Shown one piece after another: positions 1 to 64,000 of a stretch of 64,000 bases of DNA; the stretch's first letter is position 1, and the number at the start of each line of letters is the position of its first letter. The stretch lies in NCBI RefSeq assembly GCF_000146165.2, contig NC_004347.2, forward strand, positions 4,511,029 through 4,575,028. The letters run 5' to 3'. Under the pieces are notes generated by a model. The model made no database searches and was not told the origin of the DNA. It worked only from the letters and a program-made list of their open reading frames with translations. This DNA is from Shewanella oneidensis MR-1 (GTDB lineage: Bacteria; Pseudomonadota; Gammaproteobacteria; Enterobacterales; Shewanellaceae). A program made the translations under genes and the position numbers.

Positions 1-1
1 A

Positions 2-799
2 CAAGCGGATAATGCCTTGCAAAAAGCGCTAAAAGACAACAAAACCTTTCATTGGTTTGAGACGACAGAACAACAGATCTTCACTCGTGAGCAATGGCGC
101 GACAACCTAAGCCACGCCATTAGCAACAAGAAATTTAAATTCCGCTGGCAGCCGATCCAGTTTTGTAATGGCGATGGCGTCACCCAACGGGAACTCTACT
201 GCCAACTCGAACTGGGTGATAAACTTACCCATGCTGGGCAGTTTATGCCCTATATAGAGCTATTATCATTGGGTTCACTGCTCGATAAATGCTTAATCGA
301 AACGGTTTACGAGCAAAAGCTGCTTGAGCGCAACTACGAGCCATTGGCAATAAACTTAACCCATCAAAGTCTCAGTGATAGTCAATTTCATCAATGGCTC
401 AATCACTTCCTGCGTAATGCCCCACAGGTTGAACGAATGTGTTTCGAAATCCCAGAAGCGGGCGTTTATAGCGATTTAGAATCCTGTACGCGCCTTTGCA
501 ATATTATTAGGGATAATGGTGCTAAATTTGGTATTGACCATTTTGGCCGCCAATTTGGCTCAATGTCTTACCTACAAGGCTTAAGACCAAGCTATGTGAA
601 ACTCGATCAATCCTTTGCCTACTATGATGAGGCCTCACATAATAGCGAGCTCTGCCGCGCTATTATCAATGTCGCCAAGGGATTGGATATTCAAGTCATC
701 GTTACAGGCATTCAAGAAAAAGCACAGCTAGAACGTTTTAATGAGCTTAAAACAGACGCCTATCAGGGCTTTATTGCTCCACCAGAGAATATCGAATAA
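2..799 (+). CDS. LapD-like degenerate GGDEF/EAL protein, C-terminal part
   Basis: The reading frame is open to the window edge, so this is the 3' part of a longer gene. The first residues (ADNALQKALKDN) resemble the end of a GGDEF domain. The rest is an EAL domain with lost catalysis: the EAL signature position reads REL rather than EAL, and the later DFG-type segment reads DHFGRQFG. An EAL fold that keeps its shape but loses the metal ligands is typical of c-di-GMP receptors of the LapD type, which control release of a surface adhesin from the inner membrane. The LapD assignment is inference, because the HAMP and periplasmic parts lie outside the window. Confidence 0.7.
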   Translation, partial: QADNALQKALKDNKTFHWFETTEQQIFTREQWRDNLSHAISNKKFKFRWQPIQFCNGDGVTQRELYCQLELGDKLTHAGQFMPYIELLSLGSLLDKCLIETVYEQKLLERNYEPLAINLTHQSLSDSQFHQWLNHFLRNAPQVERMCFEIPEAGVYSDLESCTRLCNIIRDNGAKFGIDHFGRQFGSMSYLQGLRPSYVKLDQSFAYYDEASHNSELCRAIINVAKGLDIQVIVTGIQEKAQLERFNELKTDAYQGFIAPPENIE

Positions 800-815
800 C
801 TTAAGCGTCATTGTG

Positions 816-841
816 ATGAGGCTCCTTCGGGAGCCTCATTT
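816..841 (+). terminator. Rho-independent terminator
   Basis: A hairpin with stem ATGAGGCTCC / GGGAGCCTCAT around a TTC loop, followed by TTTAT, lies 17 bases after the stop codon of the EAL gene. Confidence 0.8.
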
Positions 842-983
842 ATGTGGTAAACCTTATAAGTAGCATGTGGTCAAAAAACCTTAACCCATCAGGCCTAGAT
901 CTAATCACCAGCAACAAAGAACAAAAAAGTAGATACAAAAAAGCCTCAGTCATTCTTTCGAAATTCTGAGGCTTAAATGTAAT

Positions 984-1060
<77 letters not shown>

Positions 1061-1113
1061 TAACTGTTAACTATTTACCTGAATACTCAAGTGCGCTAGT
1101 TATGCGAAGAATG

Positions 1114-1190
<77 letters not shown>

Positions 1191-1205
1191 AAAATGTAAA
1201 TGAAA

Positions 1206-1282
1206 TGGGGTGACTGATGGGGCTCGAACCCACGACAACCGGAATCACAATCCGGGACTCTACCAACTGAGCTACAATCACC
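1206..1282 (-). tRNA. tRNA-His (GTG)
   Basis: Minus-strand cloverleaf with anticodon loop ATTGTGA (GTG), T arm GGGTTCGAGCCC and encoded CCA. The 5' end GGTGATT includes the extra G at position -1 that histidyl-tRNA synthetase requires; it faces discriminator C. Confidence 0.95.
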
Positions 1283-1333
1283 ACTGACTTTCACTTATAT
1301 TGCTAACAAAGAAGCTCACAACTCATTCGGAAG

Positions 1334-1410
1334 TGGTGCGCCCAAAAGGATTCGAACCTTCGGCCTCACCCTCCGGAGGGGTGCGCTCTATCCAGCTGAG
1401 CTATGGGCGC
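1334..1410 (-). tRNA. tRNA-Arg (CCG)
   Basis: Minus-strand cloverleaf with acceptor stem GCGCCCA / TGGGCGC, anticodon stem CACCC / GGGTG, loop CTCCGGA (anticodon CCG) and encoded CCA. It is the first tRNA of the Arg-His-Pro-Pro unit. The Arg-His-(Leu)-Pro order resembles the argX-hisR-leuT-proM operon of enterobacteria, with Leu absent and Pro doubled. Confidence 0.95.
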
Positions 1411-1607
1411 TCGCCTTGGTTAGCGCCGCATATAGTATGGACAAATAGTCCTTGAGTCTATAGCTATTTTGCACTTTTTTGCTGACTGCTCAAGTTTTGA
1501 TACATTAGCATGCTTTTTCAGCGAAAACACAGTTTAAATATGACTTGGATGTTACGGTATTTCATGTTAATTATAGCGTTTAGCAACAATTAACGCAGAA
1601 CTGATTA

Positions 1608-4247
1608 GTGAGTATCATGTTTAGGGATGAAGATGAGACTACCCCACCTCGAGCTCGTGAGGTTGAGCGCTTAAAAAAGAGACTTTATCGCCTTAAATAT
1701 TTGGCACATAAGTACAAGCGTGCGGAAGTGGTTCAAAATGCGTTACTCGAATTGTCCCATATTGCCACTCAGGTTTCCTCGCTGGAGGAATTTTACTTAG
1801 GGGTTCACCACCATCTAAAACAGCTTATCTCCGCGGATAATTTTTTTATCGCGACTCTCGATGTGAATAGCGGTGCCATTTCAGTTCCCTTCTTTGCGGA
1901 TGAGAAAGACGCGCATCCTTCCCAACTTTATCCAGAGCAGTCACTATCAACACTGTTACAGCAAGGGTTAACAGGTTATGTATTTCGCACGGGACAAACC
2001 CTATTGTGCGATGAATCTAAAGTTGATGAGCTAGTCAACGCAGAAGAGATTGTCAACCTAGGTTCTCCTTGTCACCTTTGGCTGGGAGTGCCCATTAAGC
2101 ATGAAGACATAGTCACTGCGGTACTTGTAGTGCAAACCTATGATACCAATGTGAGTTATGGCGATATCGAAGTCGAGTTAATGACCTTTATTTGCCACCA
2201 TATTACTGGCGTGATGGAAAGGCTTAAGCATCAAGAACAATTAGAGCAAGCTATACAACAACGTACTAAAGAGCTTAGCCAAGCCTACGATAAGCTTAAG
2301 CAAGAAGTGTATGAGAGGCGCAGAGCTGAGCGACTCCAAAAATCCTTATTTGAAATTGCAGAACTAGCAAGCTCTGGTTCGGATAATCCAGTGTTTTACA
2401 CTCAGCTACATAATGTAATCCGTCATCTGATCCCAGCCAATAACTGCTACATTGCCCTGTTAAATGAGGAAAGTACCCACTTAACCTTCCCGTTTTATGT
2501 CTCCCAAATAGAAAATCAACACCCTGGGGCTCGGCCATTACAGGATGGGCTCACAGAGTATATGCTCAAACACAAGCGCCCCCTGCTACTAGACCAAAAT
2601 GATATTAATAACCTGATTGCCGCAAAAGAAATTTACGCTAAGGCGCCGACGCTTAATCACACCCAAACGATGCATCAATGGATTGGCATCCCGTTGTTTA
2701 TCCATGATGAAGTACGCGGCGCGCTAACCATTTATAGCTTTAGCATGACTCAAAACTACCAAACGAAAGATTTGGAGTTACTTACCTTTGTATCACAGCA
2801 TATTGGGGCTGCGATCGAGAAAAAACTCGCCGCGGAGTCATTACGCCGTAGTTATGAAGAGCTAGAAGAAAAAGTGGCTGCTCGGACAACAGCCCTTGCT
2901 GAACTCAATAAAGATCTAGAGAAAGAGATCCGCCAGCGCCGCAATATGGAAGCAAAACTCGTCCATGATGCTAAACACGATGCGCTAACCGGACTGCCCA
3001 ATCGCGCCATGTTTATGGAGCGACTTAATCACGCTATTAAACACGTTCGCCGCCATAGCCTAGAGCAGTTTGCCCTGTTGTTTATCGATCTTGACCGCTT
3101 TAAGCTCATTAACGACACCATGGGACATTTAGAGGGCGATAGGTTTTTAATTGAAACAGCCACTCGCTTACGTTCCTGTATCCGCAGTAACGATACTCTA
3201 GCCAGACTCGGTGGTGATGAGTTTGTCATCCTGCTCGATACCATCAACGACATGAACGATGCGCGTGATGTTGCCGAACGGGTTATCCGAAAAATCTCCC
3301 AGTCCTATCATTTTGGGACGATCGAGTTCCATTCGGGTGCCAGCATCGGGATTACTATCAGTGGTAATAAGTTGGATACCAGTGAGTCAATGTTACGCAA
3401 TGCCGACACAGCGATGTACCAAGCCAAGGCAAATGGTAAAGGTTGTTATGTGATTTTTGACGATAGTGCCTCACAGCAAAAAATGCAGGATATTGCTTTC
3501 GAGAATGATTTTAGACAGGCACTGCAAGCGGATGAGTTACAGCTCAACTTCCTGCCGATTGTCGATTTACAAACCAGACAAACCCGTTCCTTAGAATGTC
3601 GATTAAGCTGGGAGCACCCCCAATGGGGAAGTATCCCACAGGAAGTCCTGAACAAATTAGCCGAGCAAGCAAACTTACAAGTTGAGCTGGATAAGTATGC
3701 GATTCGCTTATTGGATAAGTGTTATCACCAACTATTGATAAGCCATGGAGATAACCTTGATTTACATCTTATGCTTTCCAGTCAACACCTTAAGCATAAG
3801 CATGTACTACGTGGGCTTAAAACCACCCTAAAGCAAACTCAGCTTCCTCTCTCTCAGTTATGGTTATTTTTTAATGAAAAAGCCTTGGTTCAAGAAACGG
3901 AGAATCACATTAGCGGCTTTGAATTATTAAATAAACTGGGCGTGAACTTAGGGATTAGCCACTACGGAAGCGGTCATAGTCCGTTAAATAGTTTGTTGTT
4001 TCTGCCATTAAAAGGCCTCAAGCTTGATGCGAATATCACTAAACAATTACAGGATGAACAACATATTAAGCTAATGTCGGCCTATCAAAAGGCGGCCTCA
4101 ACCTTGGAGTTACAAACCTTTGTCGACGGGCTGCAATCCCCTGAGCAAATCAATATATTTCATGCGCTAGGTTACCGCTTTGGCCAAGGTTGTGCCTTAG
4201 CCTCTCCTTTTGCCTTAGTGGAAACGCAGCAACTGGTTTGCGCATAA
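1608..4247 (+). CDS. GAF-GAF-GGDEF-EAL signalling protein
   Basis: A soluble protein of 879 residues. GAF-like domains span about 45-210 and 240-410, each followed by a coiled-coil linker, then GGDEF at about 455-620 and an EAL-type domain at about 640-870. The cyclase active site is intact (RLGGDEF), so diguanylate cyclase activity is likely. The EAL signature reads ECRL and the loop normally reading DFGTGYSSL reads SHYGSGHSPL, so phosphodiesterase activity is probably lost. The start is GTG at 1608 or ATG at 1617; the sequence does not decide. The GAF ligand cannot be told. Confidence 0.9.
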   Translation: MSIMFRDEDETTPPRAREVERLKKRLYRLKYLAHKYKRAEVVQNALLELSHIATQVSSLEEFYLGVHHHLKQLISADNFFIATLDVNSGAISVPFFADEKDAHPSQLYPEQSLSTLLQQGLTGYVFRTGQTLLCDESKVDELVNAEEIVNLGSPCHLWLGVPIKHEDIVTAVLVVQTYDTNVSYGDIEVELMTFICHHITGVMERLKHQEQLEQAIQQRTKELSQAYDKLKQEVYERRRAERLQKSLFEIAELASSGSDNPVFYTQLHNVIRHLIPANNCYIALLNEESTHLTFPFYVSQIENQHPGARPLQDGLTEYMLKHKRPLLLDQNDINNLIAAKEIYAKAPTLNHTQTMHQWIGIPLFIHDEVRGALTIYSFSMTQNYQTKDLELLTFVSQHIGAAIEKKLAAESLRRSYEELEEKVAARTTALAELNKDLEKEIRQRRNMEAKLVHDAKHDALTGLPNRAMFMERLNHAIKHVRRHSLEQFALLFIDLDRFKLINDTMGHLEGDRFLIETATRLRSCIRSNDTLARLGGDEFVILLDTINDMNDARDVAERVIRKISQSYHFGTIEFHSGASIGITISGNKLDTSESMLRNADTAMYQAKANGKGCYVIFDDSASQQKMQDIAFENDFRQALQADELQLNFLPIVDLQTRQTRSLECRLSWEHPQWGSIPQEVLNKLAEQANLQVELDKYAIRLLDKCYHQLLISHGDNLDLHLMLSSQHLKHKHVLRGLKTTLKQTQLPLSQLWLFFNEKALVQETENHISGFELLNKLGVNLGISHYGSGHSPLNSLLFLPLKGLKLDANITKQLQDEQHIKLMSAYQKAASTLELQTFVDGLQSPEQINIFHALGYRFGQGCALASPFALVETQQLVCA

Positions 4248-4472
4248 CCACCGCAATCACATGACTAGGGTGTGTTGACTTTTCGAGATTGAATATTGTT
4301 CGTTCTGGCAAACTGGTGCTCGCGAAACGAGGAATGACGTGTAGTGATGCTACGTAAATGGCGAGCAGCTCTTATGACATAAAGTCACAGTTGAGCTTGC
4401 CAGCCCCCCCCCTTCAGGCAGCATTTAGTTGCACAAATAGCCCTGAACTCTCAACATGCCTTTGAAAAGCCA
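4248..4472. other. Intergenic region between convergent genes, with a C9 tract
   Basis: No coding potential is seen. The stretch has a run of nine C at 4404-4412 and many short imperfect inverted repeats (for example around GCGAAACGAGG and GGCGAGCAGCTC). It has the look of a decayed interspersed repeat, but no clear ends were found. Confidence 0.35.
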
Positions 4473-6488
4473 TTACGACTTTTTAAACATATCCCTTAAA
4501 TTCGAAATATGGCTCCGGCCTGTTTGCATACGCTCTTGCTCGGTTTGTTGGGGCTTACGGTTTTCCCATACTAAATCGTCCTGGGGTAACTCGTGGAGGA
4601 AGCGGCTGGGCTCACAACGCATTGTTTCACCAAACTGACGACGCTCACGGCAAAGCGTAAACCACAACTCACGCTGCGCTCGCGTTATCCCCACATAGGC
4701 AAGACGACGTTCTTCATCGACGTTATCTTCATCTATGCTGGTCTGGTGCGGCAAAATACGCTCTTCAACTCCCACCATAAATACAAATGGAAACTCTAGC
4801 CCTTTAGAGGCATGTAGGGTCATAAGCTGCACCTGATCGCCGCCTTCATCCTCACTATTGCGTTCCATCATATCTCGCAGCGTGAGACGGTTAACCACTT
4901 CGGGCAAAGTCATAGGTTCTTCTAACTCATCCCCTGAGAGCATTTCAGTTACCCAGCGATACAGCTCCGAGATATTCTTCATCCGCATTTCGGCGGCTTT
5001 GGCACTGGTACTGGTCTCGTATAAGTAGTCTTCGTAATTAATCTTACGGATCAGTTGTTTTACCGCTTCAACAGGCTCACCTCGGTCGGCATGCTCCCCT
5101 GTATCAACAATAAAACGGCCAAATTGATAGAGTGCCGACATGGCATTAGGTGGCAGATGATGATTCAATTCAGGGGCAAAAATCGCCTCGAACATGGAAA
5201 TATGCTTCTCGTTGGCAAAGTTACCCAAACGCTCCAAGGTCGATGGGCCAATCCCACGTTTAGGTAAGTTAACTACCCGCAAAAAGGCATTATCATCATC
5301 GGGATTTACCACCAGTTTGAGGTAACCCATGATGTCTTTAATTTCGGCACGGGAAAAAAACGAGGTGCCACCGCTCAATTTGTAGGGGATGCGGTTTGTC
5401 ATCAACGCCCGCTCAAGTAGGCGAGACTGATGGTTACCGCGATACAAAATCGCGTAGTCACCAAATTGCGTACGGCCGACAAACTTGTGGCGAACAATCT
5501 CGGCGACCACGCGCTCTGCTTCTTGCTCCTCATTGGCGGCAAACAGCACCCGCATCGGCTCACCATAAGCCAGTTCGCTAAATAACGACTTATCATACAC
5601 ATGGGGATTGTTGGCGATAAGGATGTTTGCCGCCCGCAAAATACGCTGACTGGAGCGATAATTTTGCTCCAATTTAATCAGCTTAAGCTTAGGGAAGTCT
5701 TTGCCCAGCAACACTAAGTTTTGTGGCTTAGCACCGCGCCAAGAATAGATAGACTGGTCATCGTCACCCACTACGGTAAATCGCGCGCGCTCGCCCACCA
5801 GTAGCTTGACCATTTCATATTGGGAGGTGTTGGTATCCTGATACTCGTCCACCAGCAGGTATTGGATCTTGGTTTGCCAGCGAGTACGCACTTCTTCATG
5901 GTGGCGCAGCAATAGCGTCGGTAACAGAATTAAGTCATCAAAATCCAAGGCATTATAAGCTTTCATATGCTGGGCATAGCGTTGATATAACAGAGCGAAC
6001 AATTGCTGCTGTTCATCTTTAGCCAGCTTTCGTGCCTGGTCGGGAATAATCAACCCGCCCTTCCAATTGGAAATGGCCCCCGCCAAGGCTTTCAGTAAAT
6101 CCTTATCTTCTTGTAATTCTTTTTGGGTCAGCTCTTTAAGGAGTGCAAGCGTGTCCTGATCATCAAACAGTGAGAAGCCAGGCTTTAATCCCAGCACTTT
6201 ATGCTCACGCTTTACAATCTCAAGCCCTAAAGTATGGAAGGTCGAAATCCACAAGCCTCGCGCTTCTTTTCGCCCCATTGACTGCGCGACCCGCTCCTTC
6301 ATCTCACGGGCAGCTTTATTGGTAAACGTCACCGCGGCGATATTACGGGCATTGTAGCCGCACTTTTGCACTAGGTAAGCAATCTTGTTGATAATCACAC
6401 GCGTTTTGCCACTGCCCGCGCCCGCTAATACTAAGCAAGGCCCCGAAACATAATGAACGGCATCATTTTGGGCAGGATTGAGTTTCAT
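4473..6488 (-). CDS. rep: ATP-dependent DNA helicase Rep
   Basis: Superfamily 1A helicase of 671 residues, close in length and sequence to E. coli Rep. It shows Walker A (GAGSGKT, about residue 28), motif Ia ([10 protein letters not shown]), Walker B ([10 protein letters not shown]), motif III ([14 protein letters not shown]), motif IV (LEQNYRSS), motif V ([12 protein letters not shown]) and motif VI (YVGITRAQ). Rep moves 3' to 5' on single-stranded DNA and clears proteins ahead of the replisome. The start at 6488 gives MKLNPAQ, matching the E. coli N-terminus; the frame could extend 7 codons further but those residues have no counterpart. Confidence 0.96.
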
Positions 6489-6771
6489 CTTCGCGCAATA
6501 TCCAAACAAGTCTTGAGAAGGGGGATGGGATCATAGCAGAAGCTAAGGTTTTAAGGCCAACAAATCCCCAGATATCAACTGAGCAAGCAATGAGAATTCA
6601 TAGCTTCTTCAAATGAGCAAACCTTTGAAGATGACATTCCCCAAAACCATCTGAAGATACTGAAATCAGCATGCAGGCAAACTCGGCACAAAATTAAAAT
6701 ATAAACTCACACTTTAGCCATTTTTTAAGCTAACTTGTTGCTAATATTGATAAGTCGCAGTAAAATCCAAA

Positions 6772-6791
6772 ATGAATGAACGTTCATTCAT
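6772..6791. promoter_or_regulatory. Palindromic operator of the TetR-family regulator
   Basis: A perfect 20-bp palindrome, TGAATGAA-CG-TTCATTCA plus one further pair at each end. It lies 22 bases upstream of the chosen TetR start and ahead of the whole efflux operon. Such symmetry is typical of TetR-family operators, so autorepression together with control of the pump is likely. An ATG falls inside the palindrome in frame, but no ribosome binding site precedes it. Confidence 0.75.
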
Positions 6792-6813
6792 ATCTATGAG
6801 CATTGGAAATAGA

Positions 6814-7380
6814 ATGGATAGCAAACGCGATTTGATACTTCGCTCTGCCGAAAAAATTATTGCTACAGAAGGCTTACATAACCTTTCAATGCAAAAATTA
6901 GCGGTGGATGCAGGCGTTGCCGCAGGTACGATCTACCGCTACTTCAAAGACAAAGAAGATTTGATCATTAAGCTGCGTAAAGACGTATTACAACAAATTG
7001 CCAGCAAGTTGCTTGAAAACATTGATGAAGGCAGCTTTGACGAAAAATTTCGCCGCCTGTGGTTCAACATTGTTGAACTAGGCCGCGAGCAGTCACATGC
7101 TAATTTGAGTTTTGCTCAGTACTCTCACCTCCCCGGTGTTGATGCACCTGAGCACCAAGCTTTTGAAAGAGAAATATTTCAACCACTACACCAACTGTTT
7201 GAACAGGCGAAAGGCCAAGGCGTAATCCAACCATTGAATAATGCCTTGTTATTTTCTATCGCCTTTGAACCGGCTGTCGCCATAGCTAAACGTCTACGCC
7301 GAGGCCATTTGCAATGTACAGAACATGAAATCCAGCAGGCATGTGAATTATGCCTTCAGGCAATTTCTGTGACTCTTTAA
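6814..7380 (+). CDS. TetR/AcrR-family repressor of the RND pump
   Basis: 188 residues. The N-terminal helix-turn-helix shows the family pattern, with LSMQKLAVDAGVAAGTIYRYF at about 25-45 of the chosen product; the C-terminal half is the ligand-binding domain. The start at 6814 is preferred because GGAAAT lies 6-7 bases upstream. Earlier in-frame ATGs at 6772 and 6796 have no such site, and the first lies within the operator palindrome. It is followed after 25 bases by the membrane fusion protein and permease genes, so it most likely represses them. Confidence 0.88.
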   Translation: MDSKRDLILRSAEKIIATEGLHNLSMQKLAVDAGVAAGTIYRYFKDKEDLIIKLRKDVLQQIASKLLENIDEGSFDEKFRRLWFNIVELGREQSHANLSFAQYSHLPGVDAPEHQAFEREIFQPLHQLFEQAKGQGVIQPLNNALLFSIAFEPAVAIAKRLRRGHLQCTEHEIQQACELCLQAISVTL

Positions 7381-7405
7381 CTTAACACTAGGAATCTTTA
7401 GCACC

Positions 7406-8524
7406 ATGAAAAAATGGACTCTAAGTATGCTAGCGATCGCTGTACTTGCCTTTGGCTCAGTGATCGGCTTTAACCTGATGGTAAAAAGTAAAATCGCCGA
7501 TGCGATCGCCAATATGCCAGAGGCAGAGTTCCCGGTGACAGCCATGGCATTAGAGATGCAAAAGTGGCAACCCACTATTGATGCCATTGGCTTTGTTGAA
7601 CCACACCAAGGTGTGACCATCTCCAATGAATTAGCGGGACGCGTCACCAGCATTAATTTTGAAAACGGTAGCCGTGTGGAAAAGGGCCAACTGCTGGCCG
7701 AACTCGATGCCAAAGTCGAAAGAGCCAACCTTAAAAGCAAAATGGTACAACTGCCCGCCGCTGAGGCCGACTTTAAACGCCTGTCAAAACTCTATGCGCA
7801 AAAGTCTGTATCTAAACAGGATTTAGATAATAGTGAATCGAAATATCTGGCCTTACAGGCGGATATTGAAAGCTTAAAAGCCACCATCGAACGCCGTGAA
7901 ATCAGTGCACCTTTCAGTGGTTTAGTGGGTATTCGTAACATTAACTTAGGTGAATATCTTCAGCCCGGTACGGATATTGTGCGCCTTGAAGATATCAGCA
8001 CAATGAAAATCCGCTTTACCATTCCACAAACCCAATTACCTCGCATTGCTGTAGGCCAAAAAATCCATGTGTTTGTGGATTCCTATCCAGAACAACCCTT
8101 TGAAGGTGAGATTGCTGCGATTGAACCCGCGGTGTTTTATCAAAGCGGTTTGATCCAAGTTCAAGCACGCATTCCTAACGATAACGCCAAACTGCGTAGC
8201 GGGATGTTTGCCCGAGTATCTATCCTATTGCCAGAACTGAACGATCAATTTGTGCTACCACAAACGGCCATCAACTTTACCCTCTATGGCAACTCTATCT
8301 ACCTCATCAAAGATGTCGAAGAAAACGGTAAAAAGCTGGCTAGAGTCGAGCAAATCAACCTGACGGTGTTAGAGCGTAACGGCAATAACGCGCTGGTGAG
8401 TGGAGCGTTAAAAGCTGGGGATCGCATTGTCACCTCAGGGCAAATTCGCCTCAGTAACAACAGTAAAGTGACAGTGGTTGAAGACCAAGCCCTGATCCAC
8501 TCCGACACTATGCCAAAGCTGTAA
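7406..8524 (+). CDS. RND efflux membrane fusion protein
   Basis: Periplasmic adaptor of 372 residues. An uncleaved or signal-like hydrophobic segment sits at about 7-27, with no lipobox. The lipoyl half-domains flank a short alpha-hairpin region (residues about 90-150), with the typical SAPFSGLVGIRNINLGEYL segment cut here as ISAPFSGLVG and GEYLQPG. Beta-barrel and membrane-proximal domains follow. It links the inner-membrane pump to an outer-membrane channel. No channel gene is in the operon, so a TolC-type protein from elsewhere is probably used. The permease starts 13 bases after its stop. Confidence 0.9.
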   Translation: MKKWTLSMLAIAVLAFGSVIGFNLMVKSKIADAIANMPEAEFPVTAMALEMQKWQPTIDAIGFVEPHQGVTISNELAGRVTSINFENGSRVEKGQLLAELDAKVERANLKSKMVQLPAAEADFKRLSKLYAQKSVSKQDLDNSESKYLALQADIESLKATIERREISAPFSGLVGIRNINLGEYLQPGTDIVRLEDISTMKIRFTIPQTQLPRIAVGQKIHVFVDSYPEQPFEGEIAAIEPAVFYQSGLIQVQARIPNDNAKLRSGMFARVSILLPELNDQFVLPQTAINFTLYGNSIYLIKDVEENGKKLARVEQINLTVLERNGNNALVSGALKAGDRIVTSGQIRLSNNSKVTVVEDQALIHSDTMPKL

Positions 8525-8537
8525 TAGGAGCAAGATA

Positions 8538-11500
8538 ATGCGCTTTACAGATATCTTTATTAGGCGACCTGTACTCGCCGCCTCAATCAGCTTTCTCTTG
8601 CTGCTGTTAGGCTTTAACGCCCTCAATAGCATGCAAGTGCGTGAATATCCGAAGATGACTAATACCGTAGTCACGGTATCGACCAGTTATTACGGTGCGG
8701 ATGCAAATCTAATCCAAGGTTTTATTACACAACCGTTAGAGCAAGCGTTAGCGCAGGCCGATAACGTTGACTTTATGACGTCAGAGAGCTTCCTCGGCAC
8801 CTCGAAAATTTCGGTATATATGAAGCTCAATACCGATCCCAATGGTGCCTTGGCCGATATTCTCGCCAAAGTAAACTCGGTGAGATCGCAACTGCCCAAA
8901 GAGGCTGAAGATCCCAGTGTTGAAATGTCCACTGGCTCGCAAACCTCTGTGCTTTATATTTCATTTTTTAGTGACCAAATTAACTCAAGCCAGCTAACGG
9001 ATTACCTTGAACGCGTCGTCAAACCTCAGCTCTTTACCATTGACGGCGTTGCTAAAGTGAATTTATACGGCGGTATCAAATACGCCATGCGTATTTGGCT
9101 CGATCCGGCCAGAATGGGCGCGTTTAACCTCTCAGCCAGCGATGTGATGCAAGTATTGCAGGCGAACAACTATCAGTCAGCTGTGGGTCAAACCAACAGT
9201 GTTTACACCCTTTTCAACGGTACCGCAGACACCCAAGTTGCCACCATCGAAGAGTTAAAACGCTTAGTGATCGGCAGTAAGGACGGTTTAGTCGTCCGTC
9301 TCGGTGATATTGCCGATGTTAGCCTCGAAAAGAGCCATGATATCTATCGCGCCTTAGCCAATGGTAAAGAGGCGGTGGTCATTGGCCTCGATGTCACGCC
9401 AACGGCTAACCCGCTTACCGTCGCGGCAGATACCCGCGCCCTACTACCCGAAATCGAGCGTAACTTACCGCCATCCATTGAATCGAGCATTCTGTACGAC
9501 TCCTCACTCGCAATTGATGAATCGATTAAAGAAGTGGTTAAAACCATTGGTGAAGCCGCGATTATTGTTATCGTGGTAATCACTCTCTTCTTAGGTTCGC
9601 TTCGCGCCGTGGTGATCCCGATTGTGACCATTCCGCTCTCGCTGATTGGGGTTGCCATCATCATGCAGATGTTTGGTTTTACTCTCAATCTGATGACCCT
9701 GCTCGCCATGGTGCTCGCCATTGGTCTCGTGGTTGACGATGCGATTGTGGTGGTCGAAAACGTCGACAGGCATATTAAGCTGGGTGAGTCGCCCTTTAGA
9801 GCGGCGATTATCGGTACTCGCGAAATCGCGGTGCCCGTTATTTCGATGACCATTACCCTCGCCGCGGTGTATGCACCGATTGCCTTAATGGGCGGGATCA
9901 CAGGCTCATTATTTAAAGAGTTCGCCCTTACACTCGCAGGTTCTGTGTTTATCTCGGGCATAGTGGCACTCACACTGTCACCCATGATGTGTGCCAAAAT
10001 CCTCAAACCCCATACCACGCCAAATCGCTTCGAAATGGGGGTAGAAAACTTCCTCACCGGTCTAACTCGCCGTTACAGCAACATGCTAGATGCGGTGATG
10101 TTACATCGTCCTGTGATCGTCGCCTTTGCGATTATCGTGTTCGCTTCACTGCCGGTACTGTTTAAGTTTATCCCGTCAGAACTTGCACCGAACGAAGATA
10201 AAGGCGTAGTGATGATGATGGGCACGGCACCTTCGACCGCTAACTTGGACTACATCCAAGCCAATATGGGCTTAGTCACGGATATGATTAAGGCACAGCC
10301 TGAATCAGCCGCGTCACTCGCCTTCGTGGGCGTACCAAGTTCCAGCCAAGCCTTCGGGATCGCGCCATTAGTGCCCTGGAGTGAGCGGGATAAGAGCCAA
10401 AAACAAATGCAGGAGTTTTTTGCTAAAGAAGTGAAGCGCATTCCTGGAATGGCAATTACCACCTTCCAAATGCCTGAGCTGCCTGGGGCGTCGAGTGGTT
10501 TACCAATTCAGTTTGTGATTACCACATCAAACTCCTTCGCCAGCCTCTTCCAAATCGGTACCAGCGTACTGGAAAAGGTGCAAAAGAGTCCCTTGTTTGT
10601 GTACTCAGAGATCAACCTGAAATTTGATTCAGGCACAATGAAACTGCATATCAAGCGTGACTTAGCAGGTACCTACGGCGTTACCATGCAAGATATAGGG
10701 ATCACACTCGCCACTATGATGAGTGATGGTTATGTGAATCGTATTAACTTGGATGGTCGCTCCTACGAAGTGATCCCACAGGTTGAGCGTAAACTGCGCG
10801 CCAATCCCGAGTCTCTGGCCAATTACTATGTCAAAGCCGCCGATGGTAAATCCATTCCACTGTCCAGCTTAGTCGAAATTGAAATGGTGGCCGAGCCTCG
10901 CTCACTGCCCCACTTCAACCAAATGAATGCCTTGACTGTGGGTGGCGTAGCCTCACCAGGTGTAGCCATTGGTGATGCTATTAGCTTTTTACAAAATATT
11001 GGCGATAACGAGTTACCTAAGGGCTATAGCTACGACTTCCTCGGTGAAGCGCGTCAGTTTGTCACTGAAGGTTCGGCGCTTTATGCCACTTTCTTGCTGG
11101 CGATTGCGATTATTTTCTTAGTACTCGCCAGCCAGTTTGAAAGCCTTAAAGACCCATTAGTCATCTTAGTATCTGTGCCGCTGGCCATCAGTGGCGCCTT
11201 GATTGTACTCGGGTGGACCCATGTGTTTGGCTTAGCCAAGATTAATATCTACACCCAGGTCGGATTAATTACCTTAGTGGGCCTTATCACTAAACACGGG
11301 ATCTTGATGTGCGAAGTGGCCAAAGAGGAACAACTCCACCGCGGGCTATCTAAACTTGAGGCGATTAAACTGGCGGCAACCATCCGCTTACGCCCAATTT
11401 TAATGACAACGGCAGCGATGATTGCGGGTCTATTACCGCTATTATTTGCTTCCGGCGCAGGTGCGGTAGCACGCTTTAATATCGGTGTTGTGATTGTTGC

Positions 11501-11627
11501 TGGTTTGTCTATTGGAACGATTTTCACCCTGTTTGTATTACCGGTAATTTATACCTATCTTGCTGAAAAACATGAGCCTTTGCCTGTGTTTGACGAAGAT
11601 GCAGATGGGTTAACCCACAACAGTTAA
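8538..11627 (+). CDS. RND multidrug efflux permease (HAE1 type)
   Basis: 1029 residues, the usual size for a homotrimeric drug/proton antiporter. The first membrane helix starts at residue 12, followed by a large periplasmic porter domain, helices 2-6 (about 335-490), a second porter domain, and helices 8-12 after about 850. The proton relay is present: the adjacent aspartates in LVVDDAIVVVENVDRH and the lysine in GLITKHGILM. AGGAG lies 7 bases before the start. Substrates cannot be read from the sequence. Confidence 0.94.
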   Translation: MRFTDIFIRRPVLAASISFLLLLLGFNALNSMQVREYPKMTNTVVTVSTSYYGADANLIQGFITQPLEQALAQADNVDFMTSESFLGTSKISVYMKLNTDPNGALADILAKVNSVRSQLPKEAEDPSVEMSTGSQTSVLYISFFSDQINSSQLTDYLERVVKPQLFTIDGVAKVNLYGGIKYAMRIWLDPARMGAFNLSASDVMQVLQANNYQSAVGQTNSVYTLFNGTADTQVATIEELKRLVIGSKDGLVVRLGDIADVSLEKSHDIYRALANGKEAVVIGLDVTPTANPLTVAADTRALLPEIERNLPPSIESSILYDSSLAIDESIKEVVKTIGEAAIIVIVVITLFLGSLRAVVIPIVTIPLSLIGVAIIMQMFGFTLNLMTLLAMVLAIGLVVDDAIVVVENVDRHIKLGESPFRAAIIGTREIAVPVISMTITLAAVYAPIALMGGITGSLFKEFALTLAGSVFISGIVALTLSPMMCAKILKPHTTPNRFEMGVENFLTGLTRRYSNMLDAVMLHRPVIVAFAIIVFASLPVLFKFIPSELAPNEDKGVVMMMGTAPSTANLDYIQANMGLVTDMIKAQPESAASLAFVGVPSSSQAFGIAPLVPWSERDKSQKQMQEFFAKEVKRIPGMAITTFQMPELPGASSGLPIQFVITTSNSFASLFQIGTSVLEKVQKSPLFVYSEINLKFDSGTMKLHIKRDLAGTYGVTMQDIGITLATMMSDGYVNRINLDGRSYEVIPQVERKLRANPESLANYYVKAADGKSIPLSSLVEIEMVAEPRSLPHFNQMNALTVGGVASPGVAIGDAISFLQNIGDNELPKGYSYDFLGEARQFVTEGSALYATFLLAIAIIFLVLASQFESLKDPLVILVSVPLAISGALIVLGWTHVFGLAKINIYTQVGLITLVGLITKHGILMCEVAKEEQLHRGLSKLEAIKLAATIRLRPILMTTAAMIAGLLPLLFASGAGAVARFNIGVVIVAGLSIGTIFTLFVLPVIYTYLAEKHEPLPVFDEDADGLTHNS

Positions 11628-11638
11628 CCGCTCAAAAT

Positions 11639-11671
11639 AACAAACCTATGCCCCTAAGGCGTAGGTTTGTT
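11639..11671. terminator. Terminator-like hairpin after the efflux operon
   Basis: A strong inverted repeat, AACAAACCTATGCC / GGCGTAGGTTTGTT, with a 5-base loop. The usual T run after it is missing on the plus strand, so termination strength is uncertain. Confidence 0.55.
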
Positions 11672-11743
11672 GCGGCGGTTTTCTTTTGAAAGCCAACGTA
11701 CTAGGTTACAATCCACCCATTCAGTAAAGAGGCGGACAAGAAG

Positions 11744-11998
11744 ATGATCAATCCAAAGAAAATCGAAGAAATGGCGAAGCAACTGAGCGATAGCCTGCCC
11801 AGTGGTCTTAAGCAATTTGCCGGCGAATTTGAAGAGCGCAGCAAGCAAGTGCTGCAAAATCAATTGCTCAAGTTGGATATGGTGTCCCGCGAGGAATTTG
11901 AAGTACAGCAGCATGTATTGCTGAAAACCCGCGAGAAATTAGAAGCCCTGCAAGCTCAAGTGAATGAGCTTGAGAAAAAGCTCAACGCCACAGATTAA
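11744..11998 (+). CDS. ubiK: Ubiquinone biosynthesis accessory factor UbiK
   Basis: 84 residues of the BMFP (YqiC) family. An N-terminal MINPKKIEEMAKQL segment is followed by an amphipathic helix, and residues about 45-82 form a coiled coil (VSREEFEVQQHVLLKTREKLEALQ and on) that drives trimerisation. UbiK binds UbiJ and helps aerobic ubiquinone synthesis at the membrane. The gene stands alone with its own terminator at 12076-12106. Confidence 0.9.
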   Translation: MINPKKIEEMAKQLSDSLPSGLKQFAGEFEERSKQVLQNQLLKLDMVSREEFEVQQHVLLKTREKLEALQAQVNELEKKLNATD

Positions 11999-12075
11999 TC
12001 TCTCCTCGTGGATTCACACTCGCCACGGGTGGAATTGTCGACCTAGCTAAAGATGCTAATGGCGACCTAAGACAC

Positions 12076-12106
12076 AAAAGCACAGCGACTCAAGGCTGTG
12101 CTTTTT
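12076..12106 (+). terminator. Rho-independent terminator of ubiK
   Basis: Stem GCACAGC / GCTGTGC with an 8-base loop, flanked by AAAA and TTTTT. An apparent GTG start for the next frame falls inside this hairpin and was not used. Confidence 0.8.
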
Positions 12107-12166
12107 GCTATCTATAGCCTTCATTTTATACTCTATGACCTTAAAACCCATTCGCCGAGTTTTTGT

Positions 12167-12499
12167 ATGCGGTCACTCGCCAGCTATATCCGCGCCATTC
12201 AAGGCTATCCAAGCCCGGTTTCGGTGATAAGCCATAGCCAAGAACAACACAGTTATCGGGATGATAATGCTACGATTTGCGAATCCTTAACCCTGTATCA
12301 CTTTGATAACGGGGTTGTGGTCAGCCTCTTAAGCGAGCAAGATAAACAGGTTGATGAGTCAGACGCAGTTTGTGAAGATTATTGGCTAAGTTATCGAGTC
12401 GTCACCGCCAATATCGCGATTTCGCCGCAGCAAAAGTCCTTTAGTAATCTCTGTCAGCAGCGCTTTTGGCTTAAGATGCAGCAAGGGCTTAACGAGTAA
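12167..12499 (+). CDS. Hypothetical protein
   Basis: 110 residues, no family recognised. It looks soluble, with three cysteines and no signal peptide or membrane segment. The start ATG at 12167 is chosen because the only earlier in-frame start (12098) is inside the ubiK terminator. Codon use resembles neighbouring chromosomal genes, and a small membrane-protein gene follows 59 bases later on the same strand. Function unknown. Confidence 0.55.
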   Translation: MRSLASYIRAIQGYPSPVSVISHSQEQHSYRDDNATICESLTLYHFDNGVVVSLLSEQDKQVDESDAVCEDYWLSYRVVTANIAISPQQKSFSNLCQQRFWLKMQQGLNE

Positions 12500-12558
12500 A
12501 AATAGCCGTCGGCGCCTAGACCTAAGCGCTCGAATTCGAATCGTCAGGGAAGAAGACC

Positions 12559-12915
12559 ATGGATATCGCAATCAGCACACACTATCAAGACTATCTGCTT
12601 TGGGGATTATTGCTCCTTGGCGGCCTGCCGCTACTCAGTTATCCCTTTGTTCTTCTCGCCAGTTTGATGGGGTTAGCCGGACAATCCAAAGTTAAAGTGC
12701 ACTGGTTTTACTGGCTGATGAATAAAAGTTTTCTATGGGGAACCATCGCTTATCCGGTGGTTTACTTGCCCTGTTACTGGCTAGCAAGGGGGGGAAACAG
12801 CCCAGCTATCTTCCTCTACGCCGCCATTCCGCTAGTCTATCTCCTTATACTTTATCTTTGCTTTCACCGGATGGATGCGCCCTTGAACCGCAAAAATACC
12901 GACAGCACTGATTAA
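12559..12915 (+). CDS. Small inner-membrane protein of unknown function
   Basis: 118 residues with three hydrophobic stretches long enough to cross the membrane (about 13-38, 57-77 and 82-102). AAGAAG precedes the ATG. The charged C-terminal tail (HRMDAPLNRKNTDSTD) is probably cytoplasmic. It ends four bases inside the convergent glycosylase gene. No family was recognised. Confidence 0.7.
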   Translation: MDIAISTHYQDYLLWGLLLLGGLPLLSYPFVLLASLMGLAGQSKVKVHWFYWLMNKSFLWGTIAYPVVYLPCYWLARGGNSPAIFLYAAIPLVYLLILYLCFHRMDAPLNRKNTDSTD

Positions 12916-14078
12916 CTCATTTGTTGCCGTGAATATTTTTGCTTAAACGCCTTATGGTTAGCCTTTACTAATTTCCAACGACTACAAATATTAAAACGGG
13001 CATATTCACTCACTGTCGCCTCAAATGCGCTACAAAAGCCTTCATCCATGCCATCGAATCCTTCTTCTAAGGTCAGTTGTTGCAATAGCAGTAAACCGCT
13101 TTGCCTATCAGCTTTAACATCCACGCGGCCAACGAAGCGATCCCGCCACAAAATAGCGAGGGAATAATAACCATATTGGCGTTTTTCGGCGGGCACATAG
13201 ACTTCAATTTGGTAATCAAAATCAAACCATTGCTTTAATCGTTGCCGCTGAATTAATAGATTATCAAAGGGATTGAGTAACCAGACTCGGTTGGGCATGG
13301 CAGCGGTTATTTGCAACTCAGGGCGATAAAAATACCATTGTCCCTCAGCCTTAAAGCTTGCCAACTCACCTTGAGACTGCATTGCGGCTAATTGCTGATT
13401 CACATTGGCTTTAATCCCTTTACGCAGATAGGCGATTTGCGCTGCTGAGCCAAAGGCATGGGCATCGAGGTAACGACTAATCAAATGGCGGGCAAATTCG
13501 CTATCACTCGGGGCTAGCGTATTGATATGACTAGGCAACACACGTTCAGTCAAATCATAGCACTTTTGAAACTTTTCCCGTCGCACCACCATTAATTCAC
13601 CGCGCATAAACAGTTGTTCCAACGCCTTTTTAGCGGGTTTCCAATCCCACCATGCGCCGTTTTTACCTTCGGTATGCTCAAAATCGCTGGCCTTGAGCGG
13701 ACCTTCGGCGCGAATGCGGGCGCGCACTTCCTGCATCGCGTTATCGTCTGGCTCAAACCAATGTTTGCCGCCATTTTGCAGTTGTTGTTTACGTTGCAAA
13801 CTAAAACGGTAGTCGGCAATGGGTAAATATGCCGCCGCATGGGACCAATATTCAAAAATCTCGCCCTGTGCTAGCGCCGTATCCAGCATCTGCGGTTGAT
13901 ACTGCGGCATCCGGCTGTGCAACACATGGTGATGCGCCCGCTCGACCACATTAATGGAGTCGATTTGCACATAGCCGAGACAGGCAATCAGCTGGCCCAC
14001 CGAAGTCTGTGGCTGTAACAAGCCCTGCTGTTGCATATTCAGTTGTAACCACTCACGGGGTGAATAAGGACTCGACAT
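12912..14078 (-). CDS. ycaQ: YcaQ/AlkX-type winged-helix DNA glycosylase
   Basis: 388 residues of the HTH_42 family (YcaQ/AlkZ superfamily), which removes bulky alkylated bases and unhooks DNA crosslinks. Near residue 40 the sequence GYVQIDSINVVERAHH carries a Q-x-D motif. In this superfamily QxD marks the AlkX/YcaQ branch and QxQ the AlkZ branch. The start at 14078 (MSSPYSPRE) follows GGGAG at a 6-base spacing; a start 7 codons upstream lacks a site. The gene runs opposite to its neighbours. Confidence 0.88.
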   Translation of the reverse strand: MSSPYSPREWLQLNMQQQGLLQPQTSVGQLIACLGYVQIDSINVVERAHHHVLHSRMPQYQPQMLDTALAQGEIFEYWSHAAAYLPIADYRFSLQRKQQLQNGGKHWFEPDDNAMQEVRARIRAEGPLKASDFEHTEGKNGAWWDWKPAKKALEQLFMRGELMVVRREKFQKCYDLTERVLPSHINTLAPSDSEFARHLISRYLDAHAFGSAAQIAYLRKGIKANVNQQLAAMQSQGELASFKAEGQWYFYRPELQITAAMPNRVWLLNPFDNLLIQRQRLKQWFDFDYQIEVYVPAEKRQYGYYSLAILWRDRFVGRVDVKADRQSGLLLLQQLTLEEGFDGMDEGFCSAFEATVSEYARFNICSRWKLVKANHKAFKQKYSRQQMS

Positions 14079-14313
14079 GAATTCTCCCAAAATCATCAAA
14101 GCAACTGCGACCTAAGATCGGTGTCATTATTGGCGTATGATCAACAGGATAGCCCACTTACTTTTGTCGGATATTTCCCAAACTTGACACAAATTTGCCA
14201 GCTTAGGGAACACTTCGGTTAACATATGGCATTTTCTAGCCTAGGGCTATCGCTTTACCGCGAGACAAACGACGTACTCTTCTGAGAGTGAGCTAGTCAT
14301 TAAGGATTGATGA

Positions 14314-14841
14314 ATGAATATCTATTACCGCGAAGCCAAACTCTGCGGCCGCAAAACCGGCAATGGCACTAAATTGCCATTTTTGATGAATATACTGTAC
14401 TCACTCGGTGAAAAGAATCGCGAGTTGCAACCTTTCAGCATCGACGATATTAAGGCAGTCCTGTTTAACAAACATCAATCCATTGGCTGTTCGATTGTCG
14501 CGCCTTTGCCTATTGTCTCTTGGCGCAGTGAAGCCATTTGGTACGAGCTATTCAAAGGTGAAGAGTCTGTGTATCTGCCTCAATGCATCAAGTTTAGCAA
14601 TGGCGCAATCGACTATGCGATTGTAGTGATCGACGATGAGTATGAGCTACGTATTTGGCCCGACTGCAATAATCGTGAGCGTGAAAAACACCAATGGTTT
14701 TCACACCATGCAGCCGTCTACTCGGAAGAAATCAATGTCTTTAAGGAATGTTTAGAGGCACTACTTAAGCATATCCGCAAGGAAGATGACTATGAGGCTA
14801 AGCACCCTAAATTTGGCAAACAACGCACAGGTTCAAAATAG
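14314..14841 (+). CDS. Conserved hypothetical protein
   Basis: 175 residues, no domain recognised. It is predicted soluble, with mixed alpha/beta character, and ends in a basic tail (KHPKFGKQRTGSK). AAGGA lies 7 bases before the start codon. It looks like a genuine gene from its length, ribosome binding site and codon use, and is followed by creD after 165 bases. Confidence 0.7.
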   Translation: MNIYYREAKLCGRKTGNGTKLPFLMNILYSLGEKNRELQPFSIDDIKAVLFNKHQSIGCSIVAPLPIVSWRSEAIWYELFKGEESVYLPQCIKFSNGAIDYAIVVIDDEYELRIWPDCNNREREKHQWFSHHAAVYSEEINVFKECLEALLKHIRKEDDYEAKHPKFGKQRTGSK

Positions 14842-15006
14842 GTTTTAGCGCACATAAAGGCGATTGCCATAATGTTGCCACTATTGATCAGCAACTTGCC
14901 CGCAACTTTTACAGACGAATCTGTTTTAATACCCGCCACGGTATCGAGTCAAGCCTACATAATGGCAACGGATGACTCGGTCGTATTTCATAGGGAATGA
15001 AATCCA

Positions 15007-16488
15007 ATGTTATTCAGCATTATTTTCGGGTTACTCACCCTGCTTAGTTTGGCGTTATTTGGTGCCGCAGCCTATTTCGTGGTACGCGCACTCCTCAAAA
15101 AATTTAATCGAGATCAAGGAATCGACATGTCAGCACAAGAACCGTGGACAGCAGCCACAGCAAAGGGAACAGCATTAAAAAATACCACCCTATTAAAAGC
15201 CTTAACCATCGGCATACTCTCTATCCTTGCATTGATCCCGTTAGGGATCATCATGGACCTGACATCCGATCGCGAAATGCTTTACCACAGTGTGGTTGAA
15301 GAAATTGGCCGCTCATGGGGCGAGCAACAAACCTTATCTGGCCCAGCGTTGGTGATCCCCTACCGCTATTTTGTGATGGAGGAGGAAGTCAGCAACGACG
15401 GTAAAACCCGCCGTGAAGTGAAGCGCACCTATCAAGATGAGCTAGTGATCCTGCCGAAAAAACTCGCGCTCGATTTAGACCTAAAACATGATTTCCGTAC
15501 CCGCGGCATTTACCAATCGCTCGTGTATAGCGCCGCGCTTAAGGGCCAGGCTGACTTCAGCCTAAACAGTTATGATATTCCCAATCTTATTGCCTTGGAT
15601 AATAAAAACGCCCGTCTAGTCTTTGGTGTTTCATCTAACCAAGCAATTGATAAAGTAGAAAAAATTGAAATTAAAGGTGACTCTGCGTTGCTCTCTGGCT
15701 CGCTAATGTCGGGCACGGGGTTAACCACTGGCGGCTTAGAGAAAGGTTTTAATCAAGGGATCCAAGTCAGCGAAGCAAGTGATTTTAGCGTGAATTTTGC
15801 GATGACACTACGTGGCTCACAGTCCATTAGCGCCCTGCCATTAGGCGAACAAACCCTGATCAACATCCAAGCAGATTGGCCGCACCCAAGCTTTAAAGGA
15901 CTACTCCCAGCAGAACGCGAGATTAACGCTAAAGGATTTACTGCGAGTTGGAATATTAGTCACTTAACCCGTAACTATCCGCAGGAGTTTGTTAAGAGTA
16001 ATCAATCGACACTCACCGAAGTCGTAGCCAATGCCATATTGTTTGAACCTGTAACCCATTACGGCAAGATTGATCGCTCGGTTAAATACGGCCTGCTATT
16101 TATCGTACTGACTTTTATCATGTTATTCATCTTCGAGCTGGGTCAAAAGACCAGCCTAAGCATAGTGCAATATATACTGGTCGGCAGTGCCATGGCCCTG
16201 TTCTACCTGCTGTTACTGTCGCTATCCGAGCACCTGGCCTTCCTGCAGGCGTATCTGATTGCCGCCTGTATTCCTGTGCTGTCGGTTTCCACCTACGTAG
16301 GCAGCGCCACCGCCAGCCTTAAGCGTGGCGTGATTGTCGGCACTATGCTGGTGAGCTTGTATGCGGTGTTGTACTCGATACTGCAATTAGAAGATTACGC
16401 CCTCCTGATGGGCACAGGATTGTTAGTGGTGGTTTTATTGATTTTGATGTTTGTTACCCGCCATCAATCCAAGAATACGGCGCAATAG
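15007..16488 (+). CDS. creD: Inner-membrane protein CreD
   Basis: 493 residues of the CreD family. A membrane segment at about 65-85 is followed by a large periplasmic domain (about 95-350, including GPALVIPYRY typical of the family), then a cluster of about five membrane helices. A further N-terminal helix (residues 1-28) is unusual against E. coli CreD. An internal ATG at 15127 would give the standard N-terminus, so the start is not settled. CreD affects envelope stress and beta-lactam responses in other bacteria. The creBC regulator genes are not nearby. Confidence 0.85.
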   Translation: MLFSIIFGLLTLLSLALFGAAAYFVVRALLKKFNRDQGIDMSAQEPWTAATAKGTALKNTTLLKALTIGILSILALIPLGIIMDLTSDREMLYHSVVEEIGRSWGEQQTLSGPALVIPYRYFVMEEEVSNDGKTRREVKRTYQDELVILPKKLALDLDLKHDFRTRGIYQSLVYSAALKGQADFSLNSYDIPNLIALDNKNARLVFGVSSNQAIDKVEKIEIKGDSALLSGSLMSGTGLTTGGLEKGFNQGIQVSEASDFSVNFAMTLRGSQSISALPLGEQTLINIQADWPHPSFKGLLPAEREINAKGFTASWNISHLTRNYPQEFVKSNQSTLTEVVANAILFEPVTHYGKIDRSVKYGLLFIVLTFIMLFIFELGQKTSLSIVQYILVGSAMALFYLLLLSLSEHLAFLQAYLIAACIPVLSVSTYVGSATASLKRGVIVGTMLVSLYAVLYSILQLEDYALLMGTGLLVVVLLILMFVTRHQSKNTAQ

Positions 16489-16514
16489 CGCCCAACCGTT
16501 CCACCGTTGAAGCC

Positions 16515-16551
16515 CCCGACAGCGCACTTTTTGCTGTCGGGATTTTTTATT
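16515..16551 (+). terminator. Rho-independent terminator of creD
   Basis: Stem CCCGACAGC / GCTGTCGGG with a loop of about 9 bases, followed by ATTTTTTATT. Confidence 0.85.
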
Positions 16552-16604
16552 GGCAAGTACAAGTGTCCCATGTAGCCTATTGCGTTTACTCGGAGGCGAA
16601 TCTT

Positions 16605-17387
16605 TTGACTCATCCAGCCTATCTTTTACGTCGTTTAGCGCTTGTATGGTTGCTGCTAGCAACTATTCCAAGCTTACTGTTACTCACCCAAAATCAATTA
16701 TTTCCATTGATCGATCTGCAATCCCCTTTAGCCACAGCACTGTATTGGCTCACGACCACAGGCACCGCGCCCTATGGCGTTGTGACCGTTTTAGTCGTAC
16801 TGGCACTCGCCTATCGTTATATGCCTAAAGCGTTATTTATTAACTTGTTTTTAGCCATCAGCCTAAGCCAAGTATTAAGCCTAAGCACTAGCCATGCCCT
16901 TAAAAGCTTTTTTAAAGAGCCAAGGCCCAACCTTGTGTATCTTGCCGAGCAAGCTCTCCCAGAGGAGGCACAATTAACCCCTGACACCTTCTATCAATTA
17001 GCTCACTCCGATCGCTCACGGGTCATTGCAGAGGCGCTGACCGAGCTACAAACAAGGCCATCAGGGTTAACACTCACTCCCAATATCAAGCAACACTGGG
17101 AGGATGAAATCGGTTATTCCTTCCCCTCTGGACACACGATTTTTGCAGTGACCTTAGTACTGACCGCCAGCTACTATTTGCTCTTAGCGGGTTTACCCAT
17201 ATTCACCAGTGCGTTATTAGCGTGGGGATTACTAATGGGCCTCAGCCGTATGTTACTCGGCATGCACTGGCCACAGGATGTGCTCTTTTCCACCCTACTC
17301 GCGGCGATCATCAGCAGCTTAAGCATATTTTTAGTCAGTAAAATACGCATATTCACGCAAGCGTTTGTGAAAGCCTCTTCGCAATAA
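16605..17387 (+). CDS. PAP2-family membrane phosphatase
   Basis: 260 residues with about six membrane helices. The three phosphatase signatures are complete: KSFFKEPRP (KX6RP), PSGHT, and SRMLLGMHWPQD (SRX5HX3D). Members such as PgpB dephosphorylate phosphatidylglycerol phosphate or undecaprenyl pyrophosphate at the periplasmic face. Which lipid is used here cannot be told. A TTG start at 16605 is preferred because GGAGG lies 8 bases before it; a GTG at 16563 would add 14 residues without a good site. Confidence 0.88.
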   Translation: MTHPAYLLRRLALVWLLLATIPSLLLLTQNQLFPLIDLQSPLATALYWLTTTGTAPYGVVTVLVVLALAYRYMPKALFINLFLAISLSQVLSLSTSHALKSFFKEPRPNLVYLAEQALPEEAQLTPDTFYQLAHSDRSRVIAEALTELQTRPSGLTLTPNIKQHWEDEIGYSFPSGHTIFAVTLVLTASYYLLLAGLPIFTSALLAWGLLMGLSRMLLGMHWPQDVLFSTLLAAIISSLSIFLVSKIRIFTQAFVKASSQ

Positions 17388-17420
17388 CGCCCTAGACCGA
17401 CAATTCGCCATCAGACCTTT

Positions 17421-17685
17421 ATACCAATCGTATTAAATATCTGTTCATTCAGCGGGAGTTAAACGCGCTTTAGACAAGGCGAAGGCTTGAAGGCATAGTG
17501 GTGCTCTGTCGAAAGCCTTAAACGCAGTATAAAGCACGTTCAACCCCGCCCTTCGGGAGCCTCACAGGCATCCCACTCCTGTGTTACATTGACTTAAAAG
17601 GGAATAACCATTTCTTCGTCAATGCGCCTTGGATTGAGATACCTGTGAGGCTCTGAACTGATTAGATATTTAATGTGATTGGTAT
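17421..17685. mobile_element. MITE-like element with matching terminal inverted repeats
   Basis: About 265 bp with no coding frame. The ends match as inverted repeats: ATACCAATCGTATTAAATAT at the left and, on the other strand at the right, ATACCAATCACATTAAATAT (two mismatches). A second inverted pair lies inside (AGCCTCACAGG / CCTGTGAGGCT). Such ends without a transposase fit a non-autonomous transposable element. I recognise closely similar sequences as frequent in Shewanella intergenic regions, from memory only. The target duplication is not clear. Confidence 0.75.
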
Positions 17686-17757
17686 TACACAAGATTTTTG
17701 GCAAACAGCGCTAACACTGGCAAACTAGGGGTAGATCCCGCTACCCCTAAACTTTCC

Positions 17758-18258
17758 ATGACTGAAACTCACCCATATAAACTCGACCAACTCGATTTAA
17801 CCATTTTGCGTTTACTGCAAACCCACGGCAGGTTATCGAATCTTGAACTAGCAACGAAAGTCGGCCTGTCACCTTCCCCTTGCTCTCGCCGCGTTAAAGC
17901 GCTAGAAGAAGCGGGTTATATTGCTGATTATGCGACGCGTCTGTCAGCGGATAAATTCAACCTGCATTTGACTGCGTATATCCATGTACGGATGGAAAAA
18001 CACACGCCAGCGATCCTCAACCAATTTGAAACCAATGTATTGGCGTACGAAGAGGTCCAAGAATGCGCGCTGATCACCGGTTCTGAAGCCGACTACCAAC
18101 TCAAAGTGCTAGTACAAGATATGGCGCACTTTCGCACCTTCCTGTTAGATAAACTCACCACCAATGTGCATATCGCAGGTGTACATTCCAGCTTCGTGTT
18201 GAAAAAGGTCAAGGACCACACGGCCATCCCCTTAAGCCATATCACCATTGAACCCTAA
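17758..18258 (+). CDS. Lrp/AsnC-family transcriptional regulator
   Basis: 166 residues. The N-terminal helix-turn-helix (about 10-50, LDLTILRLLQTHGRLSNLEL then VGLSPSPCSRRVKALEEAGYI) is followed by the RAM ligand-binding domain (about 65-145). The family senses amino acids and forms octamers. The ATG at 17758 begins the family's usual N-terminus; a TTG 60 bases upstream lies next to the MITE-like element and is less likely. Target genes are unknown; the nearest downstream gene is an amino-acid-type transporter on the same strand. Confidence 0.88.
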   Translation: MTETHPYKLDQLDLTILRLLQTHGRLSNLELATKVGLSPSPCSRRVKALEEAGYIADYATRLSADKFNLHLTAYIHVRMEKHTPAILNQFETNVLAYEEVQECALITGSEADYQLKVLVQDMAHFRTFLLDKLTTNVHIAGVHSSFVLKKVKDHTAIPLSHITIEP

Positions 18259-18597
18259 GCGCAGTAAAAGTGACGGCCGCAGCGATAGCGTAAGACCAAT
18301 GCAGCCAGAGTTGCAATGTCGCTAACCCCCAAGCTGCTCACCTCTGCTTAAGGTATTTTTGGCGGTAAGATCACAATTTATTAGGTTTTTACCATCGCAA
18401 TTAATCGCTAAAGCGAGGCCGTCAGTAATTGCCACCAGCAATATAATCTCGCCAAATACCGAAAAACGGAAAATAACCTCAAAATAAAAGAAAAATAAGA
18501 ATATAAATTGCAATTTAACAGCAATTTAACGCACTAAAATTGCGTTGAACTTCTGATTTATCCACCTAAGATACGCCTTCTTTTTACGGGAGGCACA
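18259..18597. other. Intergenic region upstream of the NSS transporter
   Basis: 339 bases without a convincing gene. The second half is AT-rich and is likely to contain the transporter promoter. GGGAGG lies just before the start codon at 18598. No repeat or terminator was identified. Confidence 0.4.
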
Positions 18598-19962
18598 ATG
18601 CAATCGGCCAATACAAATTCGACTAACCACTTCAGCTCACGCTTAGGTTTTATAATGGCTGCCGCCGGAAGTGCCGTAGGTGTGGGTAACATTTGGGGAT
18701 TCCCCACCCAAGCGGCGACCCATGGCGGCGGTGCCTTTCTACTTGTGTACCTAGTGCTTATTTTTATCCTCGGCATTCCCATGCTGATGGCCGAACTCAT
18801 GATTGGTCGCCACGGACAAACCAACCCCGCCGATGCCATGGGTAAACTCGGTTGCAACTCGCTCACTCGCAGTTTAGGCAAGACAATAGGATTGATTTCC
18901 ATCGTAACAGCCGGGCTGATCTACACCTTCTACAGCATTCTTTCTGGCTGGTTTGTCAGCTTTGCCATCGCGCCTATCGCCACAGCCTTTGGCTCGAATG
19001 ATACCGCCGCTTGGTTAATGGATTTCTCGCTGTCGCGTAATCTGGTGTTCACACTGATCTTTAGCACGCTAGTGTTTTTGGTATTACTGCAAGGCGTGCA
19101 AGAAGGCATCGAAAAATGGTCTAAACGCCTAATGCCGCTATTGTTGATTATGCTGATCGCGGGCGTGGCGTATATCTTCAGCCTTAATGGCGCAAGCGAA
19201 GGCATTAGCGCACTATTAACGCCTAACTTTGCCAAGGCTATCGCGCCAGATACCTTGATCAACGCACTCGGACAAACCTTTTTCTCACTCACCATAGGCA
19301 CAGGTGCCATGATGGTTTATGGCAGCTATTTGAGCCAAAAAGAGAATATCGCCAAATTAACCGTCTGGGTTGCCTTTACCGATAGCGGCATCGCCTTTCT
19401 CGCCGCCTTTTTAATCATCCCAGCCATGTATGTAGCCCAGCATAATGGCGTGCAGATTTTTAGCCCTGAAGGCAAGTTAATCGATTCGGATGCATTGGTG
19501 TTTACTGTTTTACCCGCCTTATTCTCAACCCTAGGCGACACAGCCAACCTCATTATTAGCGTGGTGTTCTTTATGCTGCTGATCATCGCCGGCCTGACGT
19601 CAGCCATTTCCATTGCCGAGGTGCCGACGAGCTATGTGATGCAAAAATGCGGATTCAGCCGCCAACGTGCCACCTTGATCATCGGTCTACTACTGACCGC
19701 GTTATCCCTATTACTAGCGGTATTTTTTGAGACGCTATTTAGTTTCACTATCATGCTAACCACGCAAATGACCCAACCGCTGGTCGCCCTCGGTATTGCG
19801 ATTTACTTAGGTTGGATTTGGCGCCAAAGCCAGTTACTCAAGGCGATAAGTAAACAAGAGGGTGTCGATGCCACGGGGCTTTTCTGGCGCATTTGGCCAA
19901 GGTACGTGAAGTATGTTTGCCCAGTACTAATCATCGCGATCGCGATCAGGCAATTTGTGTAA
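18598..19962 (+). CDS. Sodium-dependent NSS-family transporter
   Basis: 454 residues, about 11 membrane helices, as usual for bacterial members of the neurotransmitter:sodium symporter family (LeuT fold). The first helix carries the sodium and substrate motif GSAVGVGNIWGFP (about 22-34), followed by HGGGAFLLVY. The family takes up amino acids or related amines with sodium. Substrate is not readable. A terminator follows at once. The Lrp/AsnC gene upstream could regulate it, which is inference from position. Confidence 0.92.
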   Translation: MQSANTNSTNHFSSRLGFIMAAAGSAVGVGNIWGFPTQAATHGGGAFLLVYLVLIFILGIPMLMAELMIGRHGQTNPADAMGKLGCNSLTRSLGKTIGLISIVTAGLIYTFYSILSGWFVSFAIAPIATAFGSNDTAAWLMDFSLSRNLVFTLIFSTLVFLVLLQGVQEGIEKWSKRLMPLLLIMLIAGVAYIFSLNGASEGISALLTPNFAKAIAPDTLINALGQTFFSLTIGTGAMMVYGSYLSQKENIAKLTVWVAFTDSGIAFLAAFLIIPAMYVAQHNGVQIFSPEGKLIDSDALVFTVLPALFSTLGDTANLIISVVFFMLLIIAGLTSAISIAEVPTSYVMQKCGFSRQRATLIIGLLLTALSLLLAVFFETLFSFTIMLTTQMTQPLVALGIAIYLGWIWRQSQLLKAISKQEGVDATGLFWRIWPRYVKYVCPVLIIAIAIRQFV

Positions 19963-19976
19963 CTCTTTAAAAAACA

Positions 19977-20006
19977 AAATCCCCGCTTTGTGCGGGGATT
20001 TTTTAT
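19977..20006 (+). terminator. Rho-independent terminator
   Basis: Stem AATCCCCGC / GCGGGGATT with a TTTGT-type loop and a following TTTTTATTT. The A-rich left flank allows it to serve also the convergent Tim44-like gene. Confidence 0.85.
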
Positions 20007-20048
20007 TTAACAATTAACAGATTAGAGCTGCTTTTGAAGGCGGACAGA

Positions 20049-20924
20049 TTACTGCTCGATACCGACGATTAACCAAGGCGCGTTGGCTTGCGTAAGGTTA
20101 CGCTCTAAATGCCAGATTTCCTTAATGTCTTCTTCGACACCTTCAACAGTATCGCGGTAGCGGCCGCTAAATTTAACACTTACTTCCGCTAGATTAGCAT
20201 TGTGTGTCGCGCGGACCAGTTCAGCATCTAAGAACATCACTTCTGTATGCTGTTCACCAACGAGCTCACGGCGTTGGTTGCTGAGTTCATTATAAAGCTC
20301 AATCGAAACATACTCTTGGATTTTGCTTAAGTCGTTTTCGTTCCATGCTACTTGCAAGGTTTTGTAATGACTACGCGCCCCTTCCAAAAAGCCGGGTAAA
20401 TCAAAACCCGCAGGCAAATGGAAAGGCACGGTGCTCGCCGCTTGAGCAAAACCATTGCTGCCACTGTTTGCACTGCTAGCAAAACCAGTTTGTTCCGCTT
20501 GCTGGCGTTGCAGATTCGGATTAGGTTGACCAGCACCCGCATAGGCAGGTCTTGGCTGCGCACTGGCTTTTGATGCCATCACTGTACGGACGATTTTAAA
20601 CAGCACGAATGCCAACAGAGCGATAATCAAAATATCCATAAATTGAATATTTTCAAAACCTTCGCCCATAAATAGCGCAGCCAATAAGCCACCCGCTAAT
20701 AAACCGCCTAACATGCCGCCCATCATACCTTTCTTGCCCGCAGCAGGTGCTGGCGCAGCGGTAGGTGGGGTTGTGGGAGTATTGGTTGCCGCAGGCTGAG
20801 CCGGCGCCGTTTGATGACTTTTGCCAATAGACTTATTACTGCCAAATTTTTTCGCTTCTGCGACTGGACTAGCAGCCAAGCTAACCGCAAAAATCATCGC
20901 CAGCATAATAAATAACTTTTTCAT
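20049..20924 (-). CDS. Tim44-like domain protein
   Basis: 291 residues. A signal peptide (residues 1-24, cut near VAEAKK) is followed by a Pro/Ala/Thr-rich linker, glycine-rich hydrophobic segments (about 65-85 and 95-113) and a C-terminal Tim44-like domain (about 170-290, with FLEGARSHYKTLQVAWNENDL). Bacterial members are membrane-bound and of unknown function. The domain resembles the mitochondrial import motor subunit Tim44 only in fold. Confidence 0.85.
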   Translation of the reverse strand: MKKLFIMLAMIFAVSLAASPVAEAKKFGSNKSIGKSHQTAPAQPAATNTPTTPPTAAPAPAAGKKGMMGGMLGGLLAGGLLAALFMGEGFENIQFMDILIIALLAFVLFKIVRTVMASKASAQPRPAYAGAGQPNPNLQRQQAEQTGFASSANSGSNGFAQAASTVPFHLPAGFDLPGFLEGARSHYKTLQVAWNENDLSKIQEYVSIELYNELSNQRRELVGEQHTEVMFLDAELVRATHNANLAEVSVKFSGRYRDTVEGVEEDIKEIWHLERNLTQANAPWLIVGIEQ

Positions 20925-21142
20925 TTATAAGTTCTTTGTATGTATGACCAGAGGTGCAGGCATCATAGCGGGATGACATTATATGTCAACTATGAAAAAG
21001 CGGGAGCTGATTGTCTTGTGCATATTTAATGAGTTTCGATTAAGCACTGTCATTCCCTACAGGAATCTGCACCCCCTTCTTACAAACATACACTCTGTAA
21101 ATTTAACCATGATCAGCTCGTTAATTAATTATTTTTAGCTAA

Positions 21143-21389
21143 GTCAAAGTCGTGGGTCTTCAACCCACACCCGACCAAGAGGGGATCAACAGCAATTCCC
21201 TCTTGGATCTCCCTTGCCGCCCTAGCGAAGTTGCATGCATTAGATACTAGCCTTGGTCTTATGGACAAATTGCTATCGCTTCCGATGGTACATCCTGTAC
21301 CCCGAAAGCTAGCCGGTCATCCATGACCGGGCTCACGCAATTTATTCCAATGCCCTGCGGCAACTTCGCAGGGGAGGGTGAACTTCTGT
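21143..21389 (+). repeat. Structured repeat of about 240 bp, left inverted copy
   Basis: It runs from GTCAAAGTCGTGGG to GGTGAACTTCTGT. The reverse complement of 22641-22879 begins and ends with nearly the same words and shares CCACACCCGACCAA near the outer end and TGCCCTGCGGCAACT near the inner end. It is full of small hairpins: CGTGGGTCTTCAACCCACAC, CCAAGAGGG / CCCTCTTGG, GCCGGTCAT / ATGACCGGGC, CTGCG / CGCAG. The middle is diverged between copies while the stems are kept, suggesting selection on RNA or single-strand DNA structure. No open frame. Confidence 0.75.
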
Positions 21390-21569
21390 AGCCAATGTGT
21401 GGACTGTTAATCTAGAAAGAGCTGCACCTATCCTATCTTTCCTAAAAACCGCTATCGCAAAAAAGTAAATTCCTATAGCATCATTTATACCAAATGACAT
21501 GGATGTAGCAGCCAAGTCCAACTAGTAATTTATGCCCCGCAAACAGCGCTTCGCATAAATACTAAGATG

Positions 21570-21580
21570 TTATACGTTAA
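21570..21580 (+). repeat. 11-bp flanking repeat, left of the AbiTii gene
   Basis: TTATACGTTAA, 18 bases before the start codon. Its exact reverse complement, TTAACGTATAA, spans the stop codon region at 22504-22514, so the pair encloses the gene. The layout recalls the core ends of an integron cassette, but the bases do not fit the attC consensus fully. Confidence 0.5.
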
Positions 21581-21598
21581 TCATAGTTACGAGTTTAA

Positions 21599-22507
21599 AT
21601 GAAATTAATTGAAGAAATTGTCGATTTACTAAGCTCAAATGAGCCAAATTTAACGACAGCCCTAATGAAGACAAAAGTTCTTCTTCATAGGCTTGGAGAA
21701 AAAGAGCTGTTGGAGTGGGTTGATGGTGAACTTAAAGGTTACCCTAACGTAGATAACCTACCTGATTATCGTATCTTGCGAGTAACAGTGATAGGTAACT
21801 CTAGCAATATGGCGTATAGATATACAAGGCAGATTCTTCCAACAATGCATTTAGATAAGAAAATAAAAAATAAATTAGAAACTACATATTTAACACATAG
21901 CATTGCTGTAATAGAAAAGTATTCTCGAAACGATGAGGATCTTCAAATTACCATAGCTCCTGAATATTATAGATTTCTATCTAAGGGCTTAGGTAATGGT
22001 TATGAAATAGAGTCAGCTTGGGGACAACATTCTGCCGGAGCAATGACCCAAATACTGACAGAGGTACAATCAAGACTTTTAGACTTTGTACTTGAACTCT
22101 CAGAAAAATTCCCTGAAGAACTTCAAACTTCTGAAATGAAAATAAGGTCTAAGGAGGTTGGTGTGTCAGACTTATTTAATAACGCAGTTTTTGGTGATAA
22201 CGTAACAATAGTTGTTGGTGATTCAAATAAACAGAAAATCACTAATTCAATAATAAAAAATGATTTCGAGTCGTTACGACAAACTCTTCGAGAAAATGGA
22301 GTCGCAGAAGATGATATTGCAGGATTAAATACAGCGATTCAGGCTGATGAAGGTGCAAAAGAATTAGCTAACGGTAATTTTGGCTCAAATGTTTCTGGAT
22401 GGATTGGAAATATGGTATCTAAAGCTGCGTCTACAGCTTGGGATATAAATATTGGAGTTGCAGGTAGCTTATTAGCAACAGCAATCAGCAAGTTCTACGG
22501 TTTTTAA
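21599..22507 (+). CDS. AbiTii-domain protein, candidate phage-defence gene
   Basis: 302 residues. The N-terminal part (about 1-180) looks like an AbiTii domain: an opening helix LIEEIVDLLSSNEPNLTTAL, then LGEKELLEWVDGELKGYPNVDNLPDYRI. AbiTii proteins are linked to abortive infection against phage. The C-terminal part (about 185-302) has no recognised domain and ends in a glycine- and alanine-rich, weakly hydrophobic stretch (ASTAWDINIGVAGSLLATAISKF). Codon use is clearly more AT-rich than the genes on both sides, which suggests transfer. It is enclosed by inverted structured repeats. A defence role is inference from the domain and setting. Confidence 0.7.
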   Translation: MKLIEEIVDLLSSNEPNLTTALMKTKVLLHRLGEKELLEWVDGELKGYPNVDNLPDYRILRVTVIGNSSNMAYRYTRQILPTMHLDKKIKNKLETTYLTHSIAVIEKYSRNDEDLQITIAPEYYRFLSKGLGNGYEIESAWGQHSAGAMTQILTEVQSRLLDFVLELSEKFPEELQTSEMKIRSKEVGVSDLFNNAVFGDNVTIVVGDSNKQKITNSIIKNDFESLRQTLRENGVAEDDIAGLNTAIQADEGAKELANGNFGSNVSGWIGNMVSKAASTAWDINIGVAGSLLATAISKFYGF

Positions 22508-22514
22508 CGTATAA
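22504..22514 (-). repeat. 11-bp flanking repeat, right of the AbiTii gene
   Basis: TTAACGTATAA includes the stop codon of the AbiTii gene and is the exact inverted partner of 21570-21580. The intron-like element on the other strand ends at this point. Confidence 0.5.
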
Positions 22515-22580
22515 ATAGAGTAGCTGGAGGTATCTAGCCTCTAGCCCCCACACTGCATGCGGCTCCGCACAGGGCGGTTC
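22514..22580 (-). mobile_element. Group IIC intron 3' end (domains V and VI), remnant
   Basis: On the minus strand the sequence opens with GAACCGCCC, continues as TGTGCGGAGCCGCATGCA and then GTGTGGGGGCT. This closely resembles the domain V of group IIC introns, with a CGC triad, a tetraloop-side stem TGCGG / CCGCA and a 2-base TG bulge. It is followed by a domain VI-like hairpin, GCTAGAGG / CCTCCAGC with unpaired A residues, and the ending CTACTCTATT, close to the usual CTACCCGATT. No reverse transcriptase frame is present, so only a remnant is left. This is a call by eye against remembered consensus. Confidence 0.5.
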
Positions 22581-22640
22581 ATTTAGGCAAAAGATGGGAC
22601 AGTCATAACTCTTTTGGGACTAACAGCCGACACTGAAATC

Positions 22641-22879
22641 ACAGAAGTTCACCATCCCCTCGGAGTTGCCGCAGGGCATTTGCGGTCGTTGCGTGAGCGA
22701 GGCATGGATGCCGAGATAGCGTCAGTCGAATCAGGGACGAGCGTCTGACGCGATAGCATAAGAACGCTTAATGCCCAAGGGGCTTTCAACTCCGTTGGGG
22801 ACGCCGGGGGATATCCAAAAGGGGAACAGGCGCTTTTTCCCTTTTGGTCGGGTGTGGGGTGAAGCCCCACGACTTTGAT
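22641..22879 (-). repeat. Structured repeat of about 240 bp, right inverted copy
   Basis: Inverted partner of 21143-21389. On the minus strand it begins ATCAAAGTCGTGGGG and ends GGTGAACTTCTGT, with hairpins GTGGGGCTTCACCCCAC and CCAAAAGGG / CCCCTTTTGG at the same places as the left copy. Spurious short frames cross it on the minus strand. Together with the left copy it encloses about 1.25 kb. Confidence 0.75.
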
Positions 22880-23013
22880 TCACCTCGGCCGTTAGGCCGC
22901 AAGTATGTTTAATAAAGTACAACTTTAAAGCCAAGAATCCTCTAGAGCCCGCGGAACATTATTCTGGATGAGTTCAGAAAATATCAGCTAAGGGCAACCA
23001 GCTGAAAAATAAA

Positions 23014-23034
23014 AATCCCCGCATGACGGGGATT
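23014..23034 (-). terminator. Rho-independent terminator
   Basis: Stem AATCCCCG / CGGGGATT with a short loop. Read on the minus strand it is followed by TTTTTAT and lies 35 bases after the lipoprotein stop codon. Confidence 0.8.
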
Positions 23035-23068
23035 TATAAACTATCAAAGACAACTAAAACTAACTAAG

Positions 23069-23362
23069 TTACAAACACTTCTCATCCGATTCATCATCGG
23101 AAGAAAGTGCTCGGCTAATGCTGCCGAAGATTGCGGTTAAAATCCCGATGCCCACATCCATCTGCCGGGCATTGCTATCATCACCGCTGGCCTCGCGTTG
23201 ACTCTGATTGCCTGCTGTACCTCGCACAAAATCACAACTGGCATTGCTCATATTGGAGGAGGCACAACCACTTAGGATCAGAATCAAACCGCCAATCACT
23301 AAACGTGAGCTCACTAAGCGCAAACTCACTCTGCGTAACATCCCTATACGCGAAACTGACAT
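23069..23362 (-). CDS. Small lipoprotein of unknown function
   Basis: 97 residues. The hydrophobic signal segment (about 18-32) ends in a lipobox LSGC with lipidation at Cys33. The mature part is polar (SQREASGDDSNARQ) and ends in an acidic tail with a terminal cysteine region (SDDESDEKCL). The start codon lies only 1 base after the stop of the aminotransferase gene, so both are probably co-transcribed. No family recognised. Confidence 0.7.
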   Translation of the reverse strand: MSVSRIGMLRRVSLRLVSSRLVIGGLILILSGCASSNMSNASCDFVRGTAGNQSQREASGDDSNARQMDVGIGILTAIFGSISRALSSDDESDEKCL

Positions 23363-23363
23363 A

Positions 23364-24497
23364 TTAGTTCAACACCTCTTCAAGGGCGCGCAAACAGAGC
23401 GCCACATTCTCGCGACGAGCACCAAAGCCCATTAAACCGATGCGCCACGCTTTACCTGCAAGTGCACCAAGACCAGCACCTATTTCAAGGTTGTAATCTT
23501 TAAGTAGACGCGCACGCACCGCGGCATCGTCAACACCTTCGGGGATATAAATGGCATTAAGCTGCGGCAAGCGTGAGGCTTCGGCGACTACAAACTTAAG
23601 GCCGAGTTTTTCAAGGCCTGCGCGCAGCACTAAATGCATGTCTTGATGACGCTTCCACGCATTTTCTAAACCTTCGGCCGCCAATATACGCAGCGATTCG
23701 TGCATGGCATAAAGCGCATTGACAGGCGCAGTGTGGTGATAACTGCGCTTACCGCCAGCGCTAGTCCAATAGGCCATCACTAGGCTTTGATCGAGGAACC
23801 AACTTTGCACTGGGGTTTTGCGATTCTTCAGTTTTTCGACGGCAGCAGGCGAGAAAGACACAGGCGACAAACCCGGTACGCAGGAGAGACATTTCTGGCT
23901 GCCAGAATAAATGGCATCTATGCCCCATTCATCGACTCTTAACTCCACGCCACCAAGGGAAGTCACCGCATCGACAATCGATAAACAGCCGTATTGCTTC
24001 GCCAGCGCGCACAGGGTTTTAGCGTCACTTAATGCACCAGTCGAGGTTTCGGCGTGCACAAAAGCTAAAAACTTGGCATCAGGATGGGCTTTCAGCGCCG
24101 CTTCAACGGCGACGGGATCGACAGGAGTGCCCCATTCGTTATCCACCAGCACGGCAATTGCACCAACGCGCTCAACGTTTTGGCGCATACGCTCACCAAA
24201 CACACCGTTACGACAGACAATCACCTTTTCGCCGGGTTCGACTAGGTTCACGAAACAAGTTTCCATGCCCGCACTACCGGGTGCCGACACCGCCATTGTC
24301 ATTTCATTTTTAGTTTGAAACGCATATTGGATCAGGCTTTTAAGTTCATCCATCATGCTGACAAACAATGGGTCGAGGTGGCCGACGGTCGGTCTAGCCT
24401 GCGCGGCTAACACTTCGGGATAAACATCCGATGGACCAGGGCCCATTAAAATTCGGCGAGGGGGATTAAAGGCAGAAAAATGCGGTGCAGGTAACAT
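23364..24497 (-). CDS. Class V aminotransferase (serine/alanine-glyoxylate type)
   Basis: 377 residues of the PLP-dependent fold type I family. It shows the N-terminal MGPGPSDV, the cofactor aspartate in SIVDAVTSLGG, and the Schiff-base lysine in SGSQKCLSCVPG (about residue 195). Relatives use alanine or serine with glyoxylate or pyruvate. The exact pair cannot be told. Of two adjacent ATGs the inner one (24497) has the better distance (5 bases) to GGAG. Codon use matches the chromosome. Confidence 0.88.
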   Translation of the reverse strand: MLPAPHFSAFNPPRRILMGPGPSDVYPEVLAAQARPTVGHLDPLFVSMMDELKSLIQYAFQTKNEMTMAVSAPGSAGMETCFVNLVEPGEKVIVCRNGVFGERMRQNVERVGAIAVLVDNEWGTPVDPVAVEAALKAHPDAKFLAFVHAETSTGALSDAKTLCALAKQYGCLSIVDAVTSLGGVELRVDEWGIDAIYSGSQKCLSCVPGLSPVSFSPAAVEKLKNRKTPVQSWFLDQSLVMAYWTSAGGKRSYHHTAPVNALYAMHESLRILAAEGLENAWKRHQDMHLVLRAGLEKLGLKFVVAEASRLPQLNAIYIPEGVDDAAVRARLLKDYNLEIGAGLGALAGKAWRIGLMGFGARRENVALCLRALEEVLN

Positions 24498-24636
24498 CAT
24501 GTCTCCTTAATACGTAGGGTCGAGGTCTGATTATATGATTAGAGCATTCACTCTTGATTTGTTAAACCAAACTACCACAAAAAGGGGCGCCTGTGCGTCC
24601 CTCCTTTAGCCTAAGTTGTCACCTAACGCTAAATGA

Positions 24637-26274
24637 CTACACAGGCAGGTTGTTTTTTCCTTTTCCGGCATTCAAAAACAGTTGATAAGCAGGGCTTTGG
24701 GTCTCTTCTTGATAGACAAATCCCAGCTCAGTTAAAAACTGCTGAAATGGCAAGGCATCACTCGCGGGCACTTCAAACCCCGCCAGCACTCGGCCAAAGG
24801 CTGCGCCGTGGTTGCGATAATGAAATAGACTGATATTCCACTTACTCTGCAAGGTGGTTAAAAACTTCAGCAGTGCACCCGGATGCTCGGGAAACTCAAA
24901 GCTAAATAGGCGCTCCTCTAACGGCTCTGGCGGATGACCACCGACCATATAACGCACATGCAATTTCGCAGTTTCATCACCGGATAAGTCCTGCACCTCA
25001 AAGCCATTGTCTTCTAAGGTATTGATGATCTGCTCTAATTCACCATGGCCTTTGGTCAAACGGATACCCGCAAATACCACCGCCATATCTCGGCTGCTAA
25101 AGCGATAATTAAATTCGGTCATCACCCGCTTTTCGAGCAGCTCACAAAAACGCAGGAAGCTGCCCGGACGCTCGGGCACTTTAACCGCCAGCACCGCTTC
25201 TTTTTGCTCACCCAGCTCGCAGCGCTCGGACACATAGCGCAAACTGTGGAAGTTCACATTCGCGCCACTTAAAATCGCCGCGACCTTTTCGCCGCGACCA
25301 CTCTCACCTGTAGCATTAGTGCTGACATATTTTTTAAGCCCAGCTAAAGATAAAGCACCTGCGGGTTCGGCAATAGCGCGGGTATCTTCAAAAATATCTT
25401 TCACCGCTGCACAGATTTCGTCGGACGTGACCGTCACCACGGCATCTACACACAGTTTGGCGACACGAAATGGCTCAGTACCAATACGCTTAACCGCGAC
25501 CCCGTCGGCAAACAGGCCCACTTGGGATAAGGTCACAGGCTCGCCCGCTTCCATCGCCGCCTTTAAGCAGGCCGCATCTTCAGGCTCAACGCCGACAATT
25601 TTCACCTGTGGCATCACCGCCTTGTAGTAGGCAGCAATACCCGCAATTAAACCGCCGCCGCCCACGGGCACAAAAATCACTTCAAGATCGCGCTGCTGTT
25701 GCAGCATTTCTTGGGCAATAGTGCCTTGGCCAGCGATCACGGCTTCATCATCGAAGGGGGCGATATACACCCGACCTTCCTGCTGGGCCATCGTCATCGC
25801 AAAACCATTGGCTTGATCGAAAGCTTGGCCGTGCAATACCACGTTGCCACCCAAGCGGCGCACCGCATCGACTTTAATATCCGGCGTGGTTTCGGGCATC
25901 ACAATCACCGCATCCACACCACGGCTCGCCGCCGACATGGCTACACCTTGGGCATGGTTGCCCGCCGAGGCGCACACCACGCCACGCTGGCATTCGGCTT
26001 GGCTCAACTGGGCGATGCGGTTATAGGCGCCACGCAGTTTAAAGGAATGTACGGGTTGCATATCCTCACGCTTTAAAAACACTTGGCAGCCTAAACGCGC
26101 CGAGAGTTTATTGAGGCTCGAGAGTGGTGTCACTTTCGCAACATCATAAACCGACGATAGTAGGATCTTTTGCAGATAGTGTTGAGCTAGCTGACTTTTC
26201 TCAACTGAAGCGGGAGAAGCCTGAGCTGGCTGAGACTCCGCTTGTTCCGTTTGCGACGATGCGAGAGATAACAT
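24637..26274 (-). CDS. ilvA: Threonine ammonia-lyase, biosynthetic
   Basis: 545 residues. It converts threonine to 2-oxobutanoate, the first committed step to isoleucine. The PLP lysine is in HSFKLRGAYN (about residue 87), the phosphate-binding loop is VPVGGGGLIAG, and two ACT-like regulatory domains follow after about 345, as expected for an isoleucine-inhibited biosynthetic enzyme. The start at 26274 lies one base after the ilvD stop, with GGAGG inside the end of ilvD at a 6-base spacing, so the two are coupled. It is the last gene of the ilvGMDA operon. Confidence 0.96.
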   Translation of the reverse strand: MLSLASSQTEQAESQPAQASPASVEKSQLAQHYLQKILLSSVYDVAKVTPLSSLNKLSARLGCQVFLKREDMQPVHSFKLRGAYNRIAQLSQAECQRGVVCASAGNHAQGVAMSAASRGVDAVIVMPETTPDIKVDAVRRLGGNVVLHGQAFDQANGFAMTMAQQEGRVYIAPFDDEAVIAGQGTIAQEMLQQQRDLEVIFVPVGGGGLIAGIAAYYKAVMPQVKIVGVEPEDAACLKAAMEAGEPVTLSQVGLFADGVAVKRIGTEPFRVAKLCVDAVVTVTSDEICAAVKDIFEDTRAIAEPAGALSLAGLKKYVSTNATGESGRGEKVAAILSGANVNFHSLRYVSERCELGEQKEAVLAVKVPERPGSFLRFCELLEKRVMTEFNYRFSSRDMAVVFAGIRLTKGHGELEQIINTLEDNGFEVQDLSGDETAKLHVRYMVGGHPPEPLEERLFSFEFPEHPGALLKFLTTLQSKWNISLFHYRNHGAAFGRVLAGFEVPASDALPFQQFLTELGFVYQEETQSPAYQLFLNAGKGKNNLPV

Positions 26275-26275
26275 A

Positions 26276-28135
26276 TCAGTCCTCCAACTTGCTGCGATCG
26301 CGCACCGCGCCCTTATCGGCACTGGTGGCAAGCATGGCGTAGGCTTTTAGTGCCATAGATACAAAACGCTCGCGACCAACAGGCTTCCACGCCATTGGAC
26401 CACGCGCTAACATGGTCTCACGACGCCCCGCTAACTCGGCATCGCTCACAGCGAGCTTAATACTGCGCGCTGGGATATCGATTTCAATGCGATCGCCGTT
26501 TTCAATCAAGGCAATCGTGCCGCCAGCCGCCGCCTCGGGCGACACATGGCCGATGGATAAACCGGATGTTCCACCAGAGAAACGTCCATCGGTGATTAGC
26601 GCGCAGGCCTTGCCTAAGCCGCGGGATTTTAAGTAACTGGTGGGGTACAACATTTCTTGCATACCCGGACCACCTTTTGGCCCTTCGTAACGGATGACGA
26701 CCACATCGCCCGCCACTACTTCGCCACCTAAAATGCCCGCCACCGCATCATCTTGGCTTTCGTAGACGCGAGCCGAGCCAACAAAAATCAAATTCGACTC
26801 ATCCACGCCCGCCGTTTTAACAATACAGCCATTTTCAGCTAAATTGCCCGACAGCACGGCCAGCCCGCCTTCTTGGCTAAAGGCAAATTCGCGGCTGCGG
26901 ATACACCCTTCTCGCCTGTCATCATCCAGCGATGGCCAGCGGCAGTCTTGACTAAAGGCTTTAGTGGTGGGGATGCCCGCAGGTCCCGCCATAAAGAATT
27001 GTTTTACGTTGTCATCTTGGGTTTGCATGACATCGTACTTGGCAAGCACCGACTTGAGATTTCCGCCTGCATCGGCGGCAACGTGTGGCACATCGGTATG
27101 CAGCAATCCGGCGCGGTCAAGCTCGCCTAAAATGCCCATCACGCCACCGGCGCGGTGCACATCTTCCATATGATATTTAGGCGTCGATGGGGCGACTTTA
27201 CAAAGGTGCGGCACAAGGCGCGACATACGGTCGATATCGTCCATAGTAAATGCGACTTCCGCCTCCTGCGCCGCCGCTAACAAGTGCAACACAGTATTAG
27301 ACGAACCGCCCATGGCGATATCTAATGCGGTGGCGTTCTCAAAAGCTTTAAAGCAGGCGATATTACGCGGCAGCGCCGAGGTGTCATCTTGCTCGTAATA
27401 ACGCTTGGTCAGCGCCATCACGCGCCGGCCCGCCTCTAAAAACAGCTCGCGGCGATCGCTATGGGTTGCCAGCATGGAGCCGTTGCCCGGCAGCGATAAC
27501 CCCAGGGCTTCGGTCAAACAGTTCATAGAGTTGGCGGTGAACATGCCCGAACAGGAACCACACGTCGGGCAAGCACTGCGCTCGATTTTGGCGCTATCTT
27601 CATCGCTCACACTCGAGTCGGCCGCCGCCACCATGGCATCGACTAAATCGAGCTTGATAAGTTTGTCCGACAGTTTGGTTTTACCCGCTTCCATCGGCCC
27701 ACCCGACACAAATACCACGGGAATATTGAGACGCAGCGCCGCCATCAACATGCCGGGAGTGATTTTGTCGCAGTTGGAGATACACACTAAGGCATCGGCG
27801 CAGTGGGCATTGACCATGTACTCCACACTATCGGCAATCAGCTCCCGCGAGGGCAAACTGTAGAGCATGCCACCGTGGCCCATGGCGATACCATCGTCGA
27901 CGGCGATAGTATTGAATTCTTTGGCGATACCGCCCGCCTCTTCAATCGCACTCGCCACCAGTGAGCCCATATCTTTTAAGTGCACATGGCCGGGAACAAA
28001 CTGAGTAAAGGAGTTGGCAATCGCAATAATCGGCTTACCAAAATCATTGTCTTTCACCCCGGTGGCGCGCCATAGCGCACGGGCACCCGCCATATTGCGG
28101 CCTTCCGTACTGGTAGCTGATCGTAACTTTGGCAT
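26276..28135 (-). CDS. ilvD: Dihydroxy-acid dehydratase
   Basis: 619 residues, full length. It dehydrates dihydroxy acids to the keto acids of valine and isoleucine. The cysteine ligands of the iron-sulfur cluster are in SNCDKITPG and [17 protein letters not shown]. The signature [14 protein letters not shown] is present near the C-terminus. It lies between ilvM and ilvA on the minus strand; ilvE, found between ilvM and ilvD in E. coli, is absent here. Confidence 0.97.
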
Positions 28136-28213
28136 TAACTCTATCCTTTATCTCAAATCGAAAATCGTGCCCAGAGGCGTTGTTGCAGATGCGACGTCCG
28201 CAGCCATTGAAGC

Positions 28214-28474
28214 TTATGCGTGTACTTTTTGTTGCTGCAAGTTTAGCGGTAACAGGACCATGCATTGAGTGACATCAATCAATTTATTCAGTTGATTGCT
28301 GAGCAGCTCAATGGCGCGCTCGCTGTCCACTTCCATATCCAATGACAGACTCGTATCATCATTCATCCGCATCTGCATTTGGGTGACCGTAAAACCACGG
28401 TGACGGGTCACACGTAGTACACGTTCTATCACTTCAGGTCGTTGTTGAACCGTTAATTTTAGGGAGTGGATCAT
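28214..28474 (-). CDS. ilvM: Acetolactate synthase II small subunit
   Basis: 86 residues forming a single ACT-type domain ([28 protein letters not shown] cut here as its first 20: [20 protein letters not shown]). It activates the catalytic subunit IlvG. The start overlaps the ilvG stop as ATGA, giving translational coupling. A start 21 codons upstream exists but would lie within ilvG. Confidence 0.94.
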
Positions 28475-30144
28475 GTTTGTTTCTCCATTTCGTCCATCAT
28501 ATCGCTGTTTGATGCGCCGGGGGGCACCAGTGGCCAAACGTTAAAAGCATCGTCGATTGCAACGTGTAACAAATAAGGTCCCTTAGCCGCTAACATTTCG
28601 GTTAAGGCCTCCTCCACTTCGTCGGAAGAGAAAATCGTGCGGCCGGGAATGTCGAAGGCCGAGGCGAGTTGCACAAAATCAGGGTTGTCAGACAGATCGG
28701 TTTCGCTGTAGCGCCCTTCAAAAAACAGCTGTTGCCACTGCTTCACCATCCCCAGTTTTTGGTTATCAATCAGCAGGATCTTCACTGGCAATTTGCGACG
28801 CTTGATGGTGGTCAGCTCCTGCACGTTCATCATAAAAGAGCCATCGCCAGATACGGTCACTACGGTCGCATCAGGGCGTGCCACTTGAGCGCCAATGGCG
28901 GCAGGTAAACCAAATCCCATAGTGCCTAAGCCCGCGCTGGATAAATGATCTTCAGGGCGGCGGAACCACATATGCTGGGCAACCCACATTTGATGCTGGC
29001 CCACATCGCAGCACACTACGCTGTCTTCGGGCAGTTTATTGGCAAGGCGGCGCAGCATGGCGGGGGCATAAATTAAACTTCCGGGATGTTGATAATCCCA
29101 TTGGTGTTTGCGGGCAAGATGCTCCACTTCAACTTGCCAAGGAGTGATATTCAGCGACATAGCAAGGGCGGGGAAAATCTGGCGTAAATCACCGGCGATG
29201 GCAACATCGGGCTGGCGTAATTTACCGAGCTCGGCGGCATCGATATCTAAATGGATAACTTTGGCTTTATTGGCAAAAGTCGCTAAACGGCCAGTCACTC
29301 GGTCATCAAAGCGCGCACCCGCAACCACTAATAAATCACAATCCTGCACCGCAAGATTGGCCGCCTTACCACCGTGCATACCCAACATACCTAAATAACC
29401 GGGCGTACCATGGGCGATGCTGCCTAAGCCTTTTAACGTGGCGACCGATGGCATACCTGTCGTGTTGATAAAATCCCGCAGTTGATCGACCGCCCCCGCC
29501 ATACCCACACCGCCACCCACATACAACATGGGTTGTTTCGCTTGCGCCAACAGCGCACGGGCAGCATTGATATCACTCATCTCGGCTTGGGGTTCATTGG
29601 TCACGGCCAGTAAAGGTGTGCGGTATTCAAGGTGAGCGATTTGGATATCTTTGGGGATATCCACCAGCACTGGGCCTGGTCGACCCGATGCGGCGATTTC
29701 AAAAGCTTGGTATAAGGTTGGGATAAGATCGTTTACATCCGTCACCATAAAACTGTGCTTGGTACAACTTAGCGACATCCCCAACACATCGATCTCTTGA
29801 AACGCATCTGTGCCAATCACGGCAGTTGAGACCTGACCGGTGATCGCAACAACGGGCACAGAATCCAATAGCGCATCGGCAAGTGAAGTGATTAAGTTAG
29901 TGGCACCAGGGCCAGAGGTTGCAAAGCACACACCGGTTTTACCACTGGCTCTGGCGTAACCCACGGCAGCAAAGGCTGCGCCTTGTTCGTGACGGCTTAA
30001 GAGATGTTCGACAGGGCTTCCATAGAGGGCATCGTAGATTGGCATAATGGCACCACCTGGGTAACCAAATACTGTGGTCACACCATGTGCTGCCAACACT
30101 TTTATAACCGCGTCTGCGCCTCTTATCATCTGCCCTGGTTCCAT
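28471..30144 (-). CDS. ilvG: Acetolactate synthase II large subunit
   Basis: 557 residues, intact. It condenses pyruvate with pyruvate or 2-oxobutanoate, using thiamine diphosphate. The activating glutamate is in [17 protein letters not shown], and the thiamine-binding motif is [14 protein letters not shown] with the following [12 protein letters not shown]. coli K-12 carries a frameshift in this gene; here the frame is whole. It is preceded by GAGAG at a 5-base spacing and by the attenuator at 30241-30278. Confidence 0.96.
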
Positions 30145-30240
30145 ATTTTCTCTCGCTACCTTAATTCTGAATTGTCGAAAATCGACTCGTAATCTGTGCT
30201 GGTTCGAAATGTAAGTCCCAAAACCTGGGGCCTGAAAACG

Positions 30241-30278
30241 AAGAACCCCCCGGTCCTTTCGGAGCGGGGGGTTCTTTC
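30241..30278 (-). terminator. Attenuator terminator of the ilvGMDA operon
   Basis: On the minus strand AAGAACCCCCCG pairs with CGGGGGGTTCTT across an 11-base loop, followed by CGTTTTC. It sits between the leader peptide stop and ilvG, as in amino acid attenuation: when the leader is translated without pause the terminator forms. The T run is short, so efficiency may be moderate. Confidence 0.85.
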
Positions 30279-30299
30279 GAAACTTTTAACCTTTTAGGT

Positions 30300-30389
30300 C
30301 TACCAGTTTGCCATGCGCCGCCCCCGCTGTGATTTAATAATCACGACGGTAATAATCACGAGAATGAGCTTGGCAGCTTGGTTAAACAT
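30300..30389 (-). CDS. ilvL: ilv operon leader peptide
   Basis: 29 codons plus stop. The peptide starts MFNQAAK and then has LILVIITVVII, 10 of 11 residues being Leu, Ile or Val, followed by a basic tail ending in MANW. AGGA precedes the ATG at about 10 bases. Charged branched-chain tRNAs would let the ribosome reach the stop and allow the terminator; shortage would stall it in the Ile/Val run. It lies 22 bases upstream of the attenuator stem. Confidence 0.92.
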   Translation of the reverse strand: MFNQAAKLILVIITVVIIKSQRGRRMANW

Positions 30390-30685
30390 CAATATGGATT
30401 CCTAATCGGTATTCTATATGAGTATCGCGTTAATTCTTGCGTCCCTGACTGAGACGGCTTACGGCAGGAGACTTACCCCGCCGCGAGCTATTAGCTTTAC
30501 CATAAAGCGACAGCCAAACACAATAAATAATTTTCTTATGTAAAAAAATTCAGCTTCCCTGCCGAGACAATGCAAAACAACAAAGTAAAACGTTAACAAA
30601 ATCGCGTTAGTGAGCATGAACGCCGACTAACCCATGTCAGTTTTGCCCGCTCGACAACCTACGAAGCAGGGAATCAATTTGTTAC
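30390..30685 (-). promoter_or_regulatory. Promoter region of the ilv leader
   Basis: Non-coding stretch between ilvC and the leader peptide on the minus strand. A possible -10 box (TAGAAT) lies at about 35 bases before the leader ATG, but no good -35 box matches it. Nothing else was identified. Confidence 0.4.
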
Positions 30686-30713
30686 GCCAAGCCCCGCATC
30701 CATAGGGCTTGGC
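30686..30713 (-). terminator. Terminator-like hairpin after ilvC
   Basis: Stem GCCAAGCCC / GGGCTTGGC with a 10-base loop lies 10 bases after the ilvC stop. Only a weak T run follows on the minus strand. Confidence 0.6.
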
Positions 30714-30722
30714 ATTTATCAA

Positions 30723-32201
30723 TTAAGCTCCAACAATACTTTTCATATCAGTCATATAACCGCGGAGTTCGGCGCCAACATATTCCACTGCAGTGTGGCG
30801 GATTGCATCGTTAATCGCGATTAATTGCAGATTATCAACACTATTAGAACTGTCCTTCAGACCTGCGCCTAAGTACTCTGGCGACATGGCATTTACATAG
30901 TCACGCAGCAGTGGCACAGCGGCATGGTTGAACAGATAACAACCATATTCTGCGGTATCGGAGATCACCACGTTCATCTCGTACAGACGCTTACGGGCGA
31001 TGGTGTTAGCAATCAGCGGCGTTTCGTGCAATGACTCGTAGTAAGCCGACTCTTCAACAATCCCCGCAGACACCATAGTATCGAACGCCAGCTCCACACC
31101 CGCTTTGATCATCGCGACCAGGAAAATACCTTTGTCGAAATAGGTTTGCTCGTCGATATGCTCGCTCGAAACTGGCGCATTTTCGAAACCAGTTTCACCG
31201 GTTTCGGCGCGCCAACGTAGCAAGTTTGCATCGTCATTGGCCCAGTCTTGCATCATAGTGCGAGAGAACTCACCGCTGATGATGTCATCCATGTGCTTTT
31301 CAAATAATGGTTGCAGGATATCTTTTAAATCTTCTGCAATTTCAAACGCTTTAATCTTGGCAGGATTAGACAATCTATCCATCATGTTGGTGATACCGCC
31401 GTGCTTAAGCGCCTCGGTCACGGTTTCCCAACCTTGTTGGATTAACTTAGCGGCGTAGCCAGGCTCAACACCATCGGCCACCATTTTTTCATAACCTAGG
31501 ATGGCACCAGTCTGTAACATACCGCAGAGGATCGTTTGCTCGCCCATCAGATCCGATTTTACTTCAGCGATAAAAGAGGATTGCAACACGCCAGCACGGT
31601 CGCCGCCTGTGGCGCTCGCATAGGCTTTCGCGATGTCTAAACCATCGCCATTAGGGTCGTTTTCGGGGTGCACAGCAATCAAGGTCGGCACACCAAAGCC
31701 ACGCTTGTATTCTTCACGCACTTCGGTACCTGGGCACTTAGGCGCCACCATGATGACCGTGATATCTGGGCGGATCTGCATGCCTTCTTCAACGATGTTG
31801 AAACCATGGGAGTAAGACAGGGTCGCGCCTTGCTTCATCAGCGGCATCACTGCGCTCACTACATTGGAATGCTGCTTATCGGGTGTTAGGTTCAGCACTA
31901 AATCGGCGCTCGGGATCAGCTCTTCAAAGGTGCCGACTTTAAAGCCGTTATCGGTGGCTTTTTGCCATGAGGCACGTTTTTGGGCAATGGCTTCTGGGCG
32001 CAGGGCGTAAGCGATATTCAGCCCAGAGTCACGCATGTTCAGACCTTGGTTAAGGCCCTGAGCACCACAGCCTAAAATAACAATATTCCAATCTTTGATG
32101 TAATTGCAGCCATCACTAAACTCGGAACGGTCCATAAAACGACACTGGCCAAGTTGTGCTAATTGTTGACGTAAATTCAGAGAGTTAAAATAGTTAGCCA
32201 T
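30723..32201 (-). CDS. ilvC: Ketol-acid reductoisomerase, class II
   Basis: 492 residues, the long class II form as in E. coli. It isomerises and reduces acetolactate or acetohydroxybutyrate with NADPH. The nucleotide-binding loop is [10 protein letters not shown] (about 43-52), and acidic metal ligands occur in the knotted C-terminal domains. The start at 32201 gives [20 protein letters not shown], matching E. coli IlvC; an earlier in-frame start adds four residues only. It is transcribed away from ilvY. Confidence 0.96.
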
Positions 32202-32237
32202 CCGAGATACCACCTTTCAGTCGGGAATTGGGGACTC

Positions 32238-32269
32238 AACCAATATCAACTTATTGTTAACGATTGGTT
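32238..32269. promoter_or_regulatory. Inverted repeat in the ilvC-ilvY intergenic region (operator 1)
   Basis: AACCAAT and ATTGGTT face each other with an 18-base spacer that contains GTTAAC, 37 bases upstream of the ilvC start. In E. coli IlvY binds paired operators between these two genes; this is a candidate by position and symmetry. Confidence 0.45.
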
Positions 32270-32331
32270 GTGATTGAAGTCACTATAACCTATGGCTATC
32301 GTTGCTTAAAATGATATATTCGAAACCTCAT

Positions 32332-32348
32332 ATTGCGTTTTTTGCAAT
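32332..32348. promoter_or_regulatory. Inverted repeat in the ilvC-ilvY intergenic region (operator 2)
   Basis: ATTGC-N7-GCAAT, a LysR-type symmetrical site, lies 49 bases upstream of the ilvY start. It is a candidate IlvY site serving autoregulation. Confidence 0.5.
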
Positions 32349-32397
32349 ACCATTTTCGATTACAGCACCCTTGATAAGCAGCCAATAGGACAAGGTT

Positions 32398-33270
32398 ATG
32401 GACATACGCTCCCTCAAATTGTACCTGCACTTATGTGACAGTTTGCACTTCGCCAAGACGGCGGAGCAGATGCATGTCAGCCCCTCGACCTTAAGCCGCG
32501 CATTACAACGCCTTGAAGAAGAAGTGAACGCAAAGCTGTTTGAGCGGGATAACCGCAGCGTGACCTTAACCCATGCGGGACGCGAGTTTAAATTGTTCGC
32601 CGAGCAGACATTGCACCATTGGCGCAATTTGCGGCACAGTATCGATCTCAAGCAAGATGTGCTGCGCGGCACCTTAAATCTTTATTGCTCAGTTACCGCA
32701 GCCTACAGCCATCTGCCGCAATTATTGGAGCGTTTTCGCCAGGAACATCCCTTTGTGGAAATTGCGCTCACCACAGGAGATGCTGCCAATGCACTGGCCG
32801 AAATACAACAAAATCGCGCCGATATTGCGATTGCCGCGCTACCTGATCCCTTTCCTGCCACACTGCATTTTGCCAAGATTGATGATGTACCGCTTTCATT
32901 AATCGCTCCCACCATGCGCTGCGCGGTGCAGCAACAGATTAGCCAAACTCAGATAGACTGGGCACGAGTGCCTTTTATCATTCCAGACCATGGACCAGGG
33001 CGGCGCAGAGCCGATAATTGGTTCAAACAGATGGGGATTAGTCCGAATATTTATGCTCAGGTGTCAGGGCAGGAAGCCATAGCGTCTATGGTGGCACTTG
33101 GCTGTGGTGTGAGCATTAGCCCAGAAGTGGTGATCAATAATAGTCCGGTACGGGATCGTATTCAGTTGTTACCTTCGCCAGTCAGTATTGCCCCCTTTGA
33201 GCTGGGCTGCTGCTGTAAGGTCAAACGCTTGGGCGATCCGATTGTCAATGCGTTTTTAGAGGCGATTTAA
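32398..33270 (+). CDS. ilvY: LysR-type regulator IlvY
   Basis: 290 residues. The N-terminal winged helix (1-60) begins MDIRSLKLYLHLCDSLHFAKTA, shown here to 20 as MDIRSLKLYLHLCDSLHFAK, and includes HVSPSTLSRALQRLEEEV. The rest is the inducer-binding domain, which in E. coli senses acetolactate and acetohydroxybutyrate and activates ilvC. Position, divergent from ilvC with symmetric sites between, supports the name. It is followed by a terminator. Confidence 0.93.
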   Translation: MDIRSLKLYLHLCDSLHFAKTAEQMHVSPSTLSRALQRLEEEVNAKLFERDNRSVTLTHAGREFKLFAEQTLHHWRNLRHSIDLKQDVLRGTLNLYCSVTAAYSHLPQLLERFRQEHPFVEIALTTGDAANALAEIQQNRADIAIAALPDPFPATLHFAKIDDVPLSLIAPTMRCAVQQQISQTQIDWARVPFIIPDHGPGRRRADNWFKQMGISPNIYAQVSGQEAIASMVALGCGVSISPEVVINNSPVRDRIQLLPSPVSIAPFELGCCCKVKRLGDPIVNAFLEAI

Positions 33271-33278
33271 GCTTACAC

Positions 33279-33319
33279 GGGATAAAACGTGACTGAGTCC
33301 CGTTTTATCCCGTTTTATT
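33279..33319 (+). terminator. Terminator of ilvY
   Basis: Perfect 11-base stem GGGATAAAACG / CGTTTTATCCC with an 11-base loop, followed by GTTTTATT. It lies between convergent genes and its second T-rich flank can serve ilvY. Confidence 0.8.
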
Positions 33320-33327
33320 GCGCTCGA

Positions 33328-34644
33328 TTAGGTATCTGGCGACATCAACTTCTCGTTAGTGTCGATTCGCGTCACTAGCAATTGGTCAACCTTGTAGGAA
33401 TCAATGTCCACCACTTCAAACTTATAACCGCCGTAATTTACAAAGTCAGTTCGCTTAGGGATCTTACGCAGCATATACATCATAAAACCAGCGATGGTTT
33501 CGTAGTTTTGGCTGTGGGGAAACTCTTCAATACCGAAGGCACGCATCACATCGGTGATTGGCGTCACCCCATCCACTAACCAAGAATTACTATCACGGGC
33601 AATAATTTGCTCTTCGCTTTCGTGTAGCGACCAAGCACCCATCACCGCGCGTTGTAAATCGTTGGTGGTCACAATCCCTACCACAAGGGCGTATTCATTC
33701 ATCACCACGGCGAAATCGGCGCGGCTATTTTTGAAGTATTCCATCGCTTCTGACAAGCTTAAGGTGTCGGGAATAATCAACGAAGTATGCACAAGGCTGG
33801 TGTCTTTTAGGGTGATGTTCTCACCGTTAATCACACGGATCAGCAATTCCTTAGCATCCACAAATCCTTTGACCATATCCAATTGGCCATCGCAGACTAA
33901 AAACTTTGTATGGGGATCTTCGGCAATCTTACGTTTGATATCCTCTTCACTATCTTGCAGCAAGAAATACACTAAGCTCTCACGGGCAGTCATGGCAGAA
34001 GTGACTGAAACGGTTTGCATTTCAAACACGTTCTCCATCATTTGTTGCTCGCCCTTATCTAGCACCCCCGCTTCAGCGCCCGCATTCATCACCGCATAAA
34101 TATCATCGGAGGTGATTTCATCATTACGGGCAGTCGGGATTTGTAGCAGCTTAAAAATCCCACTGGCCATGCCATTAAAAAACCAGACTAATGGTCTAAG
34201 CACGGCTATACAAACACTCATCGGACCAACTACGGCCAAGGCAACCTGCTCTGGCATCGCCATCGCAATACGTTTTGGCATTAAATCCGCGACCAAAATA
34301 AAGGCGCTAGTCACGAGTAAAAATGACATTAAAAAGCTCACCTGACTCAGCCAAGGATCGGCTAACCAAGATGAAAGGAATTGATAGAAATAGGGGCGAA
34401 ATGCCGACTCACCCACAATACCACCCATAATCGCAACAGCATTAAGACCAATTTGTACCACAGTAAAAAAACTGCCGGGATACGACTGTAAATGCAGCAC
34501 TTTTTCAGCTCTGGCATCGCCTTCATCGGCTAACTGACGTAAACGGATTTTCCGTGATGCGGCCAAAGCAATTTCTGACATGGAAAAGAAACAGCTTGCA
34601 CCAATTAAACACAATATAATCATCACGTTATCTAAGAGACTCAT
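33328..34644 (-). CDS. CNNM/CorC-family membrane transporter
   Basis: 438 residues. A DUF21 membrane domain with about four helices (1-180) is followed by two CBS domains (about 205-335) and a CorC/HlyC C-terminal domain (about 350-425, with YETIAGFMMYMLRKIPKRTDFVNYGGY cut here as YETIAGFMMYMLRKIP). Members are tied to magnesium or polyamine export; E. coli PaeA (YtfL) has the same layout. The precise substrate is inference at most. Previously called hemolysin-like, which is misleading. Confidence 0.88.
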   Translation of the reverse strand: MSLLDNVMIILCLIGASCFFSMSEIALAASRKIRLRQLADEGDARAEKVLHLQSYPGSFFTVVQIGLNAVAIMGGIVGESAFRPYFYQFLSSWLADPWLSQVSFLMSFLLVTSAFILVADLMPKRIAMAMPEQVALAVVGPMSVCIAVLRPLVWFFNGMASGIFKLLQIPTARNDEITSDDIYAVMNAGAEAGVLDKGEQQMMENVFEMQTVSVTSAMTARESLVYFLLQDSEEDIKRKIAEDPHTKFLVCDGQLDMVKGFVDAKELLIRVINGENITLKDTSLVHTSLIIPDTLSLSEAMEYFKNSRADFAVVMNEYALVVGIVTTNDLQRAVMGAWSLHESEEQIIARDSNSWLVDGVTPITDVMRAFGIEEFPHSQNYETIAGFMMYMLRKIPKRTDFVNYGGYKFEVVDIDSYKVDQLLVTRIDTNEKLMSPDT

Positions 34645-34815
34645 GTAACACCTTTTGTTTCACACTTGACTTACTTGCACCAACCCGCGCAGTGATTTTC
34701 GCGTGGTTAGTTGAATATTGCTCGAGCGCAGGGCTGAGATGTGGCGATAAAGAGCAGTAAGGCGAAAAACCCTTTGCGACACTTTAAAAAATCGCCACGG
34801 CGCTTAAAGAGTAAG

Positions 34816-35652
34816 ATGCGTTTATTATATCCGCTAATCGCCCTACTATGCGTGATTCTGCTCTCTGCTGTTGCCCATGGCGCAGATGAGCTTTCCCCAT
34901 TTAGGTTACGCTTTTGTGTCGAAGAGACTGAATATCCACCATTTAATTACTTTGTTCGACAAGATGGCATTAAGACTTCCACGCTTAGCGGCTACGATAT
35001 CGACCAGCTAGAACGCACCTTTAACCCCATTGGAATTGATTATGAAGTACTGGCTTTGCCTTGGCTAAACTGTTAAAAAGACGTTCAAAATGGCAGCATA
35101 GATGCCGCGATGAGCGCATCGCTCAACCGACAAAGGGCGACTGATTATATCCCATCTGTTGCTTATTATTACCTCAAACTGAGTTATTTTTATTTAAAAG
35201 CTGAACTGGACCCGCAATTTCATATCGATGATATCAATCAGTTAGCTAACTTTGGCACGGTTTGCGGTGTTAAAGGATTCAACTACCATAATTTTGGTTG
35301 GCGTAAAGATACGCCTATCAGCGCAATTAACTCCCTAAGGCATTTACCCGAAATGCTATTAAAACGAAGATGTAAATTCTTTCTCGCCCGCAAAGAAGTT
35401 TTGGCGGGCACCCTAGCCTTAGCGCAGATCGCTGAACTCCCTAAAACCCTAGCGTCACAGGTCTCTCCCCATACCCAACAGGAACCTTTTTATATGCTGA
35501 TCTCTAAACGTTCAGCTCATAAAGATCTGATTGCTCGCGAGTTTAATAAGCGGGTAACAGAAATGCAGGCTCATCATGAGCTAAATGCTCTATACCAATT
35601 CCATATCCAAAAACTTACCCACGGGGACGATAAGGGCAGTAATTCGCCTTAG
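34816..35652 (+). pseudogene. Family 3 solute-binding protein, broken by one in-frame stop
   Basis: A signal peptide (MRLLYPLIALLCVILLSAVA, cut at AHGADE) is followed by a periplasmic binding-protein start (RFCVEETEYPPFNYF, then GYDIDQLERTF). After PWLNC a TAA at 35074-35076 stops the frame. Without any shift the same frame goes on as KDVQNGSIDAAMSASLNRQR to 35652, which continues the family pattern. A single change such as TTA to TAA explains this. The start is set at 34816 where the signal peptide begins. The last 38 bases overlap the convergent YkgJ-type gene. Confidence 0.85.
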
Positions 35653-36034
35653 GACCAATTTGTGGATGATTACGGCAAGTCTCAGGGCGTTGGAGGTAAA
35701 TAGTGCAGCGGCGGGTTTTATTGTCTAAATACAGGCAATCATCATTCGCCATACGTGCAAGGGTAAATATCGCCGTTTTATGGTTAAAGTTGTCGATAAT
35801 CCGCGCTTTTTGCAGGCGTTTGGCGATAGCTTTAAGGTCACCTTCTGCTTCAAACTCATCCACTAAAGCCATGCGGACTAAGTCACTCACGGTCACTTCA
35901 ACGGGAAGTGTACAACAGGTGGCGTAACAGGTATCACACAAGCCTCTACGGTATTTTTGCCAGGTTGATAAGTCATCGATATTAAAAACCAACACATTAT
36001 TTTTACTACGATTTGACACTCTAAAATCCAACAT
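35615..36034 (-). CDS. YkgJ-family cysteine cluster protein
   Basis: 139 residues. The CxxCxxxCC motif is present as CDTCYATCC (about 33-41), with further cysteines in DDCLYLDNKTRRCTIY and ETCRNHP and near the C-terminus (YCPYRP). This arrangement fits a zinc- or iron-sulfur-binding family of unknown function (zinc/iron-chelating domain). It converges on the pseudogene and overlaps its tail. Codon use becomes more AT-rich beyond its start. Confidence 0.85.
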   Translation of the reverse strand: MLDFRVSNRSKNNVLVFNIDDLSTWQKYRRGLCDTCYATCCTLPVEVTVSDLVRMALVDEFEAEGDLKAIAKRLQKARIIDNFNHKTAIFTLARMANDDCLYLDNKTRRCTIYLQRPETCRNHPQIGPKANYCPYRPRG

Positions 36035-36251
36035 TAGACATTAATGAGCTTAAATTATAGCAGGCAAAAAAAAGAAGCAAAGCAAACCTGTTATAAATAC
36101 CTTGAATAAAAAATAATATAGACTCTAGTATATAAATAAGAAAATAACGGCCATACCCTACCAACTTTTAATACGTGACTAAAATCAAAGCATTACATAA
36201 AAATCTATGTATAATAGTCTCATTAATAATCACCATCTAATAGAGAGAATC
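36035..36251. other. AT-rich intergenic region before the Crp-like gene
   Basis: 217 bases, very AT-rich, between divergent genes, so it should hold both promoters. No symmetric site was made out. The AT-rich block that extends to about 47.1 kb begins here. Confidence 0.4.
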
Positions 36252-36965
36252 ATGCTCATTAAGGCAAAAAAGAACTTAACCGATAGGTTGGCCTATTTTG
36301 GTGCTACTAAAGATGAAATATCTATTTTGTTGAATGCTATTCAGATAAAAAAACTGAATGAGGGTGATATATTTTGTTCTACCGGAAGTTCAAAAGGCAT
36401 TTGTTATCTTGCAAGCGGTACAATAATCACTCGATATAATTTTGGCGAGGGACTTGAAATAATCCCATCAAATACAACTGAAAACACATTTTTATTTACC
36501 TCACTCCCTGATTTAATTGATGATAGTCGTTGTGACTATATCTGCTTAGAAGAAGCACTTATTCTTCATTGGAATCCATCAATATTGGATAAGGTTCTCA
36601 AAGACAACCGAAAATTAGAAAAAGAACTACTTAAACTATTCATAAAAAAAATTATTTTCATGAATGAACTAGGATATTTAAGAACGTTACTTAGCAAAAG
36701 AGACTACATTATTCTAACTATGATATTGATGTTTTCAGTCGATGTAAAAAACAAAGACCCAAGCTATTCTGTTGGACAACAAATTATGTGCAATCACGTT
36801 GGTGTGACTCGACAGTTCTACAGTAGTTTTATTCATAATCTGGAACACAAAGGCATCATAAAAACTGAATATAAAAAAATTACACTTTTAAACATTGCAG
36901 CATTAAAAGCAGAGTTGTCAGTTGATATCTCGTCATACTTCACAGAAAAACTCAAAGGTTTCTAA
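36252..36965 (+). CDS. Crp/Fnr-like winged-helix regulator
   Basis: 237 residues. The N-terminal part (about 1-125) looks like a cyclic-nucleotide-binding-type beta roll (LNEGDIFCSTGSSKGICYLASGTII shown in part: LNEGDIFCSTGSSKGICYLA). A C-terminal winged helix follows (about 165-225, QQIMCNHVGVTRQFYSSFIH). The cysteine pattern of an Fnr oxygen sensor at the N-terminus is absent, and the cAMP-binding arginine-serine pair is not evident, so the signal is unknown. The ATG at 36252 follows GAGAG; one 15 codons upstream has no site. Position suggests a link to the adjacent respiratory cluster. Confidence 0.75.
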   Translation: MLIKAKKNLTDRLAYFGATKDEISILLNAIQIKKLNEGDIFCSTGSSKGICYLASGTIITRYNFGEGLEIIPSNTTENTFLFTSLPDLIDDSRCDYICLEEALILHWNPSILDKVLKDNRKLEKELLKLFIKKIIFMNELGYLRTLLSKRDYIILTMILMFSVDVKNKDPSYSVGQQIMCNHVGVTRQFYSSFIHNLEHKGIIKTEYKKITLLNIAALKAELSVDISSYFTEKLKGF

Positions 36966-37006
36966 TTACGTACTCAAAATTTAATACTATTTACAGGTAT
37001 AGAAAA

Positions 37007-37033
37007 TGGCCAAGCAACATTGTTGCTTGGCCA
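37007..37033. terminator. Bidirectional terminator between convergent genes
   Basis: Perfect stem TGGCCAAGCAACA / TGTTGCTTGGCCA with a minimal loop, flanked by AAAA on the left and TTTTAT on the right (after AC), so it can act on both strands. Confidence 0.85.
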
Positions 37034-37043
37034 CTTTTATCAA

Positions 37044-39062
37044 CTATTCCTGTTCTTCAGCAACGTTATAAAATTCAAATCCAGCATTACTGCCCAAATT
37101 CGAATAAGTTGAGGTGCCAAAATACAGCTCACCATCAATAATGGAGGCATTACGGATACCATTATTACCGCTATTGCCAAAACCATTATAAGTGATCACT
37201 TTAGCAGGATTGTCTAAATCTTCAAACACGATAAGATCGGCCCCAGATTTATTCGCCGCCCCTGGTTGCTTCATTGCCCATTCATAGATATAAAACATCG
37301 GATTATTAACCGCAACGTCAAACCAAGACTTTCCTGAAACTATATACTCAACACCAACACAGTTATTAGGCCCCATGCAAAAAGAATCTGGTTGTTTAGT
37401 TTCTAAACCGAGCCTACGCTCATCAGCCTGAGGAGTTGACACACCTCGAACGAGATCATAATAATCGCGGATTCCACTACCTAAATCGAAGCCCCCAAAA
37501 TAGACTTTATTATTGTGAGTCACTGCCGTCCAAGCATAGACGTTTAACGGCTCACCCCAACCTGCTGGGCCAAATTTAGGGCTTAAACCCAGTTTATTTG
37601 GCTTTTCAGCCCAAACATTACCATCAAAGGTCCACATTTTGTCATAGCCATAAAGCAACTCAGGCTTAAACTGCTCTGGAGTCAAAAACTTATCCATCTT
37701 CATTCTAAATAAAGAGGAGGCTCTCCATGAATTAATCGATAACTCTTGCTCTGTTTTAGAGTATTCGCCATCGCCAACTGCTGGGAAGACATCAGGGAAG
37801 GCTTGTTTGACCTTATCATAACCACCGGAGTGGCCCACGTGCATAGTACCGAAATAGAGATAACCATTATGCATAGTCATTGCGCCCATTTCGTAACCTT
37901 TAGCAATGTTTGCATCTACTTCATAATCATCAGTTGAGAAAATCATCTCAAAGTTAATGGGGTCTGCCTTACTAAAACCATTCTGTGGCATAGGATTAGA
38001 TGCCAACATTCTGCCACCTTGATAACCTTCATCCTTACCCAATTTAGGATGAGCCCAAGTTGTGACCACTAATCGTGAACTACCCTTTTCATCCGGTGTT
38101 TGTACAAATTCACCCGGTAAGCCTTCATAATTAAAATCTGCCGTAGTTACTACTTCAAAGCCATGTAGATCGCCACCGGTTAATGGCGCTTCTTTGGTCC
38201 CCACCCAGCGTAATCCCACGGTACCAGCTGTTCCGGCTTGACCTAATGAAGTATCTGGTCCCATAAAGGTATACAGGGCCTGACTGCCATCGGGATGTTT
38301 AAGGATGGTCATACGACGAACTGAATCATAAGGGAAATCCGCCTTACCTAAATAGGTACGCGTTTCCGCATTAAAAGCAAATAACCGTAAAAAACCTTCA
38401 GCGGCAGCACTAGCATCTTGACTTAAATTGGCGTGCCCCACAAAAAACACGATGCCATCAAACTGACCTGCAGAGCGGAAACCGTAAGTTTTGGCCTCTT
38501 CTCCAACATATTGACCATCTTTTATCGCTGTAGGCCCAGTAGTGATGTCATAGGCATAATTTTGGCCAGCAGCATTATTAAATTTGCTTGGGTCAATTAT
38601 TTCTGTTTTCCCTTTAGTAACATCATAAATATATAGCTGACCTGGACGACGTATATCTACTAAATTACAGGCTAGAATATCTGAATCAAATGCCGTGCTA
38701 TAAATAGGCAACTTAAGATGCTTCATCATCCAACCGCACCAACCGTTATTTAGGCTACCAAACCAGACTTCATTACCATATTCAGCAACCCCCCAAGCAT
38801 ATGAACCATTACGACGCGCCTTAGCGGGCAATAAATCATTAGCGGCATCTTCGTCAGTTAGGCCTTTGTAGGGTGCAAATTCATTCTTAACATGTGCTCG
38901 ACCATAATAAATCTCATCTACAGGAGCGATGGTGGTTCTTGCATATTTATAATTAGTTTCCAGCGGTGACGTTGGATTATTATCATCATTATTAGAACAT
39001 GCGATTAACGTCGTACCAATTACGACTAATCCAACTAAGTTGGAAATTTTGGATACTTTCAT
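37044..39062 (-). CDS. Large haem-free lipoprotein beside the DMSO reductase operon
   Basis: 672 residues, no family recognised. The signal peptide ends in a lipobox LIAC (Cys near residue 22), then a polar linker SNNDDNNP. The rest shows many short strand-like segments with repeated G-x-x-Y-F-G-T or V-Y-F-G-G type words (LYFGTMHVGHSGG, VYFGGFDLGSG, LYFGTSTYSN), which suggests a beta-propeller. There are no CxxCH motifs. Being AT-rich and next to dmsB, it is likely part of the same system, though a terminator separates it from dmsB. Start at 39062 follows AGGA at a 9-base distance. Confidence 0.75.
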   Translation of the reverse strand: MKVSKISNLVGLVVIGTTLIACSNNDDNNPTSPLETNYKYARTTIAPVDEIYYGRAHVKNEFAPYKGLTDEDAANDLLPAKARRNGSYAWGVAEYGNEVWFGSLNNGWCGWMMKHLKLPIYSTAFDSDILACNLVDIRRPGQLYIYDVTKGKTEIIDPSKFNNAAGQNYAYDITTGPTAIKDGQYVGEEAKTYGFRSAGQFDGIVFFVGHANLSQDASAAAEGFLRLFAFNAETRTYLGKADFPYDSVRRMTILKHPDGSQALYTFMGPDTSLGQAGTAGTVGLRWVGTKEAPLTGGDLHGFEVVTTADFNYEGLPGEFVQTPDEKGSSRLVVTTWAHPKLGKDEGYQGGRMLASNPMPQNGFSKADPINFEMIFSTDDYEVDANIAKGYEMGAMTMHNGYLYFGTMHVGHSGGYDKVKQAFPDVFPAVGDGEYSKTEQELSINSWRASSLFRMKMDKFLTPEQFKPELLYGYDKMWTFDGNVWAEKPNKLGLSPKFGPAGWGEPLNVYAWTAVTHNNKVYFGGFDLGSGIRDYYDLVRGVSTPQADERRLGLETKQPDSFCMGPNNCVGVEYIVSGKSWFDVAVNNPMFYIYEWAMKQPGAANKSGADLIVFEDLDNPAKVITYNGFGNSGNNGIRNASIIDGELYFGTSTYSNLGSNAGFEFYNVAEEQE

Positions 39063-39316
39063 CAAATCCATCCTATTTAAGGTTGTTGGTCGGTATTTTT
39101 ATAACACTTATTCTTTAATTACATAGCCATTTAGCGGATATTGATGTAACCACTAAGTTGATAAGTAACTTGCACTAACAATCATATTGTGTAAAAAAAA
39201 TGAAAGTCACATCGTAGTTAAATTTATTTAACAATGCTGAGTGAATTAAATAACTCTACTCTATATACGTTGGTAACAATTTTGTATTGAACACATTATA
39301 AAATTTTACTGAGTTA

Positions 39317-39349
39317 ATATGGATAGCGGGCTTTAGCGCTATCCATATT
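39317..39349 (-). terminator. Terminator of the DMSO reductase operon
   Basis: Stem ATATGGATAGCG / CGCTATCCATAT with a short GGCTTTAG loop lies 12 bases after the dmsB stop. Confidence 0.8.
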
Positions 39350-39360
39350 TATTACAACTA

Positions 39361-39978
39361 TTACACTTCTGTGATGTTAATAATCTCCCCACGCTGCCCT
39401 GATTTAGCATGCACCTTTAACACTAAATTTGGGTGAGTAATAGAAGATGATGGCAAACCTGATATATCGCTATCGTTGCCATACTGTTGCTTTAACTCGG
39501 CAATTAAACCAAAATCTAAGGCGCGCTGCGGGCAGGACATCACACAACTTGGTTTGAGGCCCTTGGCAACACGGTCGCTGCAACCATCACACTTAGTCAT
39601 CACTTTACGTTGTGGATCGATCTGTGGTGCATCATAAGGACAAGCACGAGCACAGCTTTCGCAGCCAATACACAGATCCTGATTCACTTTCACTAAGCCA
39701 GTGCTGCGCTCTTTATACATAGCCCCCGTAGGGCAAGCTTTAACACACACCGGATTGCTACAATGGTTGCAACTTATTGAAATATAATAGGCAAATACAT
39801 CTTGATGGTAAGCACCCTGCCCATCAGCAGTCCAATTTCCACCACAATATTCGTAGGTTCTGCGCCACTGTTTACCGACCTCGATATCACTGCGATCCTT
39901 ACAGGCCACTTGACACGTTTTGCAACCACTGCACTTAGTGGTATCGACATAAAAACCGTATTGGGTTGGTTCTTGCAT
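39361..39978 (-). CDS. dmsB: DMSO reductase iron-sulfur subunit
   Basis: 205 residues with four [4Fe-4S] binding sets: CSGCKTCQVAC, CNHCSNPVCVKAC, CIGCESCARAC and CDGCSDRVAKGLKPSCVMSC (cut to 20: CDGCSDRVAKGLKPSCVMSC). It passes electrons to the molybdenum subunit and has no signal of its own, so it should ride with DmsA through the Tat system. The start at 39978 follows GAGAGAG at a 9-base spacing. A membrane anchor gene (dmsC) does not follow; the operon ends here. Confidence 0.94.
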   Translation of the reverse strand: MQEPTQYGFYVDTTKCSGCKTCQVACKDRSDIEVGKQWRRTYEYCGGNWTADGQGAYHQDVFAYYISISCNHCSNPVCVKACPTGAMYKERSTGLVKVNQDLCIGCESCARACPYDAPQIDPQRKVMTKCDGCSDRVAKGLKPSCVMSCPQRALDFGLIAELKQQYGNDSDISGLPSSSITHPNLVLKVHAKSGQRGEIINITEV

Positions 39979-39996
39979 GATCAATATCTCTCTCAA

Positions 39997-42585
39997 TTAA
40001 GCCTGAACAATTCTGATACGCGCAGTATTGGCGGGGATCCCACGCGCTGTCGGGCTAGCTTTGCGACTAACTAGCACGTTGACACTACCGCCATGATCGA
40101 CCCCATTCGCATCCGGTTGATGCCATGCCCCATGCCCCATGGCAATCACGCCGGGCATGACTCGCGTAGTGACTTTGGCGGTGATCACCATTTTTGCATC
40201 GCGAGGGTTGGTCAAGGTCATTTTTTTGCCGTTAACGACACCATAGCGCTGCGCATCAAGTGGATTAATCCACGCCACTTGATCATTGGCTTCTTTTAAC
40301 CAAGGATAATTAGCATGAGTTGAATGCACCCGCCCCTTATGATGCCAACTTATCAACTGGAACGGATATTCTGCAGCAAACTCATTATCCTCAGCGCCTT
40401 CAGTTGCCGGAATATATTTCCCAATAAAGCTGGTCTCTGTTTCTTCAAACTTTTCAAATCGAGTGCGATTTAATAATGTTAAAGAATAAGCCTCAATTTT
40501 TTTAGAAGGAGTATTCAAGGTTACGCCACCATATTTAAATTCACGCAATCCTTTAAATAATGGATTTTCAGAGGCAATACGGCGCACAGGACTGCGGCCT
40601 AATACCGACTCATAGGTATCTTCTGGATTATATAAATTAGGCACTTTTTTAGCGTAATGCTCAAAACTCCATTTAACCCATTCATCTTGCGTTTTTAAGC
40701 GAGCATAAGAGTGCTCAACACCCATTCGTGCCGCTAATAATCGACAAATCTCCCAAGTACTTTTGGCTTCATACATAGGTTCAATAGCACGTTCAAACAC
40801 ATAGGAATACACCATCATTCCCGAATCATGATCTAACTTATTCGTCACAATATCAGAATTTTCTAAGTTAGTAATACAAGGTAAAATGATATCCGCCATT
40901 TTTGCACTCGGAGAAAACATATGATCTATCGCCAAAATAAACAGATCCTGAGCTTCAGGCGCATTATTAAGAATATCTAAAGTATGATTAATATCTGCAG
41001 TTTGATTTAATGTCGTGCCACAGGCATTACCAAAAATAAACTTAATCGGATTTTTCAACTCGAGAATATTATCGTGATCCTTTTTTTGCTCTTCCCCGAG
41101 CATATGTCGCAGACCATCATCCCGAGAATTAAGTGGACGCTGAACCCCTTCTAACCATTTATAGCCAGGAATGGTAAATTCTGTACCATTAATGACAGCT
41201 GACCCCACACTATTACCGACACTGTCGGCTTCCATCCCTGCAACAATCGGTTTGGCGTAAGTTTTGGCGCCAGGTACAGAGCAGAAATTGGTGCCTTTAT
41301 CACCAACCTTGCCCAGCAAAATTGGCAACATAAATAATGAACGGGCGGCATTTTCACCATTTTGGGCACGCTGAATACCCCAACCTTGAATAAAGAACGG
41401 TGTTTTTGCCGCCGCAATTTCACTGGCCAGTGCGCGAATGGTATCGACAGGAATCCCCGTAATTGCTGCTGCCCATTCGGGTGTCTTAGCTTGGCCATCA
41501 TCTAGCCCTAAAATATGCCCCTTATAACTTTTTGCTAATGGCAACTCAGGATAATGATCGAAAGCCGCTTCTGCGCCATAGCCATAAACTTTACTCTGCA
41601 AAAATGCCATATCCAGCGGCGCTTCATCCATCTCAGCAATCCATACATAGGCAATTGCTTCAGCAAGCGCTGCATCGGTACCTGGGCGAATAGGGACCCA
41701 CTGATCATCACAAACCACCATAGTATCGGTATAACGTGGTTCGATATAAATAGTCTTAAATCCAAATTGACGCTTCAGATTAGTGTAATCGTAAGCAGAA
41801 CCCGCGCCGCCCATCCGACTTTCCATCGGGTTATAACCAAAACAAATCATCAAATCGGTGCCATTTTTGACATCGAGTAAGGTATTCCCCGTTCCCCACA
41901 GATCGTCCCAACCAAAGGTGCTCTTTACCGCATCTTTCATCTGCGCGGCCGAATAACTATCGTGATACATGAGATAGCCAGATGCATCTAACTCCATCGT
42001 AAAATCCATCTCTGGAATATAAAGTGGAATTTTCTTCTTGGTTATTTCATGCAAGAACATCATTGCCGCATACATGCCATCGACTTGATAATCATAATCT
42101 CCGGTTGCTACGGGTAAATAAATGGATTGTGCACCATAAGTAGTAATCTTAGTGGATAACTCTTGGGCAACGGTATTAATAGCTTCATCCCAACTAATGC
42201 GGACATATTGGCCACTGCCTCTTGGTCCAACACGCTTCATGGGATATTTTACACGATCGGCACTATAAGCCTTTTGTTTTTGTGCACGACCTTTTAAACA
42301 AGGGCGAATTTCATGATGAGCACCATCGACACTCCAGTTATCCACAAATTTGATATCACCACCGCTTTCAGATTCAATTCGTGTAATAATGCCATTGCGA
42401 CTATAAACTCTTAATGGACAAGTCTGAAAACAATTACCAATACATGCTGAAAGCTTGGATATTTCAGGCACCTGCTCAGGCGATACCTCTGGCTTTAATA
42501 CTGGATTTTTATCAGAACCACAACCCACAACGGTAGCAGCAGCCGCACATGAGGCCGACATTTTCAAAAATGCACGTCTTTTCAT
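39997..42585 (-). CDS. dmsA: DMSO reductase-type molybdoenzyme, Tat lipoprotein
   Basis: 862 residues. The twin-arginine signal (MKRRAFLKMSASCAAAA) ends in a lipobox-like VVGC at about 19-22, implying export folded and then lipid anchoring. An N-terminal [4Fe-4S] set is CIGNCFQTC plus a later PCLKG cysteine. Pterin-binding segments include ICFGYNPMESRMGG. The serine in DSYSAAQ aligns with the molybdenum ligand of DMSO reductases. The start is 42585, where AGGGG has a 9-base spacing. The substrate may be DMSO or a related compound; sequence does not decide. Confidence 0.9.
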   Translation of the reverse strand: MKRRAFLKMSASCAAAATVVGCGSDKNPVLKPEVSPEQVPEISKLSACIGNCFQTCPLRVYSRNGIITRIESESGGDIKFVDNWSVDGAHHEIRPCLKGRAQKQKAYSADRVKYPMKRVGPRGSGQYVRISWDEAINTVAQELSTKITTYGAQSIYLPVATGDYDYQVDGMYAAMMFLHEITKKKIPLYIPEMDFTMELDASGYLMYHDSYSAAQMKDAVKSTFGWDDLWGTGNTLLDVKNGTDLMICFGYNPMESRMGGAGSAYDYTNLKRQFGFKTIYIEPRYTDTMVVCDDQWVPIRPGTDAALAEAIAYVWIAEMDEAPLDMAFLQSKVYGYGAEAAFDHYPELPLAKSYKGHILGLDDGQAKTPEWAAAITGIPVDTIRALASEIAAAKTPFFIQGWGIQRAQNGENAARSLFMLPILLGKVGDKGTNFCSVPGAKTYAKPIVAGMEADSVGNSVGSAVINGTEFTIPGYKWLEGVQRPLNSRDDGLRHMLGEEQKKDHDNILELKNPIKFIFGNACGTTLNQTADINHTLDILNNAPEAQDLFILAIDHMFSPSAKMADIILPCITNLENSDIVTNKLDHDSGMMVYSYVFERAIEPMYEAKSTWEICRLLAARMGVEHSYARLKTQDEWVKWSFEHYAKKVPNLYNPEDTYESVLGRSPVRRIASENPLFKGLREFKYGGVTLNTPSKKIEAYSLTLLNRTRFEKFEETETSFIGKYIPATEGAEDNEFAAEYPFQLISWHHKGRVHSTHANYPWLKEANDQVAWINPLDAQRYGVVNGKKMTLTNPRDAKMVITAKVTTRVMPGVIAMGHGAWHQPDANGVDHGGSVNVLVSRKASPTARGIPANTARIRIVQA

Positions 42586-42603
42586 TAGAATCATCCCCTA
42601 AAT

Positions 42604-44574
42604 TTAAAAGCTTTTCTTATATAAGAAACTGACTTGATGGGCATTAAAGTTATTATCCATTAATCCCAGGGTGGTTAAACCCAAAATAGCATCAATATCG
42701 ACATTCGCGGCATCAGTATCAAAGTAACGTTCATAACGATAACTCAATGAGAGGCTATCTGACTTTGATAATTCATAATTTAAACTAATATCAAACTGAT
42801 GCGTAAAATTAAAATAATCAGCAGACGCTCGCGGTTGAATTCGGCTCTGACTATCTGATTCACTATAGCGATAATCCATATTAATGCTTAACGGCAAATC
42901 AAATAACTCTTGATATATGGCACCCGCACCAACATAGACAAAAGAGTCTTGAGTATCTGCTAACCAATTTAGGTCACTTTCAAAGCCGCTGCTTTGGTTA
43001 TTATCAATTTGCTCAACACCTGCATTGGCATAAATTCTGAGCTGATTATTTACCGTTACATTTGAATATACATCCACCCCGATACTGGTGCTTTCAGTCA
43101 ATCCTAAGCGAGTATGTATATAGTCATTATATTTGTATTGGGTTTTGACACCCAAATCCAAAAACTGATAGGTGTAATTTGCACCGAAGTTAAATGCCCC
43201 CCCCTCCATATCAGCCAGGTAATACTTCCTGATAATAGCATTGCTACTCTCTGAGGTGAGTTGATTGGCCTCGTAGGCCGAACCATCACGTTGCAGATAA
43301 CTCAATTTTGCATTTAACTTAAGATTAGGGTTGAATCGATAATCAGCCTTTACCCAAAACTGGTTTTCATCAACCTCTTCACGCTCTTGATCTTGGCGTA
43401 CAGTATTTTTTAATTCGAAGCCTACTTCAGACTTCAGTTCACGATTAAACTGATACTGAGTACTCAGATTGTATTTATTAATTTCCTTATCCAGCAATCG
43501 CGTAACTTGCCCATAATCACCTAATTGGTAACGCGCGCCTGAATGCTCTCTGGAGCTCGACTCAAAAGCACCTTTAACCTTCCATTGAGTATTGAACCTA
43601 TGATCAATTGAAAGGTGATTGTTGCTCAGTTCGACTTTACCATTCCAAGCTAAATAATCACTGTCGCTATGATAAAGCAGGTCATCATCTTGTTGCTGAA
43701 CACCTCTTGCAACATTCATCGCGAATAAAGTGTTATCTAGCTGCATAAAACCGCTTACTGCCAATTGATGACTTTCATTATCAGGCGCATCGGCATATAA
43801 CTGATTTCCATTAAAATCAGTTATAGCATCAATTGAATTACTAAATAAAGAACCGCTGTAATCAAGCTTTAATTGCCATTGTTCACCAGACAATCCCACA
43901 AAGGCATCTAGAGTATTCGTTTCTGTATCATAGGGTTTGATGATATTCTGAACTTTTTGCTTTAAAGGTGCTTGCCGCTGTAAAAGACCGAGAGCCTTGT
44001 TGCCATAGGCATTGTCATACTTATAGGTAATCCCATTAAACACATTCAAATCAAACAAATTGAACTCTAGGTCAACTTTAAAACCAAACTCATCCCTTTG
44101 TTTGTATAAATCATCACGATAAGCTTTATTTGTGATCAACCCATTCTGATCGATGTATTGAGCCGAATAAGCATTGTTCGCATCTTGTTGGAATTTTGTA
44201 GATCCAAAGACACTCGCACGATATAAGCCATATTCACCAATACTGACCTGACCATAGGCTATATTAGGATCTGTCATATAGGCTTTAGCATGCAGTTGCT
44301 GACTACCTGTACGCATTTTGACATTCGCATCAACAAGTGCATCAAGGCCAGCTGTCGTCCCCAAGCTATTAAGTGTACGCTTATTGTCACTATCGGTATG
44401 GGCAACACCAACTTGCATATTGCCTGACATCGTTTTTTCTGAACATTGTTTACATGTCCAATTTTTAATATCAACTAATTGCGGTTCTTTATTCACAAAT
44501 GTCGTGTCAAGCGCATATGCCTGAAAGCAAAATCCTGCCATCGCTAAAGCAATTGTCGTTTTACTTAACTTCAT
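42604..44574 (-). CDS. dmsF: MtrB/DmsF-type outer-membrane beta-barrel
   Basis: 656 residues. A signal peptide (MKLSKTTIALAMAGFCFQAYA) is followed by an N-terminal CKQC motif (about 41-44), conserved in MtrB-type proteins, and then many alternating strands (YRASVFGSTKF, VDLEFNLFDLNVF, and so on) ending in a C-terminal phenylalanine. This barrel encloses the decaheme partner and lets electrons cross the outer membrane. It lies between dmsE and dmsA with short gaps, as in the known extracellular DMSO reductase cluster. Confidence 0.92.
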   Translation of the reverse strand: MKLSKTTIALAMAGFCFQAYALDTTFVNKEPQLVDIKNWTCKQCSEKTMSGNMQVGVAHTDSDNKRTLNSLGTTAGLDALVDANVKMRTGSQQLHAKAYMTDPNIAYGQVSIGEYGLYRASVFGSTKFQQDANNAYSAQYIDQNGLITNKAYRDDLYKQRDEFGFKVDLEFNLFDLNVFNGITYKYDNAYGNKALGLLQRQAPLKQKVQNIIKPYDTETNTLDAFVGLSGEQWQLKLDYSGSLFSNSIDAITDFNGNQLYADAPDNESHQLAVSGFMQLDNTLFAMNVARGVQQQDDDLLYHSDSDYLAWNGKVELSNNHLSIDHRFNTQWKVKGAFESSSREHSGARYQLGDYGQVTRLLDKEINKYNLSTQYQFNRELKSEVGFELKNTVRQDQEREEVDENQFWVKADYRFNPNLKLNAKLSYLQRDGSAYEANQLTSESSNAIIRKYYLADMEGGAFNFGANYTYQFLDLGVKTQYKYNDYIHTRLGLTESTSIGVDVYSNVTVNNQLRIYANAGVEQIDNNQSSGFESDLNWLADTQDSFVYVGAGAIYQELFDLPLSINMDYRYSESDSQSRIQPRASADYFNFTHQFDISLNYELSKSDSLSLSYRYERYFDTDAANVDIDAILGLTTLGLMDNNFNAHQVSFLYKKSF

Positions 44575-44585
44575 TACTCACTCCA

Positions 44586-45500
44586 TTACTTCAGTAACTT
44601 ATTGCCAGAAGGATGATTTGAACCGTGTATTTGATTGTGGCAATTTAAACAACTACCTGAACTATTAAATACATTCGTGCCGGCAATGCCTTGATCCACA
44701 GCAGCATGGGGATTACCGTTATGGCATTGCTGACATAACAATGGCGCTCTGGTCTTTAATAAATTGTCATTCACACTTCCGTGAGCATTATGGCAATGGG
44801 TGCAATCATCAACGACGGGGGCATGCTCCCAAAGCAGTGGCCCTCTTTTATCCGCATGGCAGGTATAACAGGTTTGGTTAATATTATTTTTTATCAAATC
44901 AACATCATTAATTGTGCCATGTGCTCCATGACATGCAGTACATGTCATCTGCCCATTTGTTAGCGGGTGTGATGAACGCATTAATGTCTGATGACTTTCT
45001 GCTTGGTGGCAATCGGCACACACTTTATTTTGGCTTACTGCGTTTGCCAATATAGGATCCACCTCTGCGTGAATATTATGGCAACTACTGCAAGCTTGTT
45101 GCTGATGGGCTGCATTATGCCAATCACTTTGCATCTCATTTTTATGGCAAGATAAACAAATACCATTTTGTTTATTGATATCAATATTTCCTTGCTCACC
45201 AAAGGTGATCATTGGTTCATTTTTTCCACGATGCTTACCCTGTGGCCCGTGACAGGTTTCACATTGTAAACCTGCCATCGGCCCTTTTTGATTGGATATG
45301 CCATGGGCTGAATTAAAAAAACTGCTAACCTTTTCATCTTTTTTATGGCAGGTGAGGCAGGTATCTGCACCACTCTTAGAATATTGCTTCTCTTCAAACT
45401 TCTTAATTAATAATGACTCTAGATTTTCTGCAGCAATGGTAAGCGATGACAGGCAAAAAGCGCTAATAAATATTAGCTTAAATAAAAGTATTTTTTTCAT
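44586..45500 (-). CDS. dmsE: Decaheme c-type cytochrome, MtrA/DmsE type
   Basis: 304 residues with ten CxxCH haem motifs (CLTCH, CETCH, CLSCH, CSSCH, CADCH, CTACH, CYTCH, CTHCH, CQQCH, CLNCH). The signal peptide starts at MKKILLFKLIF and is cut after TIAA. The family carries electrons through the periplasm into the outer-membrane barrel. The start at 45500 is chosen because it begins the signal peptide; the frame extends 46 codons further without a signal-like character. Confidence 0.95.
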   Translation of the reverse strand: MKKILLFKLIFISAFCLSSLTIAAENLESLLIKKFEEKQYSKSGADTCLTCHKKDEKVSSFFNSAHGISNQKGPMAGLQCETCHGPQGKHRGKNEPMITFGEQGNIDINKQNGICLSCHKNEMQSDWHNAAHQQQACSSCHNIHAEVDPILANAVSQNKVCADCHQAESHQTLMRSSHPLTNGQMTCTACHGAHGTINDVDLIKNNINQTCYTCHADKRGPLLWEHAPVVDDCTHCHNAHGSVNDNLLKTRAPLLCQQCHNGNPHAAVDQGIAGTNVFNSSGSCLNCHNQIHGSNHPSGNKLLK

Positions 45501-45567
45501 ATTAAAATACAATCCCAATATTGATTTTTTTACCAAACATAGCAACAAACAACCCCATTCAAATGGG

Positions 45568-46035
45568 TTATTTTGAAAGCATATTTTTGACTGAGGATGA
45601 TACGTTTTTATTAATCTGTGCAAATACATCCGACGCAACTAACAATGCTTGATACAGGTTAGGTGTTTGACCGGTTACAGCTCCTTGCTTATTAATTTCT
45701 AACCAAATATTGATCATTGAAATAATCAACTGCTGTGCTTGTTCAATCTTTGCGGTTATCAACACAGTATTTACAACATCATTAGCAACAAACAGTAAAC
45801 ACTGGGTAAAACTTTCATCATCCAGAGGCATATCAGGCGAACGAATGAACTCATCCAATCTAGCGCTATCCATTTCATTAAACACTGCCATAGAAATGAG
45901 ACTGCTAATACTCGCTATCGTCGTCGCGCCTTTAAAAAGATCAACAATCTCCGGATGGGAACACATGCTAATTGATAATCGATTAGATAGTATTGACTTA
46001 GCATATTGAACATTCACTGTAAACAGTAAACTCAT
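45568..46035 (-). CDS. Hypothetical protein of the DMSO reductase operon
   Basis: 155 residues, predicted mostly alpha-helical, no signal peptide or metal motif. Its ATG overlaps the stop of the TorD-like gene as ATGA, so it is translated in step with it. Position in dms operons equals a small protein of unknown role in the known Shewanella clusters. It may help maturation, but nothing in the sequence proves that. Confidence 0.7.
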   Translation of the reverse strand: MSLLFTVNVQYAKSILSNRLSISMCSHPEIVDLFKGATTIASISSLISMAVFNEMDSARLDEFIRSPDMPLDDESFTQCLLFVANDVVNTVLITAKIEQAQQLIISMINIWLEINKQGAVTGQTPNLYQALLVASDVFAQINKNVSSSVKNMLSK

Positions 46036-46712
46036 CAAATTGACCTAATATTTTTTAGATTATTTGCCATCATGATGCGTTCTATCATTATGGTTAAATT
46101 ATCAAGATAGACTTTGGAAAGCCCAGCAATAGCCTGATAAAAATCCGTGCTGGCAGCAGCCAGTAAATTATTCAAAAATTGTTCCGACCAAGGTAATAAA
46201 TGCTCTTTTAGTAAAATGTCGATATGACGCACATTTTGCAGGTAATTCATATCATCATGTAAATTATTTAACATATGCCCTAGTGTTTGCATAAAGAATG
46301 CAAAATGATCGATAGGCTCATTTGCTCGGCACTCAAGTTTAATTCCGACACTGTCATAAAACTTGGATAACTCTAATGTACTTTTATCATTTAGCAGCCT
46401 TGTGATGGACAGATAAAATGATCCCCACGGCACTGCTTTAAGGCTGTTAGGGCCAATAAATAACTGACCAAAGTCTAATTGTAACTTAGTCAATTCTGCA
46501 TCGGTTTCTTGCCAAGAAATTATATACCTATCTAATTTTGAGATTGATGTTTCTTCGAGAGTACTGTTATCAAAGCGTGGCCACGCTTGTGCAAACTCAT
46601 CTGCTTTAAGCTGATTAATATACTCAACATCATTAGGGTAATTATAAATTAATGATCCAAGCATGGACCCAGCACCTGCATATAGTTCATAGTCAAATGA
46701 GGATTTGCTCAT
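46035..46712 (-). CDS. TorD/DmsD-family molybdoenzyme chaperone
   Basis: 225 residues, all-helical type. Family marks are GQLFIGPNSLKAVPWGSFYL (about 82-101) and EPIDHFAFFMQTLG (about 132-145). Such proteins bind the twin-arginine signal of the catalytic subunit and hold it until the cofactor is inserted. It is the first gene of the operon. Start at 46712: AGGG lies 8 bases upstream; an in-frame GTG three codons earlier overlaps that site. Confidence 0.88.
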   Translation of the reverse strand: MSKSSFDYELYAGAGSMLGSLIYNYPNDVEYINQLKADEFAQAWPRFDNSTLEETSISKLDRYIISWQETDAELTKLQLDFGQLFIGPNSLKAVPWGSFYLSITRLLNDKSTLELSKFYDSVGIKLECRANEPIDHFAFFMQTLGHMLNNLHDDMNYLQNVRHIDILLKEHLLPWSEQFLNNLLAAASTDFYQAIAGLSKVYLDNLTIMIERIMMANNLKNIRSI

Positions 46713-47207
46713 CAAAATCACCCTATTATTACTATTAAATAGTTTATATGTTTAATAAAATTAGTCATATACCAACAACATCTAATCACTTTACAATTCA
46801 AAATTAACCTATAGTTTGAATAAATTTTGTAACCCTATTTACATTTCATGACACAAAGTCATTTTTTGTGACCACTGTCAAGTTATAGTTTAAACATATT
46901 CACCAATAGCTAATATTTAATCACCTTAATTTTAAAGATTAATTTATGACTATATAAGTTTTATCTTTATTTGAAAAAATAACATTCTGGAATTCTCATT
47001 ATTGAGACATTTTTATTTCGCTATTTTCCTCTGTAACATTAAAACTTTATGAAAATCTAAAATAATCAATTTGCAAACTATGAACTATACATGCAAGCGC
47101 CACACACTATTGTTTAGTAATGAATCAGAATGTTTAGCCTTGAGTTAATAAACCCTAAGATTGCCTTACGCCTATTCTCTGTTAGTATATGTATAAATTC
47201 ACAGTGA
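46713..47207. promoter_or_regulatory. AT-rich divergent promoter region of the dms operon and recG
   Basis: 495 bases without a gene. It is one of the most AT-rich parts of the window and should carry the dms promoter on the minus strand and the recG promoter on the plus strand. A Crp-like half-perfect site lies at 46867-46882. Confidence 0.5.
46867..46882. promoter_or_regulatory. Candidate Crp site upstream of the dms operon
   Basis: TGTGA-CCACTG-TCAAG agrees with the Crp consensus (TGTGA-N6-TCACA) in 5 of 5 bases on one side and 3 of 5 on the other. In Shewanella Crp, not Fnr, is known to control anaerobic respiration genes including DMSO reductase. It lies 155 bases before the first start codon. 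Confidence 0.45.
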
Positions 47208-49298
47208 TTGAGTGCTAACGACTTGCAGCAATTGGATCTTGTTCCGATCACCGAACTCAAGGGTGTCGCCAAAAGAGTCGCGGAAAAACTCGCCAAACTC
47301 GGCATCACAACAGTACAAGATCTGCTGTTTCACTTGCCCCTGCGCTACGAAGACCGCACGCAAATCTACCCCATCGCCGCACTCATGCCCGGAAATTACG
47401 GCACCATTGAGGCCGAAATCCAGTCGACTCAAATCCTTCAAGGCCGTAAACGCATGCTCGTCTGCAATGTGCGTGACAATACTGGCAGTATGAGCCTGCG
47501 CTTTTTTAACTTTTCAATGGCGCAGCGCAATGCGATGCAAAACGGGTTAATGATCCGCGCCTATGGCGAGATTCGCCGCGGCAATCATCAAGCAGAAATC
47601 GTGCATCCCGAATATAAAATCGTCTATCCGGGTGAGGATATTCACCTAAGCGATACACTCACGCCCATTTATCCAACGACTGAAGGGCTCAAGCAAGCGA
47701 GTTGGATTAAGCTCACCGAGCAGGCGCTCGAATTATTAGAAGATGGCGGCTTGACCGAGTTATTACCCGCCGATTTGCAGCCGAACAATATGAGCCTAAA
47801 ACAGGCGCTGCAAACCCTGCATCGCCCCCATGCGGGGATTTCACAATTTGATTTAGAGCTTGGTCAACACCCCGCACAGCAGCGACTGGTACAAGAAGAG
47901 TTACTCGCCCACAACCTCAGTATGCTGCGTCTTAGACAACGCAGTAATCTAGACGCCGCCGTGACCATGCATGCCACAGGGCAATTACTAAACCCTTTTC
48001 TTACCTCACTGCCCTTTAAACCCACAGGCGCGCAGCAACGTGTCGTTGCCGAGATAGGTAAAGATTTAGCACAACCGCATCCCATGATGCGCTTGGTGCA
48101 AGGCGATGTTGGCTCGGGCAAAACCTTAGTTGCCGCCCTCGCCGCCCTGCAGGCCATCGAAAACGGCTATCAAGTGGCCATGATGGCCCCTACCGAGTTA
48201 CTCGCCGAGCAACACGCTGCCAATTTTGCTGCGTGGTTTGAGCCGTTAGGATTAAAAGTCGGATGGCTTGCAGGTAAGCTTAAAGGTAAAGCTCGCGCGC
48301 AATCTTTAGCGGATATTGAATCTGGCGCCGCCCAAATAGTGATCGGCACCCACGCCATTTTTCAGCAGCAGGTTATCTTCCACAAGCTCGCCTTGATCAT
48401 CATCGACGAACAGCACAGATTCGGCGTCCACCAGCGCATGGGACTCAGGGAAAAAGGCATCAACCAAGGTTTTCATCCGCATCAATTGATCATGACGGCA
48501 ACCCCGATCCCACGGACGTTAGCCATGACGGCCTACGCCGATTTAGATACCTCGATTATCGATGAGTTACCCCCTGGACGCACGCCCGTTACCACAGTCG
48601 CCATACCCGATTCGCGCCGTAATGAAGTACTCGAGCGCGTCCGCAACAGCGTGATCACGGACAAGCGCCAAGCCTATTGGGTCTGCACCTTAATTGAAGA
48701 GTCTGAAGTGCTCGAGTGTCAGGCCGCCGAAGATACCGCTGAAGAATTGCGCCAAGCGCTCCCAGAGCTGACCATAGGTTTAGTACATGGCAGGATGAAA
48801 AGTGCTGAAAAGCAAAAGATTATGGCGGACTTTAAAGCGGGAACCATCAATTTATTGGTGGCAACGACAGTTATTGAAGTCGGCGTAGATGTCCCTAACT
48901 CCAGCTTAATGATTATCGAAAACCCCGAGCGATTGGGGCTTGCACAGCTGCATCAACTGCGCGGGCGCGTAGGGCGCGGTGCCGTAGCCAGCCATTGTGT
49001 GTTACTCTACAAGGCGCCATTGAGTCAAACCGCAAGTCAGCGGTTGAATGTACTGCGGCAGAGTAATGATGGTTTTGTTATCGCCCAGAAAGACTTAGAG
49101 ATACGTGGTCCCGGCGAAGTATTAGGCACTAAACAAACAGGGCTAGCCGAGCTTAAGATAGCTGATTTAGTTCGAGATCAAGCGCTTATACCACATATCC
49201 AAAAGCTTGCGAATCATGTGATGTCGCAAGCACCCGATGCGGTTGATGCCATTATTCATCGTTGGCTTGGACACAGGCAACAATATGTTCAAGCGTAA
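47208..49298 (+). CDS. recG: ATP-dependent DNA helicase RecG
   Basis: 696 residues, close to E. coli RecG. A wedge/OB domain (about 60-170) with LPLRYEDRTQIYP at its edge is followed by a helicase core with Walker A GDVGSGKT (about 302-309), DEQH motif (IIIDEQHRFG), TATPIPRT and motif VI QLRGRVGRG. RecG remodels stalled forks and Holliday junctions. The start is a TTG (47208): reading from there gives the expected N-terminus, and no ATG exists nearby in frame. Confidence 0.95.
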   Translation: MSANDLQQLDLVPITELKGVAKRVAEKLAKLGITTVQDLLFHLPLRYEDRTQIYPIAALMPGNYGTIEAEIQSTQILQGRKRMLVCNVRDNTGSMSLRFFNFSMAQRNAMQNGLMIRAYGEIRRGNHQAEIVHPEYKIVYPGEDIHLSDTLTPIYPTTEGLKQASWIKLTEQALELLEDGGLTELLPADLQPNNMSLKQALQTLHRPHAGISQFDLELGQHPAQQRLVQEELLAHNLSMLRLRQRSNLDAAVTMHATGQLLNPFLTSLPFKPTGAQQRVVAEIGKDLAQPHPMMRLVQGDVGSGKTLVAALAALQAIENGYQVAMMAPTELLAEQHAANFAAWFEPLGLKVGWLAGKLKGKARAQSLADIESGAAQIVIGTHAIFQQQVIFHKLALIIIDEQHRFGVHQRMGLREKGINQGFHPHQLIMTATPIPRTLAMTAYADLDTSIIDELPPGRTPVTTVAIPDSRRNEVLERVRNSVITDKRQAYWVCTLIEESEVLECQAAEDTAEELRQALPELTIGLVHGRMKSAEKQKIMADFKAGTINLLVATTVIEVGVDVPNSSLMIIENPERLGLAQLHQLRGRVGRGAVASHCVLLYKAPLSQTASQRLNVLRQSNDGFVIAQKDLEIRGPGEVLGTKQTGLAELKIADLVRDQALIPHIQKLANHVMSQAPDAVDAIIHRWLGHRQQYVQA

Positions 49299-49476
49299 AC
49301 CTTAAGCTAACCCCTTCAAGGTAAAATAAATTCAAACTGTTCAGCTAACCTCTATGGACAAGCGCGTGTAAACTTGCAAAATAAACTTGCAACCTGAACC
49401 AAGGCGGCACTTGCACTTTAATGTTAGCACTATGATATTCACCACGTTACCTTGACACTTAAGCGAAGGATGTAAA

Positions 49477-50370
49477 ATGCAAGTTAATCAAGATGATAGA
49501 ATTACACCTCAAGAGACCTCCTCTAGCAGTAATCGCTTTGCATTGATTGCGATTGTGCTCGTCATCCTGCTCTCTGCGGGAGGTTATTACTACTACAGTA
49601 AAGATGACTCTCCAAAGCTCATTCCTAATGCACCGATAGTGCTACCAGAGCCTCCGTCCTCTGAACCACTCACGCTGGAAACAACCCCTGAACCTGAAAC
49701 GACAACCGTGGTTAACGAGACGCCAGCAGTCACAACCCCCACAGACACAACTGTTACACCTGTGGAGCCTCAAGTGCCCGCTGAAATCGTACCAAGCTTG
49801 CCTGAGAGCGATGCTTTTGTGCATCAAAAAGCGCTAGCGATCATCAATAACAATGTCGTTGGATCATCCTTAGTCAATCAAGATCTGATCCGTCAGTTTG
49901 TGGTCTTTGTCGATAACTTGGCTCAGGGCGAACTCACCCGCAAAGTCAGCCCAGTGAAAGGCCCTGAAAAGTTATTTACTGTGTCTGAAATTACTAACAA
50001 AGTGTATTTAAATCCAGAGAGTTACCACAGATACGATGCCTACGCGACCGTGATTGCTAATATGGATCAGCAAAGTTTAATGCACACCTACAAGCAACTC
50101 ACGCCGCTGTTTGATGAGGCCTTTGCAGAACTGGGTTATAGCAACGCCAAATTCAATGACAGAATGCTACAAGCGATTAAGGTAATGCTCGCAGCGCCTA
50201 TCATTGAAGAACCCATAGAACTGAGTTCAATTAGCGTAAACTATCGCTTCGTCGATCCCAATTTAGAAGCCTTGCCCAGCGCCCAAAAATTGCTTGTCCG
50301 TATGGGCCCAGAGAACACCCGCAAAGTGAAAGCCGCGCTGCGTAAAATGGAAAATCAACTCGCACAATAG
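49477..50370 (+). CDS. DUF3014 membrane-anchored protein
   Basis: 297 residues. One membrane helix (about 22-40, FALIAIVLVILLSAGGYYYY) is followed by a Pro/Thr/Glu-rich linker (about 48-105) and a globular DUF3014 domain (about 110-297). The domain is probably periplasmic. Function is unknown in this family. GAAGGA precedes the ATG. A bidirectional-looking terminator follows at 50405. Confidence 0.85.
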   Translation: MQVNQDDRITPQETSSSSNRFALIAIVLVILLSAGGYYYYSKDDSPKLIPNAPIVLPEPPSSEPLTLETTPEPETTTVVNETPAVTTPTDTTVTPVEPQVPAEIVPSLPESDAFVHQKALAIINNNVVGSSLVNQDLIRQFVVFVDNLAQGELTRKVSPVKGPEKLFTVSEITNKVYLNPESYHRYDAYATVIANMDQQSLMHTYKQLTPLFDEAFAELGYSNAKFNDRMLQAIKVMLAAPIIEEPIELSSISVNYRFVDPNLEALPSAQKLLVRMGPENTRKVKAALRKMENQLAQ

Positions 50371-50404
50371 CTTGATATCCAATCCGTTGTTACAACATAA
50401 ATAA

Positions 50405-50431
50405 TAAACAGGCGCCTCGAGCGCCTGTTTA
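50405..50431. terminator. Terminator after the DUF3014 gene
   Basis: Perfect palindrome AAACAGGCGCTCGAGCGCCTGTTT-like: stem AAACAGGCGC / GCGCCTGTTT around TCGA, followed by ATTAAT. Confidence 0.8.
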
Positions 50432-50691
50432 TTAATGATCTCGTTGTCTGTTCAACTGGGATTAAGCAACTTAGTCTACACTGCCTCTCTTCTCACTCCC
50501 CGACCTGAAAACTATGTTATCCAACAGTGACAAATCGCTATCCCATTGCATTTTATTAACCTCAGGTATGCAAATGGCTTCATAAAAACTAGGGACTTAG
50601 TGTAGAATGTGCCATTCAATAAATGGGGGAATTGTGTTCGTAAATCCAACGAGCGAACAGCGATAAGCTAATCAATTCATTAGTATTTTCG

Positions 50692-50711
50692 CTTAGTTAG
50701 GGATAACTAAG
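50692..50711 (+). promoter_or_regulatory. Hairpin in the untranslated leader of the aryl-polyene operon
   Basis: Perfect stem CTTAGTTA / TAACTAAG around GGGA, 29 bases before the first start codon. It could be an operator palindrome or an RNA stem. There is no T run, so it is not a terminator. Confidence 0.5.
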
Positions 50712-50740
50712 ACAGCTTTAAATCGTGTCGAGGCAAAGTA

Positions 50741-51481
50741 GTGCAACTCAGATTCAGCATCCTCTCTTGGGGCGCATGGTCTCCAAAGTATCAGCAGCAT
50801 GATGACTGGCAAACTTGGTGCAAGCACTTGGCTGAAACAACCAAAGAGCATGATCTCACCGATGGAATTTCTCCAGCCCTTCCCCAAGTGCCAGCCATGC
50901 AGCGCAGGCGCTTTAGTCGTTTAACTAAAATGATGTTGGATGTGAGTTTTCAATGCGATGCTCCGCCTAACTGCCGTTCGATATTCGCTTCTCGCCACGG
51001 TGAACTACATCGCACCATTGGCTTGCTCGAAGATATTATCGCTAAGCAACCGCTTTCGCCCTTAGGTTTTAGTCAATCAGTGCATAACACTGGCAGCGGT
51101 ATTTTTGGCATTTTAGCCCATAACACCGCCCCTTCGACCTCGGTTGCCGCGGGCACTGAAACCCTTTCCCAAGCCATGGTAGAAGCTTTCGCCCAGCTAC
51201 ATCAATCCGCCGAGCCGCTATTACTGGTTTTTGGCGATGACCCTGTGCCGCCGGTATACGATGAGTTTACCCAAGAGAATGAGCTCCCCTTAGCTTTAGG
51301 TTTAATCCTCGCGCCTGCCAGTCATACTGCGCCAGTCAAACTCACGCTCAGCCAGTTGACCCAAGCACAACAACAAAACACTCCAGCACTATCCTACGGC
51401 ATGTTAATCCATGCGTTAGCCACCTCACAAAACATTGCTGGCTGTTTATCCCATTGGCACTGGAGCGTAGAACATGGCTAA
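50741..51481 (+). CDS. Beta-ketoacyl synthase-like protein (Ketoacyl-synt_2)
   Basis: 246 residues, only the N-terminal half of a ketosynthase fold. The VHNTGSGIFGILAHNTAPST segment (cut to 20 residues: VHNTGSGIFGILAHNTAPST) and TSVAAGTETLSQAMVEAF resemble the region around the active site, but the nucleophile cysteine of true ketosynthases is replaced (SVAAG). It is first in the aryl-polyene operon and may be a chain-length or partner subunit. It is well conserved in such clusters. Confidence 0.8.
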   Translation: MQLRFSILSWGAWSPKYQQHDDWQTWCKHLAETTKEHDLTDGISPALPQVPAMQRRRFSRLTKMMLDVSFQCDAPPNCRSIFASRHGELHRTIGLLEDIIAKQPLSPLGFSQSVHNTGSGIFGILAHNTAPSTSVAAGTETLSQAMVEAFAQLHQSAEPLLLVFGDDPVPPVYDEFTQENELPLALGLILAPASHTAPVKLTLSQLTQAQQQNTPALSYGMLIHALATSQNIAGCLSHWHWSVEHG

Positions 51482-52325
51482 TCCCGCTCCACAGGGTGCA
51501 CAGTTCAATGTCGCTTATACGCTGCCTGAAAAACGCCGCGCGGGGATACACTACATCCCCCGCTGGCTCGGTGGCGTCAGTTGCTATATCGCCTTTGGCT
51601 TGGGTGGACTATTAAGTTCGCTCACCATATTACCATTACTGCGTTTTTGGCCCGGCACACCTGAGGCTAGGATTATCCGCGTACAAAAAGCCGTGCATTT
51701 TATGTTTAAGGGCTTTGTCGCCATGCTAACGCGGGCTGGGGTTATCAAAGTTAGCACCCATAATGCCGAGCAACTTCATCGCGCCAAGGGGGTGATCGTC
51801 ATTGCCAATCACCCAAGCCTAGTGGATGTGGTAGTGTTGATAAGCCTCATGCCCAATGCAGGTTGTATCGTTAAACAAGGCCTTTGGCGTAATCCGTTTT
51901 TGCGCGGTGTGGTGTCCTGTGCGGGCTACATCCCGAATCGCGGCGCTGAGTTGATGCTCGAAGATTGCCGTGAAGTGCTCGCCAGAGGCACCAATTTAAT
52001 TATCTTCCCTGAAGGTACTCGCACGGTATTTGGTCTAACAATCAATGAGTTTGCCCGGGGCGCGGCCAATATTGCGATTCGTACCCAAGCCGATATTTTA
52101 CCCGTGGTGTTACGCACCAATGTGCGCGGTTTGACAAAGGAGCAGCCTTGGTATGAGATCCCGAGGCAGACCATGGGAATGGCCGTCGAAATCGGCAATA
52201 CAATTTCTCACCAAGCCTATCAAGCCCCTTTGGGTGAGCATGCGAAAATGGCCCGACAATTAACTCGGGACCTTGAACAATATTATCAACAACAACTCGA
52301 AAGCAATTATGACTTTACACAATGA
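51474..52325 (+). CDS. PlsC-type acyltransferase of the aryl-polyene operon
   Basis: 283 residues. It has an N-terminal hydrophobic segment (about 34-55). The acyltransferase motifs are NHPSLVD (HX4D) and FPEGTRT, followed by VVLRTNV. It probably places the polyene chain or another acyl group on a lipid at the inner membrane. The start overlaps the previous gene by 8 bases and the end overlaps the ACP gene by 17. Confidence 0.88.
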   Translation: MANPAPQGAQFNVAYTLPEKRRAGIHYIPRWLGGVSCYIAFGLGGLLSSLTILPLLRFWPGTPEARIIRVQKAVHFMFKGFVAMLTRAGVIKVSTHNAEQLHRAKGVIVIANHPSLVDVVVLISLMPNAGCIVKQGLWRNPFLRGVVSCAGYIPNRGAELMLEDCREVLARGTNLIIFPEGTRTVFGLTINEFARGAANIAIRTQADILPVVLRTNVRGLTKEQPWYEIPRQTMGMAVEIGNTISHQAYQAPLGEHAKMARQLTRDLEQYYQQQLESNYDFTQ

Positions 52326-52563
52326 AATTAAACAGTTAATTATCGACTGCCTCGACCTCGAAGATGTCAGTATTGATGATATTGAAACCGATGCGCCCCT
52401 ATTTGGTGACGGACTCGGACTCGATTCTATCGACGCCCTCGAGTTAGGGTTAGCCATCAAAAAAAAATTTGATGTCAAAATCGAAGCCAACTCGGATAGC
52501 ACTAAGGCACATTTTTACAGTGTGGCCAGCCTTGCTAAATTTATCGAATCACAGCGCCCATAG
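52309..52563 (+). CDS. Acyl carrier protein 1
   Basis: 84 residues. The phosphopantetheine serine is in GLGLDSIDALELG (about residue 42). It carries the growing aryl-polyene chain or its starter. The ATG at 52309 gives the standard length; it starts inside the end of the acyltransferase gene. Confidence 0.92.
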   Translation: MTLHNEIKQLIIDCLDLEDVSIDDIETDAPLFGDGLGLDSIDALELGLAIKKKFDVKIEANSDSTKAHFYSVASLAKFIESQRP

Positions 52564-52572
52564 GAGAGGAAA

Positions 52573-52821
52573 ATGCAAAACCGTGAACAAATCCTCGCTA
52601 TGCTGACCACGATTTTAGTGGATGAGTTTGAAATCGATGCCGACGCGATTACCCCCGACGCCAATCTTTACGAAGAATTAGATTTAGACAGCATTGATGC
52701 CGTCGATCTGGTGATAAAACTGCAGCAACTGACAGGCAAAAAAATTCAGCCCGATGAATTTAAATCAGTTCGCACCGTCAATGATGTGGTCAACGCCATT
52801 GAAGGCCTAGTGAAAGACTAA
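52573..52821 (+). CDS. Acyl carrier protein 2
   Basis: 82 residues. The phosphopantetheine serine is in EELDLDSIDAVDLV (about residue 40). Two distinct ACPs in tandem are usual in aryl-polyene clusters, one thought to hold the starter and one the extender. GGAGAGG lies 5-6 bases before the ATG. Confidence 0.92.
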   Translation: MQNREQILAMLTTILVDEFEIDADAITPDANLYEELDLDSIDAVDLVIKLQQLTGKKIQPDEFKSVRTVNDVVNAIEGLVKD

Positions 52822-53369
52822 TGCGCGTCCTGCTACAGGTGCTCACCGCACTCGCGCTGATCGCCTACCCAGTTGCCGTGTATTTGGGGCTAAATTATCT
52901 ACCCGCAGGCACGATCGCCTTAGTGCTATGTCTGTTGTTGATAGTGCGTTTAATGCTGCAAAAGCAAAGGGTTAAAACCTTAGCCTTGCCTTTGCTTGTG
53001 GGGATTGCACTCACAGCCGGCAGTTTTGTGGCAAAGCGTAGTGACTGGCTGTTGTATTACCCAGTGGTGATTAACCTCACCATGTTAGCCCTGTTTAGCT
53101 ATTCGCTATACCAAGGCCCAAGCATGATAGAGCGGCTCGCGCGGTTAAAAGAGCCTGATTTGCCGGATGAAGCCATAGGTTACCTTAAAAAAGTCACCCT
53201 CCTTTGGTGTGGCTTATTTATCTTAAATGGCACCATGGCGGCTTATACCGCCTCGTTTACCAGCTTAGCAACTTGGACTTTGTACAACGGTTTGATTGCA
53301 TATGTACTCATGGGACTGCTCCTCGGTGGGGAATGGTTATATCGCAGCTTTTGGTTGAAGAAAACATGA
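52821..53369 (+). CDS. Membrane protein of the aryl-polyene operon (COG4648-like)
   Basis: 182 residues with about five hydrophobic segments (from VLLQVLTALALIAYPVAVYL onward). The middle has a conserved polar stretch LARLKEPDLPDEAIGYLKKV. Function is unknown; it occurs with this cluster type. The ATG overlaps the ACP stop by one base (TAATG). Confidence 0.8.
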   Translation: MRVLLQVLTALALIAYPVAVYLGLNYLPAGTIALVLCLLLIVRLMLQKQRVKTLALPLLVGIALTAGSFVAKRSDWLLYYPVVINLTMLALFSYSLYQGPSMIERLARLKEPDLPDEAIGYLKKVTLLWCGLFILNGTMAAYTASFTSLATWTLYNGLIAYVLMGLLLGGEWLYRSFWLKKT

Positions 53370-54730
53370 CACAGCTACTCAAAAACTGGTTAATCCAGGG
53401 GCCATTCGCCCAACAACTGATCAGCTTTAACCACCATGACATAGTCACAGGTGTTTTGTTTACCAATCAGGTGGCCCATTTTTATGAGCAGCTGCGCCAA
53501 ACGCCTGAGCAAAAATGGCTACTGGCGAGTGATACCAGCGATCTGTTTGCCGTCGGCCTATGCGCCGCACTCTTGGCGGGTAAAGAAATTATTTTGCCGC
53601 CCAACACCCAAACCGGCACCTTGAGCGAACTAACACACCAATTTGAAGGCATATTGTCCGACAAACCATTGTGCGAAAGTCACGCTTTTATCCTATTGAA
53701 TAAAGAGTTGAGCCTGCCCACCAAACCTTGGCCCAAGAGCGACACCTTTGGTGAACTGCTGCTGTTTACCTCGGGCAGCAGTGGCGAGCCTAAAGCCATT
53801 GGCAAAAGCTTACGCCAGCTTGATGCCGAAGTATCGGTGCTCGAGCATACCTTCGCCGAACATTTACCCCATTGCAGTGTGGTTTCAACCGTTTCCCATC
53901 AGCATATCTATGGCTTGCTGTTTAAAATTCTCTGGCCATTAGCCGCCAGTAGACCATTTTTAAGCGAGCAGATTGAATACCCTGAGACCTTAAGCTACTA
54001 CACGGCGCTGTTGCCGAATTTGTGTTTAATCAGTAGTCCGGCACAATTATCCCGTTTGCCGAAGGCACTGGAACATGAACGCCAATTACGTTCACCCAGC
54101 TTGGTCTTTAGCTCCGGCGGCCCCTTAAGTTTCACCGCCGCCCAAGGTGTCGCCCAATGTTATGGCCATTTACCCATAGAGATTTTTGGCAGTACCGAAA
54201 CCGGCGGTATTGCCTATCGCCGTCAACATGAGGCCGATGAACTTTGGCAAGTGTTTGAACAAATTACCATAGACCAAGACGCTGACGATGGCGCCCTGCT
54301 GCTTAAGTCACCCTATTTAGCCGACGATCAATGGTTACGCTGCGAAGATAAAATTGAGCCGACGACCAATGGCCAATTTAGACTCAAAGGCAGGCTCGAT
54401 CGCATTGTTAAGATTGAAGAAAAACGCCTGTCGCTGGCGCAAATGGAGACCCTACTGTGTAGCCATGCCTATGTCGAGCAGGCCGCCTTGGTCGTATTGC
54501 CCCAGTTCAAATCCCAGTTAGGAGCCGTCATTACCCTGTCGCCATTGGGCCGTAGCGTGCATCAAGAGCAGGGAAAACTCAGTATCAACAATGCCTTAAA
54601 AGCGCATCTGCTGACCCAGTTTGAACGAGTAACCTTGCCGCGCCGCTGGCGTTACCCCGACATCCTACCGTTAAACACTCAGGGTAAGCGTGTCGCCGCC
54701 CAGCTAGTTGAGTTATTTGACCATGATTAA
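53366..54730 (+). CDS. AMP-dependent acyl/aryl ligase
   Basis: 454 residues of the adenylate-forming family. The phosphate-binding loop is LLFTSGSSGEPKAIGKS (about 127-143), a later motif is EIFGSTETGGIA, and the C-terminal hinge region has RLKGRLDRIVKIEEKRLSL. It should activate an aryl or acyl acid and load it on an ACP, supplying the polyene starter. It starts within the stop of the previous gene (ATGA). The frame extends upstream, but those residues lie in the preceding gene. Confidence 0.9.
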   Translation: MTQLLKNWLIQGPFAQQLISFNHHDIVTGVLFTNQVAHFYEQLRQTPEQKWLLASDTSDLFAVGLCAALLAGKEIILPPNTQTGTLSELTHQFEGILSDKPLCESHAFILLNKELSLPTKPWPKSDTFGELLLFTSGSSGEPKAIGKSLRQLDAEVSVLEHTFAEHLPHCSVVSTVSHQHIYGLLFKILWPLAASRPFLSEQIEYPETLSYYTALLPNLCLISSPAQLSRLPKALEHERQLRSPSLVFSSGGPLSFTAAQGVAQCYGHLPIEIFGSTETGGIAYRRQHEADELWQVFEQITIDQDADDGALLLKSPYLADDQWLRCEDKIEPTTNGQFRLKGRLDRIVKIEEKRLSLAQMETLLCSHAYVEQAALVVLPQFKSQLGAVITLSPLGRSVHQEQGKLSINNALKAHLLTQFERVTLPRRWRYPDILPLNTQGKRVAAQLVELFDHD

Positions 54731-55097
54731 GTCGAGTTTACCGCCGATACTCACGTCGCAGATCGGCCCTGATAGCATCGAATTACGCCTGCTGGTCGCC
54801 GCCGATCTCGAGTATTTTAACGGCCATTTCCCCGAGCAAGCCGTGCTCCCCGGCGTGACTCAACTCGATTGGGCCGTACGCTTAGGCTGCGAACACTTTG
54901 GTTACAGCGCTGCGGTCGCCAATCTAGAAGTACTAAAATTTCAGCAACTTATTCTGCCTGGGCAGGAAGTGACCTTAGTCATTAGTCATAATGCCACCAA
55001 GGAAAAACTCACCTTCGCCTACAGCGATGGCGACCACCGCTATGCCTCAGGCCGTATTAGCTTTGCCAGCAAACAAGATGATGGAGCGGCGCAGTGA
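54723..55097 (+). CDS. Hot-dog dehydratase of the aryl-polyene operon (ApeI/FabZ-like)
   Basis: 124 residues. The active-site histidine is in YFNGHFPEQAVLPGVTQLDW, typical of FabA/FabZ-type 3-hydroxyacyl-ACP dehydratases. It forms the double bonds of the polyene. It overlaps the ligase gene by 8 bases. Confidence 0.88.
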   Translation: MIKSSLPPILTSQIGPDSIELRLLVAADLEYFNGHFPEQAVLPGVTQLDWAVRLGCEHFGYSAAVANLEVLKFQQLILPGQEVTLVISHNATKEKLTFAYSDGDHRYASGRISFASKQDDGAAQ

Positions 55098-56914
55098 GCG
55101 ACATTGTGATAACCCCGCCGAGTGATTTGATGGGCCCAGTCCCAATAAAGCTGGCGCTGGTGATCCCCAATTACAATCACAGTGCCGCCATCAGCCAAGC
55201 CTTATCCGAGCTTGCCGCCCTCAATCTGCCCTGCTATTTGATTGACGATGGCAGTAATGATGAGACCCGCTATCTGCTGCAATCCTTAGCGGAGCAACAC
55301 GATTGGGTGACTTTGTTGCAACACCCCTACAATCGGGGCAAAGGCGCCGCTGTGATGACTGGGCTTCGCAGCGCCTATCGCGATGGTTTTACCCATGCGC
55401 TGCAGGTCGATGCCGACGGCCAACATAATCTGAGCGATATCCCCGCCATGCTGGCCAAGGCGCAGGCCAAGCCGGATGCGCTGATTTCGGGCAAACCCGA
55501 GTACGACAAGTCCGTCCCCAAGGGGCGACTCTATGGCCGTTATCTCACCCATTTTTGGGTATGGGTCGAAACCTTAAGCTTTGATATTCAAGATTCTATG
55601 TGCGGATTTAGGGTGTATCCCTTAGCCGCCACTGAGCGCCTCTTCAGCAAGCAAGCGCTGACAGAACGGATGGATTTTGATATCGAAATTCTAGTAAAAC
55701 TCTACTGGCAGGGGGTGGAAATTCTGTTTCATCCCACCAAGGTCATTTATCCCGAAAATGGCGTCAGCCACTTTCAATGTGTGGCCGACAATGTGCGTAT
55801 ATCTAAGCTGCACACGCGGTTATTTTTCGGCATGTTAAAGCGTCTGCCGCAGCTGCTGCGCCGTAAACAAGCGGCTAAATCGACGTCATCCGCTCATACT
55901 GCGACCCATTGGTCAGCCATGAAGGAGCGCGGCAGTTATTGGGGCATCAAACTGTTAGTCGAAAGCTACCGCTTTGGGGGCCATTGGCTGTGCCGCGCCA
56001 TTATGTATCCAGTGATTTGCTACTTCTTCCTGACCGGCAAAGTCAGCCGCGAGGCCTCGAGGGATTTTCTGCGCCGAGTGCAACACCTCGAACCGCAGCA
56101 TCCTCAGCTTAATCAGCCTGTTGGCTGGCGCGACAGTCTGAATCACTTTATCGCCTTCGGAAATGCGGCGCTCGATAGAATCGATGCTTGGTGCGATCGC
56201 ATCCAATTAAGCCAAGTGGACTTTCCAGACCGTCAAGTGCTCGCCGATCAGCTAGAAAGTGGCAAAGGTGCCGTGCTGCTGGTGTCCCACTTAGGCAATC
56301 TCGAGCTGTGCCGCGCGATTTCAATCCACCAGCGTAAGGTCAAAGTGAATGTCATGGTGTTAACCAGCCATGCCGAAAACTTTAATAATGTACTCAAGCA
56401 ATTAAACCCCAATAGCTCGCTGAATTTGATTCAAGTAACCGAGCTAAATCCCGCAACCTCCATGCTATTACAACAAAAAATTGAAGACGGCGAGTTAGTG
56501 GTGATTGCAGGGGATAGAACCTCATCCCACGCCCAAGGGCGAGTCGTGTACGCGCCATTTATGGGTCAAGATGCAGCCTTCCCGCAGGGGCCATTTATTT
56601 TGGCCGGACTCTTAGATTGCCCGGTTTATCTGATGTTTTGCCTGCGTGAGCAAGGGCGTTATCGAGTGCATTTAGAACGCTTCGCCGAGACACTTAAAGG
56701 CCCACGAGCGGGCAGAATGGAACGACTCCAACAGGCCGTTTATCGCTACAGCGAACGCCTCGAACACTATGCAAGGCGTGAGCCCTTGCAATGGTTTAAC
56801 TTCTTTGATTTTTGGCGGGATGATAACCAGGTTAACCGCGCGACATCCGCCCACAAAACGACAGCAGCACTCCCGGAGCAGGAGCGCACTACAGACAGGA
56901 CAGAGCATTTATGA
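55094..56914 (+). CDS. Glycosyltransferase 2 and acyltransferase fusion
   Basis: 606 residues. The N-terminal half (about 10-240) is a GT-A glycosyltransferase: ALVIPNYNHSAAISQAL, LIDDGSNDETR and the metal-binding QVDADGQHN. The C-terminal half (about 290-590) resembles lipid A-type acyltransferases (LpxL/HtrB), with SHLGNLELCRAISIH (HX4-5E) and IAGDRTSSHAQ. The enzyme may build the glycosyl or lipid anchor to which the polyene is linked. GTG start overlaps the dehydratase stop. Confidence 0.88.
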   Translation: MSDIVITPPSDLMGPVPIKLALVIPNYNHSAAISQALSELAALNLPCYLIDDGSNDETRYLLQSLAEQHDWVTLLQHPYNRGKGAAVMTGLRSAYRDGFTHALQVDADGQHNLSDIPAMLAKAQAKPDALISGKPEYDKSVPKGRLYGRYLTHFWVWVETLSFDIQDSMCGFRVYPLAATERLFSKQALTERMDFDIEILVKLYWQGVEILFHPTKVIYPENGVSHFQCVADNVRISKLHTRLFFGMLKRLPQLLRRKQAAKSTSSAHTATHWSAMKERGSYWGIKLLVESYRFGGHWLCRAIMYPVICYFFLTGKVSREASRDFLRRVQHLEPQHPQLNQPVGWRDSLNHFIAFGNAALDRIDAWCDRIQLSQVDFPDRQVLADQLESGKGAVLLVSHLGNLELCRAISIHQRKVKVNVMVLTSHAENFNNVLKQLNPNSSLNLIQVTELNPATSMLLQQKIEDGELVVIAGDRTSSHAQGRVVYAPFMGQDAAFPQGPFILAGLLDCPVYLMFCLREQGRYRVHLERFAETLKGPRAGRMERLQQAVYRYSERLEHYARREPLQWFNFFDFWRDDNQVNRATSAHKTTAALPEQERTTDRTEHL

Positions 56915-58476
56915 GCCACGTAGTTACTCAAACGACAACCGTTGAGTCGCCAATCGAATTTGGCCGTCAGTTACTCACATTAGAGCAGGTCGTCGCCGTG
57001 GCTAAGGGCGCAAAGGTCAAACTCTGTGATGATGCCGATTATCAAGAATATATCCAAAAGGGCGCCCGCTTTATCGATAGTTTGCTGCACGAAGAAGGCG
57101 TGGTCTACGGCGTCACCACAGGCTATGGCGACTCTTGCACAGTGAATGTGAGTCTTGACTTGGTCCACGAGTTGCCGCTGCACTTATCCCGTTTTCATGG
57201 TTGTGGCCTTGGTGAAGTCTTAAGCGTAATGCAAGCGCGCGCCGTGATGGCTTGCCGTTTAAACTCCCTCGCCATTGGCAAATCCGGCGTGACATATGAG
57301 CTATTAAAGCGCATCCAAACCTTGCTTAATCTCAATATCGTGCCAGTGATCCCCGAAGAAGGCTCAGTCGGTGCCAGCGGAGACTTAACGCCACTGTCTT
57401 ACCTTGCCGCCGTGCTGGTTGGTGAGCGTGAGGTGATTTACCAAGGCGAGCGCCGAGCCACCAAAGAGGTTTATCACGAGCTGAATATCACGCCCCATGT
57501 GCTACGTCCCAAGGAAGGTTTAGCCCTGATGAACGGCACGGCAGTGATGACAGCGTTAGCCTGTTTAGCCTTTGATCGCGCACAATATTTAGCGCGTTTA
57601 GCCAGCCGCATTACCGCCATGGCGTCGTTAACCCTTAAAGGCAACTCCAACCATTTCGACGATATTCTGTTTGCCGCCAAACCTCATCCAGGGCAAAACC
57701 AAATCGCCACTTGGATACGGGAAGACTTGAACCACCATGTTCACCCGCGCAATTCCGACAGATTGCAGGACAGATATTCCATCCGCTGTGCGCCGCATAT
57801 TATTGGCGTGCTGCAGGATGCGCTGCCCTTTATGCGCCAATTTATCGAAACCGAAGTTAACAGCGCCAACGACAACCCGATTGTCGATGCTGAAGGCGAG
57901 CATATTCTCCATGGCGGCCATTTTTACGGCGGGCATATCGCCTTTGCGATGGACTCCTTAAAAAATATTGTGGCCAATATCGCCGATCTGATTGATCGCC
58001 AAATGGCATTAGTGATGGACCCTAAATTTAACAACGGCTTACCCGCTAACCTTTCGGGTTCAACCGGGCCACGCCGCGCCATCAACCATGGCTTTAAGGC
58101 GGTGCAAATCGGCGTTTCAGCCTGGACGGCAGAAGCACTGAAACACACTATGCCCGCAAGCGTTTTCTCACGCTCAACCGAATGCCACAACCAAGATAAA
58201 GTCAGCATGGGCACCATTGCCGCCCGCGACTGTATGCGTGTATTGCAACTAACGGAACAAGTCGCCGCCGCGGCGCTACTTGCTATGACTCAAGGCATTG
58301 ATCTGCGTATCACACAAAACGAGTTAGACGAAGCCTCACTGACGCCATCACTGGCGACCACGCTCGCCCAAGTGCGCGCTGACTTTGAGCCATTAGTCGA
58401 AGACAGACCGCTCGAAGCCGTGCTACGCCAAACCGTCGCTAAAATCCAAGCCGGTGAATGGGAAGTGTGCCGATGA
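56911..58476 (+). CDS. MIO-type aromatic amino acid ammonia-lyase (HAL/TAL family)
   Basis: 521 residues. The self-formed MIO cofactor triad Ala-Ser-Gly is in EEGSVGASGDLTPLSYLA (about residue 155). Family members deaminate histidine, tyrosine or phenylalanine. Near residue 93, where specificity is set, LSRFHGCGLG reads Phe-His. By family rule His-Leu marks tyrosine, Phe-Leu phenylalanine and Ser-His histidine, so this is not a clear match to any. In this operon a cinnamic or coumaric acid starter is the likely product. ATGA overlap with the preceding gene. Confidence 0.9.
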   Translation: MSHVVTQTTTVESPIEFGRQLLTLEQVVAVAKGAKVKLCDDADYQEYIQKGARFIDSLLHEEGVVYGVTTGYGDSCTVNVSLDLVHELPLHLSRFHGCGLGEVLSVMQARAVMACRLNSLAIGKSGVTYELLKRIQTLLNLNIVPVIPEEGSVGASGDLTPLSYLAAVLVGEREVIYQGERRATKEVYHELNITPHVLRPKEGLALMNGTAVMTALACLAFDRAQYLARLASRITAMASLTLKGNSNHFDDILFAAKPHPGQNQIATWIREDLNHHVHPRNSDRLQDRYSIRCAPHIIGVLQDALPFMRQFIETEVNSANDNPIVDAEGEHILHGGHFYGGHIAFAMDSLKNIVANIADLIDRQMALVMDPKFNNGLPANLSGSTGPRRAINHGFKAVQIGVSAWTAEALKHTMPASVFSRSTECHNQDKVSMGTIAARDCMRVLQLTEQVAAAALLAMTQGIDLRITQNELDEASLTPSLATTLAQVRADFEPLVEDRPLEAVLRQTVAKIQAGEWEVCR

Positions 58477-58907
58477 AAGCCTTGCTTAGCATAGAAATGG
58501 ACATGCAGGTCCCCTTCCACGATGTGGATTCGATGGGGATCACTTGGCATGGGAATTACCTGCGTTACTTTGAGGTCGCCCGCTGCAAATTGCTTGATGA
58601 ATTAGGCTACAACTACCGCCAAATGCGAGCCTCGAACTACGCTTGGCCGATTATTGATGTGCAAATCAAATACGTTAAGCCCAGCACCTTTGAGCAACAT
58701 ATTACCGTGCGTGCCGAGTTAGTTGAGTGGGAAAATCGCCTAAAAATCAATTATCAAATCCGTGATACCGCAACGGGCGAGCGCATCACTAAGGGCTATA
58801 CCATTCAAGCGGCGGTCGATATGACAAGCCAAGAAATGTGTTTTGTGACGCCTGAGGTGTTTCGCAGCAAAATCGCCCCGCTGCTGGCAAAGGTTGATAA
58901 CGAATGA
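58473..58907 (+). CDS. 4HBT-type acyl-CoA/ACP thioesterase
   Basis: 144 residues, hot-dog fold. The FHDVDSMGITWHGNYLRYFE segment has the catalytic aspartate and the conserved HGNYL. It may release or edit acyl chains. It overlaps the ammonia-lyase stop and the next start by ATGA-type junctions. Confidence 0.9.
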   Translation: MKALLSIEMDMQVPFHDVDSMGITWHGNYLRYFEVARCKLLDELGYNYRQMRASNYAWPIIDVQIKYVKPSTFEQHITVRAELVEWENRLKINYQIRDTATGERITKGYTIQAAVDMTSQEMCFVTPEVFRSKIAPLLAKVDNE

Positions 58908-59734
58908 ATGCCATCCTCAAAACCTGGTCGCGAGCTAAGTGGGTGCAATGCTTCTGCCAAGGCGCACTTTTAAGCTGCACTGTACTGCTTGGCTCAGTAC
59001 AGGCACAAAGCCTCTCCCCAGAGCCTCTTCTCACAGATGCGAGCCAATATCAGCCCCTGTTTAACCAAGGAGCCGATAACGCCGCGCTACTTGCTCTCAG
59101 CCAAAAGCTTAACCTTGGCGAGACGGTACGCGGCCACTTTGTACAATCCCGCCAACTTAAAGTGTTAAAAAAGCCCCTCATTAGCCAAGGTCAGTTTGTA
59201 TTCGACAAAGATCAAGGGCTGATTTGGCAGCAGCTTGCGCCCTTTGAGTCCTTGCTCATTTTAAAGGATAAGCAACTTATTCAGCGGGATAGCCAAGGAC
59301 GAGTGCAAGTCAGCAACGCCGATGCTTCGGCAAGTGCTGCGGCCATGGGAGATTTATTACCAAGTCTGGTGAGTGCCATGCTGGGCGGCGATATTTCAGG
59401 ATTAAGCAATCATTTTGAGCTGCATTTCTTAGCTCAAGAAACGTTAACAAAAGAAAAGTCAGCTAAGGAAAACTGGCAGCTAGGATTAACCCCTAAAGAT
59501 CCGCTGATGAAAAAAGCCATCGCTAACATGGTGCTCGAAGGCAGCGATACTCTTCATGCCTTAGTGCTGCTCAGCGCCGCACCCAGCGTGAGTCCGCAGG
59601 ATATCACCCGTATCGATTTTCGCGAGCTGCGCCAAGGTAAGCTAAGCGACGCCGAATTAGCCCAGTTCTCTATCGCGCTAACTCAAAAAAATCCTCCACG
59701 GGAGACAGATCCTAAAGAGAGTAAGGCAAAATAA
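58904..59734 (+). CDS. LolA-like outer-membrane lipoprotein carrier
   Basis: 276 residues. A hydrophobic signal (about 18-36, ending SVQAQ) is followed by the LolA-type fold (about 60-260, with GQFVFDKDQGLIWQQLAPFESL shown in part: GQFVFDKDQGLIWQQLAPFE). LolA carries lipid-linked proteins across the periplasm. Cluster members of this type are thought to carry the hydrophobic product. It overlaps the thioesterase stop. Confidence 0.88.
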   Translation: MNAILKTWSRAKWVQCFCQGALLSCTVLLGSVQAQSLSPEPLLTDASQYQPLFNQGADNAALLALSQKLNLGETVRGHFVQSRQLKVLKKPLISQGQFVFDKDQGLIWQQLAPFESLLILKDKQLIQRDSQGRVQVSNADASASAAAMGDLLPSLVSAMLGGDISGLSNHFELHFLAQETLTKEKSAKENWQLGLTPKDPLMKKAIANMVLEGSDTLHALVLLSAAPSVSPQDITRIDFRELRQGKLSDAELAQFSIALTQKNPPRETDPKESKAK

Positions 59735-62238
59735 TGACGCTCAAGATTGCCGCACGCATAAATCACACTTTAATGCAGACATCGATCAAATGGCGTTTAG
59801 CTATTTGGCTGAGCCTGATGCTGGCGGCGAGTCTATGGACGCTGCAACTGTGGCACAATGGGGCCAAGGTACAGAGTGATATTCTCGCCATGCTGCCCCA
59901 TCTGCAGCAAGACACACTCACGGCACGCGCCCTTGAGCAAGTGGAATCAACACTCGCCGATCAAGTGTATCTTGCCCTGATTGCCAAGGATGAAACACAA
60001 GCAATTGCCGCGGCAACACTCTTGATTGAGCAGCTTGAGGCTCAAAACGGCGCCTTTACCGATATTCGCAGCGCCGATATGCAGATGGGTGAAGCCCTAG
60101 GCCAATATTATTTTCCCCATCGATTTAAGCTATTAACCTCAGAGCAAACCGATGCATTAACCCATAATGGCCTCGATAGCTTAGTTGCCTCGGCAACTAC
60201 TCAGCTCTACAGCGCCTTTAGTTACGCCAATAGCCAACTCTTGACCCAAGATCCTTTGCTGTTATTTCCCGCCAATTTGCTCGCCCTCGCGCCCAGTTCG
60301 AAACTGAGCGCCAAGCAAGGGATTTTACTTGCTCATCCCAACCAAGGTGTTGATAACAGTGAAGGCGTGGCCGCCATTGTAATGGCAAAGGGCAAAGACA
60401 GCGCCTTTAATCCCAATGCCCAACTCATTCAGCAAGCAGCGTTAACACAAGCACTTACCGCAGTGACTGAGCAATATGCCGGCATACAAGTATTACAGGC
60501 GGGCGCACTGTTTCATGCCATTGAAGCCACCAATACCGCTAAGAGTGAAATCTCTATCCTCGGCCTCGCCTCTCTGCTTGGCGTGGTGTTATTAGTCTGG
60601 CTGGCCTTTCGCTCCGTCATGCCGCTGCTGCTGGCGATAGTGACAATATCCAGCGGCCTACTGCTGGCGGTGACCTTTACCTTAAGCGTGTTTGGGGAAC
60701 TGCATTTGCTCACCCTCGTCTTTGGCACCAGCCTGATTGGGATAGCCATCGACTACAGTTTCCACTTTTACTGCGAACGCCTAAACGAGCAACATCACAG
60801 CGCTCAGGCGACTGTGGCCTATATCTTCCCCACAGTGTCACTCGCCTTTATCACCAGCGCCTTGGCCTATGTCGGCATTGGCCTCGCGCCGTTTCCCGGC
60901 ATGCAGCAAGTGGCGATTTTCTGCGCCTCTGGCTTACTCGGTGCCTACCTGACGTTAGTGCTGGCTTACCCACTCTTAGCGGGCAGCAAGTTACCTTCGG
61001 GAGAGCAGCCGCTGAATCTTGCTCAGGCTTATCTTGCACGCATGGCGCAATTCTCAAACAAGCTAGTGTCGCCATGGGGTTTGAGTCTATTCACCTTAAT
61101 ACTCGCAGGTGTCTGCCTGCTGGGCATCAGTCAACTTAAGGTGGATGATGATATTCGCCATTTACAGCAAAGCCCAGTGAGCGTGACAGAGCCTGAAGAT
61201 AAGCTCAGAAAACTCCTCAGTGGTGGCACGGATAACCAGTTTTTATTAGTGCGCGCGCCCAGCGAAGAAGCCTTATTGCAGAAACTCGAAAGCCTAGGCC
61301 CACAACTCGATATCGCCATTAAACAGCAAGAACTGGGCAACTATGTTAGCCTCAGCAGTTACCTGCCAAGCAAGCAAAAACAAGATGCAGCATATCGGTT
61401 ACAGGGCGAGATTTATCAATCGCAACTCTCCGCAGTACTCAGTAGCATAGGGCTAGATGACAGCCTAGCGCCAAGCCTTTCTGTAGCCTATCTTGCCGCC
61501 AAGGATAGCTATATCACCCCGACGGATTTTTTCGAACTTGGCCTAGGTAAACAGCTAGCGCCACTTTGGCTTGCACCTCTGGGATTAGCGCCGCTTGAAC
61601 ACTCAACGGACCCAACGGCCAGTGCAGATAATACAAAACTAGGAAGCGACAGCCATGGCGCCATAGTGTTGCTCGGTGGTATTGAAGATATTGCGGCTCT
61701 CAAAGCGCGCTTTGCCAAAGATCCACAGGTGCAACTCGTCGATAAAGTCGCGGATATTTCCACCTTGATGGGGCATTATCGCCTGCTTACCCTTAAATTA
61801 TTGGGGCTAGCACTCGTTATCGCGCTCTTGCTATTTAGCCTAAGTTTTGGACTCAAAAAGGCCACTGTGGTCGTCGCCGTGCCTGCACTCGCCGCGGTAC
61901 TCACCTTAGCCATTTTAGGATTAGTCGGCTCTCCCTTAAGCTTATTCCATGCGCTGGCGCTGATTTTAATCTTCGGGATTGGGATAGATTACAGCTTGTT
62001 TTTTGCCTCCGTTGAGCAACATGGCAAGGCGGTCATGATGGCGGTATTTATGTCCGCCTGTTCGACCCTATTGGCCTTTGGCTTACTCGCCTTTAGCCAA
62101 ACCCAAGCTATTCATTACTTTGGATTAACCCTATCCCTAGGCATAGGCTTTACCTTTGTACTTTCGCCATTGATTTTGACCACAAGTCAGGTTTTAACCA
62201 CCAACAAGGTCTCGATACCTACAAGGAATGTTATTTAA
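59734..62238 (+). CDS. MMPL/RND-family exporter
   Basis: 834 residues. An N-terminal helix (about 21-42) and large periplasmic domains alternate with two sets of membrane helices (about 270-445 and 685-820). Each set has the usual conserved aspartate: GTSLIGIAIDYSFHFYCERL and IFGIGIDYSLFFASVEQ. The family exports lipids and polyketides; here it would hand the polyene to the LolA-like carrier. Start overlaps the previous stop by one base. Confidence 0.9.
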   Translation: MTLKIAARINHTLMQTSIKWRLAIWLSLMLAASLWTLQLWHNGAKVQSDILAMLPHLQQDTLTARALEQVESTLADQVYLALIAKDETQAIAAATLLIEQLEAQNGAFTDIRSADMQMGEALGQYYFPHRFKLLTSEQTDALTHNGLDSLVASATTQLYSAFSYANSQLLTQDPLLLFPANLLALAPSSKLSAKQGILLAHPNQGVDNSEGVAAIVMAKGKDSAFNPNAQLIQQAALTQALTAVTEQYAGIQVLQAGALFHAIEATNTAKSEISILGLASLLGVVLLVWLAFRSVMPLLLAIVTISSGLLLAVTFTLSVFGELHLLTLVFGTSLIGIAIDYSFHFYCERLNEQHHSAQATVAYIFPTVSLAFITSALAYVGIGLAPFPGMQQVAIFCASGLLGAYLTLVLAYPLLAGSKLPSGEQPLNLAQAYLARMAQFSNKLVSPWGLSLFTLILAGVCLLGISQLKVDDDIRHLQQSPVSVTEPEDKLRKLLSGGTDNQFLLVRAPSEEALLQKLESLGPQLDIAIKQQELGNYVSLSSYLPSKQKQDAAYRLQGEIYQSQLSAVLSSIGLDDSLAPSLSVAYLAAKDSYITPTDFFELGLGKQLAPLWLAPLGLAPLEHSTDPTASADNTKLGSDSHGAIVLLGGIEDIAALKARFAKDPQVQLVDKVADISTLMGHYRLLTLKLLGLALVIALLLFSLSFGLKKATVVVAVPALAAVLTLAILGLVGSPLSLFHALALILIFGIGIDYSLFFASVEQHGKAVMMAVFMSACSTLLAFGLLAFSQTQAIHYFGLTLSLGIGFTFVLSPLILTTSQVLTTNKVSIPTRNVI

Positions 62239-63549
62239 ATGTCTACCTCTACTGCGGCTAGTGCCACACAGTCCTACTCCCTTTGCGTCGATGTGGCCAT
62301 TATTGGTGCGGGCCCCTCAGGCTCGATTGCCGCTAGCCTGCTACATAAGCAAGGCAAACGTGTCGTCGTGCTTGAAAGACAACACTTTCCGCGCTTTTCG
62401 ATCGGTGAGAGTTTGCTGCCCTGCTGTATGCAATTTATTGAAGAAGCTGGCATGTTAGAGGCGCTGAATGCCGCGGGATTCCAATATAAAAATGGTGCAG
62501 CCTTCCGCCGTAACGGGGTGTATACCACCTTCGACTTTACCGACAAATTTACCCCAGGACCGGGGACAACCTTCCAAGTGCAACGGGGAAACTTCGACAA
62601 ATTACTCGCCGATACTGCGGCAAGCTTTGGGGTGGAGATCCGTTACGGTGAAACCGTTGAGGCGATAGATTTAACTGCCGCACCACGTTTAACTGTGCGT
62701 AACGAGCAGGGTGAACTTTATCAAGTCGAGGCCAAATATGTGCTCGATGCCAGCGGTTTTGGCCGCGTATTACCACGGCTGCTCGACCTAGAAACGCCGT
62801 CTTCACTACCCACCCGCAGCGCCATCTTCACCCATGTGGAAGATAACATCAGCGATCCCAACTTCGACCGAAATAAGATTTTAATTAGCGTGCATCCGCT
62901 GCATCAGGATATTTGGTACTGGTTGATTCCCTTCAGCAACGGCCGCTGCTCACTTGGTGTGGTAGCCGAACCACAATTACTCGCGCGCCTCGAAGGCGAT
63001 TTAGAGCAGCAGTTACTGACCATAGTCAAGGAAGAGCCAGGCCTTAACGCACTGCTTGCCAATGCCAAAGTCGCCCAACCCTGCGCGACACTCAAGGGCT
63101 ATTCCGCCAACGTGTCGCGCCTCGCCACCGATAAATTTGCGTTGCTGGGCAATGCCGGCGAGTTCCTCGACCCCGTGTTTTCATCGGGCGTGACTATCGC
63201 GATGCAGTCGGCATCCATGGCAGCCAAATGCGTGACCAAACAACTTAATGGTGGCACAGTGGATTGGCCTACCGAGTACTCAGCGCCGTTAATGCAAGGG
63301 GTGAACACCTTCCGCACCTATGTGCAGGCTTGGTACGATGGCCGCTTCCAAGATGTGATTTTTTATGAAGATCCGAACCCTAAAATCAAGCAGATGATTT
63401 GCTCGATTTTGGCGGGCTATGCTTGGGATGTGCAAAATCCCTTTGTTAAAGAATCCGAGCGACGTCTCAATATGGTGGTCGAGCTATGTCGGCAGGATGC
63501 TGAACTAATAACCGCCGAACCAGCCATTAGCGAATTAGCCGAGGTGTAA
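62239..63549 (+). CDS. FAD-dependent oxidoreductase, halogenase-like
   Basis: 436 residues. FAD-binding motif IIGAGPSGSIAASLL (about 19-33), followed by ERQHFPRFSIGESLLP. Two motifs shared with flavin-dependent halogenases are present: WYWLIP (WxWxIP, about residue 227) and FLDPVFSSGV (FxxPxxSxG, near 310). Family members without halogenase activity also exist, so activity is uncertain; a reductase or dehydrogenase role on the polyene is an alternative. Directly follows the exporter gene. Confidence 0.85.
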   Translation: MSTSTAASATQSYSLCVDVAIIGAGPSGSIAASLLHKQGKRVVVLERQHFPRFSIGESLLPCCMQFIEEAGMLEALNAAGFQYKNGAAFRRNGVYTTFDFTDKFTPGPGTTFQVQRGNFDKLLADTAASFGVEIRYGETVEAIDLTAAPRLTVRNEQGELYQVEAKYVLDASGFGRVLPRLLDLETPSSLPTRSAIFTHVEDNISDPNFDRNKILISVHPLHQDIWYWLIPFSNGRCSLGVVAEPQLLARLEGDLEQQLLTIVKEEPGLNALLANAKVAQPCATLKGYSANVSRLATDKFALLGNAGEFLDPVFSSGVTIAMQSASMAAKCVTKQLNGGTVDWPTEYSAPLMQGVNTFRTYVQAWYDGRFQDVIFYEDPNPKIKQMICSILAGYAWDVQNPFVKESERRLNMVVELCRQDAELITAEPAISELAEV

Positions 63550-63553
63550 TTCG

Positions 63554-64000
63554 ATGCGTCTAAGCCCTAACGCCAAAGGCCGCACAAAAGCGATAGTGAC
63601 AGTTGCCCTAATGCTCTCAAGCCTCGGCTTGATAGGCTGCAGTGAGCTGCTCTATCGGCAAACCTGCGTCGGATTCACAAAAGATATGCGTTATTGCTTA
63701 GCGCCACTGCCACAGCATTTTGGCCCTGCAACGGATAAAACGCCCGCTAAACCAACTAGCAATCAGCCTACCGCAAACCAGACTGGCACTGACTCTCCGA
63801 GCCTGAGCCAGCAAGGCGACAGCAAAGCAAAGGTATCCTCCCAATCTTTTAGTCAGAAGGTGAGCATTAAAGTGGGCGATAACACCCATGAACTGCTCAC
63901 CCAGCTCGAACTTGAAGGGGAACGCATGACGCTGGTTGGGCTCGCTCCGCTAGGGCAAGCGTTGTTTACCTTGGTTTACGATGGAAATACACTCAGCAGT
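63554..64000 (+). CDS. DUF3261 lipoprotein, 5' part
   Basis: 149 codons up to the window end. The signal peptide ends in a lipobox LIGC (Cys33), and the mature part starts SELLYRQTCVGF, then a Thr/Gln/Ser-rich linker, then the opening of the DUF3261 domain. DUF3261 proteins accompany aryl-polyene clusters and may help place the product in the outer membrane. It starts 5 bases after the flavoprotein stop. The gene continues beyond the window. Confidence 0.85.
   Translation, partial: MRLSPNAKGRTKAIVTVALMLSSLGLIGCSELLYRQTCVGFTKDMRYCLAPLPQHFGPATDKTPAKPTSNQPTANQTGTDSPSLSQQGDSKAKVSSQSFSQKVSIKVGDNTHELLTQLELEGERMTLVGLAPLGQALFTLVYDGNTLSS

Follow-up and report, generated by a model that had tools for sequence, protein, structure and literature searches.

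An AbiTii gene is enclosed by two facing structured repeats

In the window, the whole stretch of 64,000 nucleotides of Shewanella oneidensis MR-1 DNA that was analyzed, a gene encoding a 302 aa protein with an AbiTii domain (21599..22507, plus strand) is flanked by two repeats that face each other, at 21143..21441 and 22588..22879. The protein matches Pfam family PF18864 with an E value of 2.8e-39 and 135.7 bits, above the gathering cut-off of 27.6, and the G+C content of the gene is 35% compared to 47% for the window. Among the ORFs located between the repeats there is no second sizeable gene; the first-pass annotation, which had placed a single AT-rich gene of the AbiTii type between inverted repeats, was confirmed on this point. 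In the AbiT system, which confers abortive infection, AbiTii has a partner gene, AbiTi. Judging from its domain, the AbiTii gene of the cassette probably blocks phages. Between this gene and the right repeat, the minus strand of 22515..22585 carries a G+C-rich hairpin-like stretch that, by eye, resembles the surroundings of RT genes or group II introns; the segment has no Rfam match at an E value of 1.

The reverse complement of 22641..22879 had been reported to match 21143..21389, and BLAST aligned the two with 69.7% identity over 251 columns. The pair is real but larger than the proposed 240 bp or so per repeat, as homology extends inward to 21441 on the left side and begins at 22588 on the right side; the limit at 21441 was set by homology to a related copy (L148), and relatives match the left repeat over 21176..21441. 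The outer arms of the pair (64 nts) are 78% complementary and the inner arms (20 nts) 95%. Each repeat is composed of two outer hairpins, H1 and H2, followed by a core in which a long closing stem encloses two hairpins. In the left repeat, the strand resembling the Rfam family TwoAYGGAY (see below) is the minus strand, directed out of the cassette; the terminator-like H1 lies at 21152..21168 on this outward strand, H2 at 21175..21206 and the core at 21217..21375 (minus strand), with its hairpins at 21287..21301 (AGGA loop) and 21313..21330 (CATGGATG loop), both read on the minus strand. In the right repeat, the TwoAYGGAY-like strand is the plus strand, again directed out of the cassette, and all of the following except H2 are assigned to it: the core (22655..22804), its hairpins with a CATGGATG loop (22698..22715) and an AGGGA loop (22719..22751), then H2 (22815..22847) and the terminator-like H1 on the outward strand (22854..22870). 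Three sequence types of H2 were distinguished by eye among copies.

A GGCC palindrome, H0, is present at 22884..22900, outside the end of the right repeat. Its 11 matches in the genome (at most 2 mismatches) are all found just outside a repeat, no more than about 125 bp from its end; this location led us to reject the palindrome as a pre-existing target and indicates that it belongs to the element. Extra copies of H1 in short tandem were observed outside one cassette end at four loci (L027, L036, L187 and L193), and in MR-1 the GGCC palindrome adjoins such extra copies.

The repeat is present in many copies and its pairs face each other

A search of the MR-1 genome (5,131,424 bases in two contigs) by BLAST with the left repeat gave 34 matches, some of them partial, and the repeat is therefore not a product of chance. 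At least nine facing pairs are found in this genome, the AbiTii pair among them. When neighbouring near-full copies lying within 7 kb were considered, nine of the 12 pairs were facing, none diverging and three in the same direction. The order-wide search gave a similar picture among the matches listed, with 15 pairs in the facing geometry (two of them from the MR-1 genome), none in the opposite one and four in the same direction. All fetched loci together gave 33 facing, no diverging and four same-direction pairs, a count that is biased because pairs were fetched on purpose.

The search of Shewanella genomes that the first-pass annotation had recommended found the multi-copy repeat in 53 of 60 of them at an E value of 1e-8, and order-wide a match at 1e-6 was obtained in 27 of 247 genomes, belonging to 3 of 87 genera. 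The repeat was not found in phages, the exact outer hairpin was not found in viral contigs, and the plasmid search returned one weak match, which extends over 36% of the query. All three were therefore rejected as carriers.

The fold of the repeat is conserved by compensatory changes

The stems had been supposed to be kept in spite of changed bases, and this was borne out by an alignment of 39 copies from several species. Given a structure of 52 pairs, 91.8% of the cells are paired, 24 of the pairs have changed on both sides, and 213 cells are compensatory compared to a mean of 65.3 (sd 8.4) in shuffled controls and 22-43 in slid controls. The number of further pair types (57 compared to 54.2 in shuffles of the 39 copies) showed no excess. 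A GGA is present in the loops of both core hairpins in 39/39 copies. Fold z-scores of the AbiTii cassette repeats on the two strands were -5.8 and -5.2 for the left repeat and -3.1 and -3.9 for the right repeat.

The repeat and RF01731 are diverged relatives

The best Rfam match at both repeats of the AbiTii cassette is TwoAYGGAY (RF01731), with 29.9 and 24.2 bits for a cut-off of 43. Scores of the MR-1 copies range from 22.8 to 32.5 bits; because even the best stays under the cut-off, these copies are relatives of RF01731 and not members. The Shewanella repeat resembles RF01731 in its closing stem and in two adjacent hairpins with GGA loops, of identical order and strand, and inverted pairs are found for both. 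With RF01731 as query (E up to 1.03), 22 matches were obtained in MR-1, of which 21 fall on BLAST copies and one between two decayed fragments. In the other direction, R1, a model of Shewanella sequences only, was run over RF01731 loci of gammaproteobacteria outside Shewanella, 162 kb in all (E limit 0.1; best match 3.1e-6), and 25/25 of its matches lie at RF01731 positions. Combined, the two search directions show that the Shewanella repeat is a diverged relative of RF01731 with a common ancestry that goes beyond shape.

At an E value of 1e-3, RF01731 itself was detected in 19 of the 321 gammaproteobacterial genomes searched, at most 8 candidates being scored per genome. In 20 longer RF01731 stretches from five genomes, partly picked for visible pairs, 13 hold at least two copies and 7 a single one. 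The geometry of the Shewanella pairs is shared by 12 short RF01731 pairs from three genomes, and one pair (L084) has the opposite geometry. Cargo is mostly absent from RF01731 pairs; in L077, a longer pair, there is a gene that was named by eye as MscS-like. In another gammaproteobacterium (L086), an inverted repeat of ~250 bp with RF01731 copies surrounds a gene named by eye as a HigA-like antitoxin. The closest relative of the AbiTii protein in named genomes belongs to Psychrobacter glaciei (45%; 2 loci), in a stretch with no TwoAYGGAY match.

Rfam types RF01731 as cis-regulatory, and in the part of PMC2864571 that deals with it the family is 'probably' an RNA and not cis-regulatory. The corresponding part of PMC4333381 gives its function as unknown and proposes, from motif matches, that it is a CsrA-binding RNA. 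On the outward strand of the Shewanella copies, G-T pairs outnumber A-C mismatches by 54:24 (34:24 when one column pair is omitted), a mild sign that the outward strand is the one that folds; its free energy is the lower one for both repeats of the AbiTii cassette, the z-score being better for the left repeat only. Plausibly, the repeat would be an RNA-like element of the outward strand, forming a border that stops or marks outgoing transcripts. One may go further and suppose that the repeats are primarily RNAs, in which case outward border RNAs would bind a CsrA-type protein through the two GGA-loop hairpins and end transcription, and exchange of the enclosed DNA would be incidental. The invariant GGA loops, the terminator-like H1 at both ends, the free energies favouring the outward strand and the proposed CsrA binding of RF01731 are all consistent with such a predicted role; against it, the T-run that follows H1 is short, and a scan of the region gave 4 terminator-like sites compared to 1.7 expected and 3 promoter-like sites compared to 4.6 expected. 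We regard a primary role as RNA as unlikely.

The repeats border fixed sites whose content changes between species

The flanks of seven MR-1 elements were sought in six close relatives. For five of them (L009, L010, L011, L013 and L014), both flanks were found on one contig in 4-6 of the 6 relatives, with a spacing that depends on the species; each flank of L015 was found in just 2 of the 6 relatives, never both together, and for L016 the left flank alone was sought. The flanks of elements L029, L031, L033 and L040 (for L031, the left flank only) map to MR-1 sites that also bear repeats. We call such sites sockets. Five sockets were traced across 5-7 Shewanella genomes, giving 31 socket-by-genome cases (MR-1 included) of which 24 have both repeats, 3 have one and 4 have none; the L038 socket consists of a bare repeat pair with about 181 bp inside. 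A cargo protein was common to only 1 of 76 pairs of genomes compared at the same socket, sharing being scored for ORFs of at least 100 aa with more than 40% identity on more than half of the shorter one, and one conserved protein encoded next to the L014 cassette being excluded as non-cargo. Among 42 elements, no cargo besides insertion sequences was common to different sockets, which gives no sign of movement from socket to socket. These results show, for the five sockets, that sockets are fixed sites whose content is replaced faster than species diverge.

Among the sockets, the AbiTii site is a comparatively untidy one. In 14 relatives, the right repeat was found in four (G045, G036, G002 and G042) and the left repeat in one (G394), the other nine being without a full repeat. 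Both flanking genes, with other cargo in between, are present in four of the nine (G413, G403, G006 and G402); in the remaining five, the left gene lies outside the fetched stretch. Some of what the first-pass annotation had named as speaking against its proposal was thus observed, as 9/14 relatives at the AbiTii site had no full repeat, 4/31 cases at the five sockets had no repeat, and the facing pairs L249 and L256 enclose genes that by eye look ordinary (see below).

The same annotation had proposed that the whole may be a mobile block, and had advised a comparison with a strain lacking the block to find an empty site. No empty site was found at the five sockets across the species compared; these shared sites were always filled save for one bare repeat pair, with cargo differing, and no target duplication was seen by eye in the element flanks. 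What stands of the mobile block is the arrangement, in which repeats that face each other and covary enclose one or a few genes, often of the defence type, in many copies and with no common transposase, whereas mobility found no support in an empty site, a target duplication or a cognate transposase. These data bear on an explanation in which the repeats are the TIRs of a non-autonomous, MITE-like transposon, mobilized by a transposase in trans, with captured defence genes and a site preference. Facing pairs in many copies would be expected of it, and the repeats turn over along with the cargo; moreover, near-empty pairs such as L038, L251 and the short RF01731 pairs elsewhere look like MITEs, so that a trans-acting transposase is conceivable. 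The missing empty sites (in the relatives compared) and target duplications (by eye) weigh somewhat against a transposon, as does the finding that no transposase is shared by the elements, and we consider this explanation improbable.

One candidate for the trans-acting enzyme, a Y1/RAYT-like transposase (~330 aa, 332 aa in one form), was rejected as mobiliser because it has its own ends and its presence does not match that of the repeats. Y1-like transposases were found in 48 of 60 Shewanella genomes, among them the genome under study (e.g. L127-L134), with 45 matches in G027. By eye, their ends are their own, and 12 of the 14 loci viewed are without a border repeat, one adjoining in the other two (L135 and L136). 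Repeats without a transposase match (E 1e-10) were found in 11 genomes (G012, G015, G016, G017, G028, G041, G043, G048, G049, G052 and G059) and the transposase without repeats (E 1e-8) in six (G001, G009, G022, G035, G037 and G055). A truncated Y1-like remnant present in L016 has no Pfam match, not even to Y1_Tnp.

Repeats turn over with the cargo

If repeats at one socket were orthologous, they should resemble each other more than repeats of different sockets. This was rejected: the identity of the middle core is 0.72 for the same socket and side, hardly above the 0.69 for different sockets, and the repeats therefore turn over too. To judge from these identities, most of the repeat is exchanged along with the cargo. 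In 11 of 122 same-socket repeat pairs, the flanks are at least 80% identical right up to the repeat; the core is below 75% identity in 8 of these 11 and H1 at or above 90% in 9, and 3 keep their core. Because only these 11 pairs are informative, are not independent and include 3 with the core kept, they are thin evidence for a break. Most copies have nearly the same H1; by eye, H2 types and core types are combined in several ways among copies. Taken with the conservation of H1 and the changes in the core, these combinations are read as recombination at and inside the borders.

The following scheme may be proposed. The AbiTii gene would sit in a fixed Shewanella socket, an intergenic site between two facing TwoAYGGAY-related repeats of ~300 bp. 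Its replacement would most likely proceed by recombination at the borders, the sequence usually breaking after H1 or after H2 to judge from few, partly dependent pairs, and a donor cassette with its own cores and cargo would take the place of the resident one. RecA-type exchange of incoming DNA would be the simplest agent; alternatively, a recombinase may read the folded hairpins. The fold might be kept for a reason of its own, as an RNA-like element of the outward strand that combines a pair of GGA-loop hairpins with a terminator-like hairpin on the outer side. We consider it an even call that exchangeable cassettes, mostly of the defence type, occupy fixed sockets bounded by structured repeats and are swapped by recombination at or near these borders.

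An ordinary defence hotspot could produce a similar pattern if homologous recombination took place in conserved genes on either side of the cassette, the repeats being passive and having an unrelated role. The flanks align across species, cargo is common at the same socket only, and such a route has been suggested for core hotspots of P. aeruginosa in a portion of PMC10250203. Content also varies in the 4/31 socket cases with no detectable repeats and at the AbiTii site in at least four relatives, and because a minority of sockets vary in this way, plain exchange through the flanks remains a strong rival. Three observations speak against passive repeats: their geometry is strictly facing, they recur at sockets unrelated to each other and in another genus, and breaks are located within them. 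On balance, an ordinary hotspot seems to us a possible but doubtful account.

The cargo is rich in anti-phage families

Between the borders there are usually one to three genes. From 41 cargo proteins gathered, 31 (the AbiTii protein and 30 others) were scanned singly against PADLOC, the other 10 entering a group tally only. At an E value of 1e-3, 16/31 cargo proteins had a match compared to 3/10 flanking genes, through shared domains, and 15/31 had none; below 1e-20 the figures were 12/31 and 0/10, a limit that was picked after the results were seen and a comparison in which all 10 flanking genes come from MR-1. The matches below 1e-20 are AbiTii, PDC-M53A and B, PDC-S54, a type VI retron RT, Drt4 (E 1.6e-225), DzbA, the caspase of PDC-S65, PD-T4-2 A (E 9.3e-162), PDC-S31, PDC-S20 and an AriA-like ATPase. 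Pfam at 1e-3 matched 19/40 of the other cargo proteins and adds NACHT, TIR, GmrSD, NERD, FRG, HSDR and DNA methylase domains. The median G+C content of the cargo ORFs at the five sockets is 37%. In ten more distant Shewanella stretches viewed by eye (L249-L258), L249 and L256 enclose ordinary-looking metabolic genes and L251 is nearly empty. As judged from family matches, the cargo is rich in anti-phage families, with some genes ordinary or without a family match; the idea that the repeats carry defence genes often fits the cargo, though by eye not that of L249 and L256.

Insertion sequences were also observed inside five MR-1 cassettes (L012, L014, L015, L016 and L020). The interiors of L012, L016 and L020 match over ~1.2 kb with 99.8-99.9% identity, and these are therefore recent. 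Apart from the Y1-like one, the transposases seen in the cassettes are by eye of the IS3 and IS256 types and are not common to all.

Cassettes of one or few genes next to structured sites also call to mind integrons, in which an integrase would recombine folded single strands. The sites studied here are facing pairs and not arrays of direct repeats, the orientation of the main cargo ORF is mixed (17:13 at the five sockets), and by eye no attC core signature and, among the socket ORFs, no linked integrase was recognized; we regard an integron-like process as most improbable.

A similar arrangement in a second genus

In a second genus (g275; 8 genomes), a facing pair was found in L239 and a single border in nine further loci. 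According to gene names recognized by eye, the borders adjoin cysS in 3 loci, trpB in 3, a uvrD-like gene in 2 and others in 2. The outward strand points towards the adjoining gene and other genes lie on the far side, where the cargo differs, by eye, among the cysS loci and likewise among the trpB loci. The contig of L246 ends on the far side, and in L243 some bases are masked. In L243 and L244, long runs of undetermined sequence (X in translation) were observed near the borders. The arrangement in this genus looks alike.

Discussion

We put forward, more tentatively than exchange at the Shewanella sockets themselves, that TwoAYGGAY-type elements might delimit the cassettes of a dedicated exchange system, distinct from integrons and from transposons alike; folded inverted borders would define fixed docking sites on the chromosome, where single phage-defence genes would be swapped. 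We judge it a real possibility, though one we lean against. If true, an orphan Rfam family would find its function; in any case RF01731, described in 2010, gains a genomic setting. For the turnover of small defence genes among closely related bacteria, where no mobile elements are visible, a structured border would provide a searchable mark of the exchanged genes. The border may also lead to new defence genes, as 15 of the 31 cargo proteins scanned singly have no PADLOC match at an E value of 1e-3.

Sockets bordered by these repeats were not found described in the open-licence literature searched. The study of mobile elements of S. oneidensis MR-1 by Romine et al. 2008, which is outside that scope, reportedly distinguishes three types of MITE, to one of which this repeat might correspond.

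Several known systems share part of this organization. The cDHS of P. aeruginosa and the defence hotspots of E. coli likewise occupy fixed positions between core genes and vary in their defence content, as described in portions of PMC10250203 and PMC10121019; the median size of cDHS1 is 26 kb, mobile elements integrate at the E. coli hotspots, and the term 'inverted repeat' is absent from the main texts of both. REP and REPIN sequences associated with RAYTs are likewise inverted hairpin pairs dispersed in the genome, but REP units measure 20-40 bp according to a section of PMC3733652, where GTAG repeats in Shewanella are reported only from cluster I species, and no RAYT is linked to the Shewanella repeats. 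Integron cassettes rely on tandem attC sites and an integrase, whereas the Shewanella sites are facing pairs. Finally, MITE-flanked cassettes also consist of two short elements devoid of transposase around a cargo; the MITEs treated in part of PMC10969869 are under 500 bp, mainly IS-derived and have TIRs of about 4-30 bp, whereas the Shewanella border is a covarying structure over its whole ~300 nts and occupies fixed sites.
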